53,714 nucleotides of DNA, taken from IMG/VR virus record IMGVR_UViG_3300020465_000886, positions 1-53,714 of that record. One strand, given 5' to 3'. The notes beneath the pieces are model-generated. The model was given only the letters and a program-made list of their open reading frames with translations. It had not been told where the DNA came from and made no database searches. This DNA comes from a virus. Below are positions 1 to 53,714 of the stretch, piece after piece (position 1 is the first letter of the stretch; each line of letters begins with the position of its first letter). Both the position numbers and the translations under genes were made by a program.

Positions 1-206
1 ACATTGTAATCACCATTAGCCTGAACTTCAACTTGCTCATCTTCAACAACAATGTTGAAGTCTGACATTGTGTTAGTAGTTTTGAACTTCTTCTCAAAAC
101 TGTATTCAGCCCTCATTGGTCTCATTTCTAACTCTGAGTTACGAAGAGCATCTACAATCTGCTCCATAGTCATACCAGGTATTTTTACTTGTTTATGAAA
201 CTTCAT
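1..206 (-). CDS. Hypothetical phage protein, partial (3' end cut by window edge)
   Basis: An open frame starts with ATG at 206 and runs off the left edge after about 68 codons, beginning MKFHKQVKIPGMTMEQIVDAL. Its ATG overlaps the stop of the upstream gene (TAATG), the usual coupling here. The visible part looks soluble, with a basic N-terminus followed by an acidic, beta-prone stretch. I do not recognise the family. It probably shares the sigma70-like promoter at 653-680 with the next gene. Confidence 0.7.
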   Translation of the reverse strand, partial: MKFHKQVKIPGMTMEQIVDALRNSELEMRPMRAEYSFEKKFKTTNTMSDFNIVVEDEQVEVQANGDYN

Positions 207-622
207 TACCGACTCCAGTATGACTCACTCAATGGGTCCATGTAGTGAGGTGTGTTAATCGACTGAGTTACAGTAATCTCCTCACCATTGTAAGGACTGT
301 TACCAGTCTTAGTAATCATAGGCTCAATCAAAGCATACTCTTCTGAAGACATAACTCTATAGTTATTTCTGTCTGCTTTATGAGTCCTACCCAAATCAGG
401 ATCAGTAGCATCACGGTAAGCATTGTACATTCTTGAAGAATATTCTTTCTCACCATTAGCAACTTTTTCCTCAACATCAGCAACTGCCTTTTCATAGAAC
501 TTGATAGTTCTAGTAATACCAGCCTTTGCCGCCCCTTCTGATTTATAGTAACCAGTTTTCCAAGAAGGCCTAGTTGGCTCTTGGTGTATGCTGTCGTTAC
601 TCTTGTCTACTATTACGAACAT
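206..622 (-). CDS. Hypothetical conserved phage protein
   Basis: A 138-residue soluble protein beginning MFVIVDKSND. The ATG at 622 is chosen over one 21 nt upstream because an AGGAG motif sits 4-5 nt before it. The N-terminal part (a short beta strand, then GYYKSEGAAKAGITR) resembles small proteins common in marine T4-like phages, but I cannot name a function. It is the first gene behind the promoter at 653-680 and is coupled by TAATG to the partial gene at the window edge. Confidence 0.75.
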   Translation of the reverse strand: MFVIVDKSNDSIHQEPTRPSWKTGYYKSEGAAKAGITRTIKFYEKAVADVEEKVANGEKEYSSRMYNAYRDATDPDLGRTHKADRNNYRVMSSEEYALIEPMITKTGNSPYNGEEITVTQSINTPHYMDPLSESYWSR

Positions 623-652
623 ATTACTCCTTTTTCCTAACAATATAAGTAT

Positions 653-680
653 ATTATACGGATTTTAGAGGTAAAGTCAA
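653..680 (-). promoter_or_regulatory. Sigma70-like early promoter
   Basis: On the minus strand, TTGACT (675-680) and TATAAT (653-658) are separated by 16 bp, with an A-rich tract just upstream of the -35. It lies between the SGNH gene and the gene starting at 622, leaving a leader of about 25 nt that carries a Shine-Dalgarno sequence. Confidence 0.8.
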
Positions 681-713
681 CCTTTTTTTCCACTTTTTTT
701 GGTATTTTTTTGC

Positions 714-1577
714 TTAAAATAGGGGATTTTGCAGTATATCTTGTACAGGATCTGTGTTTTTATTGCCTTTTAAGTGCCCAATTAGTGCTTTTGCAAATAT
801 TTCTTGTGGTAAAAGACCTGGATGAACTCCGTCTCTAGCAACTTTTTGTTTATCAGATATGTGTGCTGGAATCATATCAAAATGTGAACGAAAGTTTAAA
901 GCATTTGGTAGATATTCTGTGTATTTGTGTTGTGTGATTATTTCTACTAGTTCCAAGTTATTTTCCAAACAAATACCTTTAATTGCTTTAGCACATAACC
1001 ACCAGTTCCAAGCATTCATTTTTGGATTGCTTGAAATAACCCAATTCTTATGTTTTTCATTAACAATTTCTTTGTGAAACTCTACAAATTCGTTCTCGCC
1101 TACATATACTTGTCTTTCCCAAAAGGGATATTGTATAATAACTTTGTCTGCTTTATATCCTGCTTGTATAAAGTTATTTAATGCTAACAAACAGGCTTCT
1201 GTGTTGTTTCCTACACGTGATAAGTTCCAATGTACAGCATCAAAATGATTAGCAACTACCTTACTATACATCTTATCTTCAGGAACTCCTTGCCCAAATG
1301 TAATACTGCAACCTAAGAATAAGAACTTTGTTTTGTCGTTATCTTTGTTATCTTCAAAAGAATCGCTTCTATATCCTTGCTTGTTTAACTTGTATGTCAT
1401 GTCTTTATATTCAGACATTTCTGCTATTTCAGTGTCCCAATTATCATTAGGATTATCTAATCCATAATATTTGTACTCGTGCTCTGATACTTCTTCTTTA
1501 GCATAACCTCCCCACCATTCAACTATGCCATTGCTATTTGGAAAACTGTCTTCGTAAAATTTTGATACATCACTCAT
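714..1577 (-). CDS. SGNH/GDSL-type hydrolase (esterase/deacylase family)
   Basis: 287 residues. The GDSL block I is seen as FLGCSITFGQG (candidate nucleophile Ser91), a block III-like GNN follows in the middle, and the C-terminal block V is RDGVHPG with the Asp-x-x-His pair. Family members remove acyl or acetyl groups from glycans, lipids or other esters; the substrate cannot be told. No signal peptide. The start overlaps the stop of a second SGNH gene by 4 nt. A late promoter at 3612-3622 suggests late expression, so a virion or glycan-modifying role is plausible. Confidence 0.75.
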   Translation of the reverse strand: MSDVSKFYEDSFPNSNGIVEWWGGYAKEEVSEHEYKYYGLDNPNDNWDTEIAEMSEYKDMTYKLNKQGYRSDSFEDNKDNDKTKFLFLGCSITFGQGVPEDKMYSKVVANHFDAVHWNLSRVGNNTEACLLALNNFIQAGYKADKVIIQYPFWERQVYVGENEFVEFHKEIVNEKHKNWVISSNPKMNAWNWWLCAKAIKGICLENNLELVEIITQHKYTEYLPNALNFRSHFDMIPAHISDKQKVARDGVHPGLLPQEIFAKALIGHLKGNKNTDPVQDILQNPLF

Positions 1578-2908
1578 TTGTCTTCTCTTATTAACTTAAG
1601 AAAATGATTAGCAATTACTTCATGTGATTTAGGACCCCAATGGCTACCATCTCTTCCCATATCAACTTTCAAACTACCTGTATGAAAAGGTATCCCACTT
1701 CTCCAATAACGTTCAGTTTTATATAAATCTAATGCTAATCTGTGTGCTGAAGCATCATAGAATGTTTCATATAATTTTACACCATATGCCTCACACATAT
1801 AAACTAACTTTGTTCTTAAATGGTTGAAGTCTAGTAATTCTTGTTCTGTTCTATTATAACGTATTTGTGCTTGAAAAGTATCTGTATTCTTAATAGTGTT
1901 CAGCAAGTTATTTAAGTCTCTAATGTTGAAAGGAGCATTTACATCTTGTGGATGATAACCCCAAGTTTTATTATTATTTGGATTGTCCCAGGATTGAAGA
2001 TAATCATCTTCTTCTTTTTGTGGGTCCAAGTCTGAATAGTTGTCTGATTCAGCAATAGATTTCCAATTTTCCTGTCTCTCTTTTAAAGATTTTTCGTCAA
2101 CAAAATGATTAGTAGGAACATCTAACATTTTTTCAAACTTAGTTTTGTTAGCCAAAACGTTTCTAGCAATTATAGACCAGTTGCAACAAATAATATTAGG
2201 AACATATCCTATTCTAAACATGTGTTCTGCCAACAAAAGAGAAAGTTTAGGTGAACTGCCTCCTACACCCATGTTCCAATTTACTGCATCAAGTTCTTTT
2301 GATATCAAAGAAGCAAAGTTTTCATTGTCTCTAACACCTACACCAAATGCAAAACTGCAACCTAATGTCATTACTTTCTTTTTATTAGTCTGTTTTGTTT
2401 TTTTAAAACAATCTGCCCTAAAGCCATATGAGTTTACAGTATATAACAGTTCGTCTATGGAATAGTTATCTCTATATCCCCAATCTATTTGATAATTTTG
2501 TTCCTTCCAATCTTCTCCCCATTTGCCATTGTCTATTGCTTGTTGACGTCTTTTAGTTGCTAATTGGTAATGTCTCTCATTACCTTCCCAAGTAGATAGT
2601 GTATCTGTTGGACAAAACTGGAAACGAGTATATTCATCTCTACTCCAATGTATTCTATCCATCAGTGATTCTTTATGTCCTGCAGTTAAAGGAGGTGCAC
2701 CATATGGTCCTTCTTCAGCAAATCCAGTATGACGTAACATTATGTCTGGCTGATTTTCTAATCTAGTTGGTCTATTTTTTCCCCACCACCAAAAGTCAGT
2801 TGTAATACCTTTTGCTTCATCAAAAGTTTTAGGCATAGGATACAATACCAAAGGTGGTTCATCGCCTGTGTACCAAGGATATATTGTATTGTAAACGGGA
2901 CCTATCAT
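1574..2908 (-). CDS. SGNH-like hydrolase, larger tandem paralogue
   Basis: 444 residues. The central part parallels the downstream gene: GFRADCF, then TLGCSFAFGVGV (block I), a DAVNWNMGVGG segment matching DAVHWNL of its neighbour, and GRDGSHWGP near the C-terminus as block V. The first ~150 residues are an extra region rich in Trp, Pro and Tyr. The ATG at 2908 has AAGGAG about 13 nt upstream, which is long. Adjacent similar genes imply tandem duplication with divergence. Function is inferred only from the fold family. Confidence 0.7.
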   Translation of the reverse strand: MIGPVYNTIYPWYTGDEPPLVLYPMPKTFDEAKGITTDFWWWGKNRPTRLENQPDIMLRHTGFAEEGPYGAPPLTAGHKESLMDRIHWSRDEYTRFQFCPTDTLSTWEGNERHYQLATKRRQQAIDNGKWGEDWKEQNYQIDWGYRDNYSIDELLYTVNSYGFRADCFKKTKQTNKKKVMTLGCSFAFGVGVRDNENFASLISKELDAVNWNMGVGGSSPKLSLLLAEHMFRIGYVPNIICCNWSIIARNVLANKTKFEKMLDVPTNHFVDEKSLKERQENWKSIAESDNYSDLDPQKEEDDYLQSWDNPNNNKTWGYHPQDVNAPFNIRDLNNLLNTIKNTDTFQAQIRYNRTEQELLDFNHLRTKLVYMCEAYGVKLYETFYDASAHRLALDLYKTERYWRSGIPFHTGSLKVDMGRDGSHWGPKSHEVIANHFLKLIREDK

Positions 2909-2924
2909 ACTTTTTATTTACTCC

Positions 2925-3293
2925 TTAGTCTAAACCTTTAGCAAATTTTTCGACATCATTTCCTACTAACTTTAACCACATAGCATCTTCCTCACTGAAC
3001 AGTATTAAGTTCTTTCTATCTAAATAGTAGGGCCACTTCATGTGTTCGTGTAGTCTTAACAACAAATTATTATGCATACCTTCCTTGTTAATTGGAAATC
3101 TGTACATGTCGTATTGTTCTTTTAACAAAGTAAATCCAAGTTTAGTTAGACGTAAACCTGTACAAGTTGTTTCACTTAATTGAAAGTTTTTGAATATCAT
3201 ATAACAAACATCTGTCAAAGGATATTGTTTAAGAGTCTCATGCTCTTCCCTCATTTTGTTTGTTATTTGTTCTTGTAAACTATTATTATTCAT
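2925..3293 (-). CDS. Hypothetical phage protein
   Basis: 122 residues starting MNNNSLQEQ. I chose the ATG at 3293, which overlaps the stop of the upstream gene, rather than an ATG 33 nt earlier lying inside that gene. Soluble and helix-rich, ending FSEEDAMWLKLVGNDVEKFAKGLD. The pattern 'F(S)x-DAxWxxL' also occurs in the protein at 4632-5033 and in other small phage proteins, but the family is not recognised. Late operon with the SGNH genes. Confidence 0.7.
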   Translation of the reverse strand: MNNNSLQEQITNKMREEHETLKQYPLTDVCYMIFKNFQLSETTCTGLRLTKLGFTLLKEQYDMYRFPINKEGMHNNLLLRLHEHMKWPYYLDRKNLILFSEEDAMWLKLVGNDVEKFAKGLD

Positions 3294-3594
3294 TTCCGGT
3301 GATTTGGTCTTCTGTAATGACATCACCTTGTGTTAATTTGATAACTTGAAACTCGTCTGTATTGAATGTTTTGTTCAGTTTTTCTGCAAGATTAAAGGCA
3401 TGTCCACTGTTACTGAATGACACTTTTTTATACTTAGGGCCTGGATAAGAAACTAATTTGTTAAGTGTTCTGAGGTTAATTGGTTTACCTTGATAGAATA
3501 CAGAATAAATTGCTTCAGCCGCCAGGATTTGGTCTGCTTTATATGTGTCCTTATGAACTGCTTCTAGTAGTATTTTAGGTTTTGGTCTGCTCAT
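3286..3594 (-). CDS. Hypothetical phage protein, first gene of a late operon
   Basis: 102 residues beginning MSRPKPKILLEAVHKD. The ATG at 3594 has AGGAG seven nt upstream, which decides against the ATG at 3612. Soluble, basic N-terminus, mixed alpha/beta. No family recognised. A late-type box at 3612-3622 lies directly upstream, so this gene and the three after it should be expressed with virion genes. Confidence 0.7.
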   Translation of the reverse strand: MSRPKPKILLEAVHKDTYKADQILAAEAIYSVFYQGKPINLRTLNKLVSYPGPKYKKVSFSNSGHAFNLAEKLNKTFNTDEFQVIKLTQGDVITEDQITGNE

Positions 3595-3611
3595 GTATAG
3601 TCTCCTATACA

Positions 3612-3622
3612 CTTATTTATCA
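3612..3622 (-). promoter_or_regulatory. T4-like late promoter
   Basis: Minus-strand TGATAAATAAG matches the late box found before other late genes here. It follows the hairpin at 3630-3654 and precedes the gene at 3594 by about 18 nt. Confidence 0.65.
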
Positions 3623-3629
3623 TAAAAAC

Positions 3630-3654
3630 TAGTTTTAATGGGTCTTTAAAACTA
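3630..3654 (-). terminator. Hairpin terminator after the glutaredoxin/cytochrome operon
   Basis: A perfect 9-bp inverted repeat (TAGTTTTAA / TTAAAACTA) encloses a 7-nt loop and is followed on the minus strand by GTTTTT. It lies 4 nt beyond the stop of the CGFS glutaredoxin gene. The stem is AT-rich, so it may be leaky. Confidence 0.6.
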
Positions 3655-3657
3655 TGT

Positions 3658-3969
3658 TTAACCTTCTAATACTTCTTTTAGTTCGTTTGATTGGTGCATT
3701 TCAGTAATAATATCGCAACCACCTACTAACTCGCCCTTAACGAATAGTTGTGGGAATGTGGGCCAATCACTTACACTAGGTAATGTTGCTCTTACTTCTG
3801 GGTCTTCAAGTATATCCATGTAACTAAATTCAATTTTATATTCTTTTAGTATGTCAACTACTTTACCACTAAATCCACATCTTGGTTGGTGTGGATTACC
3901 TTTCATAAACAAGATAATATTGTTGTCTTTGATTATATCTTGTAATTGTTCTTCTGTTGTTTTACTCAC
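3658..3969 (-). CDS. grxD: Monothiol glutaredoxin, CGFS type (Grx4/GrxD)
   Basis: 103 residues from a GTG start at 3969. AGGAAGGA lies about 8 nt upstream and the GTG overlaps the stop of the cytochrome gene (GTGAGTAA); an ATG at 3996 would need a longer overlap and has no such site. The CGFS active site is at residues 31-34, with the family's WPTFPQLFVKGELVGGCDI (cis-Pro and GG-C-D glutathione site) downstream. CGFS glutaredoxins bind [2Fe-2S] clusters with glutathione and pass them on rather than reduce disulfides. It may supply cluster proteins such as QueE. Confidence 0.9.
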   Translation of the reverse strand: MSKTTEEQLQDIIKDNNIILFMKGNPHQPRCGFSGKVVDILKEYKIEFSYMDILEDPEVRATLPSVSDWPTFPQLFVKGELVGGCDIITEMHQSNELKEVLEG

Positions 3970-4408
3970 TTGGGAATCCTTCCTGTATAAAGTCACCTAT
4001 CATTTGTATTTCTGCTTCTGATAAGTTTGCGGCTTGACCCCACATCATTGAACTCATAGGGCCTATCTCTCCATTGTTTTTATATGTTGTTAGTTTTTCT
4101 ATAATAGTTGGGCTTGACTGTCCTGCTAACATAGGACCAACTCCACCTGAACCATCTGCATTATGACATGCGGCACAACCTGCCCATAGTCCTCTAATAC
4201 TGCTGAATGGATCTCCGGCGGCTAGAGCCTGTTTTCTTTGTTCTATCTCTGCTGGTGTTCCATTAATTCTTACATATTCTTCATAGCACTCGCCATAGCA
4301 ACTACTATTTCTACTATAACCTTTATATTCTAAGTCAGGATAAATCACAAACACCATGAACAGAAATAATCCTGCACACCCTAACAACACCATGCCTAAC
4401 TCTCTCAT
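3962..4408 (-). CDS. Membrane-anchored class I cytochrome c
   Basis: 148 residues. A hydrophobic segment at residues 4-23 should anchor the protein with its C-terminal domain in the periplasm. The haem c site is CAACH at 78-82; Met residues in GPMSSMMWGQ (118-122) can provide the distal ligand, followed by the usual C-terminal helix LSEAEIQMIGDFI. A second Cys pair (C37, C41) precedes the haem domain. Maturation would need the host's cytochrome c machinery. Coupled by TAATG to the upstream dithiol glutaredoxin and overlapping the CGFS glutaredoxin. It probably carries electrons for the host chain; partner unknown. Confidence 0.85.
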   Translation of the reverse strand: MRELGMVLLGCAGLFLFMVFVIYPDLEYKGYSRNSSCYGECYEEYVRINGTPAEIEQRKQALAAGDPFSSIRGLWAGCAACHNADGSGGVGPMLAGQSSPTIIEKLTTYKNNGEIGPMSSMMWGQAANLSEAEIQMIGDFIQEGFPSE

Positions 4409-4635
4409 TATGCTCCATCAACGATAGCCTTAAACTCTGTGTAGCCACCTATTTTATCTCCATCAACTATAATTTGTGGAAATGTTCTTGCTCCTGGAAA
4501 TGTTTCCATTAACTTTTCTCTATCAAAATCCACATCTAACATGTGAACTGTTAAGTCATAACCTTTTTGCTCTGCTAAGTTTTTTGCCATATCGCAATAT
4601 GGACATTGTGTTTTACTGTATATTTCTACTTTCAT
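4408..4635 (-). CDS. grxC: Dithiol glutaredoxin (CPYC)
   Basis: 75 residues, a complete small glutaredoxin. The CPYC redox site is at 12-15, TFPQIIVDGDKIGGYTE holds the cis-Pro and GG-Y-T/D glutathione-binding elements. It reduces disulfides, ribonucleotide reductase or mixed glutathione disulfides. The start has AAGGA upstream. Glutaredoxins are common in T4-like phages as reductants for nucleotide synthesis; here the gene is immediately followed by the cytochrome c gene. Confidence 0.9.
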   Translation of the reverse strand: MKVEIYSKTQCPYCDMAKNLAEQKGYDLTVHMLDVDFDREKLMETFPGARTFPQIIVDGDKIGGYTEFKAIVDGA

Positions 4636-5033
4636 GTGTTTCCTTGTTTAACGTGTTTTAGTCTGAACCAGAATGCATCATCTGGATCACTAAAAGTTAT
4701 AATTGCTTGTTTGGTGTTATCAATTGTATTGAAATGCCAACCAAACATTCCTTTAACCTCTTTATTTATCGACTCTATTACATGCATAGGTATTCCTACA
4801 TCACGCCAATCCTCGTCCTTGCCATCGTAGAATCCTGATTGCCACAATACTCTATGTTCAAAGATTTTATTGTAACCACAACCTTCTTTGTAATCACCTA
4901 GTTGTCCTGCACCACTGGTCTGAGGAGTACCACCTGTGGCCCTTGCAAATGAATGTGACCTTATACCTATTGCTACTCTTTCTGGTAGTCTTGGTCCTGA
5001 TACTTTATTCTTTAAACTTTCCGCCTGTAACAT
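4632..5033 (-). CDS. Hypothetical conserved phage protein
   Basis: 133 residues, soluble. The N-terminal half is Gly/Arg-rich, the C-terminal half has ITFSDPDDAFWFRLKHVKQ, a motif recalling 'DAxWF' phage proteins such as 2925-3293. It overlaps its neighbours on both sides, so it belongs to the operon running into the glutaredoxin/cytochrome genes. A CGATAAATAA late-like box near 4763-4772 lies within the gene and may be accidental. Function unknown. Confidence 0.7.
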   Translation of the reverse strand: MLQAESLKNKVSGPRLPERVAIGIRSHSFARATGGTPQTSGAGQLGDYKEGCGYNKIFEHRVLWQSGFYDGKDEDWRDVGIPMHVIESINKEVKGMFGWHFNTIDNTKQAIITFSDPDDAFWFRLKHVKQGNT

Positions 5034-5205
5034 AAATCTCTCTATCTAAATCTCTATTGGTACTTGGTGCTACATCTACATTTAATTGCTTTACAATCCT
5101 ATGTAAGTATTCAACATCAAGTGTTACTTGTTTCTCACCTTTATCAAATAAATGATTAATGTGTCTCACAAATAGTTCAATATCATTAGGTTGATTATTT
5201 TGCAT
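5005..5205 (-). CDS. Small hypothetical phage protein
   Basis: 66 residues, acidic and helical in the first half (ELFVRHINHLFDKGEKQVTLDV), soluble. Similar short proteins occur in marine T4-like phages; I know of no function. It overlaps both neighbouring genes (29 nt and 11 nt), consistent with tight translational coupling. Confidence 0.65.
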   Translation of the reverse strand: MQNNQPNDIELFVRHINHLFDKGEKQVTLDVEYLHRIVKQLNVDVAPSTNRDLDREIYVTGGKFKE

Positions 5206-5728
5206 GTACTTTACTTGCTTGTCTCTTTATTTTATTTAACACTTTTAGTCTTTGTTTAAGTTCTATTTTGGTTTTAAACGGACCTTCATAACCATATGTA
5301 ATCAAAGTGCTTAGTTTAGGACAGTTACCATGTTTCCAACCTTTTTCAAAGTTAATAGCATACCAACCTGCCGCATAATAAACATCACTGTTTTCTGTTT
5401 TAGCAAACAAAGGAATCTCATCCATATAGTCTTTGTGACTAGGATCTACTGGAACTGGATTAGGATAATCAACTTCATAGCCTTTAATATAAAAAGTTGC
5501 TGGTTGATTTATATCCAGTTTATTAGTATTCCTAAACAAAAACTTGTTTTGAAATGCTTCTTTTACTTCTGCTTCACTATCATATAAGATAGTTTCAGTT
5601 TTATCTACATAAGTGAATTTATCTTGAATAGTTTTATGTAGGATACCAACACGTTTAGTATCGTCATTAACAATCCAAGCATCTTCGCTTATCTGTTGCA
5701 ATTTTACTTGCTCTTTAAATTTAATCAT
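5195..5728 (-). CDS. Hypothetical phage protein
   Basis: 177 residues, soluble, mixed alpha/beta, with a basic C-terminal helix (KIELKQRLKVLNKIKRQ). No signal peptide or membrane segment. The ATG at 5728 overlaps the stop of the upstream 61-residue gene by 4 nt (ATGA type). No family recognised. Confidence 0.7.
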   Translation of the reverse strand: MIKFKEQVKLQQISEDAWIVNDDTKRVGILHKTIQDKFTYVDKTETILYDSEAEVKEAFQNKFLFRNTNKLDINQPATFYIKGYEVDYPNPVPVDPSHKDYMDEIPLFAKTENSDVYYAAGWYAINFEKGWKHGNCPKLSTLITYGYEGPFKTKIELKQRLKVLNKIKRQASKVHAK

Positions 5729-5910
5729 TGTGACCTCCTCATGTTATGTTCACTGATTAATGTTCTGGTACTGGGTTCAGCACCAAATTCTCTTTTAAAA
5801 ACTTTATGAACCCCATTAATTTCTGCTGATTCATAAATCCATTTCTTATTGTTCTCTGGATGTTTAATCTCATCAAACATCTTTTGAACATCTTTATCCA
5901 CATCTGCCAT
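5725..5910 (-). CDS. Small hypothetical phage protein
   Basis: 61 residues, charged and soluble, beginning MADVDKDVQKMFDEI. Its start lies inside the 3' end of the 5' nuclease gene (17-nt overlap) and its stop overlaps the next start. Function unknown. Confidence 0.65.
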   Translation of the reverse strand: MADVDKDVQKMFDEIKHPENNKKWIYESAEINGVHKVFKREFGAEPSTRTLISEHNMRRSQ

Positions 5911-6880
5911 TTAGCATTCCTGAATAGTTTTGAGCATTATCGCTCATTCTTTGTAAGTCCCATTTAGCACAGAACTTCATAAAGTGTATGCCTATGTTAG
6001 CAACAGGATCTTTCTGTTTGCCTTCATTCATTCTAGTCAAACACAATTCTTTAATCTCGTCTGGTTGTTCAGTTAGGTCAATTAGGATCTTGTTTCTTTC
6101 AAAGTCATCTTTAACTCTGTGTTCTGTTTCCTCATGGTCGACCCAACGTTGCAACATAAAGTTATTATAATTATATCCGCCTGTATGTCTATCTTCAAAG
6201 GCTTCCATAATACCTGTTTTGTTTTTAGTACCTTTTAACCTTGCACCAGGATATGCACTAAACACGTTGTCTGAACTGTCTCCTCTAACACACTTTTCAA
6301 AGAGTGCAAACTCAGGATCAATAGCCTTCTTAGGTTCTTTAGTCTTTTTGTCTATGACTGCTTCTCCTGTTTTTAAATCTTTAAAGCCTTCTAATGTAAC
6401 TACTTGGTCAGTTGTACCGTTATACTGCGTTACATTGGGTGCTAAGAGTTGATAGAAGTCACTATCAGTACTGATAATATAATGATTATCATCTGGATGT
6501 TGTTGAATCCATGTAGCAATCATATCGTCTGCTTCTGCTTGTTCGCATTGTACGACACTACAATTAGTCTTTTCACTAAAGAACTTAACCATATCATCAT
6601 ATGCTTCAAAGTATAGTTCATCATCTTCTTGTTCTCTAACACTCCTTTGATCCATTATAACTCTACGATTTGCTTTGTAAGGAGTATAAAAGTCTTTACG
6701 CCAACTTCTACCTTCTAAACATAATACTATATGATTGCCGTCAAACTCTCTCCAGCACTTGTTAATACTGTTAAACATGATGTGCATTGCCATACCTATC
6801 TTCATATCGATAGTACCTTTGCCACCAACATGCTTGGCTCTCATAAACATATTCAATCCGTCAACAAGTAAGTAATTCAT
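5894..6880 (-). CDS. rnh: RNase H / 5'-3' exonuclease (T4 Rnh-like flap nuclease)
   Basis: 328 residues, close to the T4 enzyme's 305. The PIN/FEN core is visible: YLLVDGLNMFMRA at the N-terminus, EAEADDMIA in the middle and ISTDSDFYQLL, giving the acidic metal-binding residues, then KCVRGDSSDNV as the helix-hairpin region that grips DNA. It removes RNA primers and 5' flaps during lagging-strand synthesis with the polymerase and clamp coded at 21.6-25.6 kb. The ATG at 6880 overlaps the stop of the upstream membrane-protein gene. Confidence 0.85.
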   Translation of the reverse strand: MNYLLVDGLNMFMRAKHVGGKGTIDMKIGMAMHIMFNSINKCWREFDGNHIVLCLEGRSWRKDFYTPYKANRRVIMDQRSVREQEDDELYFEAYDDMVKFFSEKTNCSVVQCEQAEADDMIATWIQQHPDDNHYIISTDSDFYQLLAPNVTQYNGTTDQVVTLEGFKDLKTGEAVIDKKTKEPKKAIDPEFALFEKCVRGDSSDNVFSAYPGARLKGTKNKTGIMEAFEDRHTGGYNYNNFMLQRWVDHEETEHRVKDDFERNKILIDLTEQPDEIKELCLTRMNEGKQKDPVANIGIHFMKFCAKWDLQRMSDNAQNYSGMLNGRCG

Positions 6881-7230
6881 TATTTAATCTTCCCTGATAT
6901 GCCTTTATTCTTAGGACCATATTGCCTTACATTACCATACCAAATGTGTCCTTTTTCTTCTGCTTCTTTGAATATTAAATTGGTAAGCATGATTGGAAAT
7001 ACTACTCCAAAGTGTACAAATACACTTGTTACAATATCATAGTTAAACCATTCCATATAAGTTGTAGCAACTATTCCAAAATAAACTGACCACATTACAA
7101 ACAATACCATAGTAAAGTATCCTTGTATTGAAGCATCTCCAATATATCTTAATGGGTTGTATCGATTGTCCATTACTAATCTCCAACAATCAATTACAAA
7201 GAATAAGAATTTATAAAATATCTTTTTCAT
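6880..7230 (-). CDS. Two-helix membrane protein, paralogue of 15229-15651
   Basis: 116 residues with hydrophobic helices at about 39-57 and 65-88 and a hydrophobic N-terminal stretch. The segment from residue 15 to 97 aligns without gaps with the protein at 15229-15651: 44 of 83 positions are identical by hand count, including RYNPL, WSVYFG and the C-terminal GH-x-W. The family is not recognised. The paralogue lies next to the alternative-oxidase region, so a shared bioenergetic or membrane role is possible but only inferred. It overlaps the genes on both sides by single bases. Confidence 0.75.
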   Translation of the reverse strand: MKKIFYKFLFFVIDCWRLVMDNRYNPLRYIGDASIQGYFTMVLFVMWSVYFGIVATTYMEWFNYDIVTSVFVHFGVVFPIMLTNLIFKEAEEKGHIWYGNVRQYGPKNKGISGKIK

Positions 7231-7562
7231 TAATGTCTCCTTGCGCCATCAAATACGCAAACAAAATATAATCCGAAATCGCTTGTATTGTGAACTTTGT
7301 GAAACTCACCATCATTAATACAAACAACATCACCTTGCTTAACAGGAAATCTATTATCATCAATAGTCATTTCCCCTTCACCATCTACAAAGAAATATAC
7401 TTCTTCCTGTCCTTTATGATTGTGACCTGAAGTTTCTCTTCCTGCTTGTAGAAAAGTGCTTGATAATATAAGTGTGTTGCCGAAAGGATTGTCTTTTACA
7501 ACATACCTATCATCTTCTTTTGCAACATATCCACCTATGTCTTTTATGTCAACTTTTTGCAT
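7230..7562 (-). CDS. Single-domain cupin protein
   Basis: 110 residues forming one cupin barrel. Cupin motif 1 is HNHKGQEEVYFFVDGEGE, motif 2 is QGDVVCINDGEFHKVHN; the His and Glu residues make a typical metal site. Cupins of this size are isomerases, dioxygenases or sugar-binding proteins, and the reaction cannot be told. It lies between a membrane-protein gene and a small acidic protein gene in a tight operon. Confidence 0.8.
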   Translation of the reverse strand: MQKVDIKDIGGYVAKEDDRYVVKDNPFGNTLILSSTFLQAGRETSGHNHKGQEEVYFFVDGEGEMTIDDNRFPVKQGDVVCINDGEFHKVHNTSDFGLYFVCVFDGARRH

Positions 7563-7823
7563 TTACTCCTTTCCGGGCATTATGCCCTCCTCCATGATTG
7601 TATCAAAAGGACTATCGCCTGTAATAACTTGAATCCTTCTGGCATCCGCGGCTTTCTTTAAGTCACGAACTAAATCAATTTGCATTGTTTTAAAATTCTT
7701 TAACAATTCCAATATCTCTGCGTCAGTAAGACTTGCAATGAATCTTTCAATAGCAGGTGCTATTTCTTCATTTACAACTCTAGCCAGTTTAGCAGTGGCT
7801 ATACTATCTTTTGCAGTACTCAT
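7563..7823 (-). CDS. Small helical hypothetical protein
   Basis: 86 residues, predominantly alpha-helical (MSTAKDSIATAKLARVVNEE), no membrane segment. It abuts the cupin gene and overlaps the upstream lipoprotein gene by 20 nt. Unrecognised. Confidence 0.65.
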   Translation of the reverse strand: MSTAKDSIATAKLARVVNEEIAPAIERFIASLTDAEILELLKNFKTMQIDLVRDLKKAADARRIQVITGDSPFDTIMEEGIMPGKE

Positions 7824-8022
7824 ATAATTTTTCGTTTTGTCCCATTGTGTCTACTGTATATACTTCACATTTATTTTCAGCAGGACAAAGATGTGTCCCT
7901 TCTTTTTCATTAAAGCATAATCCATCTAATAATTCTACAGTTGAGTTACAACCTGCTAATGTAATTATTAGTAGGAAAGGTATTATCATACCCAGTAAAG
8001 GTTTAAGCATCATCTTCCTCAT
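7804..8022 (-). CDS. Small lipoprotein
   Basis: 72 residues. A type II signal peptide is clear: basic start, hydrophobic core IIPFLLIIT, lipobox LAGC with Cys25. The mature part is about 48 residues with four further cysteines, which could form disulfides in the periplasm. Small phage lipoproteins can serve in superinfection exclusion or lysis, but nothing here decides. Its start overlaps the acidic tail of the upstream gene. Confidence 0.7.
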   Translation of the reverse strand: MRKMMLKPLLGMIIPFLLIITLAGCNSTVELLDGLCFNEKEGTHLCPAENKCEVYTVDTMGQNEKLYEYCKR

Positions 8023-8506
8023 CGTTGTTGTTGTTAATAACTACTACATCATCTCTAGACTCTAAACCATAGTCTTGATCCTGTAGTTCATCTAGTAAAA
8101 CTGTTCTGCATACATCATTAAACCAACCATTTACAACAGACTCATCACTTTCACCTGTGTATCCTTTCTCGGTTAGCATAGCAACGAACTCATCGTTCCA
8201 GTCAAGTTCCATATATCCTTGCTTAGGATCATCTTCATTGACTTGCATCTTCTTAACTTCTACCCAAGGTTGCTTGAGTACACTTGCTTGACGTCTGTCA
8301 AATTCTAACTGACCAATCATGCCTTCATCGAACTCCACTTGAAGTTCTGCTAGTGCTTTATCCTCAGGCGTATCTTGTTCAATATTAGCCAATGCTTTTT
8401 TAAGTTCGATACCAGACAAACTGTAATTTGCTTCAGCAATCTGTCTTTCTTTACCTGTCTTCCCCCAACTACTTGGGTGGAATTTAAACGGAATTATTCT
8501 TTTCAT
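8003..8506 (-). CDS. Hypothetical acidic phage protein
   Basis: 167 residues from the ATG at 8506 (MKRIIPFKFHPSSWGKTGKE). The longer reading up to 8566 runs through the small zinc-finger gene 8484-8648 and lacks a ribosome site. Positions ~20-50 contain AEANYSLSGIELKKALANIE; the tail is a run of Asn, Asp and Glu. Soluble. No family assigned. Confidence 0.7.
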   Translation of the reverse strand: MKRIIPFKFHPSSWGKTGKERQIAEANYSLSGIELKKALANIEQDTPEDKALAELQVEFDEGMIGQLEFDRRQASVLKQPWVEVKKMQVNEDDPKQGYMELDWNDEFVAMLTEKGYTGESDESVVNGWFNDVCRTVLLDELQDQDYGLESRDDVVVINNNNDEEDDA

Positions 8507-8648
8507 CTTTCTTATCTCCATTAATTTCATGTGTTGAATGCCATGCATGAGAGCAATAAGCATCACAAAAATGAAATCTTCTATTTGCAGTATAATATTT
8601 TACCATTTCCATAATTAATACCTTACCACATTCTGCACATGTAATCAT
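8484..8648 (-). CDS. 54-residue putative zinc-finger protein
   Basis: A short ORF starting MITCAECGKVLIMEMVKYY. Cys4 and Cys7 form CxxC and Cys28 and Cys32 form CxxxC, a likely four-Cys zinc knuckle. The ATG overlaps the stop of the upstream gene (ATGA) and its end overlaps the next start by 23 nt, so it fills what would be a gap. Small zinc proteins in phages often bind nucleic acid or host proteins; the role is unknown. Confidence 0.7.
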   Translation of the reverse strand: MITCAECGKVLIMEMVKYYTANRRFHFCDAYCSHAWHSTHEINGDKKDEKNNSV

Positions 8649-8995
8649 GCAACATTCTCTACACTTACTCTAGAAAAACTATCGATTATACATTCTTGTT
8701 CCATGTTACTCATGTTCCAATATATAAACTTATTACCTTTTCTAATATAAAAACTTTGTTCTATAACAAAACTAAACCTGTTTGCTTGTGATAATTTTTC
8801 ACATACACCAACTACGTTTACTACTGCAATATCATCTGTTAATGTAATTAATAGTTGACTATCGTTCAAAGGTTCAATTTTTTCTATAGCCGCAACTCTA
8901 ACTTTTTTACCATCGAAGTCTACACTTGCTTCAATTGGTATAGTAGAAAACAATGCTATCACTAAAATTACAAAACCTATTACATACTTCTTCAT
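8645..8995 (-). CDS. Exported hypothetical protein
   Basis: 116 residues from ATG at 8995. A signal peptide is evident: MKKYVIGFVILVIALFSTIPIEA with probable cleavage after Ala23. The mature part is a small beta-rich domain with two Cys. A longer frame to 9046 exists but the ATG at 8995 follows an AGGTGG motif and the stop of the tiny membrane-protein gene. Periplasmic role unknown. Confidence 0.7.
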   Translation of the reverse strand: MKKYVIGFVILVIALFSTIPIEASVDFDGKKVRVAAIEKIEPLNDSQLLITLTDDIAVVNVVGVCEKLSQANRFSFVIEQSFYIRKGNKFIYWNMSNMEQECIIDSFSRVSVENVA

Positions 8996-8996
8996 C

Positions 8997-9155
8997 TTAC
9001 CACCTATAAACAATATTTGCCATAATAAAAAATGCACACACAACATTAACTAACACAACAAATGTTCTTATAACTGCTACATAGTTGTCATAGTCTGCTG
9101 TCTTTTCATCTGAGAAACTGCCTATTGCATACTTCCAAATTGTCCAATACTTCAT
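8997..9155 (-). CDS. 52-residue single-span membrane protein
   Basis: Short ORF starting MKYWTIWKYAIGSFSDEKT, with one hydrophobic helix at about 27-48. It fills the space between QueE and the exported protein. Its stop is 1 nt from the next start. No recognised family. Confidence 0.65.
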   Translation of the reverse strand: MKYWTIWKYAIGSFSDEKTADYDNYVAVIRTFVVLVNVVCAFFIMANIVYRW

Positions 9156-9167
9156 TCTATATCCTTT

Positions 9168-10112
9168 CTAAGTTCCTATTGCATTTCCAAATAGATACAC
9201 ATGAACTCTCGCCGCAACATTGTATCCTCTCTTAAAAGCCTTCTCCGCAATCTTACCTGCTGACTCAACTTGTTCTTCTTCCCTTGCACCTGTGGGCATT
9301 ATCCATACGGGCCAATCAACACCTGCATTTCTAAACTGCTCTACTACTGATTCCATCTCTTCCCATTCACGGTCTTGTGGGCCAACAACAAATTTTAGTT
9401 GTCCTTTTTTACTAACCTGTAAGTATTCTGCTACTCTCTCAGGCTTTATTGCTCTTTCTGAACTCTCACCAGATACTGTAAATAACTTAGGACTGCAACT
9501 AAAAAATATTTCTGTGTCTATACTTTGTCCCCATTCAATAAACTCTGGTCTAAGTTGTTGTGTACCATTAGTTTCAAATGTCATTGACCCTGGCAAATTG
9601 TTCTGCTTTTTAAGTTCATTGTATATACCAATAGTACATTGTTGTCCTGTAGTCAGCAAAGGCTCACCTCCTGTGATACATAAATGCTGTCTAAAATTGC
9701 TAACAGGATGTAAAAATAATCCTTCTGGATTGCTGTCTGTTTTCAATATATCTATGATGTTGTTTGCAATAACTTCAGGAGTTTCATGTCCCATAAGTCC
9801 TTTAAATTTCTTTGCCCAAGTATAAGAACTATCACACCCACGTTCCCACACAGGCAAATCTTCTACTCTTTCTACAGTATCCACATCAAACTCTTCAAAG
9901 GGTAATTCATATGTATCTGGATTAGTAGGGTCTTCTTGTCCAAACCCATTGCATTGTAAGTTACACAAGAAGAATCTTATCCAAGCAGTTGGAGTACCTG
10001 TGTAGTGACCTTCACCTTGAATACTGTGAAATATTTCACTGTAATAATACTTTCGCACATTTGCTACGGCATTATCTCTGGATCTACCTGTGTTATATAT
10101 AATGTTACTCAT
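9168..10112 (-). CDS. queE: QueE-like 7-carboxy-7-deazaguanine synthase (radical SAM)
   Basis: 314 residues, longer than usual QueE (~210-250). EIFHSIQGEGHYTGTPTAWIRF is the QueE N-terminal signature, ITGGEPLL the GGEP SAM-binding motif, and FETNGT and SPK segments follow as in the family. QueE turns 6-carboxytetrahydropterin into CDG using SAM and a [4Fe-4S] cluster. The cluster motif is odd: Cys50-x3-Cys54 is followed by Phe57 where the third Cys is expected; the next good candidate is Cys93 (GCDSSY), so a ~36-residue insert seems to split the motif. It overlaps the flavodoxin gene, a known type of electron donor. Confidence 0.85.
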   Translation of the reverse strand: MSNIIYNTGRSRDNAVANVRKYYYSEIFHSIQGEGHYTGTPTAWIRFFLCNLQCNGFGQEDPTNPDTYELPFEEFDVDTVERVEDLPVWERGCDSSYTWAKKFKGLMGHETPEVIANNIIDILKTDSNPEGLFLHPVSNFRQHLCITGGEPLLTTGQQCTIGIYNELKKQNNLPGSMTFETNGTQQLRPEFIEWGQSIDTEIFFSCSPKLFTVSGESSERAIKPERVAEYLQVSKKGQLKFVVGPQDREWEEMESVVEQFRNAGVDWPVWIMPTGAREEEQVESAGKIAEKAFKRGYNVAARVHVYLFGNAIGT

Positions 10113-10617
10113 TATCTAAACTCCAAGTGGACCTTAATTGTTCTATCCAAGTATCAATACGTTCTTTGCTAAGGCTAGATTGATTGTCTTCATCTATAGC
10201 AAGTCCAACAAATTCATCACCTATTGTTGCTTTGCTTTCATTAAAGTTGTGTCCTTCTGTGCTAGTAAAACCAACAAACTGACCTCCTAGTTCTTTGATT
10301 GTTTCATACAATGTACTCATGCTGTCTTGATATAAATCACTATAACCAACTTGGTCTCCTAATCCAACCAATGCAACACTTTTGTTTTTCCAATTAACTG
10401 TTTTCAATTTATCCCATGCTTCAATATAATCTTCTTGTAATGCTCCATAGTCCCATGTAGGAGAAACCAATATAACTTTTTCATATTGTTCCAAAACATC
10501 TACACCATCTTTAACATCATGTAGTTCAGTTTCTCTCATAATATCCCAAATAGTTTCTGCAGTATGTTCACTATTTGATGTAGTTGAGCCAAACATTATA
10601 CCAATTCTTTCAGTCAT
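10105..10617 (-). CDS. Flavodoxin
   Basis: 170 residues. The FMN phosphate loop is GSTTSNSEHTAE (10-21), followed by SPTWDYGALQEDY and ALVGLGDQVGYSD, the two isoalloxazine-contacting loops of long-chain flavodoxins. It carries single electrons at low potential. QueE needs such a donor to reduce its cluster, and the gene overlaps queE by 8 nt, so it most likely serves QueE; it could also feed a ribonucleotide reductase coded elsewhere. Confidence 0.9.
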   Translation of the reverse strand: MTERIGIMFGSTTSNSEHTAETIWDIMRETELHDVKDGVDVLEQYEKVILVSPTWDYGALQEDYIEAWDKLKTVNWKNKSVALVGLGDQVGYSDLYQDSMSTLYETIKELGGQFVGFTSTEGHNFNESKATIGDEFVGLAIDEDNQSSLSKERIDTWIEQLRSTWSLDNE

Positions 10618-11141
10618 TTATCTCGTCTTGTTAAAAATTCTGCATAGTCCAAATCATCTTTTGTTCTTTGCAAGTCTTCGTTCACTTCTGGACATGCCAT
10701 AAATAAAGCATTATTTACCAGATTGTGTAGTTCGTCAGATATAGCAGTATTGGACTCAATACTTTCTACATTTTCTAAACAACACGTTCTTAATCCTTGA
10801 TTCATTAGTTCTGCAAAATCTTTGTTTTCAGGATACAATTCATATCCTTTAGCAACCAATTTCAAGTAAACAACTTGATGTAAATTAGTTACTTCTATAA
10901 TAATGTCTTTAGCATCTTTACCAACATTAGCAAGAGTAAGCATTTTTTCTTCTTCCATTAAAGGCAGGCTTGTATTCTCTGCATAAAACTCTACTGCTTC
11001 AAAAATATCATCTGTGCTTAACATAGGAAACAATCTTTTTAAACCATCTACTGTTTTACCTTTACCTATCTCAGCCGCAATCTTATCGACTGGCACTAGT
11101 CCTTTACTAGTTACAAATGCTTTTGCTCTCTTTTCAATCAT
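10614..11141 (-). CDS. Hypothetical protein within the deazaguanine operon
   Basis: 175 residues, soluble, mostly alpha-helical with adjacent Cys in TCCLENVE. No family recognised. Its start overlaps the folE stop and its end overlaps the flavodoxin start, so it is locked inside the folE-flavodoxin-queE operon. This makes it a candidate accessory protein for deazaguanine synthesis, by context only. Confidence 0.7.
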   Translation of the reverse strand: MIEKRAKAFVTSKGLVPVDKIAAEIGKGKTVDGLKRLFPMLSTDDIFEAVEFYAENTSLPLMEEEKMLTLANVGKDAKDIIIEVTNLHQVVYLKLVAKGYELYPENKDFAELMNQGLRTCCLENVESIESNTAISDELHNLVNNALFMACPEVNEDLQRTKDDLDYAEFLTRRDK

Positions 11142-11845
11142 TATTGCCCTTTACTTCCTGCAAAACTTTGTTGAAGTTTAATGTTATCCATAAACTCTTT
11201 TTGCACTTTGGCTTCATCTTTAAATGTGCCTTTCAATACAGTTGTCTGTGTAAGACTACTATGTGCTTGTACACCTCTATTCTCTACGCAACCATGTGTG
11301 GCTTGTACATAAACACCAATGTCTTTACTTCCTGTTGCTTTCATAATCTCTCTAGCAATATCATTAGCAAGTTCTTCTTGTAGTGTTCCACGTTCTGCAC
11401 ACCATTGTGCTATTCTAGTGTATTTAGACAAACCAATTAATGTGTCTGCGGCTAAGATACCTATGTATGCTACACCTTTTACTATCTGGTGATGATGTGA
11501 ACACATACTTGTAAGTTCACTTCTTACAACAAGCATACCTTCATATCTATCTTCTCCATCATTAGGAAATGCAGTTGCTTTAGGCATAGGATCATACCTA
11601 CCTGCCATCAATTCATTGATATACATTTTAGAAAGACGCCTGCCAGTGTCATTACTGTTAGGATCGTTTTCAATATCAATAACTAATCCATCTAATACTG
11701 CTTCAAACTTAGGAGTCAACTCATCAATAAGTTTCTGCTTGTCGCCTTCTTCTAAGTATTCAGAGATATTATCTCCTGCCCAAAACCTTTTGCCTGCTTG
11801 TTTTAGTTTTGCTTTAATTTTATCACTAGTGCTATTATCAGCCAC
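11141..11845 (-). CDS. folE: GTP cyclohydrolase I
   Basis: 234 residues from a GTG start with GGAG six nt upstream. Family motifs are present: DTGRRLSKMY, ELTSMCSHHHQIVKG with the zinc Cys and catalytic His, and THGCVENRGVQAHSS with the second zinc Cys. It opens GTP to 7,8-dihydroneopterin triphosphate, the first step for both folate and 7-deazaguanine. With QueD-like and QueE proteins nearby, the deazaguanine branch is the likely use. It overlaps the phosphoribosyltransferase gene by 8 nt. Confidence 0.9.
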   Translation of the reverse strand: MADNSTSDKIKAKLKQAGKRFWAGDNISEYLEEGDKQKLIDELTPKFEAVLDGLVIDIENDPNSNDTGRRLSKMYINELMAGRYDPMPKATAFPNDGEDRYEGMLVVRSELTSMCSHHHQIVKGVAYIGILAADTLIGLSKYTRIAQWCAERGTLQEELANDIAREIMKATGSKDIGVYVQATHGCVENRGVQAHSSLTQTTVLKGTFKDEAKVQKEFMDNIKLQQSFAGSKGQ

Positions 11846-12323
11846 GTTGTTCTCCTGTTTTATTGTTCCACCACTCTTCGTATGGAAACACTATCCATTG
11901 TTTGCCCTCTTCTTCATCTAGTTCTTTAGCAGTAATTTGTACACTGAAATCACTAGACATCTTTTCTAATAATGTTACATACTTCACATTATCTACCATA
12001 CCTTCCTTTTCAACAATATCGTGTATGCCTTTTAATGTTGTGCCTGTATCATTAATGTCATCAATTACAACAATTCTTTTACCATTGTATTTAGACAAAA
12101 GTTGTCGTAATTGATTAGAATTTTGTACTACCCCATCTCTGGTCTGCCATTCAAATCCATGAAATGGAATATCAAAGTAATGACTCATCATTACACCAAT
12201 TGGAAATCCACCTCTACCTGGACCTAATATTACATGTGGTCTCAACATCTTTGTTGCCATCTGTTGAGTTATATCTGACATCATGCCATTAATATCTTCC
12301 CAACTGTAATATAATTTTGTCAT
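11838..12323 (-). CDS. Purine-type phosphoribosyltransferase
   Basis: 161 residues with the PRPP-binding signature IVVIDDINDTGTT (84-96) and the N-terminal GPGRGG loop (34-39), as in xanthine/guanine or hypoxanthine phosphoribosyltransferases. It would join a base to PRPP; guanine or xanthine salvage would feed GTP to the adjoining folE. The exact base is not visible. The ATG sits exactly at the predicted transcription start of the promoter 12330-12358 and has no Shine-Dalgarno site, so this mRNA may be leaderless. Confidence 0.8.
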   Translation of the reverse strand: MTKLYYSWEDINGMMSDITQQMATKMLRPHVILGPGRGGFPIGVMMSHYFDIPFHGFEWQTRDGVVQNSNQLRQLLSKYNGKRIVVIDDINDTGTTLKGIHDIVEKEGMVDNVKYVTLLEKMSSDFSVQITAKELDEEEGKQWIVFPYEEWWNNKTGEQRG

Positions 12324-12370
12324 GTAAGTATTATACCGGATTTTCTGGCAAATGTCAACTGATATTTCAT
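12320..12370 (-). CDS. Possible 16-codon leader peptide overlapping the phosphoribosyltransferase start
   Basis: ATG at 12370 has AGGAG seven nt upstream; the frame reads MKYQLTFARKSGIILT and ends in a TGA that overlaps the next ATG (ATGA). It spans the promoter 12330-12358, so it would be present only in read-through transcripts from the epimerase gene, where it could couple translation into the phosphoribosyltransferase. Very short, so tentative. Confidence 0.35.
   Translation of the reverse strand: MKYQLTFARKSGIILT
12330..12358 (-). promoter_or_regulatory. Consensus sigma70 promoter of the PRT-folE-queE operon
   Basis: TTGACA (12353-12358), a 17-bp spacer and TATAAT (12330-12335), a perfect consensus. 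Six nt separate the -10 from the ATG at 12323, placing +1 on the start codon. Confidence 0.85.
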
Positions 12371-12396
12371 CTTTTTCTCCTACTAAAGATGTAAAA

Positions 12397-13371
12397 CTAT
12401 CTACGTTTTACTTTCTGCTTTTGCCACTTGATTTCATCTTCAACAATTTGTTGAATAGAGTTGGCTGGCTCCCAACCTAATACTTCTTTTGCATTGGTAA
12501 TATCTGCATGGGTCTGCACCATATCACCTTTTCTACTAGGACTTGTTTCAATATCCATAGTAACATCTAATGCTTCTTCAACTATACCAACCAATTCTTT
12601 TAGACTTACTGGCTCATTGTTACCAATGTTAAGTGTGATACTTTCTTTTTGGTCTAACATCCAGTATGCAGTTGATAAAAATGCTCTAGAAACATCATTG
12701 ACATGAGTATAATCTCTAATGCAAGTTCCGTCAGCAGTAGGATAATCATCTCCATGTATTAGGAACTTCTCTTCTAGTAATGCTTTTTGTGTTATTATAG
12801 GAAGAACATGCACTAAAGGACTCTTTTGATATCCAAATTTGCCGTCATTACTTCCTGCTACATTAAACAATCTTAGGTTAGCAAAGTTAAATCCATACAC
12901 GTCAGCATAATCTTTGATTATCTTTTCACATATTTGTTTACTTCTACCATATGGATTGATTGGTAAAGTAGGATCTGTTTCTTTAAAACAACCTTCTTCA
13001 TGTATGCTTGTTCCATATACACTACTGCTTGAAGCAAATATAAAGTTAGGAACTTTTGCTTCTACACATGTGTTTAATAAACTTATTGTTTGCATTACAT
13101 TGTCTGTATAAGTAGGCATAGGATCTTGTACACTCATGGGAACACTATTATTTGCCGCAATATGGATAACAATCTCAGGCTTTATTAATTCAATTACACC
13201 TTTAACTTGTTTGTTATCAATCTCAAATGGATATTGTGTTACACCTTCTAGTTCTCTTTTCTTTTTGTCAATATTGATTACTGTAAATCCACTATCAACA
13301 AACAGTTTTGCAACATTAGAACCTATAAATCCACTTGCACCTGTTATTACTACTGCTTTTTCATTATTCAT
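12397..13371 (-). CDS. galE: NAD-dependent epimerase, UDP-glucose 4-epimerase-like
   Basis: 324 residues of the extended SDR family. GASGFIGSNVAKLF binds NAD; SSSSVYG gives the catalytic Ser and YGRSK the Tyr-x3-Lys pair; RLFNVAG and the C-terminal GxGxP-like substrate region follow. Such enzymes interconvert UDP-glucose/UDP-galactose or related sugars. The GalE assignment is by overall likeness; the sugar is not fixed. Overlaps the glycosyltransferase gene by 8 nt, suggesting joint work on glycan or DNA sugars. Confidence 0.8.
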   Translation of the reverse strand: MNNEKAVVITGASGFIGSNVAKLFVDSGFTVINIDKKKRELEGVTQYPFEIDNKQVKGVIELIKPEIVIHIAANNSVPMSVQDPMPTYTDNVMQTISLLNTCVEAKVPNFIFASSSSVYGTSIHEEGCFKETDPTLPINPYGRSKQICEKIIKDYADVYGFNFANLRLFNVAGSNDGKFGYQKSPLVHVLPIITQKALLEEKFLIHGDDYPTADGTCIRDYTHVNDVSRAFLSTAYWMLDQKESITLNIGNNEPVSLKELVGIVEEALDVTMDIETSPSRKGDMVQTHADITNAKEVLGWEPANSIQQIVEDEIKWQKQKVKRR

Positions 13372-14431
13372 TTCTGTTCCTCTTTATGACATCATATAAT
13401 GCATCTCCACTAAAAAATGTCTGTGAAAGATTTATTGCTAGTCTGTCTATGTAATCTCTATCATGCTCAGACATAATCTTTCTAATATGTGCAACAACTA
13501 AATCCTTATTCATCTTGTATGATTCAAAGTCTATTGTCCAATCACTTGGATATAAAAAGTCTGCATCATACATTTCTGTATAAGATAACCTATCTGGTAC
13601 CATTGGTGTTGCACCAACCAATGCACCTTCATAACAACTTATGCCTAGTGTTTCTTGAGTGTTAGCACTAAACACAATCTTTGCTTTACCTAACAAACTA
13701 TGATACTCATCCTTTGTTAGAGTTTGCTCTTGACAAACAATAAATTCATATTCTGGTAAACTATCTGCTAAGTCTTTAAATATGTCTACTTGTTTCTCAG
13801 GAGCAATTCTGTGTGGAAAAAGAATAATATCTTCTTTAGCCGCACTATCAAAACCTTCTAATGTAGATTTGAGATATTCCATGGGCCACCCAACTATGTG
13901 GGCCTTGCCTGAATTAATTAGTTCAAACTTTTCATAACCAAACTCCTTACAGAACATGTCTAAATGGAATTCAGTTGCAAAGAAGTTGTCATCAAATACT
14001 TCATACATACTACGTTCAGCATGTCTAACCCACGGAGCATCTCCAATCAATCTTCCTAAAAAGTCTGCTGGGTCATAACTACCGGCATGCCACATGCCAC
14101 CAATCTTTATGTTTATACCCAACAGTTCAGCCATGTATTTTAGTTGAATCACAGTAGGATTCCATGCATCAGTGTATAAGAAATAGTCGCCGTCACTAAC
14201 TTCACCATCAGCAATCATTTTGCTAATAGTTTTTAACTGCTCACTTTTCCAATAGTTAGTACCACTGAAGTTTAAGAATGCTCCAGGTGTAGTATCCTGT
14301 GGGGCATCTTCTGGACCTTCGATTACTACAACATCTAACCCAGCATCTTTCATTTGCACAGGCAAATGCTTTTTCCACTGAGCGGTGTATCGAGTTTCTA
14401 CTGGTTCTAATTCAACTAAAAATACTTTCAT
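13364..14431 (-). CDS. Glycosyltransferase, GT4-like fold
   Basis: 355 residues from ATG at 14431 (MKVFLVELEPVETR). An upstream extension to 14566 only shadows the small Hc1-like gene in another frame. The C-terminal half has FPHRIAPEKQVDIF and the Glu-x7-Glu motif ETLGISCYE typical of retaining GT-B enzymes that use nucleotide sugars. Followed directly by the epimerase gene, which may prepare its donor. The acceptor (DNA base, host lipopolysaccharide or virion protein) is unknown. Confidence 0.75.
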   Translation of the reverse strand: MKVFLVELEPVETRYTAQWKKHLPVQMKDAGLDVVVIEGPEDAPQDTTPGAFLNFSGTNYWKSEQLKTISKMIADGEVSDGDYFLYTDAWNPTVIQLKYMAELLGINIKIGGMWHAGSYDPADFLGRLIGDAPWVRHAERSMYEVFDDNFFATEFHLDMFCKEFGYEKFELINSGKAHIVGWPMEYLKSTLEGFDSAAKEDIILFPHRIAPEKQVDIFKDLADSLPEYEFIVCQEQTLTKDEYHSLLGKAKIVFSANTQETLGISCYEGALVGATPMVPDRLSYTEMYDADFLYPSDWTIDFESYKMNKDLVVAHIRKIMSEHDRDYIDRLAINLSQTFFSGDALYDVIKRNRNE

Positions 14432-14432
14432 A

Positions 14433-14615
14433 TTACATACTGTTTTTCTTTTCTTGGATTTCAGCACGTCTACTCTTGGATAGTTTACCAAGATTGCCCA
14501 GTGCTTTTCTGGCTCTAGTAGCAGATGCTTTGATTCCTTTCTCTTCGAACTTTGCACTTTCTTCAAGATAGGTTTCCATCTCTGCTTTTATTTGTAAATG
14601 AATTTCACTACTCAT
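14433..14615 (-). CDS. Histone H1 (Hc1)-like small basic protein
   Basis: 60 residues, starting MSSEIHLQIKAEMETYLEE, then KASATRARKALGNLGKL and a basic end. The GxKAxxTRARKAL pattern resembles the Hc1-type histone-like proteins seen in Chlamydia and in many marine T4-like phages. It likely binds DNA or nucleoid proteins. AGGAG precedes the ATG by seven nt; the stop is just before the glycosyltransferase ATG. Confidence 0.65.
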   Translation of the reverse strand: MSSEIHLQIKAEMETYLEESAKFEEKGIKASATRARKALGNLGKLSKSRRAEIQEKKNSM

Positions 14616-14635
14616 TACTTTCTCCTATATATAGT

Positions 14636-15013
14636 TTATACCCCAACAGGGTAATCCATTTCGCAACCGTTTTCATTATCTTCGGCTACACTAATCCTCA
14701 CAAACCTGTTCGGATATTTGTTGCTAATTGCATTGAATAATTCATCTGCAATCATTTCGCAACTTTTATTATTCAGTTCAAGAACATCATCTTGGTTGTA
14801 AAGTCTTTGCAACCATCTCTTGAACTGTATAAATTCTATGTCTCTATCATCGTGGAATACTTCAATCCACACTTTAAAATGAAATATATGTCTGTGCTTG
14901 TATCCTAAGAAACTAACATCATCCCAATCACCTGTAGCAGTTGCAGGATTAGTATCTGCTCCTGGATAATAATGCACACCTTCTTGGCTAAATGTTACCC
15001 AAATACTTCTCAT
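14636..15013 (-). CDS. queD: QueD-like / 6-pyruvoyl-tetrahydropterin synthase family protein
   Basis: 125 residues from the ATG at 15013, two nt-spaced from the upstream stop. The HRHIFHFKVWIEVFHDDRDIEF stretch (partly His-rich metal site), SCEMIADELF (matching the family's PTxExxA region) and EDNENG near the end fit the divergent QueD-like proteins of marine phages. QueD converts dihydroneopterin triphosphate to 6-carboxytetrahydropterin, the step between FolE and QueE. The N-terminal zinc His of classical QueD is not obvious, so activity is less sure than fold. Confidence 0.6.
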   Translation of the reverse strand: MRSIWVTFSQEGVHYYPGADTNPATATGDWDDVSFLGYKHRHIFHFKVWIEVFHDDRDIEFIQFKRWLQRLYNQDDVLELNNKSCEMIADELFNAISNKYPNRFVRISVAEDNENGCEMDYPVGV

Positions 15014-15014
15014 A

Positions 15015-15158
15015 TTAATATCCACTTGTATGACATGCATACTCTGTAGAACAATTTACAGTTCCACATACACATTCATTCCTTTCAGCACGTTGTTGTG
15101 CTTCACGTTGTTCATCTGCACTTTCTTGTGCCAATGCTTTTAGTTCTTCTTTTGTCAT
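15015..15158 (-). CDS. 47-residue Cys-rich small protein
   Basis: Short ORF with GGGAG before the ATG. The N-terminal half is a charged helix (MTKEELKALAQESADEQREA), the C-terminal part holds four Cys as CxC-x5-C-x6-C, possibly a metal site. It ends two nt before the QueD-like start, implying coupling. Unrecognised. Confidence 0.6.
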   Translation of the reverse strand: MTKEELKALAQESADEQREAQQRAERNECVCGTVNCSTEYACHTSGY

Positions 15159-15159
15159 A

Positions 15160-15225
15160 TCAACTCCCAAATCCTAATTGACCTTTAATCCAATCATTGA
15201 TTAGATTCTTTTCTTCTTCTGTCAT
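15160..15225 (-). CDS. Possible 21-residue peptide
   Basis: ATG at 15225, frame MTEEEKNLINDWIKGQLGFGS, with GAGGAT upstream in the end of the previous gene. Its stop lies one nt before the next ATG. The spacing fits the operon, but the length makes it uncertain. Confidence 0.35.
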   Translation of the reverse strand: MTEEEKNLINDWIKGQLGFGS

Positions 15226-15228
15226 GTG

Positions 15229-15651
15229 TTAAATATCCTCATTCCAATTATCTTTTGGATTCCATAATCTAAAGTTTTCTTTCTTCTTTAGCCTATTTGC
15301 TACAATGCTATATGCATTTTGTTCTTCTTTCCATTCCTTTAACCATTTGTGACCATCTCTTTCTGCATCAACAAAGACTGCATTAGTAAATGCCATAGGA
15401 AGTAATATAGCAATATGTATAATAATACTTACAACTATGTTATAACCAAACCAACCCAAATAGGTTGATGCTAAAAATCCAAAATACACACTCCATATGA
15501 TAAACAAAACTAACATAAAGTATGTCTGCAAACTAGGGTCAGGCACATATTTTAGTGGATTGTATCTAACATCCATTACACGTCTCCATCCATTTACAAA
15601 CTTTAATAAAAAAGTTTTTATAAATGCTGGCTTTTTCATTGTGGGTTCCAT
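15229..15651 (-). CDS. Two-helix membrane protein, paralogue of 6880-7230
   Basis: 140 residues, helices at about 44-62 and 70-92, AAGGAG upstream of the ATG. Shares RYNPLKYV, WSVYFG, TNAVF and GHKW with the protein at 6880-7230 and has a longer, charged C-terminal tail. It stands at the end of a run of three tiny membrane or acidic proteins behind the promoter at 16053-16079, next to the alternative oxidase. The function is unknown; a role at the respiratory membrane is an inference from position. Confidence 0.75.
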   Translation of the reverse strand: MEPTMKKPAFIKTFLLKFVNGWRRVMDVRYNPLKYVPDPSLQTYFMLVLFIIWSVYFGFLASTYLGWFGYNIVVSIIIHIAILLPMAFTNAVFVDAERDGHKWLKEWKEEQNAYSIVANRLKKKENFRLWNPKDNWNEDI

Positions 15652-15661
15652 TCTACTCTCC

Positions 15662-15769
15662 TTATTTCAAACGTTCCAATATAAATTCTTTTAATACATG
15701 TGCTCCATAACTGGCCCATGTAACGAATACTAAACTCCAAAACAGTATTTCTACATGTTCCCATAACAT
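15662..15769 (-). CDS. 35-residue membrane micro-protein
   Basis: Short ORF, MLWEHVEILFWSLVFVTWAS then a basic amphipathic end. One membrane helix at about 7-24. The ATG overlaps the upstream stop (TGATG). Similar in size to small subunits of terminal oxidases such as CydX, but no sequence link is claimed. Confidence 0.6.
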   Translation of the reverse strand: MLWEHVEILFWSLVFVTWASYGAHVLKEFILERLK

Positions 15770-15912
15770 CAACTATCACCTTCATCTTTCTTTTCCCAAG
15801 GTAAAGGAATCTGTTTACCTGCTTTACGTTCAGAAATCATATGCGATGTCATGTACGCAAATCCAAATGCAATCACAGTAAAAATAATTCCAACTATTGT
15901 GTTAATCATCAT
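15769..15912 (-). CDS. 47-residue membrane micro-protein
   Basis: Short ORF with two tandem ATGs (15912, 15909), one membrane helix at about 5-21, then a charged tail with IPLPWEKKDEG. Overlaps the preceding gene's stop region and is coupled to the next by TGATG. Topology suggests an N-out or N-in single-span protein; no family known. Confidence 0.6.
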   Translation of the reverse strand: MMINTIVGIIFTVIAFGFAYMTSHMISERKAGKQIPLPWEKKDEGDS

Positions 15913-16042
15913 AGTCCTCGTCAAAGTCATCTTCTTGAAGTGCTATGAGTTTATCTCTAAAGTCAGTAACAATTTCAACTAACTGGTTTATTTCATCCAT
16001 ATCGTGTTTTGTATCAATTTCAACTTCTAGTTTAATCTTCAT
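15902..16042 (-). CDS. 46-residue acidic protein, first gene behind an early promoter
   Basis: Short ORF, MKIKLEVEIDTKHDMDEINQ and a strongly acidic end. No Shine-Dalgarno site; the ATG lies about four nt after the predicted transcription start of the promoter at 16053-16079. Unrecognised. Its N-terminal VEIDTK resembles the holin-like protein's start at 25978 only by chance-level similarity. Confidence 0.6.
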   Translation of the reverse strand: MKIKLEVEIDTKHDMDEINQLVEIVTDFRDKLIALQEDDFDEDYDD

Positions 16043-16052
16043 TTTGTTATAT

Positions 16053-16079
16053 ATTATACTCTTTTGCAATCATTGTCAA
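16053..16079 (-). promoter_or_regulatory. Sigma70-like promoter inside the alternative-oxidase stop region
   Basis: TTGACA (16074-16079) overlaps the oxidase stop codon; TATAAT (16053-16058) follows after a short 15-bp spacer. The spacer is less than ideal, so strength is uncertain. It would give extra transcripts of the micro-protein genes. Confidence 0.65.
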
Positions 16080-16669
16080 CCATTTTTTCTGGTATAAGAC
16101 GTATCTCCGTCTGCATATTTGTGGTTTACTTCACTGTGATGTTGTTCATCTGCCCTAACACATTTTATTAAATCAGACAGTTTGGCGTTCTTTTTCATCT
16201 TGTAATACTTAATTGCTAACTCTGGTGCAGGTACATTTTCCACTGCTCCACTTTCAACCAATGCAAGATAATCTGTATAACTTCTTACTGCTTCTTCTTC
16301 AAAATATCCTATCATTCTGTGTGCTGTCTTATAATCAAAAATGTATAAGATTGCATAGAATATCATAAAAATTGCTTGGGCCAAAAGGACTAACCATCTT
16401 TCAATCCAATTAGGTTTTGCTATTTCTATGAAGAACATCAAATGCATTCTTTCATTTTCTGCTTCTGCTAACATCTCTCTAATGTCAGGACCATATCCTG
16501 TTTTCATCTTACGCAGGCTCTTCATGTGTAATAACATACCTGCAACCATACCTGGTACACCAGCAACTGTTTCTAATACAACTGCTCTATGTCCATACCT
16601 TTTTGCAAAGAAGGTGTCCGCGATAAAACGGAAAAACTTCGTCATTGACTTTGCAAACCAATCTCTCAT
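16076..16669 (-). CDS. Alternative (quinol) oxidase, AOX/PTOX family
   Basis: 197 residues. All di-iron ligand motifs are visible: LETVAG (Glu33), NERMHLM (Glu73, His76), FEEEAVRSY (Glu124/125) and RADEQHHSEVNH (Glu175, His178). The hydrophobic stretch 93-112 and the helix around 35-50 give interfacial membrane binding. It oxidises ubiquinol or plastoquinol and reduces oxygen to water without pumping protons. Cyanophages carry related PTOX genes. Here it follows a DoxX-like gene by three nt, with membrane micro-proteins downstream. Confidence 0.92.
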   Translation of the reverse strand: MRDWFAKSMTKFFRFIADTFFAKRYGHRAVVLETVAGVPGMVAGMLLHMKSLRKMKTGYGPDIREMLAEAENERMHLMFFIEIAKPNWIERWLVLLAQAIFMIFYAILYIFDYKTAHRMIGYFEEEAVRSYTDYLALVESGAVENVPAPELAIKYYKMKKNAKLSDLIKCVRADEQHHSEVNHKYADGDTSYTRKNG

Positions 16670-16672
16670 TCA

Positions 16673-17119
16673 TCATGCTCCGTATCTAGCATTACCCCTA
16701 AGGGCGAAATATAATGCAACTACATATAAACTAATATGCAAGTAGTCATACAATATGACATCTAATAAACTTGCAGGTTGCATTAACCATATAACTCCTG
16801 TTACAACACAGGTCATTGTTATAGCACTAAACCTTGTTAATATATCACCTATGTTCCAAATAACTGTTTGATAGAACTTACTGAACCAATTGTGCCAAGG
16901 TATAACACCTATTACACCTCCAACTAAAAGTCCAATAGCAGAACCTATCTCACCATATGTAACAAACCACCATACAATATATGGCAAGTTCCACATCTCT
17001 GCTTCTGCTCCCATATCTCCATTATACTTCATGAATCCTTGTTGGAAGAACATCACACTAAGTGGTATTCTTAACAAGAATGTGGCAAGTGGCGCCTGTA
17101 ATTTAAAACTATATTTCAT
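16673..17119 (-). CDS. DoxX-like four-helix membrane protein
   Basis: 148 residues with hydrophobic helices near 10-26, 52-71, 92-115 and 118-141. The RIPLSVMFFQQGFMKY start and a Gly-rich second helix match the DoxX family. DoxX was first described with an archaeal terminal quinol oxidase and bacterial members are tied to redox stress. Being three nt from the alternative oxidase suggests the two act together on quinol. The family assignment is by pattern, not by search. Confidence 0.65.
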   Translation of the reverse strand: MKYSFKLQAPLATFLLRIPLSVMFFQQGFMKYNGDMGAEAEMWNLPYIVWWFVTYGEIGSAIGLLVGGVIGVIPWHNWFSKFYQTVIWNIGDILTRFSAITMTCVVTGVIWLMQPASLLDVILYDYLHISLYVVALYFALRGNARYGA

Positions 17120-17131
17120 ATTCCTCCCGGT

Positions 17132-17659
17132 TTATTCTATTACTTCATCTCCAACATATTCGGTCCAATCGGTATAGTTGGATCTGTCTTTTAAATCATG
17201 CAACTGATGACACCAAACACCTGTGTTAGTTCCTTCAAAGGATTTGTCATCTAACTTTAGTGTTGCATTATAATTAAACTTGTCTATATAAGGTAACCTA
17301 ACTGCAATCATTGGAATAAATTTTGCATTTTCATTCCATTTATAATCTTGAAAGTAATTGTGATTAGCAAAGCCACTGTCAAAGTCTAGTGTTACCCAAA
17401 CATCTGCTTCTAGTAAAGTAGTAATAATAAAATCCCAGTCAGACCAATCTTCTCTCTTAGTTGGCTTAAATGAATCTGCACAACCTAAGTACACATGGTC
17501 AATTTTATTGTTTAAGCATCTTGCAAGAATCTCTTTTGGATTCTGTGCTCCAATAACAAACAATGTTCTTCTGCCTTTTAAAGGAGTTTGTTCAACTTCT
17601 TTACCTATAAAGAACTTAGGATCATCTCCAAAGTTTTCTCTTCCTTCTACTTTAGCCAT
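17132..17659 (-). CDS. Hypothetical protein
   Basis: 175 residues, soluble, alpha/beta: RRTLFVIGAQNPKEILARC and IDHVYLGCADS look like strands of a nucleotide-fold protein, and DVWVTLDFDSGF a third. No catalytic motif recognised. It lies between small membrane-protein genes and the DoxX-like gene. Confidence 0.7.
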   Translation of the reverse strand: MAKVEGRENFGDDPKFFIGKEVEQTPLKGRRTLFVIGAQNPKEILARCLNNKIDHVYLGCADSFKPTKREDWSDWDFIITTLLEADVWVTLDFDSGFANHNYFQDYKWNENAKFIPMIAVRLPYIDKFNYNATLKLDDKSFEGTNTGVWCHQLHDLKDRSNYTDWTEYVGDEVIE

Positions 17660-17843
17660 ATTTTGCTCCGCTGTTTATATCACTCTTTTTCTTTTTCCTT
17701 TTAAATAATCTTTGTACGCCACCGCCTATACCCCAAGTTACAAACTTATAACTTAGATATACTAATAATACATTTATAAAGATAGCCCATACCCACTCTA
17801 ATATATAGAACATGTATGCTGTCTCCCAATATAAATCAGACAA
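17652..17843 (-). CDS. 63-residue single-span membrane protein
   Basis: One helix around 10-36 (EWVWAIFINVLLVYLSYKF) and a very basic C-terminal tail (LFKRKKKKSD), predicting N-out, C-in by the positive-inside rule. Overlaps both neighbours by 8 nt. Confidence 0.65.
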   Translation of the reverse strand: MSDLYWETAYMFYILEWVWAIFINVLLVYLSYKFVTWGIGGGVQRLFKRKKKKSDINSGAKYG

Positions 17844-18045
17844 TGTAATCCTCTCGTTCTTTTTTAGCAGTCCTTTTCTTACCTGAAGGACTTGTATATT
17901 CGTCTTTGCTTATACCTTTTGTGCCACCATCTTGTTTAGTAACCCAATTGAAAAACAATCCAAGTGTTATTGCTACCACAACAAGTATAGTGAACAACAA
18001 TGTCACTGGCAAAAACAATATATCTGTAACTTCTACTAAATCCAT
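17836..18045 (-). CDS. 69-residue single-span membrane protein
   Basis: Hydrophobic helix at about 8-33 (LFLPVTLLFTILVVVAITLG), then a charged tail of about 35 residues. Coupled by overlaps to the dehydrogenase-like gene before it and a second membrane micro-protein after it. Unrecognised. Confidence 0.65.
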   Translation of the reverse strand: MDLVEVTDILFLPVTLLFTILVVVAITLGLFFNWVTKQDGGTKGISKDEYTSPSGKKRTAKKEREDYIV

Positions 18046-18962
18046 TTTAAATAAGTTCTCCCTTTATCTATGCCATTTGCTTTATTTTCAAAAGCATTCT
18101 TGGCGTCATCTCTATAATATTCTTTTTCCCACATATCAGAAACTTTTAAACTACCGCTCTTAATACATTCTCTAGCATATCTCATAGAATCTAAAAATGT
18201 TTTGTCTCTTGGACTAGGACATTTTATTGTAATGTTATTCCAAAGATACTTGCTGAAGTCTAGATTGTCTACAGTCTTTTCAGCCGCCAATACAAATATA
18301 CCATTCTCATTTACATAATTGCTTGTAATGTATTGTGGCTTACTTGAATAATCTATAAATGCATCAAAGCCTTGTACTCCTGTTGGCATTTGTAAATGAA
18401 ATCCTGTGTGAGTCATTCTTACAACATCTTGCTTTTCCCAATGCTCAGGATATGCTTTACCATATACATAAAAGTTTTTATACCCTGCACGTTTTAAAAC
18501 ATAATGTGTAACTCTTGCTAAGAATCCTGTGCCAATAATTGCTATTGTTTGTTCTTTATCTTCACTGTGATTGTAAACTGCATTAGCAACATTAATACCA
18601 CATGCTACAGGCTCTAGTATATATTTAGGATCTGCTTTAGGAACTTTAACAAATGTTCCTTGTTTAGCATTGTAGTAATCTGCAAAGCCAGGCTCACCTC
18701 TAGTTGCAACTATATCGCCTTCCTTCAATCCCATGTTTGCATTTACTAAACTACCAACCTTACTAACAACACCAAGTCCTTCATGTCCTTGAATATCCAT
18801 TGGCAATGTTGTAAACTTACCTTGATACATAGCAACATCACTGCTACACAAACCAGTCATAACTGCTTTTACTTCTATCTCATCTTTTTCAGGATCAGGC
18901 TTATTCCATATTGTTTCACACAAATCATTCTTGCCTGTTGTGTACAATAACTTAACCCTCAT
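18036..18962 (-). CDS. Medium-chain dehydrogenase (zinc alcohol-dehydrogenase-like)
   Basis: 308 residues. GLCSSDVAMYQG and IQGHEGLGVVSKVG are the N-terminal catalytic-domain motifs of the MDR family, LEPVACGINV follows, and IAIIGTGFLARV is the Rossmann nucleotide loop. The structural four-Cys zinc lobe is absent, which shortens the protein. It probably oxidises or reduces a polyol or sugar with NAD(P). It overlaps the Gfo/Idh/MocA gene by 11 nt, forming a two-enzyme sugar redox pair. Confidence 0.75.
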   Translation of the reverse strand: MRVKLLYTTGKNDLCETIWNKPDPEKDEIEVKAVMTGLCSSDVAMYQGKFTTLPMDIQGHEGLGVVSKVGSLVNANMGLKEGDIVATRGEPGFADYYNAKQGTFVKVPKADPKYILEPVACGINVANAVYNHSEDKEQTIAIIGTGFLARVTHYVLKRAGYKNFYVYGKAYPEHWEKQDVVRMTHTGFHLQMPTGVQGFDAFIDYSSKPQYITSNYVNENGIFVLAAEKTVDNLDFSKYLWNNITIKCPSPRDKTFLDSMRYARECIKSGSLKVSDMWEKEYYRDDAKNAFENKANGIDKGRTYLKWI

Positions 18963-19845
18963 AGTACACCTCTAATTGTTTGTGTATCCAAGAATCAATT
19001 TCATTATGATAAGAATAATCTTCTGAAAGTCCTTGCACAATCATTTCACCATACGCATAATCAGGACATAATCCAAAGTTCCATTTGTAACTGCTATCTT
19101 TTGTTTGAACTGTTATTGCTTGGTCATCTATACCGGACTTCCAACCTGCTTCTATGTTTATAATTGTATCATTCAGTTGCCATGTTTCTTGTGCAAAGTC
19201 ACATACATCATATGTTCCACTAGGGTCTACGTTTCCATAGTCTGAATTTAACATGTCTCCTATCTTCCATTGTTGAGTCATTGCATAGGATGTTCTAGTT
19301 ATATGTTGTAAGAACTCTACGTCAAACATTTTAATAAACTGACAATATAAATGTGGGAATAAGTCTAATGCTACACCACCACCTGCTAGTTTTTTGTTTG
19401 TACTCCAACCACCTGGATTAGGAACTCTATTATTATTAAGCCATTTGATATCTAATCTCAGCATTTTGTCTGCATTAGGATCATTTGTATAACCTGTAAT
19501 TGCACCTTGTTTGTCTCTATACAAATTGTTTTTACACATTATAAACTTTGTTGCTCTGTACTGTTCTACAGTATTGTTCCACATATCAGCACTAGCAAAG
19601 CCAGGCTTCTCTACAAATATAACAGGTGCTATATTCTTCTTGGCAATATATGTTGCAATTTCATAGTGTGTAAAGTTAGGTGTACAAATAACTGCTACAT
19701 CATATGTGCTATCTACTTTATCTACATTATCATAAGTCGCAGGTAAGACAGAGTCTACTGTATCAACAGTAAACCCTTTCTTCATTAGTTGTGGCAAATA
19801 AACATTCTGTCCTATGCCACCTGCGCCTATTAATAATGCTTTCAT
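18952..19845 (-). CDS. Gfo/Idh/MocA family oxidoreductase
   Basis: 297 residues. The N-terminal LLIGAGGIGQNVYL binds NAD(P), VAVICTPNFTHYE and FVEKPGFAS (the EKP motif) are typical of the family, and the C-terminal half is the beta-sheet substrate domain. Family members act on sugars, inositols or nucleotide-linked sugars. Together with the MDR enzyme, epimerase and glycosyltransferase it points to production of a modified sugar. Confidence 0.8.
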   Translation of the reverse strand: MKALLIGAGGIGQNVYLPQLMKKGFTVDTVDSVLPATYDNVDKVDSTYDVAVICTPNFTHYEIATYIAKKNIAPVIFVEKPGFASADMWNNTVEQYRATKFIMCKNNLYRDKQGAITGYTNDPNADKMLRLDIKWLNNNRVPNPGGWSTNKKLAGGGVALDLFPHLYCQFIKMFDVEFLQHITRTSYAMTQQWKIGDMLNSDYGNVDPSGTYDVCDFAQETWQLNDTIINIEAGWKSGIDDQAITVQTKDSSYKWNFGLCPDYAYGEMIVQGLSEDYSYHNEIDSWIHKQLEVYYEG

Positions 19846-20031
19846 CTAACTCGCAAATGCTGAATTTGTTAATCTATCTAACTCTTCTAAGTCTACGTCA
19901 CCATGCAGTTTTACTTCAAATGTGCCTTCAGGCAAAGTAGTTACTGTATGTGGTAAATCATATCCTTGTTCTACAAGTTCATTTACTCTTATTGTAAACT
20001 CCCTGTATTCGTCTTTACTTAAGATAGCCAT
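19846..20031 (-). CDS. 61-residue hypothetical protein
   Basis: Small acidic protein (MAILSKDEYREFTIRVNELV), soluble. The ATG overlaps the dpdA stop (TAATG), with GGAG upstream. Unrecognised. By position it could be a DpdA accessory protein. Confidence 0.6.
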   Translation of the reverse strand: MAILSKDEYREFTIRVNELVEQGYDLPHTVTTLPEGTFEVKLHGDVDLEELDRLTNSAFAS

Positions 20032-21575
20032 TACAACTCCTCCACTAAATCATCTAGTGCTTTTTCCATTACTTCATCGAACTCGCCTTCTACTTGCTGT
20101 TCAACCTCCTCATCAAAGAACATACTAGCCGCACTATTTTTAAATGCACTATCATGATCCTTGTGCTTGTTGTTGCTTAAATCATCTAAGAAGTCTTTTG
20201 CTTGGTCTAACAATACATGTGGATTATCAGATACAAATAGTTCTTCTACAAATGTATTAAACATCAATAAGTTCCTTGGTGTCCAAAGGCTTTCTTGATT
20301 AAGTTTCTTGCCTTTCTTTTGCCAATGTCTCCAGTCTAACTTGTAGTTTTCAAACTCCATTGTTGCTAAACTGTTTGCTTCTTGTACTGCTCTAATGTGC
20401 ATGTAAACATTGTGGCTCATTAAGATACCATATGTAAAACTATCCCAACTTGTTTTACCTTCTTTACCAATCTTGTTTAACATACCAGGAGCATACCAGT
20501 TACAGTCTCCAGCAGTAACTCTATTACCTATCTCGCTCTCCCAAGGGAAAGGAGTACTAGATAAGTCACCTGGACTAAAATGGCTAAATGCTTTGTTATC
20601 AAAACTCTTCTCCATAATGTAACTCATTTGTTCACTTGTAATTTTATTTCTAGTGTAAACTAATCCATTTGCACTACTAATATAAGGACTGGCACAATCA
20701 AAACTTACTGTTATATTAGGATTGATATGCTTTCTTAGTTGACGTTGTATGCTTGTTAGCATCACTGCCCACTCTAATTTACTTGTACCTAAGAAGTGTA
20801 TCCAATCTCTATCTTGCAATAGTTCATCATCTCGCATTGTGATAAGTCTTTTAAGAACCATATGCATATCTCGAATGTTATTACCACCCATTCCCCATCC
20901 TTCGAAAGGATAGTCTTTAACAGTTTGATACCATTCCTCAGCATCATCCCAATATGTTCCTTGCAATACATTTAAAAACTTAGTCTTACCCAAACGATTA
21001 TCTGCAAACCATTGGTTGTTAAATTTAGTACATGCTAAACATTCATCGAAGTTTTGTAGTCCTGTCTTCTCTCTGAACCCAGGCTTTGCCGCCCAACTAG
21101 GAACATCAAGTGTCATACTCCAATCAGCAGTTTGTTCTAACCATGCAAGTATTTTTGCTCTAGTTCTATCTGCATCACCTTTGTAGTTTCCACTTGCAGG
21201 AGTTTCAAAAAAGTTTTCCCAGTCAAATTTAATTACACCTTTACCTATTTGGAATCCACCCGAGTCACCTACAATAGTTGTATGTGGTCCTCTTTCTTGT
21301 ATAATGTATTCCATTATTGCACTTCTATCTAAATCGAGATAGGCATGGCCCGCCGAGTAAAGTGCGTTGTCATATGTGTAATAACCTTTTTCTTTGTCTA
21401 GGAAATTCATTCCTTCGAAGCCATGTTCGAATCCTTTAGGGACTCTGTTTCTACCATCTACTTCTGGTATATAACCTTCTACACTATTACATCTGCCCAG
21501 TAGTTCTGTAAAGAATCCACTAATAGCAGGAAGAAATACTGCATAGTCTTTGTGTTGGCTTCCTAAATCTTTCAT
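20031..21575 (-). CDS. dpdA: DpdA-like DNA guanine transglycosylase (TGT superfamily)
   Basis: 514 residues. The TGT barrel signature IVGDSGGFQIGKG (DSGGFQ at 104-109), TLDVPSWA, GWGMGGNN and VSFDCASPY match the DpdA branch of queuine tRNA-ribosyltransferases. DpdA exchanges guanine in DNA for a 7-deazaguanine base, which protects phage DNA from restriction. A tRNA target cannot be excluded from sequence alone, but synthesis genes (folE, queD-like, queE) lie nearby and the ATG overlaps the sliding-clamp stop (TAATG), favouring DNA. The acidic tail past residue 480 is an extra. Confidence 0.75.
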   Translation of the reverse strand: MKDLGSQHKDYAVFLPAISGFFTELLGRCNSVEGYIPEVDGRNRVPKGFEHGFEGMNFLDKEKGYYTYDNALYSAGHAYLDLDRSAIMEYIIQERGPHTTIVGDSGGFQIGKGVIKFDWENFFETPASGNYKGDADRTRAKILAWLEQTADWSMTLDVPSWAAKPGFREKTGLQNFDECLACTKFNNQWFADNRLGKTKFLNVLQGTYWDDAEEWYQTVKDYPFEGWGMGGNNIRDMHMVLKRLITMRDDELLQDRDWIHFLGTSKLEWAVMLTSIQRQLRKHINPNITVSFDCASPYISSANGLVYTRNKITSEQMSYIMEKSFDNKAFSHFSPGDLSSTPFPWESEIGNRVTAGDCNWYAPGMLNKIGKEGKTSWDSFTYGILMSHNVYMHIRAVQEANSLATMEFENYKLDWRHWQKKGKKLNQESLWTPRNLLMFNTFVEELFVSDNPHVLLDQAKDFLDDLSNNKHKDHDSAFKNSAASMFFDEEVEQQVEGEFDEVMEKALDDLVEEL

Positions 21576-22330
21576 TAACTTCTCGCAGGAAGTAAGTATG
21601 TGTAAACTCCCATTCCACTGTCTACTTTAATTTGTAGTAAACCTTGATTGTTGAAACTCATATCAATTGTAGAGTTGTCTCCAAGCCTTAGTATTCTTAA
21701 CACAACATCTAAGGGCCAGTTCCAATCTGTATTAATCTCGCCATCAACATTGTTGTTGACTACAATCTTTGTTCTGTTACTTGCACCATCACCAACATTA
21801 AATACCAATGCACCATCTTCAGTTTTAGGACTAAAGTTTGCTTCATAGGCTCCTAAGATACTGTTAAAGTATGTCAAGTCTTTTAACATTTTTTGTGAAG
21901 GTTCAATTGTTACATCAAACTCTGCACCTTTAAACTTAATATCTTTAAGTTGTTGATTAATTACGTCTGCTAACATAAATCTGTAATGAGCATCTGTACC
22001 ATCTGCACTAACAAACTCTACTTCAGTTGGAACAGTTTCACCATTCCTATCTTGAGTTTTTACTTGCACCGTTGCATTCTCATCTTCAAATCCAGGATAT
22101 TGTATGTATCCTTTTAGCACACCCATTGAACTCAAACCAACTGTAGAATCAATAAAGTCTACAACAGGATTATTCAATGTGCCTTTTAGAATAACTGTCT
22201 TATCTGCATCAACAGTTTCAACTTCTGTTACTTCAGAAGTACCTTTTATTTTGACCATTTCAAAGATACTCAAATCATGTGTATGTCTGAGTACATCTTT
22301 CAATACGTCTTTGATATAATTATCTGCCAT
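21575..22330 (-). CDS. 45: Sliding clamp (T4 gp45-like)
   Basis: 251 residues (T4 gp45 has 228). Two repeated beta-rich domains with short acidic and hydrophobic strands, and a C-terminal VDSGMGVYTYLLPARS, fit gp45. The clamp forms a trimeric ring, tethers the polymerase and in T4 also activates late transcription. Its promoter at 22357-22385 also drives dpdA, which starts in the clamp stop codon. Confidence 0.75.
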   Translation of the reverse strand: MADNYIKDVLKDVLRHTHDLSIFEMVKIKGTSEVTEVETVDADKTVILKGTLNNPVVDFIDSTVGLSSMGVLKGYIQYPGFEDENATVQVKTQDRNGETVPTEVEFVSADGTDAHYRFMLADVINQQLKDIKFKGAEFDVTIEPSQKMLKDLTYFNSILGAYEANFSPKTEDGALVFNVGDGASNRTKIVVNNNVDGEINTDWNWPLDVVLRILRLGDNSTIDMSFNNQGLLQIKVDSGMGVYTYLLPARS

Positions 22331-22356
22331 TTTATCTCCAATAATATTTTTGTTCT

Positions 22357-22385
22357 ATTATACAGTATGTATTTAGAAAAGTCAA
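22357..22385 (-). promoter_or_regulatory. Sigma70-like promoter of the clamp-dpdA operon
   Basis: TTGACT (22380-22385), 17 bp, TATAAT (22357-22362), with a leader of about 20 nt containing GGAG before the clamp ATG. The downstream genes to 16076 have no other clear promoter. Confidence 0.8.
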
Positions 22386-22392
22386 GCAATTA

Positions 22393-22557
22393 TTACACAA
22401 TTTCTTCGACAATTCCTAGCACCTCTGCACCAATTAATAATGCTCCTGCTAACATAACTCCACCAAATATTAAACTTGCTCCTGCTAATATACGGATTCC
22501 GCTCTTAACAAGACTAACGTAAAAGTGTCCTTTACCTGGGTCTTTACTCGCTACCAT
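22393..22557 (-). CDS. 54-residue Gly/Ala-rich membrane protein
   Basis: Short ORF MVASKDPGKGHFYVSLVKSG with a small-residue-rich helix at about 24-50 (GASLIFGGVMLAGALLIG). GGAG lies before the ATG; the start overlaps the preceding gene by 14 nt. Such helices can pack tightly, as in holins or pinholins, but no function is claimed. Confidence 0.65.
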   Translation of the reverse strand: MVASKDPGKGHFYVSLVKSGIRILAGASLIFGGVMLAGALLIGAEVLGIVEEIV

Positions 22558-22861
22558 TTGCTTCTCCTTTTATTTTGTTTAACATTTTTTTACAGTTAAA
22601 CATTTCTTTTATAGGATTATCATCATCTAGTTCACCTATGATGTCTAATAATACTAATAAATCTTTTACTTTGTCCTCTGATAATTCTGTGTCTCCTACT
22701 ACTAAAGGTCTCCTCATATCTACAACATCATCTATTGTAATTGTATCAGTATTGAATGAACCTGTTAGTGTATAAGGTGCATCGTTTGTAATGGTTATTG
22801 TGTCTCCAGCACCATCTGTATCTATGAAAAAATCTTGTTGTGCGTACATGTTGTTTGTCAT
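22544..22861 (-). CDS. Hypothetical phage protein
   Basis: 105 residues, Thr/Asp-rich in the first half (TITITNDAPYTLTGSFNTDT) and helical in the second half. Soluble. Nine nt after the polymerase stop. Function unknown. Confidence 0.65.
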   Translation of the reverse strand: MTNNMYAQQDFFIDTDGAGDTITITNDAPYTLTGSFNTDTITIDDVVDMRRPLVVGDTELSEDKVKDLLVLLDIIGELDDDNPIKEMFNCKKMLNKIKGEANGSE

Positions 22862-22870
22862 TTTAACTCC

Positions 22871-25570
22871 CTAAAATTCAAAAAATGTATCTAGTGTTTT
22901 ACTATCATTTGCCGCCTTTAAGTCCCAACCTGTAACACCTAAAACATTTTGGATCTTTTTATCTAAGACTGCTTCTTCCATACCTTCTTCATCAAAAGGC
23001 AATTCTTTAAACCAATCAGGCAAGTGCATTTCATCTGTAGGATATGCAACACTTGTATAGTTCATTGGATTGTTCTTAAGTCTACACACCACAACTTTAG
23101 CACCATCCATTATTTTAAGACTGTAATTATCACTGTTAGCAAACAGTAAGTTATTCCAATTAATACTTGCTCTTACATGTCCTGGAATCATTTTGTTTTC
23201 ACTTTCATTCTTTAATGCATCTAGTTTGTATAAAGTTGCATTAGAACCAGGACCTTTTAGTTGTCGATTATACTTCTTGGTGTACATGGTCACATTGTTT
23301 GCTCTTTTAGGCATACCTTTCTTCCAAGGTTCCAATGACCTGAACTCCTCTTTGAATTCTTTAATCATTTCTATAACTTCTTTTTCTGTTTTACCTTCTA
23401 GTGTTGCATCTAGACATGTCTCTAAAAAGTCTTGTACAAACTCTGGAGTATCACTTCGCTTGATATCCATTCCCATAATCTTTAATTTACCACCCTCAGG
23501 TTGATATCCTTCAATGTCTAAACACTTGATAGCATACCTTTTCTTAGTAATAAACATACCAGACTTACCAACAACTTCTCTACCTGCTTTAATAACACTA
23601 CCCATATTCAACGGACAGTTAAAGTCTTCTAACATAAACTGTGGGAATGTATCTGAAACTTGTTCACTGATACGGTCATACAAAGCGATTGCACCGTCCA
23701 TATCTAAGGACATATCTTCTGGCATAGCCGGAGTGGCTGTAAAATACACAGAGTCTGTATCACCATAGATTAAGCAATCGCCTGTATGGTCGTATCTTCC
23801 CAGGAGCAACTCATTCACTTTTGCTCCCATGTGGCGGGTGATCCGCCTTCCGGTCAGAGTGGTGCTCTGACCAATTCTTTTATCGAAGAACCTACAGCCT
23901 GGATTCAATATCGCTCCATATAAACTGTTTAGGTTAATCTTTTTAACTAATTGTCTTTTATCCCAAAATGCTATTTCTTCTGGGTCAGTTGCTTTCTTTT
24001 TGTTTGCTTGTAGTTCTTGTCTTTCAGCATACCAACGTTCTAATAGTCCAGGGACAACACCCTTAAAGTCTGTTTTAAATATAGTTCCATTGCTACTAAT
24101 ACACCAAGGTTGTCCACTTTTAAATACTAAATTGTAAACATCAGCACCTGTGCATTCTACTGTACCACCGTCTTCCATGTCCAACTTCATTACAGTATTA
24201 ACATCTTTTTCCATTACCATTTCATATTCATTGGTACCAAACTTACCTAGCCAAGCATCTGCAAATGATTTCTTTTCTAGTTTCATTTTATTTGCTAGTT
24301 CTTCATCTGTGAAGTCAGGTCTTAACTGTCCAACAATAGTTTCTGGAGCCATGTTCAATGCTCTAAACACACTAGGATACAGACTGTTTATGTCCATACT
24401 GCCTACCCATTGATGTATTCCTTTTTGTGGGAAAGCCACATAGGCACCTGCCGCCGTTGTATCTTCTCCACTTTTACTTCTCTTTCTATCTGGAACAACA
24501 AAGCCACGTAGATGTGCTTCATTAATAATTGCTTGTTCTGTAGTTGCTACCGCACCCATTGTAGTAAAAAGTAATACAGTATTATCATGTGCAATAGTGT
24601 TTGCCAAGTCTATGAACTGTAACTTCTTATCCATATTAGCAATCAGCATAACATCTTGTATGTTATATTCTAAGAACTTCTGGAAATCATGATTGTATAA
24701 TCTATCTAAACTACCTTCATAGGCTACTTTCTTTTCACCTAACTCCATTTCACCGATGTAATCTAGCCTGTAACTATGCCTTTCTTCATAGTTGAACTTA
24801 CGATATAATTGCATGTAATCCAAATGCACTCTACCAGACAAGTCATAACTTTGTCTCTCACTACCAAAACTATCATAAGTTCTTTCTCTTGGGAATTGGT
24901 CAAACAAACAAAACTTTCTTGTTTCGCTTTTACCTAATACTTTAATAACTCTATTCACAGTATAAGGAATATCATAACCTTCACTGTTCCAACCGCTCAA
25001 CACGTCACAATCATCAATCAAGTCTAAAAATGTTTTAAGCATTTGTGCTTCATCTCTAAACAAGATAACCTCAGGCATATCTTTTGCTACTTCTTGTGCT
25101 TGTTCCCAAGTTAATGTTTTAGGTGGTACTGCCAAACACACCATTGCGTCCATCCAATCCAAGTAAACACCTATAGCAGTAATAGGCATAAATGCTTCTT
25201 CAGGAGATGCAAATCCTTTTACAGGATCAAAGTCAACCTCAATATCAAAAAATGCACTATGCAGTTTAGGAACTTCTGTACTAATTGGATGATAATGTTT
25301 CTCTAATGTTTTGTTCAGTGGCTTGATATCAGTTTCATATAACTGTCCACTGGCACGATTTATTGCTACGTTCTTCTTAAAATCTTTAAAGTTTTTACAG
25401 ACAACTTCCGTTACAGGATCGCCATAAACACTTTTCTTTTTGCCACGTGGATCGGCATAATAGAAATTGTATTCCGGTTTGTGTGTAACTATATGTCTTT
25501 TACCATTAACACGTTCGGAGACGTATATTACGTCCTTCGCCCTGTCATGATATGCGTCTACATAACTCAA
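22871..25570 (-). CDS. 43: DNA polymerase, family B (T4 gp43-like)
   Basis: 899 residues, the T4 gp43 size (898). The exonuclease domain shows FFDIEVD and the NSEGYDIPY region; polymerase motif A is MDINSLYPSVFR, motif B is KKINLNSLYGA, and motif C is IYGDTDSVYF. The C-terminus IQNVLGVTGWDLKAANDSKTLDTFFEF ends in a clamp-binding-like hydrophobic tail. It replicates the phage genome with gp45 and proofreads. The start is TTG at 25570, with AGGAAA 8 nt before it, since no ATG is in frame nearby; a rare start could hold down expression. Confidence 0.95.
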   Translation of the reverse strand: MSYVDAYHDRAKDVIYVSERVNGKRHIVTHKPEYNFYYADPRGKKKSVYGDPVTEVVCKNFKDFKKNVAINRASGQLYETDIKPLNKTLEKHYHPISTEVPKLHSAFFDIEVDFDPVKGFASPEEAFMPITAIGVYLDWMDAMVCLAVPPKTLTWEQAQEVAKDMPEVILFRDEAQMLKTFLDLIDDCDVLSGWNSEGYDIPYTVNRVIKVLGKSETRKFCLFDQFPRERTYDSFGSERQSYDLSGRVHLDYMQLYRKFNYEERHSYRLDYIGEMELGEKKVAYEGSLDRLYNHDFQKFLEYNIQDVMLIANMDKKLQFIDLANTIAHDNTVLLFTTMGAVATTEQAIINEAHLRGFVVPDRKRSKSGEDTTAAGAYVAFPQKGIHQWVGSMDINSLYPSVFRALNMAPETIVGQLRPDFTDEELANKMKLEKKSFADAWLGKFGTNEYEMVMEKDVNTVMKLDMEDGGTVECTGADVYNLVFKSGQPWCISSNGTIFKTDFKGVVPGLLERWYAERQELQANKKKATDPEEIAFWDKRQLVKKINLNSLYGAILNPGCRFFDKRIGQSTTLTGRRITRHMGAKVNELLLGRYDHTGDCLIYGDTDSVYFTATPAMPEDMSLDMDGAIALYDRISEQVSDTFPQFMLEDFNCPLNMGSVIKAGREVVGKSGMFITKKRYAIKCLDIEGYQPEGGKLKIMGMDIKRSDTPEFVQDFLETCLDATLEGKTEKEVIEMIKEFKEEFRSLEPWKKGMPKRANNVTMYTKKYNRQLKGPGSNATLYKLDALKNESENKMIPGHVRASINWNNLLFANSDNYSLKIMDGAKVVVCRLKNNPMNYTSVAYPTDEMHLPDWFKELPFDEEGMEEAVLDKKIQNVLGVTGWDLKAANDSKTLDTFFEF

Positions 25571-25596
25571 TTGAATTTCCTAAAACAAAGTTTATA

Positions 25597-25863
25597 TTAT
25601 AGTTGGTCTTTACCAACTGCCGCTAGAATTGTTTCTAGTTCATCGAACTTATCTGATTCTTCTCCAAAGTTTGCCTTGTGGGCAATCTTGATTGCTTTGT
25701 TTAGGATAGCAGGTCTAATGTCCATTTCCTCTGCGATTGCTTTCACAGTCTCTCTTAGTCCTACTTGTAATGCATCGACCTCATATAATACTTGGTCGCC
25801 TTCTTGAATGAGTTTTTTGAGTCTTGCGACTTCTTCTGAATTGAATACTTTATTGAATGCCAT
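25597..25863 (-). CDS. DsbA-like small DNA-binding protein (T4 DsbA/late-transcription type)
   Basis: 88 residues, the size of T4 DsbA (89), helical with LRETVKAIAEEMDIRPAILNKAIKIAHKANF, a pattern shared by the DsbA-like proteins of marine T4-like phages. DsbA binds double-stranded DNA near late promoters. Both a sigma70-like promoter (25907-25935) and a late box (25888-25895) precede it, fitting use throughout infection. The identification rests on length and pattern, not on a search. Confidence 0.5.
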   Translation of the reverse strand: MAFNKVFNSEEVARLKKLIQEGDQVLYEVDALQVGLRETVKAIAEEMDIRPAILNKAIKIAHKANFGEESDKFDELETILAAVGKDQL

Positions 25864-25887
25864 GTGTTTTACCTCTGTGTATAATTT

Positions 25888-25895
25888 TATTTATA
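25888..25895 (-). promoter_or_regulatory. T4-type late promoter box
   Basis: Exact TATAAATA on the minus strand, about 25 nt before the ATG at 25863. Confidence 0.6.
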
Positions 25896-25906
25896 AGCAT
25901 GTTTGC

Positions 25907-25935
25907 ATTATATATTCACATTGTGGTAAAGTCAA
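25907..25935 (-). promoter_or_regulatory. Sigma70-like early promoter before the DsbA-like and polymerase genes
   Basis: TTGACT (25930-25935), 17 bp, TATAAT (25907-25912). Divergent from the plus-strand late box at 25942. Confidence 0.8.
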
Positions 25936-25941
25936 TAAAAA

Positions 25942-25951
25942 TGATAAATAC
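25942..25951 (+). promoter_or_regulatory. T4-like late promoter, plus strand
   Basis: TGATAAATAC on the plus strand, 27 nt before the ATG at 25978; AGGAG at 25965-25969 serves as ribosome site. Confidence 0.65.
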
Positions 25952-25977
25952 ATACATAACAGATAGGAGTACACATT

Positions 25978-26283
25978 ATGTCAGATTTACCAGAAAGCAA
26001 AAAGGTAAATATCGAACTAGAAATTGATACTAAAACTGTTGATAGCAGTAAGAATCCATACCAAGGTTGGATACATATGGCAAGAGCCGTTGATGCTTGG
26101 AGAATATTCCCTAGGTTATTCTTAAGTGTATATGTATTTTTACTATATTATTCCACTATGTGGTTTATGGGTTTGGAAAATCCTAGTTTAGAACAGTCAG
26201 GATTGATAAGTATTATAGTAGGTGCCGGTGCGGCATGGTTCGGTTTATACGCAGGAACAGATAAAGATAAGAGTAGTGATTAA
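25978..26283 (+). CDS. Two-span membrane protein, holin candidate
   Basis: 101 residues. A polar N-terminus of about 45 residues precedes helices at about 47-66 (FLSVYVFLLYYSTMWFMG) and 76-93 (LISIIVGAGAAWFGLYAG), then a short charged tail (GTDKDKSSD). The two-helix layout, size, charged end and late promoter fit a holin of class II or III. No endolysin is seen in the window, so the call is tentative. One of few plus-strand genes. Confidence 0.5.
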   Translation: MSDLPESKKVNIELEIDTKTVDSSKNPYQGWIHMARAVDAWRIFPRLFLSVYVFLLYYSTMWFMGLENPSLEQSGLISIIVGAGAAWFGLYAGTDKDKSSD

Positions 26284-26285
26284 TT

Positions 26286-26597
26286 ATGTTTGTTAAACAC
26301 TTTGTAAGATTTAATACTAGAGAAGAACTAGATGATTACGATGTCATAGAATTTTTTGACATCGTACAAAGTGTCGTGCCTGCAAAAGTTGTTCAAGCAG
26401 TTAGTGTCGACGGAAATAAAGTTAGTGCTGATGTACTAATTTATGATGACGAAGATGCTGACGGTCCAATTTACATTCACGAAATAATACTAGAAGAAAT
26501 GATTTCTGAGGATGAAGGAAACAAAATTAGTGGTATGCTATATGAAGAGTTTCCGGATCAAGATCCATTTACATTTGAAGCAAGTATAGAACTTTAA
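26286..26597 (+). CDS. Hypothetical acidic protein
   Basis: 103 residues, strongly acidic, alpha/beta, soluble. Starts two nt after the holin candidate, so co-transcribed. Its 3' end overlaps the converging fibre-like gene by 4 nt. Unrecognised. Confidence 0.65.
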   Translation: MFVKHFVRFNTREELDDYDVIEFFDIVQSVVPAKVVQAVSVDGNKVSADVLIYDDEDADGPIYIHEIILEEMISEDEGNKISGMLYEEFPDQDPFTFEASIEL

Positions 26598-27718
26598 CTG
26601 GCTACGGCTCTATCAGCCATTCTACGCCAATTACTTCCATCATAGAATACAACAGTTGACCCACCAGTTTCATCTGTGCAAAGTGCTAAGTCACCTGCTA
26701 CTGTGTCAGGTAATGTTGCTACTGTATAACTTGGTAGTTGTGGCAAACCCGAATCTCTAAATATAAATCCATGGTCATTAGATGTATTGCCAGTATTTGC
26801 TACTGTACCAAAGTCGCTTGTGAGTGTTGCTGATGTGGTTATTACATCATAATCTGTAAGTGACCCAAAGGACAATGCTGTAACTTTATCTACATTAGTT
26901 GTACTTGCACTGGTACCTGCCCAACTAATTACACCTGTTGAACTATTATATGATAGTTCATCTCCTGCACTAGAACCATCAGTTACACTGATAGCCGCCC
27001 TTGCTCTTGGATTGGTAAAATATAAATTACTTGAACCTTCTCCAACACTATCTGAACTTAGTCCTGTAACAGTTGCTCCTGTTACTGTAAGTGTTCCACC
27101 ACTAGATATAGTTGCACCATTAGTAAATGTTTTAACTCCAGCCATTGTTTCTGCACCTGTTGTGTGCATAATGACAGTACTGTTTGCTATTTCAGTACCA
27201 ATAAAGTCTGATATTCTACCTGTTGTTGCTAGTTCACTATCGTTATCGTTCCATACTTCACCAGTTGCAACATAGGCTGTACCAACTAAATCATCTACAT
27301 CAATTGCACCAGACAGTACCAAATTACCACTTGCATTAGGTAATTTAATAGTGTTATCAGCAGTTGGTTCTACAGTTGTAAGAGTTGTTTCATGTGCATC
27401 AGCAGATGCTCCTTCAAACACAAATGCATTTTGAATTTCTACTGATGTTGAATTAACTGTGGTTTGAGTTCCTTGGACAGTTAGGTTACCTGTAATAGTT
27501 ACGTCACCAAAGTTCTCAGTGATTATTTTATTCCAAGTTACACTATCACCGCTCTTGGTTGCTATTTTGGTTTCATTGTTTGATATATCAAACCAAAGGT
27601 CACCGGTATTACATTCCGATGCTGTCGGTGTTGCTGTTGCGCCAAAGATTTTATTTCCACGTTTTCCAATCTGGAAAACAGAACTTTGTGTACCTTTGGC
27701 ATTCATAAAGACTGCCAT
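26594..27718 (-). CDS. Fibre-like virion protein with beta-repeat region
   Basis: 374 residues, Thr/Ser/Gly/Val-rich. Near residue 75 it has GNLTVQGTQTTVNSTSVE, a segment shared in form with the 1080-residue protein at 36870-40112 (LTVNGTTTTVNSTTV). The C-terminal part ends with a LALCTDETGGSTVVFYDGSNWRRM pattern, common at the tips of phage structural proteins. Late-type box upstream at 27780-27789. Probably a tail-fibre or baseplate-linked protein. Confidence 0.65.
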   Translation of the reverse strand: MAVFMNAKGTQSSVFQIGKRGNKIFGATATPTASECNTGDLWFDISNNETKIATKSGDSVTWNKIITENFGDVTITGNLTVQGTQTTVNSTSVEIQNAFVFEGASADAHETTLTTVEPTADNTIKLPNASGNLVLSGAIDVDDLVGTAYVATGEVWNDNDSELATTGRISDFIGTEIANSTVIMHTTGAETMAGVKTFTNGATISSGGTLTVTGATVTGLSSDSVGEGSSNLYFTNPRARAAISVTDGSSAGDELSYNSSTGVISWAGTSASTTNVDKVTALSFGSLTDYDVITTSATLTSDFGTVANTGNTSNDHGFIFRDSGLPQLPSYTVATLPDTVAGDLALCTDETGGSTVVFYDGSNWRRMADRAVAS

Positions 27719-27779
27719 GTATTATATCCTCTATCAGTTAATAAACTGTCTAGGATTACTCCTAGTTAAAGTTATAATA

Positions 27780-27789
27780 CTATTTATCT
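27780..27789 (-). promoter_or_regulatory. Candidate late promoter overlapping an upstream stop codon
   Basis: AGATAAATAG on the minus strand, overlapping the TAG stop of the gene 27780-28496, 62 nt before the fibre-like start. Between them lie two small inverted repeats, one at 27750-27765. Confidence 0.5.
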
Positions 27790-28496
27790 TCTTTGGAAGG
27801 AAAAGATACCCTATTCAAAAAGGTTTCTTTACATTTAGAAAACTTAGAAACTTCTTGGCTTTTAACATATCCAGAGAAAGCAATTTGCTCACCTTCTTTA
27901 AACATATCCTTAGAAGCACCTGCTCTATAAAGGTCATAGAAGAACTTAATGATGTTATCATCTTCAGTAAGAACTGCAACCAACATACTGTTACTTCTGT
28001 TCATATACCTAGCCATCACAATCTCGCCTTCGAAAGAACCTCTCTTTTTGAGTTCACCTACAAATTCAGAAACTTTTCTAAGAGCCCTTTCTCTGTCTGC
28101 CCAATCATCATGCTTGGTATTGTTTCTATAAACATTAGGCAAAGAACCAACGATAGGTAACCTATCATCTCTACCAGACAAACTGATATCATCTGCTTTA
28201 ATAAGAGCAGTAATTTTGTTTTCAAAATCAGACAAGTCTCTAGTCATTGCCTTAAAAATAAGACCTTCGAAATACTCTATGATTTCATCAGCCATTTCAA
28301 AGTGGCTGTCAGTCAATTTCATTGGTGAATCTTTTGGAGTGTGAAGTAATTGCAACATCAACTTAAAGTTGGATTCAATACCTTTATCTCTATCTGTTTC
28401 ATGAGATTTAATGTATTTTCCACCTTGAAATTCATCAACTGCTACTGCGTGAGCAATCAATTCTTTTCCTGTGTAAAGTCTTTTTTGTGGTTTCAT
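27780..28496 (-). CDS. Hypothetical phage protein
   Basis: 238 residues, soluble, charged, alpha/beta. Sections FKLMLQLLHTPKDSP and EGEIVMARYMNRSNSMLVAVL suggest a folded core; no catalytic motif is recognised. AGGAG lies 9 nt before the ATG. Sole gene behind the promoter at 28524-28552, hence likely early. Confidence 0.75.
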   Translation of the reverse strand: MKPQKRLYTGKELIAHAVAVDEFQGGKYIKSHETDRDKGIESNFKLMLQLLHTPKDSPMKLTDSHFEMADEIIEYFEGLIFKAMTRDLSDFENKITALIKADDISLSGRDDRLPIVGSLPNVYRNNTKHDDWADRERALRKVSEFVGELKKRGSFEGEIVMARYMNRSNSMLVAVLTEDDNIIKFFYDLYRAGASKDMFKEGEQIAFSGYVKSQEVSKFSKCKETFLNRVSFPSKEDK

Positions 28497-28523
28497 CCGT
28501 TATCTCCTGTTCCTACATTATAT

Positions 28524-28552
28524 ATAATAGCAAAAACCAGGTCGCAAGTCAA
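28524..28552 (-). promoter_or_regulatory. Sigma70-like early promoter
   Basis: TTGACT (28547-28552), 17 bp, TATTAT (28524-28529), with an A-tract upstream of the -35. Confidence 0.75.
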
Positions 28553-28575
28553 CCTTTTTTTCCAGTTTTTTTGGA

Positions 28576-28770
28576 CTAATTTAGTATGTTTGACCAAAGA
28601 AGTACTGACACATCAAATGCAAATGCCAGCATGAATATGGCAAGTGGTATAAGAAAGAAACATGCAATTATGAACAAAGACACTTTTGCTAAGAATCCTA
28701 TAATACTTCCGCCAAATTTGAATGCAATAAAAATTAATGCACAAAGTCCTATAAAAGATAATATATCCAT
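28576..28770 (-). CDS. 64-residue two-span membrane protein
   Basis: Almost wholly hydrophobic: helices at about 3-21 and 28-55. Three nt after the HAD phosphatase gene, in the same early operon. Unrecognised; small early membrane proteins of phages often alter host transport or exclude other phages. Confidence 0.65.
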   Translation of the reverse strand: MDILSFIGLCALIFIAFKFGGSIIGFLAKVSLFIIACFFLIPLAIFMLAFAFDVSVLLWSNILN

Positions 28771-28773
28771 TGT

Positions 28774-29382
28774 TTAATATCCTGATGGTATAACTTGATT
28801 GTTTATAATATAATTATAAACGTCTTCCCAATTCTTAGCAACCATGCCATCAACTTTTATGTTCATGTTATGACCATGTTCAATAAGAATCCCCTTAAAG
28901 CCTACTTTTACACCTGCATGTAAATTGGCTGGCTTGTCTTCTATCCAGTAACAGCCTTTGTATTTTTTAGCAAGTCTTTCTAGTGCTTCGTCTTTATCAG
29001 CACCTGTGTCTAAACAAATAACTTTACTGAATGCATCTCCCATAAGTTTTTTAAGATTCCTTTCTCTTAAAGCATGAGCATAAGGATCTAAACTTAAACT
29101 TGTTAATGCAATAAACTTGTATCTATGTTGTTCGTGTAACTTCTTAATAAAAAATTGTGCATCTCTCAATGGTGGGAGAAAACCTATTGCGGCACTTTCA
29201 TTGAAAGTCTTAACCATTTGGTTTCCTTGTTGATGCGTTAGTCCGTATCTATCTCCAATACTATATTGGAATTGATAGCCTTCTACTTTTTCGTGTCCAT
29301 GGTGTTCTGCCCAAACACTAAATCCTTCTTCCCAATCTAGGACACATCCATCAATATCCGTTATAATAAATTTTTGTTTCAT
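28774..29382 (-). CDS. HAD-family phosphatase, possible nucleotidase
   Basis: 202 residues. ITDIDGCVLDWEEGF gives the DxDG nucleophile motif; LTSLSLD and a late WIEDKPANLHAG (motif with acidic residues) complete the HAD core. Similar proteins act as 5'(3')-deoxyribonucleotidases; the substrate is inferred. The ATG lies six nt after a consensus -10, with no ribosome site, so the mRNA is probably leaderless. Confidence 0.75.
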   Translation of the reverse strand: MKQKFIITDIDGCVLDWEEGFSVWAEHHGHEKVEGYQFQYSIGDRYGLTHQQGNQMVKTFNESAAIGFLPPLRDAQFFIKKLHEQHRYKFIALTSLSLDPYAHALRERNLKKLMGDAFSKVICLDTGADKDEALERLAKKYKGCYWIEDKPANLHAGVKVGFKGILIEHGHNMNIKVDGMVAKNWEDVYNYIINNQVIPSGY

Positions 29383-29388
29383 GCTGTA

Positions 29389-29417
29389 ATTATACCGGAT
29401 TTTTCGGCTGATGTCAA
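29389..29417 (-). promoter_or_regulatory. Consensus sigma70 promoter with start codon at +1
   Basis: TTGACA (29412-29417), 17 bp, TATAAT (29389-29394). The -35 overlaps the stop codon of the SDR gene. Confidence 0.85.
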
Positions 29418-30073
29418 GAACTTTTGTTCTTATTACTTCTAACTATATGTTTTAAAACATTTCTAGTTGCTACTTGAAAGTGGTTTTGCATTTCATTTAC
29501 GTCTGTGAAGTTGCAATTCACAACCTGTTCTACTATATGATATGGCTTTTTATCTATTAAATCTATTAATAAATGTGCCGCTTCTTCTTGTTCAATCATA
29601 TTATCTGCATTAACTTCTTTAGTAGTTTTAGTTACTAAAGGAGTATCTACAAAACCAAAACTTATATTATATAATCTAGTTTTATTATTCCAAGGATAAT
29701 TGAAACTGCTTTTGATACAAAACTCAGACATGTTTTTCTTATCATTAATATAATCACTTTCTTGGTCACCTAGCATTTCACCTAAGTATCCTGATATAGA
29801 ACCTGTGTTTATAATAACTTTTTCTTTATTAGACCATTCGGTGTATAAGGTTTCACATATCTTATTTTGTATTTGGGGATAGTATGCGTTGTTGAATAGT
29901 ACATCAGGATCATAGTCAATTAATTCTTGTATTATTAATTCACCATCATCCTGTGCTATGTTCCAGCCATTGGACTTTGAGTATCCTTTTATTTCATAAC
30001 TGGTGGTTAGTGATAGTATAGTGTCAACTGCTCTACCAATACCACTGGAGTGTCCAGTAATGGCTATCTTCAT
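29414..30073 (-). CDS. Short-chain dehydrogenase/reductase
   Basis: 219 residues. Cofactor loop TGHSSGIG at 7-14, NNAY at mid-strand, catalytic Ser in NTGSISG, and YINDK as the Tyr-x3-Lys pair. An NAD(P)-dependent oxidoreductase; substrate unknown. Overlaps the upstream gene by 4 nt. Confidence 0.8.
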   Translation of the reverse strand: MKIAITGHSSGIGRAVDTILSLTTSYEIKGYSKSNGWNIAQDDGELIIQELIDYDPDVLFNNAYYPQIQNKICETLYTEWSNKEKVIINTGSISGYLGEMLGDQESDYINDKKNMSEFCIKSSFNYPWNNKTRLYNISFGFVDTPLVTKTTKEVNADNMIEQEEAAHLLIDLIDKKPYHIVEQVVNCNFTDVNEMQNHFQVATRNVLKHIVRSNKNKSS

Positions 30074-30396
30074 TCGAAGTGTTTTCCTAACATTGAACCC
30101 ACTTTGTCTCCAACGGACTCTTCAACTTTACTTACATCTACTACAATAGTAATCTGTTTTACTTTCTGAAATGCTTGTATAAGTTGTTGCCAGGTTTTGT
30201 TAGGTGCAGTAGGCAGTGGGTGTTCTAACTCCCTGGTATCGAGTTGTGCTTTTGAGCCGTCAACAAACTCGAGAACAACTTGTTCGATTAAATCAATTGG
30301 TATTTCCTGAGGGAATACCTGTCGAAGTAATTTCTCAAACTCATTATTTTTACTCTGTTTTGCGACTAATACAATCTTTACGTCGTGAGTCGACAC
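30070..30396 (-). CDS. Hypothetical phage protein
   Basis: 108 residues, soluble, beginning MSTHDVKIVLVAKQSKN. GGAG precedes the ATG. Alpha/beta make-up; unrecognised. Sits after two conserved phage genes. Confidence 0.65.
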   Translation of the reverse strand: MSTHDVKIVLVAKQSKNNEFEKLLRQVFPQEIPIDLIEQVVLEFVDGSKAQLDTRELEHPLPTAPNKTWQQLIQAFQKVKQITIVVDVSKVEESVGDKVGSMLGKHFE

Positions 30397-30460
30397 CTTT
30401 TTATCTCCTACTATTAGGTTTTAATATAACCTTCTGTTATATTACTTATCTGTTTTAGAC

Positions 30461-31069
30461 TTATACGTCTAATGATGCACTTTTTGGAGGTCTGCCTGGA
30501 CCTTTCTTAGGTTTAAGTTCAGGAGCAAGTTTATATGCTTCTTCTTCTTTACTGTCTGCATCGCCTAATAGTACCTTAGCATCTTCTCTTAGAAGTGATG
30601 CCTGAGATAATAAGTTTTGAGCAACTTGGTTACCATCTTCTGCTTCATCAACAGGAACATCGCCTTGTGATAAGTTCTCAACATTTTGTTCAGTAACTAA
30701 AGGTGGGTTAGAACCTGTTTCAATTTTTGATAGTTCAGCATTTACTTCTGCTAACTCTACTGATTGATTAGGAGCAGGAGTAAGTTTAACCATGTCCACT
30801 GGAACTTTAGTAAGTTTACCTCTGGTGTGTAATGCTTCTAGCATGTTTTCACCATCTGTAAGTCTACGTCTAAAGAACACTTCGCTCACATTGTTTGATT
30901 CTTGTCCTTCAGGACTATCAACAACTGACATAATGTCATCATGGAATTGTCCTTCTAGTGAATCACTGATTACTATTAATGCTTGGTCGACTTCATCTGG
31001 TACTTCCCTGAATACAACTACGCAAGGTTTGTCACCATATAAGCCTACATGTTTTGTCATCTCTGCCAT
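30461..31069 (-). CDS. Conserved T4-like marine phage protein, likely virion-linked
   Basis: 202 residues. The first ~115 residues (KHVGLYGDKPCVVVFREVPDE, then FFRRRLTDGENMLEALHTRGKL) resemble a protein widely kept in marine T4-like phages next to a short acidic partner gene. The tail is an extended acidic/helical region ending in a basic GPGRPPKS, an AT-hook-like stretch. Coupled by TAATG to the preceding gene. Confidence 0.65.
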   Translation of the reverse strand: MAEMTKHVGLYGDKPCVVVFREVPDEVDQALIVISDSLEGQFHDDIMSVVDSPEGQESNNVSEVFFRRRLTDGENMLEALHTRGKLTKVPVDMVKLTPAPNQSVELAEVNAELSKIETGSNPPLVTEQNVENLSQGDVPVDEAEDGNQVAQNLLSQASLLREDAKVLLGDADSKEEEAYKLAPELKPKKGPGRPPKSASLDV

Positions 31070-31377
31070 TATTTTTCTCCGTCCTGAGCCTCGTCATCAC
31101 TCACTGGTGCTTCTTCGGACTCTGCCGCCGCTTTTGCGGCTTCTTGTTGTTCTTTAACATTGTTTAAGAACGTTGCTAATTTATCGTAAAGTTGTCCTAC
31201 TGTGGACATCTCTCCGCCTCTGAATGCTCCTCTTTGTGATGCTAAATCAATTATCTGAGCAATTTGATCCAGTTCCCTAAGAGTAATACTTTCCACATTA
31301 CCTGCTTCTGGTCCGCCAGTTTGGTCCTGTGTAAAGCCTTCAGAAATTTCTTCGTTGTTTGATACTTCTTCTGCCAT
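31069..31377 (-). CDS. Conserved small acidic phage protein
   Basis: 102 residues from ATG at 31377 (MAEEVSNNEEISEG). The central LRELDQIAQIIDLASQRGAF and MSTVGQLYDKLATFL form a conserved helix pair seen in marine T4-like phages; both ends are acidic and probably disordered. A TATAAATA late box lies at 31431-31438. Coupled to the next gene. Confidence 0.65.
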   Translation of the reverse strand: MAEEVSNNEEISEGFTQDQTGGPEAGNVESITLRELDQIAQIIDLASQRGAFRGGEMSTVGQLYDKLATFLNNVKEQQEAAKAAAESEEAPVSDDEAQDGEK

Positions 31378-31430
31378 TTTGTTTTTTGCTCCAATTAAAA
31401 ATATATTTTGTAATATCAAAATTACACAAT

Positions 31431-31438
31431 TATTTATA
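31431..31438 (-). promoter_or_regulatory. T4-type late promoter box
   Basis: Exact TATAAATA on the minus strand, about 53 nt before the ATG at 31377. A 7-bp hairpin (31459-31477) at the end of the upstream phosphoesterase gene may terminate its transcript. Confidence 0.65.
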
Positions 31439-31475
31439 GTATGCTTTAATTGGATATTAAATTCTTGGCTAGAAT

Positions 31476-32210
31476 TTATTTGAATTCAACACTATTAAGA
31501 ACCAAACCGTCATTGTCAAGAACTACGCCTGAAACAAATCCACCTTTACCTGCACCTGTGTCTGTGAAGTAAACTGTACCACCTTGGTCATTAGTTGATT
31601 CAACTATTTGATTAATGTTACTTTCAAAAGCAGGTACTTCATGAAAAGGACTTCTATCATGTCCAACAATTACTGTCTTATCTGCAGGAATAGAATCAAC
31701 CCAAGCATAAGTTCTAGCAGGATATTGTTGTCCATTCCATTCAACAAATGGCTTAGACTTATCTATCTCTCCATACAACCTTGCTCTTTCATGCTTCTTA
31801 ACATCTACATCATCAGTCCAATATGAAGAAGTAAATGCACCATGGGTAATATGAGTATCACCTATAACCAATAAAGGTAACATGTTCTCATAGATGCTTT
31901 TAAACATATCGGAAACTTTGTTGTGCTTCAATGCTTCTATAGTAGAAACCATACCATGTGAAATAGTCACATCATTACCTAACAAGTATCTGTTAATCTT
32001 GTTATCATGATTACCTTCTATAAAAATAGCATTATGATTGTTCATCAAATTGTATGCCATGTGGATTGTTTCTGCTGGATTAGGACCATAGTCAACTAAG
32101 TCTCCAACAAATACCATTCTGAGTTCATTGTGCAAGGCATAGTCAATAGCATGTCCTAACAAGTGTGACTCGTTGTGTACATCTCCAATAATGATATAGC
32201 CTTTGTGCAT
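31476..32210 (-). CDS. Calcineurin-like metallophosphoesterase
   Basis: 244 residues from ATG at 32210, placed by an AGGAG six nt upstream. IIGDVHNE, VFVGDLVDYG, EGNHDNK and later VIGDTHITHG and VIVGHDRS supply the two-metal site of PPP-type phosphoesterases (PrpE/ApaH-like). Could act on phosphoproteins, diadenosine polyphosphates or nucleotides. Single gene behind its own early promoter. Confidence 0.85.
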   Translation of the reverse strand: MHKGYIIIGDVHNESHLLGHAIDYALHNELRMVFVGDLVDYGPNPAETIHMAYNLMNNHNAIFIEGNHDNKINRYLLGNDVTISHGMVSTIEALKHNKVSDMFKSIYENMLPLLVIGDTHITHGAFTSSYWTDDVDVKKHERARLYGEIDKSKPFVEWNGQQYPARTYAWVDSIPADKTVIVGHDRSPFHEVPAFESNINQIVESTNDQGGTVYFTDTGAGKGGFVSGVVLDNDGLVLNSVEFK

Positions 32211-32234
32211 CAAATACTCCTACAGTATCTATAT

Positions 32235-32262
32235 ATTATAGCACCAAACGGGCCAAAGTCAA
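32235..32262 (-). promoter_or_regulatory. Sigma70-like early promoter
   Basis: TTGACT (32257-32262), 16 bp, TATAAT (32235-32240), A-rich upstream. Confidence 0.8.
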
Positions 32263-32324
32263 CCTATTTTTCTGGTCAATTTGCCCTATTAAAACGTGTT
32301 TTAACTGTGGTACTAGTGTGTAGT

Positions 32325-32367
32325 TGAGCGTCTAATTCGTGCTTATATGACGTCTATGAGCGTCTAA
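32325..32367. repeat. Short direct repeats upstream of an early promoter
   Basis: TGAGCGTCTAA occurs at 32325-32335 and 32357-32367, with a partial copy (TGACGTCTA) at 32348-32356. The set lies in the non-coding space 32263-32375, about 63 bp beyond the -35 of the promoter at 32235. It could be an operator or part of the 3' end of the upstream transcript. Confidence 0.5.
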
Positions 32368-32375
32368 AACACCAA

Positions 32376-32666
32376 TTATTTGAACTCTTCTTGGATATTT
32401 ATCGTGTTTACAGGAGGTGCTTCTGCTAAAGGTGTATCCAAGTGTGCATGGATTCTAGCAATATCTTCCGTTGATTCAAAGTAAATTATCCATTGATTGC
32501 CCATGTCTTTAATAACACAATACTGTCCTAATGAATTATCATACAACCATTCACAAATATCAAAATCATCAGTAACAAATTTGTTACTAATCATATGTGC
32601 AAATTTATCTGTACCTGCTAATGCAGTGAATTCAGATTCAGTAAGTTTATTAAATCGTTTGAACAT
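32376..32666 (-). CDS. Hypothetical phage protein
   Basis: 96 residues, soluble, acidic, alpha/beta; FESTEDIARIHAHLDTPL near the end. The ATG overlaps the stop of the VWA gene (TAATG). No family. Confidence 0.65.
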   Translation of the reverse strand: MFKRFNKLTESEFTALAGTDKFAHMISNKFVTDDFDICEWLYDNSLGQYCVIKDMGNQWIIYFESTEDIARIHAHLDTPLAEAPPVNTINIQEEFK

Positions 32667-34012
32667 TATTCATCTCCAGGCTTTCTATCATATTGTACGG
32701 TTGTACCGAAAGGTGCAACAGGTGACCTTCCACCATACCCACCACCGTGAACAATAAACAAAGTATCACAGTAGTTTTCATCTCCCCAACTATCCCAAGG
32801 ATAACCATCTGTAAACATAACAAACTTCTTAGGCTGTATGCCTTGTTCTTTCATGTAATCGAAACAACAATCAAAGTCAGTACCACCGCCACCAGCAGGT
32901 TCGTAGTCTAAGAACTCGTCCATGTTGTGTTCAGTAAACTCTTGTGGATTATGAACTTCAGTATCAAAACAGAACAAGTGTATTTTAAAGTCTGTGTATT
33001 GATCCATAATACCTTTTGTTTCTGTTAAGATATCAATCAACATAGGATCACTCATTGAACCTGATGTATCAATAGCCATTGCAATATCAATTGTGTTCTC
33101 TCTGTCCATACCAGGCAAGTAGTAACCTTCGTCTCTACCTTTCCTGCTTGGAGTAGACATTGTGTAATCACTCTTAAAAGTTGATTGTATTTCTTGTGGC
33201 AACAACTCTCTCCAACTTAACTGTGGATTAGTCATTTGGTCAACTAGGCGTTTAACACCACTTGGTAAGTTACCAGCACCAGCCGACTTAGCCGCCTGGA
33301 TAGTTGCGTTCTTAAAGTTCTGCTGAATCTCTTTCTTTTCTTCAGCAGTATATCTTACTGGACCTTTGCTACCATCATTATCATCTTCTGTATTGCCTTC
33401 AGGTCCATTACCATCAGCATCATCATCACTAGTGTCCATATCAATATGAACATCTAATGTAGACTGTTGAAATACTCTACCTTCCTCTTCAGCCTGTTTG
33501 AACAAGTCATCATAAACTTCTTCAGACATCCATCCACGATATTTGTAATCGTGTAGTATTTCAACAAGTGTAATTCTGTCACCTACATTTTGTTCAATCA
33601 AATCACTATTAACAACATAGTCATTTGCAAAGTTCCAAAGCATAGGATCTCTATCTCCCCTACGACCAAAGTGGTCATAAACACAATGCTCTACTTCATG
33701 TCCCCAAAGGAAAACTAACTCGCCCTGCTTAAGAGCATCTACGAAATGTCTATTGTAATAAAAGTATTTGCCATCAGTTGCGGCAGTTGGGCACCAGTCA
33801 GTTGCGTCTTTCATTTCTAAACGACAAGCAAGGTTACCATAGAAAGGACAGTTTAGTAGCATAGAAATTCTAGCACTAATAAGACGGTCTTCAATTTCTT
33901 GTTTAGTCTTAGTAGTTTCTGGAATAGTATCTAGAGCCTTATGAGCAGTATCCTTTGGATTACTAGACTGCTTAGGATTCTTTACTGCCTGTTCTAAAAT
34001 GTTTTCTTTCAC
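32666..34012 (-). CDS. Metallopeptidase-like plus VWA domain protein (partner of MoxR-type ATPase)
   Basis: 448 residues from a GTG at 34012 with AGGAG nine nt upstream. The N-terminal domain has HEVEH (105-109) in a FLWGHEVEHCVYDH helix, a HExxH-type metal site as in DUF2201-like proteins. A linker of Asp/Gly/Asn (190-215) leads to a C-terminal VWA-like domain with the MIDAS motif DTSGSMS (315-321). VWA proteins paired with MoxR/CobS-type ATPases insert metals or remodel complexes; the ATPase gene lies just upstream. The target is unknown. Confidence 0.8.
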   Translation of the reverse strand: MKENILEQAVKNPKQSSNPKDTAHKALDTIPETTKTKQEIEDRLISARISMLLNCPFYGNLACRLEMKDATDWCPTAATDGKYFYYNRHFVDALKQGELVFLWGHEVEHCVYDHFGRRGDRDPMLWNFANDYVVNSDLIEQNVGDRITLVEILHDYKYRGWMSEEVYDDLFKQAEEEGRVFQQSTLDVHIDMDTSDDDADGNGPEGNTEDDNDGSKGPVRYTAEEKKEIQQNFKNATIQAAKSAGAGNLPSGVKRLVDQMTNPQLSWRELLPQEIQSTFKSDYTMSTPSRKGRDEGYYLPGMDRENTIDIAMAIDTSGSMSDPMLIDILTETKGIMDQYTDFKIHLFCFDTEVHNPQEFTEHNMDEFLDYEPAGGGGTDFDCCFDYMKEQGIQPKKFVMFTDGYPWDSWGDENYCDTLFIVHGGGYGGRSPVAPFGTTVQYDRKPGDE

Positions 34013-34040
34013 GTTGTCATACTCCTTACAATATACTTAT

Positions 34041-34068
34041 ATTATACTTCTTTTACGGGCAAAGTCAA
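34041..34068 (-). promoter_or_regulatory. Sigma70-like early promoter of the VWA gene
   Basis: TTGACT (34063-34068), 16 bp, TATAAT (34041-34046), with an A7 tract directly upstream of GGTTGACT. Confidence 0.8.
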
Positions 34069-34113
34069 CCTTTTTTTCTGGCATATTTACATAAATATTA
34101 CTATGCAATAGCC

Positions 34114-34139
34114 AAAAAAAACCCCCTCCGAAGAGGGGG
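34114..34139 (-). terminator. Strong intrinsic terminator (UUCG loop)
   Basis: Minus-strand stem CCCCCTC / GAGGGGG (7 bp) with TTCG loop, followed by eight T. It ends the ATPase transcript and separates it from the promoter at 34041. Confidence 0.9.
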
Positions 34140-34140
34140 A

Positions 34141-34215
34141 AAAACTGTTGTCGTCGTAGGTTGTAGGAGTAACGATGTGCCTTTTTATAAAGGCAGGATA
34201 CAACAACGGTTTTTA
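34141..34215 (-). ncRNA. Candidate structured RNA in the ATPase 3' region
   Basis: Between the ATPase stop and the terminator lie about 90 nt with no ORF of note. Minus-strand GTTGTTGT can pair with ACGACGAC (8 pairs, two G-U) around an inner hairpin GCCTTT / AAAGGC. The outer and inner stems plus the terminator would make a compact small RNA released by processing. Not a tRNA. Tentative. Confidence 0.35.
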
Positions 34216-34230
34216 ACTGTTTGAAGTAAC

Positions 34231-35325
34231 CTATTCAGTTGGGAATAGGTACTTCCAATACTTCTCCTTGAACTCTTTCTTACCAGCCAACTTACGAGGT
34301 TTAATATCTATATCGTGGTCAGCCAATACAGTCTTAGCAGAGTATATTACTAACTCAGGCTCAAAGTTCTGCATGATGAATTCAAAGAAGTAATCAACTC
34401 CTTCATCAAATGCTTCTTCACTTCCATTATCAGAAAGTTCTGCAAGTTCATAACACAATCCTATTGCAAATGAATATTGTGCAGACTTCTCTTTGATGTC
34501 TAACTTCTTAACTTTACCATTAAGAACATCTTCTGGATTAGGAAGTTTACTAGCAATCTTTCTGTGTTCACAGAACTTGATAGCCATTCCTTCACCAATA
34601 GCACCGGCAACTTCTGCCTTTTGCTGGAAGTCTGTGGCAGTATCAAAGCCTTCAGTGTTAAGAATCTCACTAACATAGTTCCAACTTCTTGGAGTAGCAA
34701 AAGCCTGACTAGATGTTTTAGGATCAAAGTCAAACAAGTCTGCTTTACTGTATGTAAGATAACCAATCACATCTTGGTGAACTTTGTTATTGGTTGCCCA
34801 AATGCTCCAATCTTCAAAGTTTACTTCCATATTGATGTGTCTGAATCTGTTTGCCAAAGGACTAGGCATTCTATAAGTAACACCTCGGTCAGTCTCCCTG
34901 TTACCTGCGGCAACAATTTTTACATTCTTAGGAAGAATGTATTGACCAATCCTTTTGTTCAATACTAATTGATAAGCCGCCGCCTGTACACTTGGTGGTG
35001 CAGAGTTCAACTCATCTAAGAATAAAACAATAGTGTCATGTGCATCTGCCATTTCCTGATTAGGAAGGTCGGCAGGTGGTGACCATTCCATTGCATTAGT
35101 TTCTGGATTACGGAACGGATAACCTCTAAGGTCGGTTGGTTCCATTAATGCTAGACGCAAATCTATCATGTAAGCATTACCTAACTCACCTGAATCAACA
35201 ATTTGCTGAACTAGTTCTGATTTACCAATTCCAGGAGCACCCCATATAAAAATAGGTCGCTCTGCCTTCATTGCTCTTAGAACGATGTCATTTGTATCGT
35301 TCGGTCTAACTTGTAGTGTGTCCAT
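34231..35325 (-). CDS. MoxR/CobS-like AAA+ ATPase
   Basis: 364 residues. Walker A GAPGIGKS (29-36), Walker B IVLFLDELNSAPPS, sensor 1 AAGNRETDRG. LxxxEPTDLRGYP and the PSPLANRF arginine-finger region mark the MoxR/CobS clade. Such ATPases work with VWA proteins to insert metals or to remodel enzymes; marine T4-like phages often carry a CobS-like gene. GGAG lies six nt before the ATG. The next gene on the strand is the metallopeptidase-VWA protein. Confidence 0.85.
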   Translation of the reverse strand: MDTLQVRPNDTNDIVLRAMKAERPIFIWGAPGIGKSELVQQIVDSGELGNAYMIDLRLALMEPTDLRGYPFRNPETNAMEWSPPADLPNQEMADAHDTIVLFLDELNSAPPSVQAAAYQLVLNKRIGQYILPKNVKIVAAGNRETDRGVTYRMPSPLANRFRHINMEVNFEDWSIWATNNKVHQDVIGYLTYSKADLFDFDPKTSSQAFATPRSWNYVSEILNTEGFDTATDFQQKAEVAGAIGEGMAIKFCEHRKIASKLPNPEDVLNGKVKKLDIKEKSAQYSFAIGLCYELAELSDNGSEEAFDEGVDYFFEFIMQNFEPELVIYSAKTVLADHDIDIKPRKLAGKKEFKEKYWKYLFPTE

Positions 35326-35357
35326 ATATTACTCCGTTTTATTAACCTACATATACT

Positions 35358-35385
35358 ATTATACGTCTTTACTCCTTAAAGTCAA
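35358..35385 (-). promoter_or_regulatory. Sigma70-like early promoter of the MoxR-like gene
   Basis: TTGACT (35380-35385), 16 bp, TATAAT (35358-35363), overlapping the end of the preceding gene. Confidence 0.8.
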
Positions 35386-35779
35386 CCTTTTTTTGCATCT
35401 CAATGAATATTTTTTGCATGTTTTTTGAGAGCCACTCTAAGTCTTTGATTTGTAAAGAACTTTCCATTTTAAACATGTTTCTTTCTATGTATTTTAAGTA
35501 TTCAAACGTCTTATCTACTAAGGTTTCTGCCTTAAACATACGTTCATCTAACTCTTCTGGAGTAAAAGTATCCAACAATTCCCAGCCGGTATCCTCAGGC
35601 AAAGGGTGTTTTTCTTTTATAAACTGCTCAAAGTCTCTTAATTGTTCTGATGTTAGTTTACCTGTAAGGTCTTCTATTAGGTCAGGTATTAATTCACTAA
35701 TGTGTTTTGGTCTGCTTGGAAAAGGAATTACATTATCAGGCGTCTTATCGTCGCCGTCCTTACCGTTATCTTTTGACAT
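35369..35779 (-). CDS. Hypothetical phage protein
   Basis: 136 residues, charged, helix-rich, with a short IPFPSRP segment near the N-terminus. Coupled to the upstream exported protein by TAATG-like overlap. Possibly a scaffold or coiled-coil partner; not recognised. Confidence 0.65.
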   Translation of the reverse strand: MSKDNGKDGDDKTPDNVIPFPSRPKHISELIPDLIEDLTGKLTSEQLRDFEQFIKEKHPLPEDTGWELLDTFTPEELDERMFKAETLVDKTFEYLKYIERNMFKMESSLQIKDLEWLSKNMQKIFIEMQKKVDFKE

Positions 35780-36297
35780 TAATTAATCCTGAATTGAACT
35801 TTAATCTTGTCTCCAACAGTTGGTTGGAAGTTTCTTTTTACTTGGTGTAAAGATCCGCCATATTCTACAGTAACTAAATAATAGTCCAAAACCTGTGTAA
35901 CATGGCTGGTCTTTACGGGGATTTCTCTGAACTCACAATTATATTTGTATTTGCCTTTGTGGCTTAAATCATTGCCTATTCTATTACCTAAAAGTCCTGC
36001 AATAATTCTAGCATTGTTATTTGCATCTAATTCATCTGCAATAGCAATACCTATTACTGAACCTATAAAGCCTCCATTAGAACCAAATATGCTGTCTGTA
36101 CCTCTTTCAAAGATACCATAATTATCTCTAGCACGTCTATCTTGACATACTTCTCTGTATTCGTTTGCAACACCATGTACTGTTTGATATTTAAGTACTG
36201 GTTGAACTCCAACTACTTCTGCATCTACTCTAATAAACGAAGAAGCATGGGCATTAAATGTAAAAATTAATGCAAATAATAAAAATAATTGTCTCAT
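35779..36297 (-). CDS. Exported glycine-zipper protein
   Basis: 172 residues. A signal peptide MRQLFLLFALIFTFNAHA is likely cut before SSFIRVDAE. Residues ~75-115 hold a glycine-zipper: GSNGGFIGSVIGIAIADEL and AGLLGNRIGND, typical of outer-membrane 17-kDa-antigen-like proteins of proteobacteria. An early promoter (36329) precedes it, so it may alter the host envelope early, for instance to block other phages. It was probably taken from a host gene. Confidence 0.7.
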   Translation of the reverse strand: MRQLFLLFALIFTFNAHASSFIRVDAEVVGVQPVLKYQTVHGVANEYREVCQDRRARDNYGIFERGTDSIFGSNGGFIGSVIGIAIADELDANNNARIIAGLLGNRIGNDLSHKGKYKYNCEFREIPVKTSHVTQVLDYYLVTVEYGGSLHQVKRNFQPTVGDKIKVQFRIN

Positions 36298-36328
36298 ATT
36301 GACTCCTTTTTTTATAGCCTTATATTAT

Positions 36329-36357
36329 ATATTACATGTTTTAGAGGTACATGTCAA
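36329..36357 (-). promoter_or_regulatory. Sigma70-like promoter of the glycine-zipper gene
   Basis: TTGACA (36352-36357), 17 bp, TAATAT (36329-36334). The -10 is weaker than in the other copies. Confidence 0.6.
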
Positions 36358-36370
36358 CCTTTTTCGACCC

Positions 36371-36394
36371 AAAAAAAAGCACACCGAAGTGTGC
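36371..36394 (-). terminator. Intrinsic terminator (UUCG loop)
   Basis: Stem GCACAC / GTGTGC with TTCG loop on the minus strand, then eight T. Ends the transcript of the virion gene 36417-36761. The plus strand would also give a T-run, so it may work in both directions. Confidence 0.85.
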
Positions 36395-36416
36395 TTTTTC
36401 TTAATTTTTAATAAAA

Positions 36417-36761
36417 TTATGCACCTACGGCAATTGATAATGTTTGAGCAGTAGCAGTTGTACCACTTAAATCTACACCATCAACTGTACCTAAAGCCTG
36501 GATTCTTCCTTGAAGACCAGAATCTAACTCACCTTCAATAATGAAAGTTTGTTCTGTGTTAGAGTTAGATAGAGGACCAGCCGCTAAAATTACTCTTGAT
36601 TCTTGAATTGCTTGAAGAACGGCTTGTTGGGCACCGCTAGGTCCTGCACTACCGTCGATAGCAACAATGTAGTCTAGTGAAAAGATAGAAACATCTTTAC
36701 CAATAACTTCTGATGCTGAACCTGTAGTAGTTGCACTTGGGTTTGCTTTTGAAATAGCCAT
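36417..36761 (-). CDS. Probable small virion protein
   Basis: 114 residues, Ala/Ser/Gly/Thr-rich, beta-prone (MAISKANPSATTTGSASEV). AGGAG at the end of a palindrome forms its ribosome site. Own late promoter and own terminator, so a highly made single-gene transcript. Likely a decoration or fibre-associated protein; family not recognised. Confidence 0.65.
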   Translation of the reverse strand: MAISKANPSATTTGSASEVIGKDVSIFSLDYIVAIDGSAGPSGAQQAVLQAIQESRVILAAGPLSNSNTEQTFIIEGELDSGLQGRIQALGTVDGVDLSGTTATAQTLSIAVGA

Positions 36762-36769
36762 TTATTTCT

Positions 36770-36796
36770 CCTAATATATTAGGACTCATATGAGTC
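36770..36796 (-). promoter_or_regulatory. Two perfect palindromes in a late leader, one covering the ribosome site
   Basis: CCTAATATATTAGG (36770-36783) ends in the AGG of the Shine-Dalgarno AGGAG, and GACTCATATGAGTC (36783-36796) abuts it. If folded in RNA, the first would hide the ribosome site. Confidence 0.5.
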
Positions 36797-36805
36797 TGTT
36801 GCTAT

Positions 36806-36813
36806 TATTTATA
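36806..36813 (-). promoter_or_regulatory. T4-type late promoter joined to a terminator
   Basis: Exact TATAAATA on the minus strand; its first T is adjacent to the T-tract of the terminator at 36813-36835, so end and start signals share bases. Confidence 0.75.
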
Positions 36814-36835
36814 AAAAAAGGAGGCCGAAGCCTCC
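36813..36835 (-). terminator. Intrinsic terminator after the large fibre-like gene
   Basis: Stem GGAGGC / GCCTCC with UUCG loop on the minus strand, then seven T running into TATAAATA. Terminates the transcript of 36870-40112. Confidence 0.85.
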
Positions 36836-36869
36836 CTTTTTCTAGTAATAAATTACTATCTAACTATTA

Positions 36870-39800
36870 TTATGTATTGTAAACATATTCAACAGTTACA
36901 GTTACAGCACCACTTGTGGCTACTGCCGCTGTAGAACCATCACTTTGTACTACGTCTAATTGTAGTGTAGTACCTGAAGTTAATGACTCCATACCTAAGT
37001 CAAGTACATAAGTACCTGTTACTGTAGGATCAGCCTGTGCCGCTGTTACATAAGTTGTTTCAGAACTCTCATTATCTGTAATTTTGAATCCATCAACAGA
37101 ACCACCTGCAAAAGCAGTTGTTACTTTTAATACTGCCTTATTGGCAAAGTAACTTCTACCTGATACACTTGGAATAGCACCAATTGTGAAAGTACTTGCA
37201 GAACTATTGGCTGTAATAGCCGCTCTTACAATACCATCATCTTGTGCTACTACTTGTGAATCGACATAAGCCTTAACAGATTGTTGGGTTGGTACTAATG
37301 TAGCACTATCTGAAGCCATGTTGTCTTCATCAACAAATGCTGTAATTGTAATGGCACCATCACTTAAACTTGCGTATGTGATAGTTCCTGCTTTTAAATT
37401 AGCATCTGTAAGAGTCAAGTCACCTGAACTTGCTCCTGTGGCTGTTGTGGTTGCAAGTTGTATTTGGTCTGCACTTTCGTCCCAACCAATGAATACATTG
37501 TTGTCGTCACCACGTTCAATAATAATACCAGCATCACCACTTGCTGAACCAGAGTTACCTGTTCCAAGTTCTATCAATTGGTCTTCAATTGTTGTGTTGG
37601 TTGCTGAATTAGTTACTGTTGTACCATTAACTGTAAGGTTACCTGCTAGTGTTAAGTCAGTTGCCGCAATGGTTGTTACGCCACTTAAAGCACCAGAGTT
37701 AATACTTGCTACACCATCTGTTACAGTTGTACCTGTTATAGTTGCCGCACTTACACCAGTTAGTCCACTTACTGTACTTGGTAAGCCAATTGTTGCTGTA
37801 TCAGTTGCTCCAACTGTTACCTCAATCTCATTAGCCGTACCTGCTATTGTAAGTGTATCACCACCTGCAACGGTTTGTGTATTAGAACCATCACTTAATG
37901 TGAATGATGTACTAATAGAAGCCGTTGTTGCCGCTGTTATACGACCTTGTGCGTCTACTGTTAGAACTGGTATTGCTGTTGCACTACCATAACTAGCGGC
38001 TGTTACCGCTGTGTTATCTAGTGTTACAGTAAGTGTGTTACCACTTCCTGCTGTACTAATACCTGTTCCACCTGCTATGTCTAATGTTTCTGAATCTAAA
38101 TCAATACTTAGAGCACCACCTGAGTCACCTTGGAAGTCAAGGTCACTAGCAGTCAATTGAGCATCAACGTATGCTTTAACTGATTGTTGAGTTGGAACCA
38201 ATGTAGCACTATCAGATGCCATATTGTCCTCATCAACAAATGCAGTAATAGTAATTGAGCCATCACTTAATGAACCATATTGTACTGTACCACTTGCTGT
38301 GATATTAGTAGCACCTGTAATAGCACCACTGTTAATACTTGCTGTTCCATCAGTTAATGTTGCACCAGTTACTGTTCCTGCTGTTGTTAATGCACCAGTT
38401 AAGCCAGTTAAGGCTCCACCAGTCATTGTTGCTGTTCCGTCTGTAATACTTCCACCTGTAATAGCACCACTGAATGTTGCCGCTACACCGCCAGTAATAC
38501 TACCGTCGGATAATGTTGCCGCACCGTCTGTGATTTGTCCAGCAGTTGTAAAGTTACCTGCTGTCATTGTGCCACTTACTGTAGGAGCATTTACTAAGCC
38601 AATTGTAATAGCATCGTTTGAAACCGTTGTTTCAATCTCATTACTAGTACCTGCAAAGTTTAATGTTCCACCAGTTGTGAATGTATCATTAGACCCACTG
38701 TCTGCTGATAGGGTGAATGAAGAACTAATTCCACTAATCTCTGTATCAACGTATGCTTTAATACTCTGTTGAGTAGCACCTGCTGTTGCTGAGTTAGAGT
38801 TCATATTATCTTCATCTAAGAATGCTGTAATAGTAGCACCACTGGCACCTGTAAATGATGTTGCCGTGATTGCCTGGGAGTTTATTGCTCCTGTTCTAAT
38901 TGCACTCTTTGTACCTGTAAAGGTATTTGAACTTTCTGTAGCATCTGCAATGAATACAAATTCACTTGCTGAATCATCATAACCAAAGAAACCTTTCTTT
39001 GCATTTGATCCGTCATGCCAATTAAATTTTATACCTCTATCTAAGTTGTCGTCAGATGAAATTCCTGGATCACCTATTTCAAAAATAGGATCATCAACTT
39101 GGACTGTTGTACTGTTTACTGTTGTTGTTGTACCGTTTACTGTAAGTGTTCCTGACACAACTGCGTCACCAGTAATTGTAACTGTGGATGATGTAATATC
39201 ATCTGAGTTCAATGTACCGGAAACAGTTAAGTCACCGCCTACAGTAACATCATCTGGTAATCCAATCTGTATTTGATTGTTTGTTACTGCTGTTTCAATT
39301 TCGTTTGAAGTACCTGCAAAAGTTAATGTGTCAGTTCCAACTGTTACTGTATCATTACTTCCACTGTCTGCCGCAATAGTCAATGCAGATGAAATACTGG
39401 CTGTACTTGCCGCTGTAATTCTACCTTTTGCATCTACTGTTATGACAGGAATCGCTGTACTTGAACCATAACTTGCCGCACTAACACCTGTACTATCAAG
39501 TGTAGTTGTTAATGTAATGTTCTGACTGCCATCAAATGCAGTTGCAGTTGCGTCTACATCACCGTCTATTGTTATTGTTCTAGCATTTGCTAATGCTGTT
39601 GCTGTTGAGGAATTACCTGTTACAGCACCAGTTAAGTTACCAGTAATTGTGCCAGATGCATTTATTGTTGTAAATGAACCTGCCGCCGCTGAGTTGCCAC
39701 CAATGACTGCGCCGTCAATAGCACCACCATCTATGTTTACTGAGTCACTTGCCTGAGTTGCGATTGTACCTAAACCAAGAGTTGTTCGAGCCGCTGATGC

Positions 39801-40112
39801 GTCTGCATCATCAATTATGGATCTACCAAATGCCGAAATATCGGAAGCCGCAAAAGTGTTTGCACCTGATGTGTAGATAATCTTGTCTGCCGCTACTGAT
39901 GTTAAACCAGTACCACCTTTGGTTACAGCAATCTGAGTACCTGACCAGGTACCTGCTTGAACCGTTGCAAACTCTACATCTTCAAGTGAACTACCGTTGT
40001 CTTTGAATTGGAACTTGTTGTTGGAAGAATCGTAAACTACGAACCCACCACTCTTTCCATATTGAACATCGGAGGCTACACCTTTGATTCCAAAGTTTTT
40101 AATATTCGCCAT
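36870..40112 (-). CDS. Large fibre-like virion protein with internal repeats
   Basis: 1080 residues, Thr/Ser/Gly/Ala-rich, no membrane segment. It is built from repeated modules: DEDNMASDSATLVPTQQSVK appears twice (and a variant once), IPVxTVDAxGRITAA twice, GTSNEIE-type strands three or more times, and LTVNGTT-type strands twice. These modules are common in long tail fibres of marine myophages. The C-terminus ends in a small beta domain (VTVTVEYVYNT). Late promoter at 40187-40195; AAGGAG lies inside TCCTTAAGGA. It likely contacts the host surface. Confidence 0.75.
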   Translation of the reverse strand: MANIKNFGIKGVASDVQYGKSGGFVVYDSSNNKFQFKDNGSSLEDVEFATVQAGTWSGTQIAVTKGGTGLTSVAADKIIYTSGANTFAASDISAFGRSIIDDADASAARTTLGLGTIATQASDSVNIDGGAIDGAVIGGNSAAAGSFTTINASGTITGNLTGAVTGNSSTATALANARTITIDGDVDATATAFDGSQNITLTTTLDSTGVSAASYGSSTAIPVITVDAKGRITAASTASISSALTIAADSGSNDTVTVGTDTLTFAGTSNEIETAVTNNQIQIGLPDDVTVGGDLTVSGTLNSDDITSSTVTITGDAVVSGTLTVNGTTTTVNSTTVQVDDPIFEIGDPGISSDDNLDRGIKFNWHDGSNAKKGFFGYDDSASEFVFIADATESSNTFTGTKSAIRTGAINSQAITATSFTGASGATITAFLDEDNMNSNSATAGATQQSIKAYVDTEISGISSSFTLSADSGSNDTFTTGGTLNFAGTSNEIETTVSNDAITIGLVNAPTVSGTMTAGNFTTAGQITDGAATLSDGSITGGVAATFSGAITGGSITDGTATMTGGALTGLTGALTTAGTVTGATLTDGTASINSGAITGATNITASGTVQYGSLSDGSITITAFVDEDNMASDSATLVPTQQSVKAYVDAQLTASDLDFQGDSGGALSIDLDSETLDIAGGTGISTAGSGNTLTVTLDNTAVTAASYGSATAIPVLTVDAQGRITAATTASISTSFTLSDGSNTQTVAGGDTLTIAGTANEIEVTVGATDTATIGLPSTVSGLTGVSAATITGTTVTDGVASINSGALSGVTTIAATDLTLAGNLTVNGTTVTNSATNTTIEDQLIELGTGNSGSASGDAGIIIERGDDNNVFIGWDESADQIQLATTTATGASSGDLTLTDANLKAGTITYASLSDGAITITAFVDEDNMASDSATLVPTQQSVKAYVDSQVVAQDDGIVRAAITANSSASTFTIGAIPSVSGRSYFANKAVLKVTTAFAGGSVDGFKITDNESSETTYVTAAQADPTVTGTYVLDLGMESLTSGTTLQLDVVQSDGSTAAVATSGAVTVTVEYVYNT

Positions 40113-40186
40113 CTTGTTACTCCTTAAGGATTTCTTCTATATATAGATGTACAAGAACGTACTGTTATGTACGCATTATACTTGTA

Positions 40187-40195
40187 TATTTATCG
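40187..40195 (-). promoter_or_regulatory. T4-like late promoter
   Basis: CGATAAATA on the minus strand, about 75 nt before the ATG at 40112. The leader contains GTAC-type inverted repeats and a palindrome around the ribosome site. Confidence 0.65.
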
Positions 40196-40205
40196 TATTA
40201 AAGGA

Positions 40206-42239
40206 TTAGACGTAAGTTACCGACACAGTTACAGCACCTAATGTTGCTGAGTTATGTGTGAACTTACAACGTATGTTAAGGTCATTTGTTTGACTTGCTG
40301 GATATACATAATCTGGATTTGATGTATATGTTCCTGAAGCAGATAGGTCACTCATGTCACCTGTCATATAAGCATCTATGTCTGTTTGGTCACCAACATC
40401 TATTGTAGGAGCAGAGCCTGTATAGTTTGTTACTGGTGTTGATACTTTTACAGCAACTTCAACTATTCTTGAACCTGGAGATACATTACCAAGTGTTACA
40501 GTTTCAACTCCACCAAAGCCTGCACCTGGTGTATCAAAGTCAACTGTTAATGTTTGTGCATCTGTGTTAGCACTATCTTGGTTACTTAGTTCGCCCCAAG
40601 CACTTCCATCATATAAGTACAATGCCCACTCACCATCACCAGCATCAGTAACATAAGCAAGGTCTCCTGCTTGTGGACTTAATGCATCTCTGGCTGATAT
40701 GTTTGCTACAATAGTTGTTCCTGAACTCTTAACACCATGTTCAATGTAAAGTCCTAAAGGAAATTGTCCATTGTGTACACTTGTAATGCCAAAGTCTGAA
40801 CTAGGAGTTCCTGTCTTATCTTCTAAGTCAATAGGTCCACCATCAGTTCTAGTAAGTTTTAAATACTTTCCTGTACTTGCATTTGTACTTAAAGGTAATC
40901 CAGTTACACTGGCATCACCGGCAAATGGAACATTACTGTTGGCATCATTGGTCACATTGGTTATAGTAACTGCATTACCATTTGCTTCTGTAAGTCTTAT
41001 TCTACCATCACCTAATACTTCTGTTGTTAAGTTAGGAATACTTAATGCATCTATTGTGTCTTTGATGTCTGTATTGTTTGCAATACCGGCACCATATTGT
41101 GCATTACCACTTGGACTTGACGTAACATTAGCAAGATATGTACCACTGCCTGTTGTTATATTACCACTAAAAGGTATATAACCACCTAACAATCCATAAC
41201 TGTAATCGCTTGTATCACTTGTTACAGTTGTGGGAACAGAGGCTTCACTGGCTGTTACAAAGGTATTAGAAGTATTATTAATGTCTGTAACAGCATTTGC
41301 TATACTTGTTCCTGTGCTTAAGGTAACATTGGTACCATTTATTTCTAACACATTGTTTTGTGTTGTTGTTCCGTTAGATACATTGCCTGTTGAAATACTG
41401 CTTATTGCATCTTTTATTTTTAAAAATAATATTTTGCCTGTATCAGTTGTAGTTAAATCTCCATCTGTATCAGCAAATATAAAGTCTCCAGCACTACCTG
41501 GTAATGCTGGATTGAAATCTATAATTTGGTTTTGTGGCTTTACTTTAAATTGATTAGGTCCTGGGCCTGTATAACTTACTACGCCAACTGTTCTACTAAT
41601 TGTACTGGCATTTGCTTTTTCTAATGCACCTGCACTTGTTATAGCAATAACATCTCCTCTAGCAAAACCATGTGCATCTTTTGTAAACTTATAATGTTCT
41701 TGTGGATTTATGTATTCAAATCTACTAACAATGTTTGGATAAAAATCTGTACTAACTAAACTTGCTGGTAGAGGATCTAACATAGGTTTACCTTCATTGT
41801 TGATTGTAAACAACACACCTGTACCTGGTACAGCAAATATTGGTGAACCTGAACTGCTTCTAAATACATTATATCTGTCTATATCCTCTGCAATTACTGT
41901 AACAGATGTTGCACTTTTACTTGTAACACTTACAATCTGTAAACACTTTCCATCCTGGGAACCTGCAATCCAATCTCCAACACTTACATCCATGCCATTA
42001 TACTTTCTGGATTCACGTGTTTTATGGGAACCATGTGCATATTCCGTTACAGTAAAAGTTATTGTATATTGATAAGGTTTTGCTGAGCCGCCGCCACTCC
42101 ACCAAGGATCACCTTCTCCATCATTGTGAGTCCAGTTTTTATATCCTGTTGCTGAAGTAAAAGATATCTGTAATACCTTTGCGGGTTTGTAAACGTCTAA
42201 TGTTGAATCAGCACTTTTGTTAAAAATAGTATCAGCCAT
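40206..42239 (-). CDS. Large fibre/baseplate-like virion protein
   Basis: 677 residues, beta-prone. The N-terminal ~130 residues (YKNWTHNDGEGDPWWSGGG, then GDWIAGSQDGKCLQIV) look like a folded attachment domain; the middle is Thr/Asn-rich; a GDLAYVTDAGDGEWALYLYDGSAW motif near residue 540 resembles the tip motif of 26594-27718. Ends VTVSVTYV, close to the end of the 1080-residue protein. The ATG is three nt after the preceding stop, with only a weak GGGG ribosome site, so it depends on coupling. Confidence 0.7.
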   Translation of the reverse strand: MADTIFNKSADSTLDVYKPAKVLQISFTSATGYKNWTHNDGEGDPWWSGGGSAKPYQYTITFTVTEYAHGSHKTRESRKYNGMDVSVGDWIAGSQDGKCLQIVSVTSKSATSVTVIAEDIDRYNVFRSSSGSPIFAVPGTGVLFTINNEGKPMLDPLPASLVSTDFYPNIVSRFEYINPQEHYKFTKDAHGFARGDVIAITSAGALEKANASTISRTVGVVSYTGPGPNQFKVKPQNQIIDFNPALPGSAGDFIFADTDGDLTTTDTGKILFLKIKDAISSISTGNVSNGTTTQNNVLEINGTNVTLSTGTSIANAVTDINNTSNTFVTASEASVPTTVTSDTSDYSYGLLGGYIPFSGNITTGSGTYLANVTSSPSGNAQYGAGIANNTDIKDTIDALSIPNLTTEVLGDGRIRLTEANGNAVTITNVTNDANSNVPFAGDASVTGLPLSTNASTGKYLKLTRTDGGPIDLEDKTGTPSSDFGITSVHNGQFPLGLYIEHGVKSSGTTIVANISARDALSPQAGDLAYVTDAGDGEWALYLYDGSAWGELSNQDSANTDAQTLTVDFDTPGAGFGGVETVTLGNVSPGSRIVEVAVKVSTPVTNYTGSAPTIDVGDQTDIDAYMTGDMSDLSASGTYTSNPDYVYPASQTNDLNIRCKFTHNSATLGAVTVSVTYV

Positions 42240-42242
42240 TTA

Positions 42243-45200
42243 TTAAGACCCCATCGAGAAGTATATCCAAGCATGAGTTGTTTGTCCAAACCCACTACTT
42301 GAACCTGTTTCACTTCTTGTTAATGATAATGTCACATTACTAGTACCCAATGATCCATGTGGTGAACCACTTCCTGCTAGTTTTAAAGTAGTATTGTTTA
42401 CACTTGCACTCTGCCCTTTAATCAAATACTCCGATGTGGACTGACTGTACCCGTATGCTGTTATGGCTACTGGAGGGAAATTATAGTTGCCTCCGAAGTC
42501 TACTATGACTTCACAACTGTTTGATGCCGCATTGTTTATAGTAACGTTTCCAATATTTGTACTTGCATCACTATAACCACCTGAGCCTTGTGCTGTGTCT
42601 ATTGCTCCTGCAGATGTATAGTATAGTTTGAAGTATTCAAAAGATGAACTACCTCCACCGCCACCGCCAGTATTATCTGCCGCTGGTGCCCAACTACTAC
42701 CATTATATTTTAAAACTTGTCCTGATGCCGCACCTGATGTACTAACATCTGATAAATCACCTAATGCACTTGCACCACCACCTGATTGGTTAGCCCAACT
42801 AAGTACACCACTACCGTCTGTTTTAAGTACTTGGTCAGCACTACCATCATCGTTTGGTAATGTTAATACATAGTTTGCACCTGCACTATGTGGAGGTCCT
42901 TGTATTGTAATACCATGTGAATTGTTTTCACAGTTAAGTTGGAAACGTCCTGCACCATTACCACCGTTGCCGGAGTTACCTTTAAATATTACTCTACCTG
43001 TGCCATGTGGTGATAATTCTATATTACCATTACTTGCACTTGTTATATCTTGTCCATTAACATCTAATGAACCACCTAGTTGTGGTGTTGTATCTGAAAC
43101 AATGTCAGTACTTCCTAAAATACTTGTTAAGTCTACATTACCTGATTGTCCTGATAAACTAATTACATTGCCAGATATTGTTAAATCTTGTGCGTCACTA
43201 TCACTTGTAATAAATGAACTAAGGTCTGGTGGTGTAAATGTAAACACACCAGTACCACTGTTATATGATAAACTACCATTGCCACTATTACTTGCTGTCG
43301 TAACACTTACGTCATTAAGTCCTGCACCTGCTGGGCCTGTGGATCCTGTGGCTCCTTGTGGGCCTTTGATGTTTCCTACATCTTGCGTTGAACTGTTTGA
43401 ATAGTTAAGTACTAAATTAGCACCACCAACTAAACTTACACTTGTTATACCAACACCGTCTGTACCGTCAGCACCTGCATCACCCGTAGGACCTGCAACA
43501 CTACCTGTTACATTTATTGTATTACTATCACTTAATGTGAGTGTTAATGCACCACCACTTACTGATGCACTTGAAATAGTTGTGCCATCTGTACCAGCAT
43601 TACCCTGTGGTCCTTGTGGACCTGTAGCACCCAACCCACTTAAATCTAGTGTGGTGCCATCGTATGTTAGGTCACTACCACTTAATGATATAGTAGGTCT
43701 GTTTTGTACATCTGTATGATTACCAGTAAATGCTACTGTGGATAATTGTGTATTACTGTTGTTTAAGGCATTGGCAACTTCTGCCAAACTGTCTAAATTG
43801 ACATTGGCTCCGCCTTTTAATAATGTAACCTGATTGTCAACGTATGCTACAACATTCGTATTTGCAGTATTAACAAAAGACTGCATATTTGAATTTGCTG
43901 TATTAACATAGGATTGGTCTGCATAGTTGTTAGTTGAGAGGTATGATGCAACATTACTGTCACCATAATTACCTGCCACGCCTGCCAGTGTGCTTGTTAA
44001 ATCTACATTACCTGATTGTCCTGTAAGGCTTATAACATTACCACTAATGGTTAAGTCTTGAGCCGCCAATACACTTAAATCAACTGAGTTACCACTTGAA
44101 ATACTTAATGAACTTGTACCTGCATTCCAACTTAAACTTTGAGTTGTTGCTTGAATGTTAGCAGGAGTAAATGTAAATACACCTGCATTGTTATATGATA
44201 AACTTCCGTTACCACTTGGTGTTTGACTTGAAACACTGAAATCTGTTAGGGAAACATTACTGTTTCCTCCACCACCGCCGCCTCCGCCGGTGCTTGTAAA
44301 TGTAATACTATCGCCTGCATCACTTGTTGTAATTGACATGTTAGTACCAGCAACAAATGTTAATGTGTCTGAAGAACTGTCTGCAACTACATTGTTTTGT
44401 CCTGATACTGCTATTTGTCTAAATGCTCTTGTGGCTATGTCTGTTGCATCAAATCCAATAGTAACTCTTTTGTTTGTAGTGTCAGGAGTAATAGTAATAT
44501 TACCATCACCTCTTAAATCTACCTTACCTGTTGTTTCTACAAACTGTGTTGAGCCATTTGTAACTGTAATATTGGATAGTAATCCACTAGTATTAGCAGT
44601 ATCTACATTGGCTATTAAGGCATCAACTTGTGCTGATGTATAACTGTCTGCCGCTAGTCTATAGTTAGCCGCGGGTTGTGATCCTAAGTTAGTGGCATTT
44701 ACTGCCAGGTCAGCCGTACCTCTAAAGTATGTACTGAACACTTCATTGTATTTGTTTGAACTGTTACCTAAGTCATATGTATTATCTAATGCTGGAGCAT
44801 TGTTGGCTGTGGTAACCATTGCTTGTGCCACGTGAGCATTAAAGGCTGTATTGTCTGTTTTTACGGATATATCTTGTTGATTGGCAAAACTTAATACGTT
44901 TGAACCATTTGTTACTAGTATTTGATTAGCAGTACCGTCTGCTGTTGGCATTGTTATACCAGCAAATGTTAAGTTTGTTGTAACTAAATTATTTGCAGTA
45001 ACAGAACCATTTGCTACTGTTACATTGTTGCCTGAACCTAAGAAACTAAATGTTGTGCCATCAAATGTTAAACTGTCTGATCCATTTAATACATTACCAG
45101 TAGCATCTGCAACTAAAACTGTGTTTGCATTAGCACTTCCTAATGTAGTTGATCCTGCACCAACAACTGCATCAATAAAAAGTACATTGTCAGTCAAAGT

Positions 45201-45440
45201 CAATGTGGTGTTAGCACCAGACTGTAACTTGTAAAATTCTAAATATGAACCATCATTTTGTTTGTAAAGTCCAACACCTTGTGAGCCTACGTTTCTACCT
45301 TGCCCAGTTACGTTAGCATTGGCACTTACTGCCGAAGTTTCATTCTTAAATGAACCTGTTGAGGCATCATATACTAATATTTGATTGTCAGTAACATTAT
45401 CTAAATTAAAAGATATTGTTTCATTTGATCCTATTGCCAT
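42243..45440 (-). CDS. Collagen-repeat fibre protein
   Basis: 1065 residues. Low-complexity Asn/Ser/Thr/Gly stretches, an NANVTGQGRN start and three short collagen-like Gly-x-y blocks (for example GATGPQGPQGNAGTDGT, GPTGDAGADGTDGVG and GPQGATGSTGPAGAG) around residues 610-715. QDLTISGNVISLxGQSGNVDLT occurs twice. The C-terminus (about 130 residues) is a probable tip domain. Trimeric fibres of this type bind host receptors. Late box at 45465-45474; ribosome site AGGA. Confidence 0.75.
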   Translation of the reverse strand: MAIGSNETISFNLDNVTDNQILVYDASTGSFKNETSAVSANANVTGQGRNVGSQGVGLYKQNDGSYLEFYKLQSGANTTLTLTDNVLFIDAVVGAGSTTLGSANANTVLVADATGNVLNGSDSLTFDGTTFSFLGSGNNVTVANGSVTANNLVTTNLTFAGITMPTADGTANQILVTNGSNVLSFANQQDISVKTDNTAFNAHVAQAMVTTANNAPALDNTYDLGNSSNKYNEVFSTYFRGTADLAVNATNLGSQPAANYRLAADSYTSAQVDALIANVDTANTSGLLSNITVTNGSTQFVETTGKVDLRGDGNITITPDTTNKRVTIGFDATDIATRAFRQIAVSGQNNVVADSSSDTLTFVAGTNMSITTSDAGDSITFTSTGGGGGGGGNSNVSLTDFSVSSQTPSGNGSLSYNNAGVFTFTPANIQATTQSLSWNAGTSSLSISSGNSVDLSVLAAQDLTISGNVISLTGQSGNVDLTSTLAGVAGNYGDSNVASYLSTNNYADQSYVNTANSNMQSFVNTANTNVVAYVDNQVTLLKGGANVNLDSLAEVANALNNSNTQLSTVAFTGNHTDVQNRPTISLSGSDLTYDGTTLDLSGLGATGPQGPQGNAGTDGTTISSASVSGGALTLTLSDSNTINVTGSVAGPTGDAGADGTDGVGITSVSLVGGANLVLNYSNSSTQDVGNIKGPQGATGSTGPAGAGLNDVSVTTASNSGNGSLSYNSGTGVFTFTPPDLSSFITSDSDAQDLTISGNVISLSGQSGNVDLTSILGSTDIVSDTTPQLGGSLDVNGQDITSASNGNIELSPHGTGRVIFKGNSGNGGNGAGRFQLNCENNSHGITIQGPPHSAGANYVLTLPNDDGSADQVLKTDGSGVLSWANQSGGGASALGDLSDVSTSGAASGQVLKYNGSSWAPAADNTGGGGGGSSSFEYFKLYYTSAGAIDTAQGSGGYSDASTNIGNVTINNAASNSCEVIVDFGGNYNFPPVAITAYGYSQSTSEYLIKGQSASVNNTTLKLAGSGSPHGSLGTSNVTLSLTRSETGSSSGFGQTTHAWIYFSMGS

Positions 45441-45464
45441 TCGATATATCCTATGTTATAAACA

Positions 45465-45474
45465 GTATTTATCG
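45465..45474 (-). promoter_or_regulatory. T4-like late promoter
   Basis: CGATAAATAC on the minus strand, 24 nt before the ATG at 45440. Confidence 0.7.
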
Positions 45475-45539
45475 TTTTTGGCAAAGTTGACAGTCTTTAG
45501 AACTCGTGGCTTGACTGTGATTTGTAATAATTTTTTAAA

Positions 45540-45953
45540 TTATGCTGATAATCTGATATAGTTTATAGCACCATACGTGGAATCGTATGTGGTACCATCG
45601 CCCAAATAACTTCTATCTACTTTAACTCTTAAGTAAGTAAAGTTACCTGTGATAGTATATGCTTCTACTCCAGTGAACCCATCTGTTCCTGAAATTGGAA
45701 ATTGTTTATATCCACCTGCCGCCGCAGTTAAACCTCCTTGTATTTGTATGTCAAAGAAGTCTGCGTCTGTGGGTGTAAGTGCTAGAGTACCTTGTACACT
45801 AACTCTGCCTTTAAATGAGTTATATGATATTGCTATGGTGTGAATACCGTCTGAATATCCATAATAACTGTCTCCTTCTACATTACTTGTAGTCAAAGAC
45901 ATAGTAGAGCCTGTTGAACTCTGCATTAAAACTGATTTTCTATTGATGCTCAT
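45540..45953 (-). CDS. Probable virion protein, small beta domain
   Basis: 137 residues, Ser/Thr/Gly-rich, beta-prone (VSVQGTLALTPTDADFFDIQ). Likely a fibre or decoration protein. Its ATG follows the late box CGATAAATAC by four nt and has no ribosome site, so its late mRNA may be leaderless. Confidence 0.65.
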   Translation of the reverse strand: MSINRKSVLMQSSTGSTMSLTTSNVEGDSYYGYSDGIHTIAISYNSFKGRVSVQGTLALTPTDADFFDIQIQGGLTAAAGGYKQFPISGTDGFTGVEAYTITGNFTYLRVKVDRSYLGDGTTYDSTYGAINYIRLSA

Positions 45954-45957
45954 ACTT

Positions 45958-45967
45958 GTATTTATCG
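45958..45967 (-). promoter_or_regulatory. T4-like late promoter with start codon at about +1
   Basis: CGATAAATAC on the minus strand; five nt separate the last box A from the ATG at 45953. Confidence 0.7.
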
Positions 45968-45970
45968 CTT

Positions 45971-46657
45971 TTAGAGATTTTCAACGACCAATACACTGGT
46001 GATACACTGAACACAATCATTATATTTTAGTTTTAGAATCATTAAAATGTCATCTAAGTCTTCACTTTTGACATATACTGTACGTTGATGTTGCCTTATC
46101 TCTCCATCGGACGAACAACTTTTAACAGTCTCTCCAATTCTTTTAAAGTGTTTTACTGTATCTTTCCATTTATCTGATGCTTGTAAAGATCCATAGAATG
46201 ATCCATGGTGTCTGCCGTGTGGGTATTTAAAAATAAGTTTAGTATCATACTTTTTAAAATAATTATCTTTTCTTATACTATGTTGTTTATAGTCCCAATA
46301 GTTTTCAGAATTTGTTAATGCTAAAAATGAACAATGCTCTTTATCATAAGGCCCTGTTACTTCTAATATTTGTTGTTTAAATTTTGTAATAAACATATCA
46401 AATGTGTCCTTATGTTTAAAGTAAGCATAACGTGACCAACCATTTAATAGTTTTACTGTTTCAGAATATGATTCACAAAAATCCCATATCTCTAAAAACT
46501 TTTTATATCCTTCCTCATGTGAGTCATCAAAGTTCCAACTAGGTATAATATTATTACCTGCTAGTTTTATTCTGTAAGGATATTTACCGTAGAATACTTT
46601 AGGACTTCCACTAAGTTCTAAACCTTTATACTTGTTCCTTTGGTTCAGTGGTTTCAA
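45971..46657 (-). CDS. Hypothetical protein after clpA
   Basis: 228 residues, basic, aromatic-rich (WNFDDSHEEGYKKFLEIWDF), soluble. Start is uncertain: the frame opens with TTG at 46657, 32 nt inside clpA, and no ATG is near. It shares the early dnaJ-clpA transcript. Not recognised; possibly an adaptor or substrate of ClpA by context. Confidence 0.65.
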   Translation of the reverse strand: MKPLNQRNKYKGLELSGSPKVFYGKYPYRIKLAGNNIIPSWNFDDSHEEGYKKFLEIWDFCESYSETVKLLNGWSRYAYFKHKDTFDMFITKFKQQILEVTGPYDKEHCSFLALTNSENYWDYKQHSIRKDNYFKKYDTKLIFKYPHGRHHGSFYGSLQASDKWKDTVKHFKRIGETVKSCSSDGEIRQHQRTVYVKSEDLDDILMILKLKYNDCVQCITSVLVVENL

Positions 46658-48824
46658 TGTTTAATTCTCCATCTATTGTTTTTACAAATACAGTTACGTT
46701 TTTCAAATCTTCAAATAGTATTTTCTTACTTAAAGGCTTTTTAAGTTCACCTTCAAATAATCTTTTTAAAGGTCTAGCACCCATTGTAGGTTCATAGCCA
46801 TTCTCAACAAAGTAATCTATTGTGTCATTGTCTAAATTAATTTCTATGTTTTTATCTTTGAGTTGTTCGTTAATTTCATCTTCAAGACGTTTTACAATTT
46901 TCTGTATTACTTCTGTGCTTAACTTATTAAATTTGATAACAGAATCTATTCTATTTCTAAACTCTGGTGTAAAGAAACTTTGTACTGCTTTAACATCTAC
47001 ATTCTCTTTGATGTTTTTACCAAAACCAATTTTAAGTTTTTCAGCATCAGAGGCTCCTAGGTTACTTGTCATGAGTAAAACTACATTGGTAAAATCAGTT
47101 GTTTTACCTGTAGCACCTGTTAATCGTCCATCGTCCATCACTTGTAATAATACCTGTAGTACTTCTGGTGCGGCTTTCTCAACCTCATCTAATAGAAGTA
47201 CGCAATTAGGATTTTCTTCAACACTTGTAAGTAGTTGACCTTGACCCATTTTACCTTCGGCATGTCCAACGTAACCAGGAGGTGCTCCAATTAGTTTACT
47301 AACACTATGTCTTTCTTGATACTCACTCATATCAAAACGTATTAGTTTGCTTTCTAATTGTTCTGCTAACTGTTTGGCTGTTTCAGTTTTACCTGTACCA
47401 GTAGGACCTAATAGTAGGAAAGAACCAATAGGCTTGTTAGGCTCTCTTAATCCAGACTTACTAACAAGTATTGCTTCTACAATTTGATCCACTGCATCAT
47501 CTTGTCCAAACACTTTTGTTTTAATTCTTTTATCTAAACTCTTGTAACCTTCTGTGCTGTCTATATCAATTACATCTTTACCAATGTTGCTCATCTTACT
47601 AATAACAGAAAGTACATCATCCATTAGAACTGTTTGCTCTCCCCTTAATTTTGTTTTTGCACCTGCGGCATCCATAACGTCAACTGCTTTATCTGGAAAG
47701 TATTTGTTCTTGATATATCTGTCTGCTAAATCAACACTTTTTTCTAACAAGTCAATCTCATAATTAACTTGATGAAATTCTTCAAAGTATGGTTGTAATC
47801 CTTTTACAATCTCTGTTGTAGTTTCAACATCAGTTGGCTCAACTTCTACTCTTTGGAATCTACGCATTAATGCTCTATCTTTTTCAAAGTGTGTGCTATA
47901 TTCATCGCTAGTAGTTGCACCCATAGTAAGCAACTTACCTCTACCTAATATTGGCTTCATTAAGTTTGCTATGTCTACACTACTGCCACCAGCACTACCG
48001 GCACCCATAATCATATGTATTTCATCAATAAACAGTATAACGTTTTTGTTCTTTTCTAAACTATCTAAAACTATTTTAATTCTTTCTTCAAAGTCACCTC
48101 TGTATCTAGTTCCTGCAAGTAGTCCACCTACATCTAAACTATATACAATTTTTTCTTTTAATGCATTTGGTACTTGACCTTCTACTATCTTTAATGCTAG
48201 TCCTTCTGCTATTGCAGTTTTACCTACACCAGGTTCTCCTATAAGCAGTGGATTATTTTTCTTACGTCTTGCAAGTATGTGAACAACATCTTCGACTTCA
48301 TCCTGTCTTCCTATTAAAGGATCTATTTCACTTGCCGCCGCTCTTTCATTTAGATTAATTAAAAATTCTTCTGCTTCTTTAAGACTTTGAGCAGTAGTAA
48401 TATGTTTAGTAATGTATTCAACTACTGCTAATCTATTAATACCATTTAACTCACAGAAGTATGTTGCATGTGATTTATCCTCAGATAAAATGCTTACAAA
48501 TATATCAACAGGATTTACTTGGTCTCTAGCACTAAAAATTACCTGTGCAAATGCTCTTTGCATAACACGTTCTACAGTAGCAGTCTTTTTAGGTTTACCA
48601 TCCCATTGTGTTTCGCCTACTAAACCATTGAACTCTTTATCATCTAGATAATTTTGTAAATCATTAATAGCAGTTTCTTTATCATCTGTTATAGCATCTA
48701 CTATTTCTGATATCTCAGGTGTTTCTAATAGGCACAACATCAAATGCTCAACAGTCACATATTCATGATTTCTGTTTTCAGCATACTCAATTGCACATTC
48801 TATTACGTTGTCTACTCCATTCAT
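46626..48824 (-). CDS. clpA: ClpA-like AAA+ unfoldase
   Basis: 732 residues (E. coli ClpA 758). Residues 1-140 form the Clp N-domain, D1 has GEPGVGKT (196-203) and LFIDEIHM, D2 has GPTGTGKT and [17 protein letters not shown] lies in D2 after TSNLGAS, at the site of ClpA's IGL ClpP-binding loop, so the protein should dock on a ClpP peptidase. TPEFRNRID and MGARPLKRL match ClpA closely. No clpP is seen here, so the host's is probably used. It follows dnaJ by eight nt in an early operon. Confidence 0.92.
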
Positions 48825-48832
48825 ACTAATAT

Positions 48833-49645
48833 TTACTCTTTGCTGTTTTTAATATCTTCTATTCTTGAAATCTGTTCTTCTGTTAGGTTTGGACTTACAA
48901 CTTCCACTACAACAATAAGGTTTCCTGCCCTACCATTATTAGGATTTGGCATACCTTTTCCTTGTAATTTTAGTTGTGATCCAGGGTTTGTTCTTTTAGG
49001 CACTTTTATATCTAGTTGCTTATTATCCAATTGAGTAACTCTTACTTCAGTGCCAGTCATTGCTTCTAAATAATCTATCTGTACTCTACAATATAAGTCA
49101 TCGCCTCGTCTATCCCATTCAGGTGGATTGTGTATAAAACATCTAACAATTAAATTTCCTGGTGGTAATCCTTGATGTTCTGTTGGACCTTTACCAGGCA
49201 TATTAAATTTAGTACCATGTCTGGTTCCTGCAGGTATAGTAATTTTAAATGTACCATATCCTGTGTTTATCATTTTCTCTACACCATGATAAACTTCATG
49301 TAATTCTAAATGTAAGTCTACTACTCCGTCAGGGTTCCTTGTTGGCTGTCTTTGTTGCTGTCTAAATCCACCCCCAAATATTTCTTGGAATACATCTCCA
49401 AAGTCTCCTCTGAAGTTAAAGCCGCCTTGACTAAATGGGTCGCCGCCTTGGAATGGATTTGGATTATCGTATTGCTGACGTTTTGCAGGATCGCTAAGAG
49501 TTTCGTATGCTTGTTGTATTTTCTTAAATTCATTTTCATCTCCACCTTTATCTGGATGATGTTTACCCGCAAGTTTACGATAGGCTTTTTTAATTTCCTT
49601 GTCGTCTGCTTGAGGTGATACACCTAATGTTTGATAATGATCCAT
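48833..49645 (-). CDS. dnaJ: DnaJ/CbpA-like co-chaperone
   Basis: 270 residues. J domain at 1-60 with HPD (30-32), a Gly/Phe linker at about 63-97, then two C-terminal beta domains ([29 protein letters not shown]). The four CxxCxGxG zinc repeats are missing, making it a type II (CbpA-like) protein. It would steer host DnaK to substrates. The ATG is six nt after a consensus-like -10 and lacks a ribosome site, so a leaderless early mRNA is likely. Confidence 0.9.
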
Positions 49646-49651
49646 GACTTA

Positions 49652-49680
49652 ATTATACACTTTATAAAAATGAAAGTCAA
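49652..49680 (-). promoter_or_regulatory. Sigma70-like promoter of dnaJ-clpA with start codon at +1
   Basis: TTGACT (49675-49680), 17 bp, TATAAT (49652-49657). Lies in the gap between the acyl carrier protein and dnaJ genes. Confidence 0.8.
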
Positions 49681-49688
49681 GGACAAAG

Positions 49689-49919
49689 TTAGGAGAGATT
49701 TTCTACTAAATCTATTATATCTTGGATAGTTTGTATGCTATCGATTTCATCATCTGTTGTTTCAATGTCAAACTCTTTTTCAAGTTCTAAAACAACTTGA
49801 ACACTATCCAAACTGTCAAAGTTTAAATCGTCGAATACATGTGCTTCAGGAACAATTTTATCCTTGTCAATTCTAAGTTCTTCTGATATAATTTTTGTAA
49901 TACGTTCTACGGTGGTCAT
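49689..49919 (-). CDS. acpP: Acyl carrier protein
   Basis: 76 residues, the normal ACP length, acidic four-helix protein. NFDSLDSVQVVLELEKEFD has the DSL motif with Ser36 for the phosphopantetheine arm. It carries acyl chains for lipid or other acyl transfers. The host's holo-ACP synthase would have to charge it. Two nt after the lipoprotein gene, so it is in the operon of envelope genes. Confidence 0.9.
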   Translation of the reverse strand: MTTVERITKIISEELRIDKDKIVPEAHVFDDLNFDSLDSVQVVLELEKEFDIETTDDEIDSIQTIQDIIDLVENLS

Positions 49920-49921
49920 AA

Positions 49922-50659
49922 TTAATCTTTTGTATTGCCTATACTAGGTATAAGCGATTTTAAACTAAAACCTGAGTTTTCCTCTACTTCAGGTTCAACA
50001 GAAGCCTGTTCGTTATCTGCTTTTGCTTCTTCTACTTGTTGTTCTTGTCTTTCTTTGTTCTCTTCTAACCAACCATCAGGTCCTTTGGGTGCAGTTGCTT
50101 CTCTATAATAGTAAATTATATCTTTTTGTTGGTTAATGTATCTTTTTATTTCTTGCAAGTTAGCAGACATTTTTTCATATCCTACAGGAGTAACTGCAAA
50201 TATTACAAAGTCACCATCTAACATTAATTCTACTTCTGCTATTTTTTGTTGCAAGTTACCACATACTTGTATTACACCATTGCCATCTTCTAACTGTGGT
50301 AATTCAATTCTATTGCCTTCAGCATCACGTTTTACTTTACGTCTTGTTTCTTGCTTTTCTTCATCAAAGTATTCTTCATATTCAAATCTTTCTGTAGTGT
50401 AATACCATTTGCCTTCTGATAATGTCTTTTTACCTGTTGCAGGTTTGCATGGAGTGTTGGTAATTACTTTCCATTCTACATCATTAAGTTGAATCTCAGG
50501 TGGTAAAGGTGGAGCATAAATCTCTACTTCAACAGTTTCCGTAATTACTTTGACTGGAGGTAATGGTTGATATCCTCCTCTAGACGCACATGCAGTCATT
50601 AGAACTGTAAGTGCAATAATTGAAAATGTCTTAAATGTTCTGTTTCTTAAAATATCCAT
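49922..50659 (-). CDS. Lipoprotein, possible outer-membrane spanin
   Basis: 245 residues. Signal peptide II with TFSIIALTVLMTACASR, lipobox Cys24. A Pro/Val-rich stretch, two Cys later, and a charged, helical C-terminal half follow. Much longer than usual Rz1-like lipoproteins. Its position after a membrane coiled-coil protein suggests an outer-membrane spanin, but a structural or exclusion role is also possible. Confidence 0.6.
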   Translation of the reverse strand: MDILRNRTFKTFSIIALTVLMTACASRGGYQPLPPVKVITETVEVEIYAPPLPPEIQLNDVEWKVITNTPCKPATGKKTLSEGKWYYTTERFEYEEYFDEEKQETRRKVKRDAEGNRIELPQLEDGNGVIQVCGNLQQKIAEVELMLDGDFVIFAVTPVGYEKMSANLQEIKRYINQQKDIIYYYREATAPKGPDGWLEENKERQEQQVEEAKADNEQASVEPEVEENSGFSLKSLIPSIGNTKD

Positions 50660-50799
50660 ATCAATAATAGTGTCAGGACTACTCCTTTAAAAAAAGAAAT
50701 CCAATATGCTGTGTATTCATCGATGTTTAATTTGTACATCCAATTATCTATTTGAGTGTTATGCCAATCTCTTAACTTTTCTAATTGTTCACTAATCAT
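50647..50799 (-). CDS. 50-residue C-tail membrane protein
   Basis: Short ORF MISEQLEKLRDWHNTQIDNW, polar for 30 residues, with one helix at the C-terminus (FFKGVVLTLLLIWIF). The start overlaps the coiled-coil gene by 8 nt and its end overlaps the lipoprotein start by 13 nt. A tail-anchored protein; may be a holin or antiholin-like part of the lysis set. Confidence 0.6.
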   Translation of the reverse strand: MISEQLEKLRDWHNTQIDNWMYKLNIDEYTAYWISFFKGVVLTLLLIWIF

Positions 50800-51229
50800 C
50801 TTTTCTCTCAACCTCATCTAGGTTTGCTACTTCTTTACTGTCTTGTTCAACTGCATCAAATACTTCCTTTGTTGCATTGTTGGCCCTATCTTCAATCATA
50901 CCAGGTCTTAACCTAGATAATTTTGTGAAGTTATGGTCTTTAAAAATTTGTTGTGCGTCTTTGGCTTGTCTTTCCCATTCATTAGACTTAACTGTTAAAT
51001 CACTAATCTGTTCTATTTGTCTACTTGCAGTTTCTTCTAAACTCTTAATAGTTTTCTCATTAATCTCAGCCGCACTTTGTAATGCCACATTTTGTTGGTT
51101 TAATACATCTATTTGTCTTTGCTGTTGTTCTACAGTTTTGTTTAGGTTGCCAACAATAAAACTATGGGCACCCCAGGCAAACAGTAATGCTATTCCTACA
51201 AATGGTAATGAACGTATAAAACTTAACAT
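50792..51229 (-). CDS. Inner-membrane coiled-coil protein, spanin-like (Rz/LysB type)
   Basis: 145 residues. One membrane helix at 7-22, then a long coiled coil (30-85) rich in Gln/Glu/Lys, ending with LSRLRPGMIEDRANNATKEV. N-in single span plus periplasmic coiled coil is the i-spanin design. The lipoprotein gene downstream could be the partner. Overlaps the upstream gene by 7 nt. Confidence 0.6.
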   Translation of the reverse strand: MLSFIRSLPFVGIALLFAWGAHSFIVGNLNKTVEQQQRQIDVLNQQNVALQSAAEINEKTIKSLEETASRQIEQISDLTVKSNEWERQAKDAQQIFKDHNFTKLSRLRPGMIEDRANNATKEVFDAVEQDSKEVANLDEVERKDD

Positions 51230-51981
51230 GGCCTTGCTATTAACACTTGGTCAGTAGCAGGATTATGAAATACTATATGTTTGTTGATTGGTATGATGTT
51301 TAAATTACCTCTCATGCTCTCTAAAGTTTTCACTAATGACTTATCCCAATCGAAGTCTAATGCCGCTTCGGATATGCCTGCTTCTTCTAGTGTTACCTTT
51401 CCTTCTCCAAATTTTACAAATTCTAACTGTACGTTATACTTATAGTCCTTTAAAGTTAGAATGTCATTTTCTAGAACCGCACTTTGGATTATTGCATTGT
51501 CTTTTAAGAAGTTTACAATGCTTTCTTCCTTTTTGCTTTTCTTATCTGCTTCAAATTCTTCTTTAGTCATATACTTGTCAGGATCTGTGATAACATATTC
51601 ATCTAACAATGGATCTGATATATCAAAAGAATCATCTGACAAGAGAGGTTTTACTTTCCAATTCATTCTGCCTGATGTGTTTTCTATATCTAAAACATAC
51701 TCTTTTAACTTATCCAATAATCCTTCTTCTCTGTCTACTTCTACAAACACCATATAAAGATTGTCCTCATTTGGATTAGGTGTTACTTCAACATCTCTGA
51801 AATTGAAATGACTTTTTTGTAAAAAGTTTTTAAGGTCTGCTCCAACTTTTTCTTCAGTAACGTAAAAACCTATTACAGATATTTCTTCTTTCTTACCTGT
51901 TTTAGGTTCATACTCATCTATACTAATGTTAGATGAAATTACTTCTTCTAAGTCACCGTGCCTAATATTTTCATTTATCAT
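51223..51981 (-). CDS. Conserved marine phage protein, likely virion-linked
   Basis: 252 residues, acidic, alpha/beta. It pairs with the next gene in the same late operon and overlaps it by 4 nt. A ferredoxin-like first domain is suggested by NLYMVFVEVDREEG and a helical C-terminal domain follows. Function unknown. Confidence 0.65.
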   Translation of the reverse strand: MINENIRHGDLEEVISSNISIDEYEPKTGKKEEISVIGFYVTEEKVGADLKNFLQKSHFNFRDVEVTPNPNEDNLYMVFVEVDREEGLLDKLKEYVLDIENTSGRMNWKVKPLLSDDSFDISDPLLDEYVITDPDKYMTKEEFEADKKSKKEESIVNFLKDNAIIQSAVLENDILTLKDYKYNVQLEFVKFGEGKVTLEEAGISEAALDFDWDKSLVKTLESMRGNLNIIPINKHIVFHNPATDQVLIARPC

Positions 51982-52535
51982 ATTATAGGTGCTCCTGGAT
52001 CTACTGGTGGTGCTAAAGGATCAGCCTGTGGTTGTTGGTCTAATGATTGGTCTTTTGCACTTTGGATATCTTCCATATCAATGTAGGCATCTTCTGCCGC
52101 TTCAACTTGCTCTGTGCTAAACTCATCTACAAATCTTCTTGGCATTTTGATTTCTACAATCCATACAGGCAATCTTTCTGTTTTAGCAACACGTCTTGGA
52201 AGTGTTCCTCTTACTTTGATTTCTGTATCTTCTATGCCTTCAATCTTTTTTGATTTAACTAAATCGTCTTTGTACATTTTAACTTTACAGTCATTTTCTC
52301 TAAGACGTCTAATTGCATATGGATCAGGCATATCTTCTTGTGGATACATTAACGCAACTTCAATAAAATACCTGCCTAATTTAGGGCCAGCAACTATTTC
52401 TCCTTTGTTCCAGTTCTTGTAAGCATAAACATCAAAACTGTCTATAACACCTTCGAACTCTAACAACATGTCTAAAAGAGTATTTGTTTGTGATATCTTC
52501 TTTACGTTGTCGTTTATAATCTTTAATGTTTGCAT
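51978..52535 (-). CDS. Conserved marine phage protein, first of a late operon
   Basis: 185 residues, alpha/beta with a disordered Pro/Gln/Asp-rich tail (QPQADPLAPPVDPGAPI). Similar in style to the virion-linked proteins of T4-like marine phages. A late box at 52555-52566 lies upstream. Function unknown. Confidence 0.65.
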   Translation of the reverse strand: MQTLKIINDNVKKISQTNTLLDMLLEFEGVIDSFDVYAYKNWNKGEIVAGPKLGRYFIEVALMYPQEDMPDPYAIRRLRENDCKVKMYKDDLVKSKKIEGIEDTEIKVRGTLPRRVAKTERLPVWIVEIKMPRRFVDEFSTEQVEAAEDAYIDMEDIQSAKDQSLDQQPQADPLAPPVDPGAPII

Positions 52536-52554
52536 ATTAATATCCTTCGTTACT

Positions 52555-52566
52555 GTTATTTATCAC
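52555..52566 (-). promoter_or_regulatory. T4-like late promoter
   Basis: GTGATAAATAAC on the minus strand, about 20 nt before the ATG at 52535; it lies in a divergent region with the plus-strand phoH gene. Confidence 0.65.
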
Positions 52567-52726
52567 TTTTAAATAAGATGTGTTAATAATTAAAAACCGA
52601 AACTAAATAATATTGTAATATGAAAATACTACACATACAAAACAAATCATTCTTTTCCCCCTATAGTCGTAACTTAGGTGAGCATATCGCTCAGGGGAAT
52701 CACTATGGCAGAGACAGGAGCATAAC

Positions 52727-53470
52727 ATGTCTAGAAAAAAACGCAAAGAACGAGAATTTAAAACAAGATTTAAGGAGAGTCAATATTTGAAAATATTACA
52801 AGGTGGTCAAGTCGAGACAATAAAACGGCAAACCCAGGTTCGCATAGTTCCCAGAAACTTTAAGCAAGACGAACTACTAGGTCTATTAACAGACCAAACA
52901 AAGCATATAGTGTTTACAACAGGCCCTGCAGGCACAGGTAAAACAATGATAAGCACCTTACATGCAATAAAACAATTCAAAGAACGTAGAGTAGATAAAA
53001 TAGTCATTACGAGACCAGCAGTAAGTGTAGATGAACAACACGGTTTCTTGCCAGGTACATTACAAGAAAAGATGGCACCATGGACTAGACCCATATTTGA
53101 TATTATGGAAGAGTTTTATCACCCTAAAGAAATAGAATATCTTTTAGAAAATAACAAACTAGAAATAGCACCATTGGCATATATGAGAGGTAGAACATTT
53201 AAAAATGCTGTTGTGTTAGCAGATGAAATGCAAAATGCAACACCAGAACAAATGAAAATGTTATTAACAAGAATAGGAGATAACAGCCAACTTATAGTAA
53301 ATGGTGACTTAAACCAACACGATAGAGGTTACGAAGCCAACGGACTTAAAAACTTCTTGGATAAATTAAATGATACAGAGTCAACAATGATTGCACATGT
53401 AGAATTTGATAAAAGGCATGTTGAAAGACATCCGGCTGTAAGTGAAGTACTTAAGATTTATCAAACATAA
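52727..53470 (+). CDS. phoH: PhoH-like ATPase
   Basis: 247 residues. Walker A GPAGTGKTM and Walker B VVLADEMQNATPEQMKMLLTR, with RPAVSVDEQHGFLPG between, are typical of PhoH. The family is a P-loop NTPase common in marine phages; its cellular job is not agreed. AGGAG precedes the ATG by seven nt. It is a solitary plus-strand gene ending in a 20-nt convergent overlap with the last gene. Confidence 0.92.
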   Translation: MSRKKRKEREFKTRFKESQYLKILQGGQVETIKRQTQVRIVPRNFKQDELLGLLTDQTKHIVFTTGPAGTGKTMISTLHAIKQFKERRVDKIVITRPAVSVDEQHGFLPGTLQEKMAPWTRPIFDIMEEFYHPKEIEYLLENNKLEIAPLAYMRGRTFKNAVVLADEMQNATPEQMKMLLTRIGDNSQLIVNGDLNQHDRGYEANGLKNFLDKLNDTESTMIAHVEFDKRHVERHPAVSEVLKIYQT

Positions 53471-53672
53471 TAGATAATTGTCTTAACACTTCTTCGCATA
53501 ATGGGCCGAACTGGCAGTCTTCAATATCATGAAGTTCTCTCATTCGGTCCACTGCACTTTGAACTGCTCTTAATGGATCTGGTCTTCCTTGTTCCAAATG
53601 TTTAAATACAAAACCATTCTCTTTGAACTCTGGCTCTGATAATATCTGTTCTGCTAAATTCCCTATATCCAT
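53451..53672 (-). CDS. Small hypothetical phage protein
   Basis: 73 residues, acidic, helical (LRAVQSAVDRMRELHDIED), soluble; AAGGA before the ATG. Overlaps phoH tail to tail. Unrecognised. Confidence 0.65.
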   Translation of the reverse strand: MDIGNLAEQILSEPEFKENGFVFKHLEQGRPDPLRAVQSAVDRMRELHDIEDCQFGPLCEEVLRQLSIMFDKS

Positions 53673-53714
53673 AAATCCTTATCTTTTTTTGACCCTTAGT
53701 AAAACAAGTATTTA

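Follow-up and report, generated by a model that had tools for sequence, protein, structure and literature searches.

Two genes concerned with protein folding and degradation, dnaJ and clpA, lie together among the structural genes of a large bacteriophage, and this raises the question of when in infection they would be expressed and with which partners their products would work. Phages are usually described as users or inhibitors of host proteases, and a sequence-only reading of this locus had proposed an early operon that could redirect host proteolysis through partners supplied by the host. Here, we find that a sizeable group of jumbo phages, most of which are environmental, together with isolates that are tractable in the laboratory, keep the whole set of protease, adaptor and cochaperone, and that part of this set stands under an early-type, predicted leaderless promoter within a late gene block; this opens the questions of which proteins a phage picks for degradation and why a peptide deformylase accompanies the set.

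The window, by which we mean the whole stretch of DNA analysed, is one linear IMG/VR viral record of 53,714 bases and probably a fragment, with the start of dnaJ 4.07 kb from its end. To judge from its genes and motifs, which include a family B DNA polymerase (phrog_262), PhoH, spanins and T4-type late promoter motifs, the phage is large and T4-like.

The dnaJ-clpA cassette and its promoter

All features given with coordinates below lie on the minus strand. The dnaJ gene (48833..49645) encodes 270 residues, in which a J domain (PF00226, E 1.2e-24) with an HPD motif at residues 30-32 (49550..49558) is followed by a G/F-rich linker and the C-terminal domain DnaJ_C (PF01556, E 4.5e-35), and in which a search for a zinc-finger domain returned no match. 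This is the composition of a class B J-domain protein, the type II DnaJ that had been named from the sequence, and the best match among solved structures is Thermus DnaJ2 (E 1.7e-41). The neighbouring clpA gene (46626..48824) encodes a double-AAA+ unfoldase of 732 residues (phrog_4871), whose best solved-structure match is E. coli ClpA (7uiv_A, E 1e-187) over residues 11-721 at 43% identity; the N domain and both AAA+ domains are present, the Pfam Clp_N match being weak yet over the cut-off, and the Walker A and B, pore-loop and Arg-finger motifs are intact. The protein is therefore a full-length ClpA, as had been claimed, and its IGF loop (residues 599-601; 47022..47030), the equivalent of the ClpP-docking loop, does align with the IGL of E. 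coli ClpA. IGF occupies the aligned position in 93 of 99 ClpAs, 98 of them from phages, and these conserved residues suggest that phage ClpA would dock ClpP in this way. In the N domain, the equivalents of E. coli E23, E28, T81 and R86, which we take to be the ClpS site, are retained in 80-97 of 98 sequences.

In domain layout, in the motifs just listed, in the IGL/IGF loop and in the four N-domain equivalents, the protein thus resembles the unfoldase of the E. coli ClpAPS system; the differences are that it is encoded by a phage, that clpA shares a unit with dnaJ and not with clpS, and that IGF takes the place of IGL. Both genes are under strong purifying selection when compared with the closest relative, L002 (dN/dS 0.105 for dnaJ and 0.079 for clpA).

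The cassette is real, conserved and non-trivial. Structural genes flank it in nearly all of some 100 loci and likewise in PA5oct, where the order of the neighbourhood (phoH, structural genes, dnaJ-clpA, structural genes) matches that of the window. Upstream, a late unit starts with o7, a virion structural protein gene (51978..52535; phrog_12928), and finishes with an acyl carrier protein gene (49689..49919; PF00550) that among near relatives is found here only in the window and in L002-L004; downstream, the boundary is formed by o10 (45540..45953; phrog_14467), a gene of virion structural type. The PA5oct homologues of o7 and o10 bear an ESI-MS/MS mark in the record of that phage, in which the neighbours of the cassette are so marked and DnaJ and ClpA are not. 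A T4-type late promoter motif, GATAAATA, precedes o7 (52557..52564), o10 (45959..45966, 5 nt before its ATG) and the tail gene at 42243-45440 (45466..45473), and ATAAATA occurs at most 60 nt upstream of these three genes in 58 of 66, 37 of 58 and 7 of 10 relatives respectively, as against 3.8, 1.9 and 0.65 in shuffled sequence.

Before dnaJ itself stands a sigma-70-type promoter, TTGACT-N17-TATAAT (49652..49680), which ends 6 nt from the ATG. Since the DNA is AT-rich, a lone match of this kind is unremarkable (a scan of the window gave 32 sites of at least 9/12, where 38.7 were expected), and we have taken only conservation as evidence. A site of 11-12/12 precedes dnaJ in 52% of 81 distinct upstream regions, compared with 0.4% of shuffles, and precedes o7, o6, o10 and phoH in 0-2%; in the near relatives with a readable region upstream of dnaJ (L002-L014) the site holds its position, 5-8 nt ahead of the ATG, in surroundings that are mostly altered past recognition. 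Strong promoters of this type were found in 50 of 83 distinct relatives and were not found in 33 of the 83 upstream regions, including those of PA5oct, Atu_ph07 and Phosso, so that early control would be specific to a clade in which this lineage is included. That dnaJ-clpA forms an early-type transcription unit apart from the late genes, as the sequence-only reading supposed, is well supported as architecture, and the type of the promoter suggests that the unit is expressed early.

The -10 box ends only 5-9 nt from the dnaJ ATG in 39 of the 50 cases. The spacing from this box to the transcription start is established for sigma-70 promoters, and so short a gap would put the start on, or about 2-3 nt from, the start codon; the early dnaJ mRNA is accordingly predicted to be leaderless. 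An SD-like sequence is present before dnaJ in only 5 of 77 relatives and before clpA in 68 of 88. Late mRNA reading through from upstream would probably be translated poorly at dnaJ, and DnaJ may thus be an early-only product; no terminator-like site was found upstream of dnaJ on its strand. Four of the 11 strong sigma-70 sites in the window are exactly 6 nt from an ATG, namely those at dnaJ, 29382, 12323 and 6157. The site at 12323 precedes a phosphoribosyltransferase, and the ATG at 6157 is internal to a longer ORF. Leaderless transcripts are already known from phages in general (PMC5312081).

Partners encoded by related phages

From the lack of clpP and dnaK beside the cassette, the sequence-only reading had concluded that partners from the host were implied. 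Neither gene, nor clpS, is present within the 53.7 kb linear window, but because the window is a fragment the absence of clpP and dnaK is uninformative, and the two partners have to be considered separately. As regards DnaK, the conclusion is likely to hold: no DnaK is encoded in the complete genomes of PA5oct, Atu_ph07 and Phosso, and only one relative's record (G033) contains its own, so that host DnaK is the most likely partner of the phage DnaJ. As regards ClpP, it does not carry over, since relatives encode both ClpP and ClpS.

A ClpP-family gene was recognised in 17 of 37 records, and the E. coli-type triad Ser97-His122-Asp171 is intact in all 13 of the relatives' ClpPs that were aligned; the divergent ClpP-like proteins L124-L127 were put in another class and left aside. 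The gene lies upstream of dnaJ and on the same strand, at a distance of 17.0 kb in G001, 10.5 kb in G002, 12.6 kb in PA5oct and 13-14.4 kb in G005, G009, G012 and G013. With dnaJ starting 4.07 kb from the edge, this expected place (10-17 kb upstream) falls outside the window, and we have rejected the missing clpP as evidence for the use of host ClpP. G001, whose ClpA is 94% identical to that of the window, carries a ClpP with an intact triad, ClpS and peptide deformylase. At the residues that we take to line the IGL-docking pocket of E. coli ClpP, its ClpP is identical at Y62, I90, M92, F112 and L114 and differs by F82Y, L189I and Y60S. The likeness to E. coli ClpAPS therefore extends in the relatives to the ClpP triad, most of the docking pocket and ClpS. 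No clpP was detected in four clpA-bearing records (G022, G027, G032 and G035), which are fragments of some 100-190 kb. There was no clear early promoter before clpP in 11 of 12 cases and a late motif in 2 of the 12, a pattern suggesting that ClpP may reach its peak at another time than ClpA.

We also considered whether the phage ClpP could be a head-maturation protease, and disfavour this. A separate S77 prohead protease is encoded by PA5oct, Atu_ph07, Phosso, G023, G026 and G033, which makes such a role unlikely, and a scan of genes near clpP in G001 turned up none that could be recognised as a head gene.

ClpS was found in seven records (G001, G002, G005 and four others), every one of which also has ClpP. 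Of 50,697 phage records that are public, only 18 contain it; these include PA5oct, Atu_ph07 and Phosso, whose genomes are complete and each encode DnaJ, ClpA, ClpP and ClpS. The recognisable phage adaptor is ClpS, and it is encoded away from the cassette. Some database records labelled as phage that contain clpS-clpA appear to be bacterial.

In about 37 relatives, and also in Phosso, a peptide deformylase gene separates dnaJ from clpA, whereas G001 and G005 have this gene elsewhere. The removal of the N-formyl group comes upstream of N-terminal processing, and the enzyme consequently fits a theme of protein maturation and turnover. Aat, the leucyl/phenylalanyl-tRNA transferase, was found in none of the 31 records searched, a further difference from the E. 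coli system. We accordingly rejected a phage-encoded Aat that would complete the N-degron pathway; N-degrons must then derive from the host enzyme or from proteolysis.

The gene downstream of clpA

The gene after clpA, orf3 (45971..46657; 228 aa), begins with a TTG that overlaps the end of clpA, and had been suggested as a possible adaptor whose association with the cassette could be followed through other genomes. Its family was recognised through synteny only, a scan with the single protein having given nothing. The association holds in so far as members occupy the same position beside clpA in 58 ORFs from the loci examined, the window copy included, but it does not extend to PA5oct or Atu_ph07, where the family was not found directly after clpA. 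A seed profile made from distant loci strongly matched most members; its match to the window copy is weak (E 0.0054, 14.4 bits, where the best reversed decoy reached 0.07 and 10.8 bits), and the family link of that copy consequently depends on position and on intermediates.

Searches with orf3 returned no credible Pfam or PHROG family and no match to ClpS. An AlphaFold2 model (pLDDT 80) contains two ferredoxin-like repeats. At E<=0.001, Foldseek matched this model to nothing in the PDB, and in BFVD solely to uncharacterised phage proteins; a fold search recovered the common ferredoxin-like arrangement, with a best Z of 5.6 and mostly over residues 19-118. Among the genes compared orf3 is evolving fastest (dN/dS 0.324, and 63% identity where ClpA has 94%). 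It has no promoter of its own of either the sigma-70 or the late type, and is thus probably cotranscribed behind clpA.

In these searches orf3 matches no known adaptor. From where it lies and how quickly it changes, it may be regarded as a reasonable candidate, and no more, for a specificity factor that faces the host. A bolder proposal is that the family is a phage-specific substrate selector, either adaptor or anti-adaptor, which would direct early ClpA, paired with ClpP from either host or phage, against defence or regulatory proteins of the host, so that dnaJ-clpA-orf3 would constitute a dedicated module for counter-defence degradation; we regard this as decidedly unlikely.

Explanations for the cassette

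We think it probable, if some way short of assured, that these genes belong to a ClpAPS protease owned by the phage, with a DnaJ arm that uses host DnaK. Under this explanation, host RNA polymerase would start at the sigma-70 promoter and transcribe dnaJ-clpA-orf3 into a leaderless mRNA, ahead of the flanking T4-type late genes; the promoters are evident from sequence and its conservation, and from them we infer the timing and the transcript start. Hexamers of ClpA would dock on ClpP by the IGF loop, as its conserved residues imply. Since relatives carry a phage clpP on the same strand, 10-17 kb upstream, the most likely partner of ClpA would be phage ClpP, for which host ClpP might stand in early on. 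Where present, phage ClpS would bind the conserved site on the ClpA N domain and hand over N-degron substrates, while DnaJ would recruit host DnaK for the holding or refolding of clients. The system would probably serve to maintain proteostasis, and to clear host, defence or misfolded proteins, over the course of a long infection with host gene expression shut down.

The intact IGF loop and early-type promoter would also suit a phage ClpA that docks early on host ClpP and turns the host's proteolysis towards targets selected by its N domain or by orf3, which is linked to it by position and evolves fast. The records of some relatives contain clpA without clpP, and phage-encoded ClpP may be produced later than ClpA, both of which would agree with such a hijack. 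Yet both ClpP and ClpS are encoded by the close relatives themselves, and the edge of the window accounts for the missing clpP, so we consider capture of the host protease unlikely. Another proposal would have ClpA act for the most part without ClpP, as an unfoldase or disaggregase that together with DnaJ helps to fold the very large tail proteins whose genes are adjacent. The position of the cassette between structural genes in nearly all of the roughly 100 loci and in PA5oct agrees with such a pair of assembly chaperones, roles in assembly have been suggested for jumbo-phage ClpA and DnaJ (Iyer et al. 2021; PMC7824862), and late transcription could read through into dnaJ, given that no terminator-like site was found before it. 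However, the promoter in this clade is early-type and not late-type, the IGF loop is strictly conserved though needless for a ClpP-free role, and DnaJ and ClpA lack a mass-spectrometry mark in the PA5oct record; we consider this proposal unlikely as well.

That dnaJ and clpA are host genes acquired by chance, with no selected role in infection, through recent transfer or as an assembly chimera, is hardly credible. Both genes are ubiquitous in bacteria and some of the 'phage' database records with clpS-clpA look bacterial, as a chance acquisition would allow, but purifying selection is strong (dN/dS 0.08-0.11), the gene order is kept in about 100 loci and the promoter architecture is conserved, all of which speaks against it.

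Several components of the ClpAPS and DnaJ set that we favour have been described previously. For Atu_ph07, Attai et al. (2018; PMC6102473) listed ClpX, ClpA, ClpB, a ClpP subunit, ClpS and DnaJ, and proposed roles in virion assembly, replication control or aggregate clearance, while Iyer et al. (2021; PMC7824862) described ClpP, ClpS, ClpA and DnaJ from jumbo phages and treated ClpS as an alternative to ClpP. Atu_ph07 and PA5oct have the same genes in the same dnaJ-clpA order as the window, but in neither of them was a sigma-70 promoter found ahead of dnaJ or an orf3-type gene immediately behind clpA; the C-terminal half of the PA5oct DnaJ also aligns poorly. The moraphages, in which ClpA (VOG02072) and PhoH are core genes and DnaJ is frequent, share these three proteins with the phage studied here and are likewise large aquatic phages with T4-type structural genes, whereas in the text of the paper on them (PMC12619734) no mention of ClpP was found, and neither a ClpS set nor a promoter is described. 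In the open-access literature we found no paper that reports the promoter of dnaJ-(def)-clpA-orf3 or regards these genes as an early unit under conservation. The parts were known before, as in Atu_ph07; what appears to be new is the conserved early cassette, together with its promoter architecture and the orf3 family. As far as the title of a cited article indicates (Perrody et al. 2012, in PMC12619734), a J-domain protein of phage RB43 interacts with host DnaK; the gene here differs in encoding a full class B DnaJ and in forming one unit with clpA.

Possible leaderless starts in early and late transcription

Besides dnaJ, three ATGs in the window lie exactly 6 nt from a preceding consensus sigma-70 -10 box, on the minus strand at 29382, 12323 and 6157, the last being inside a longer ORF; the spacer end AAAATCCGGTATAAT is common to two of the three. 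This spacing and the common spacer end suggest, at the level of sequence, an early-promoter consensus of the phage and a class of leaderless early genes. At o10, the virion structural-type gene bounding the cassette downstream, the late motif GATAAATA ends only about 5 nt upstream of the ATG (45953 in the window), as it does in several relatives, a distance suggesting that there may be leaderless late transcripts too. Elsewhere in the window, a gene for an AAA_5/MoxR-like ATPase (34231-35325) lies downstream of a strong sigma-70 site; MoxR-vWA pairs have been reported in jumbo phages (PMC7824862).

Genes within or beside the cassette

At about 37 loci of relatives (L026-L081, L106, L137) a peptide deformylase gene, with the motifs GIGLAANQ, EGCLSFP and QHEFDH, is inserted between dnaJ and clpA. 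In the window, an acyl carrier protein gene (49689-49919) lies between a spanin-like gene and dnaJ, a position limited among near relatives to the window and L002-L004. One subgroup carries a gene inserted between orf3 and o10 (L005, 12838-13302; L007, 7481-7954) that is lysozyme-like as judged by sequence alone.

Chaperone and protease genes in other records

In a relative's 364 kb contig (G033:284000-295000, locus L132), dnaK lies about 0.7 kb from clpS. Other jumbo records (L124-L127) encode a second, divergent ClpP-like family, distinct from true ClpP, with proline-rich N-termini in some members. Two records in the phages collection under 'Acinetobacter phage MD-2021a' (CAKLQF020000008 and CAKLQH020000043) have clpS-clpA arranged in bacterial order, and may be wrongly labelled host DNA.
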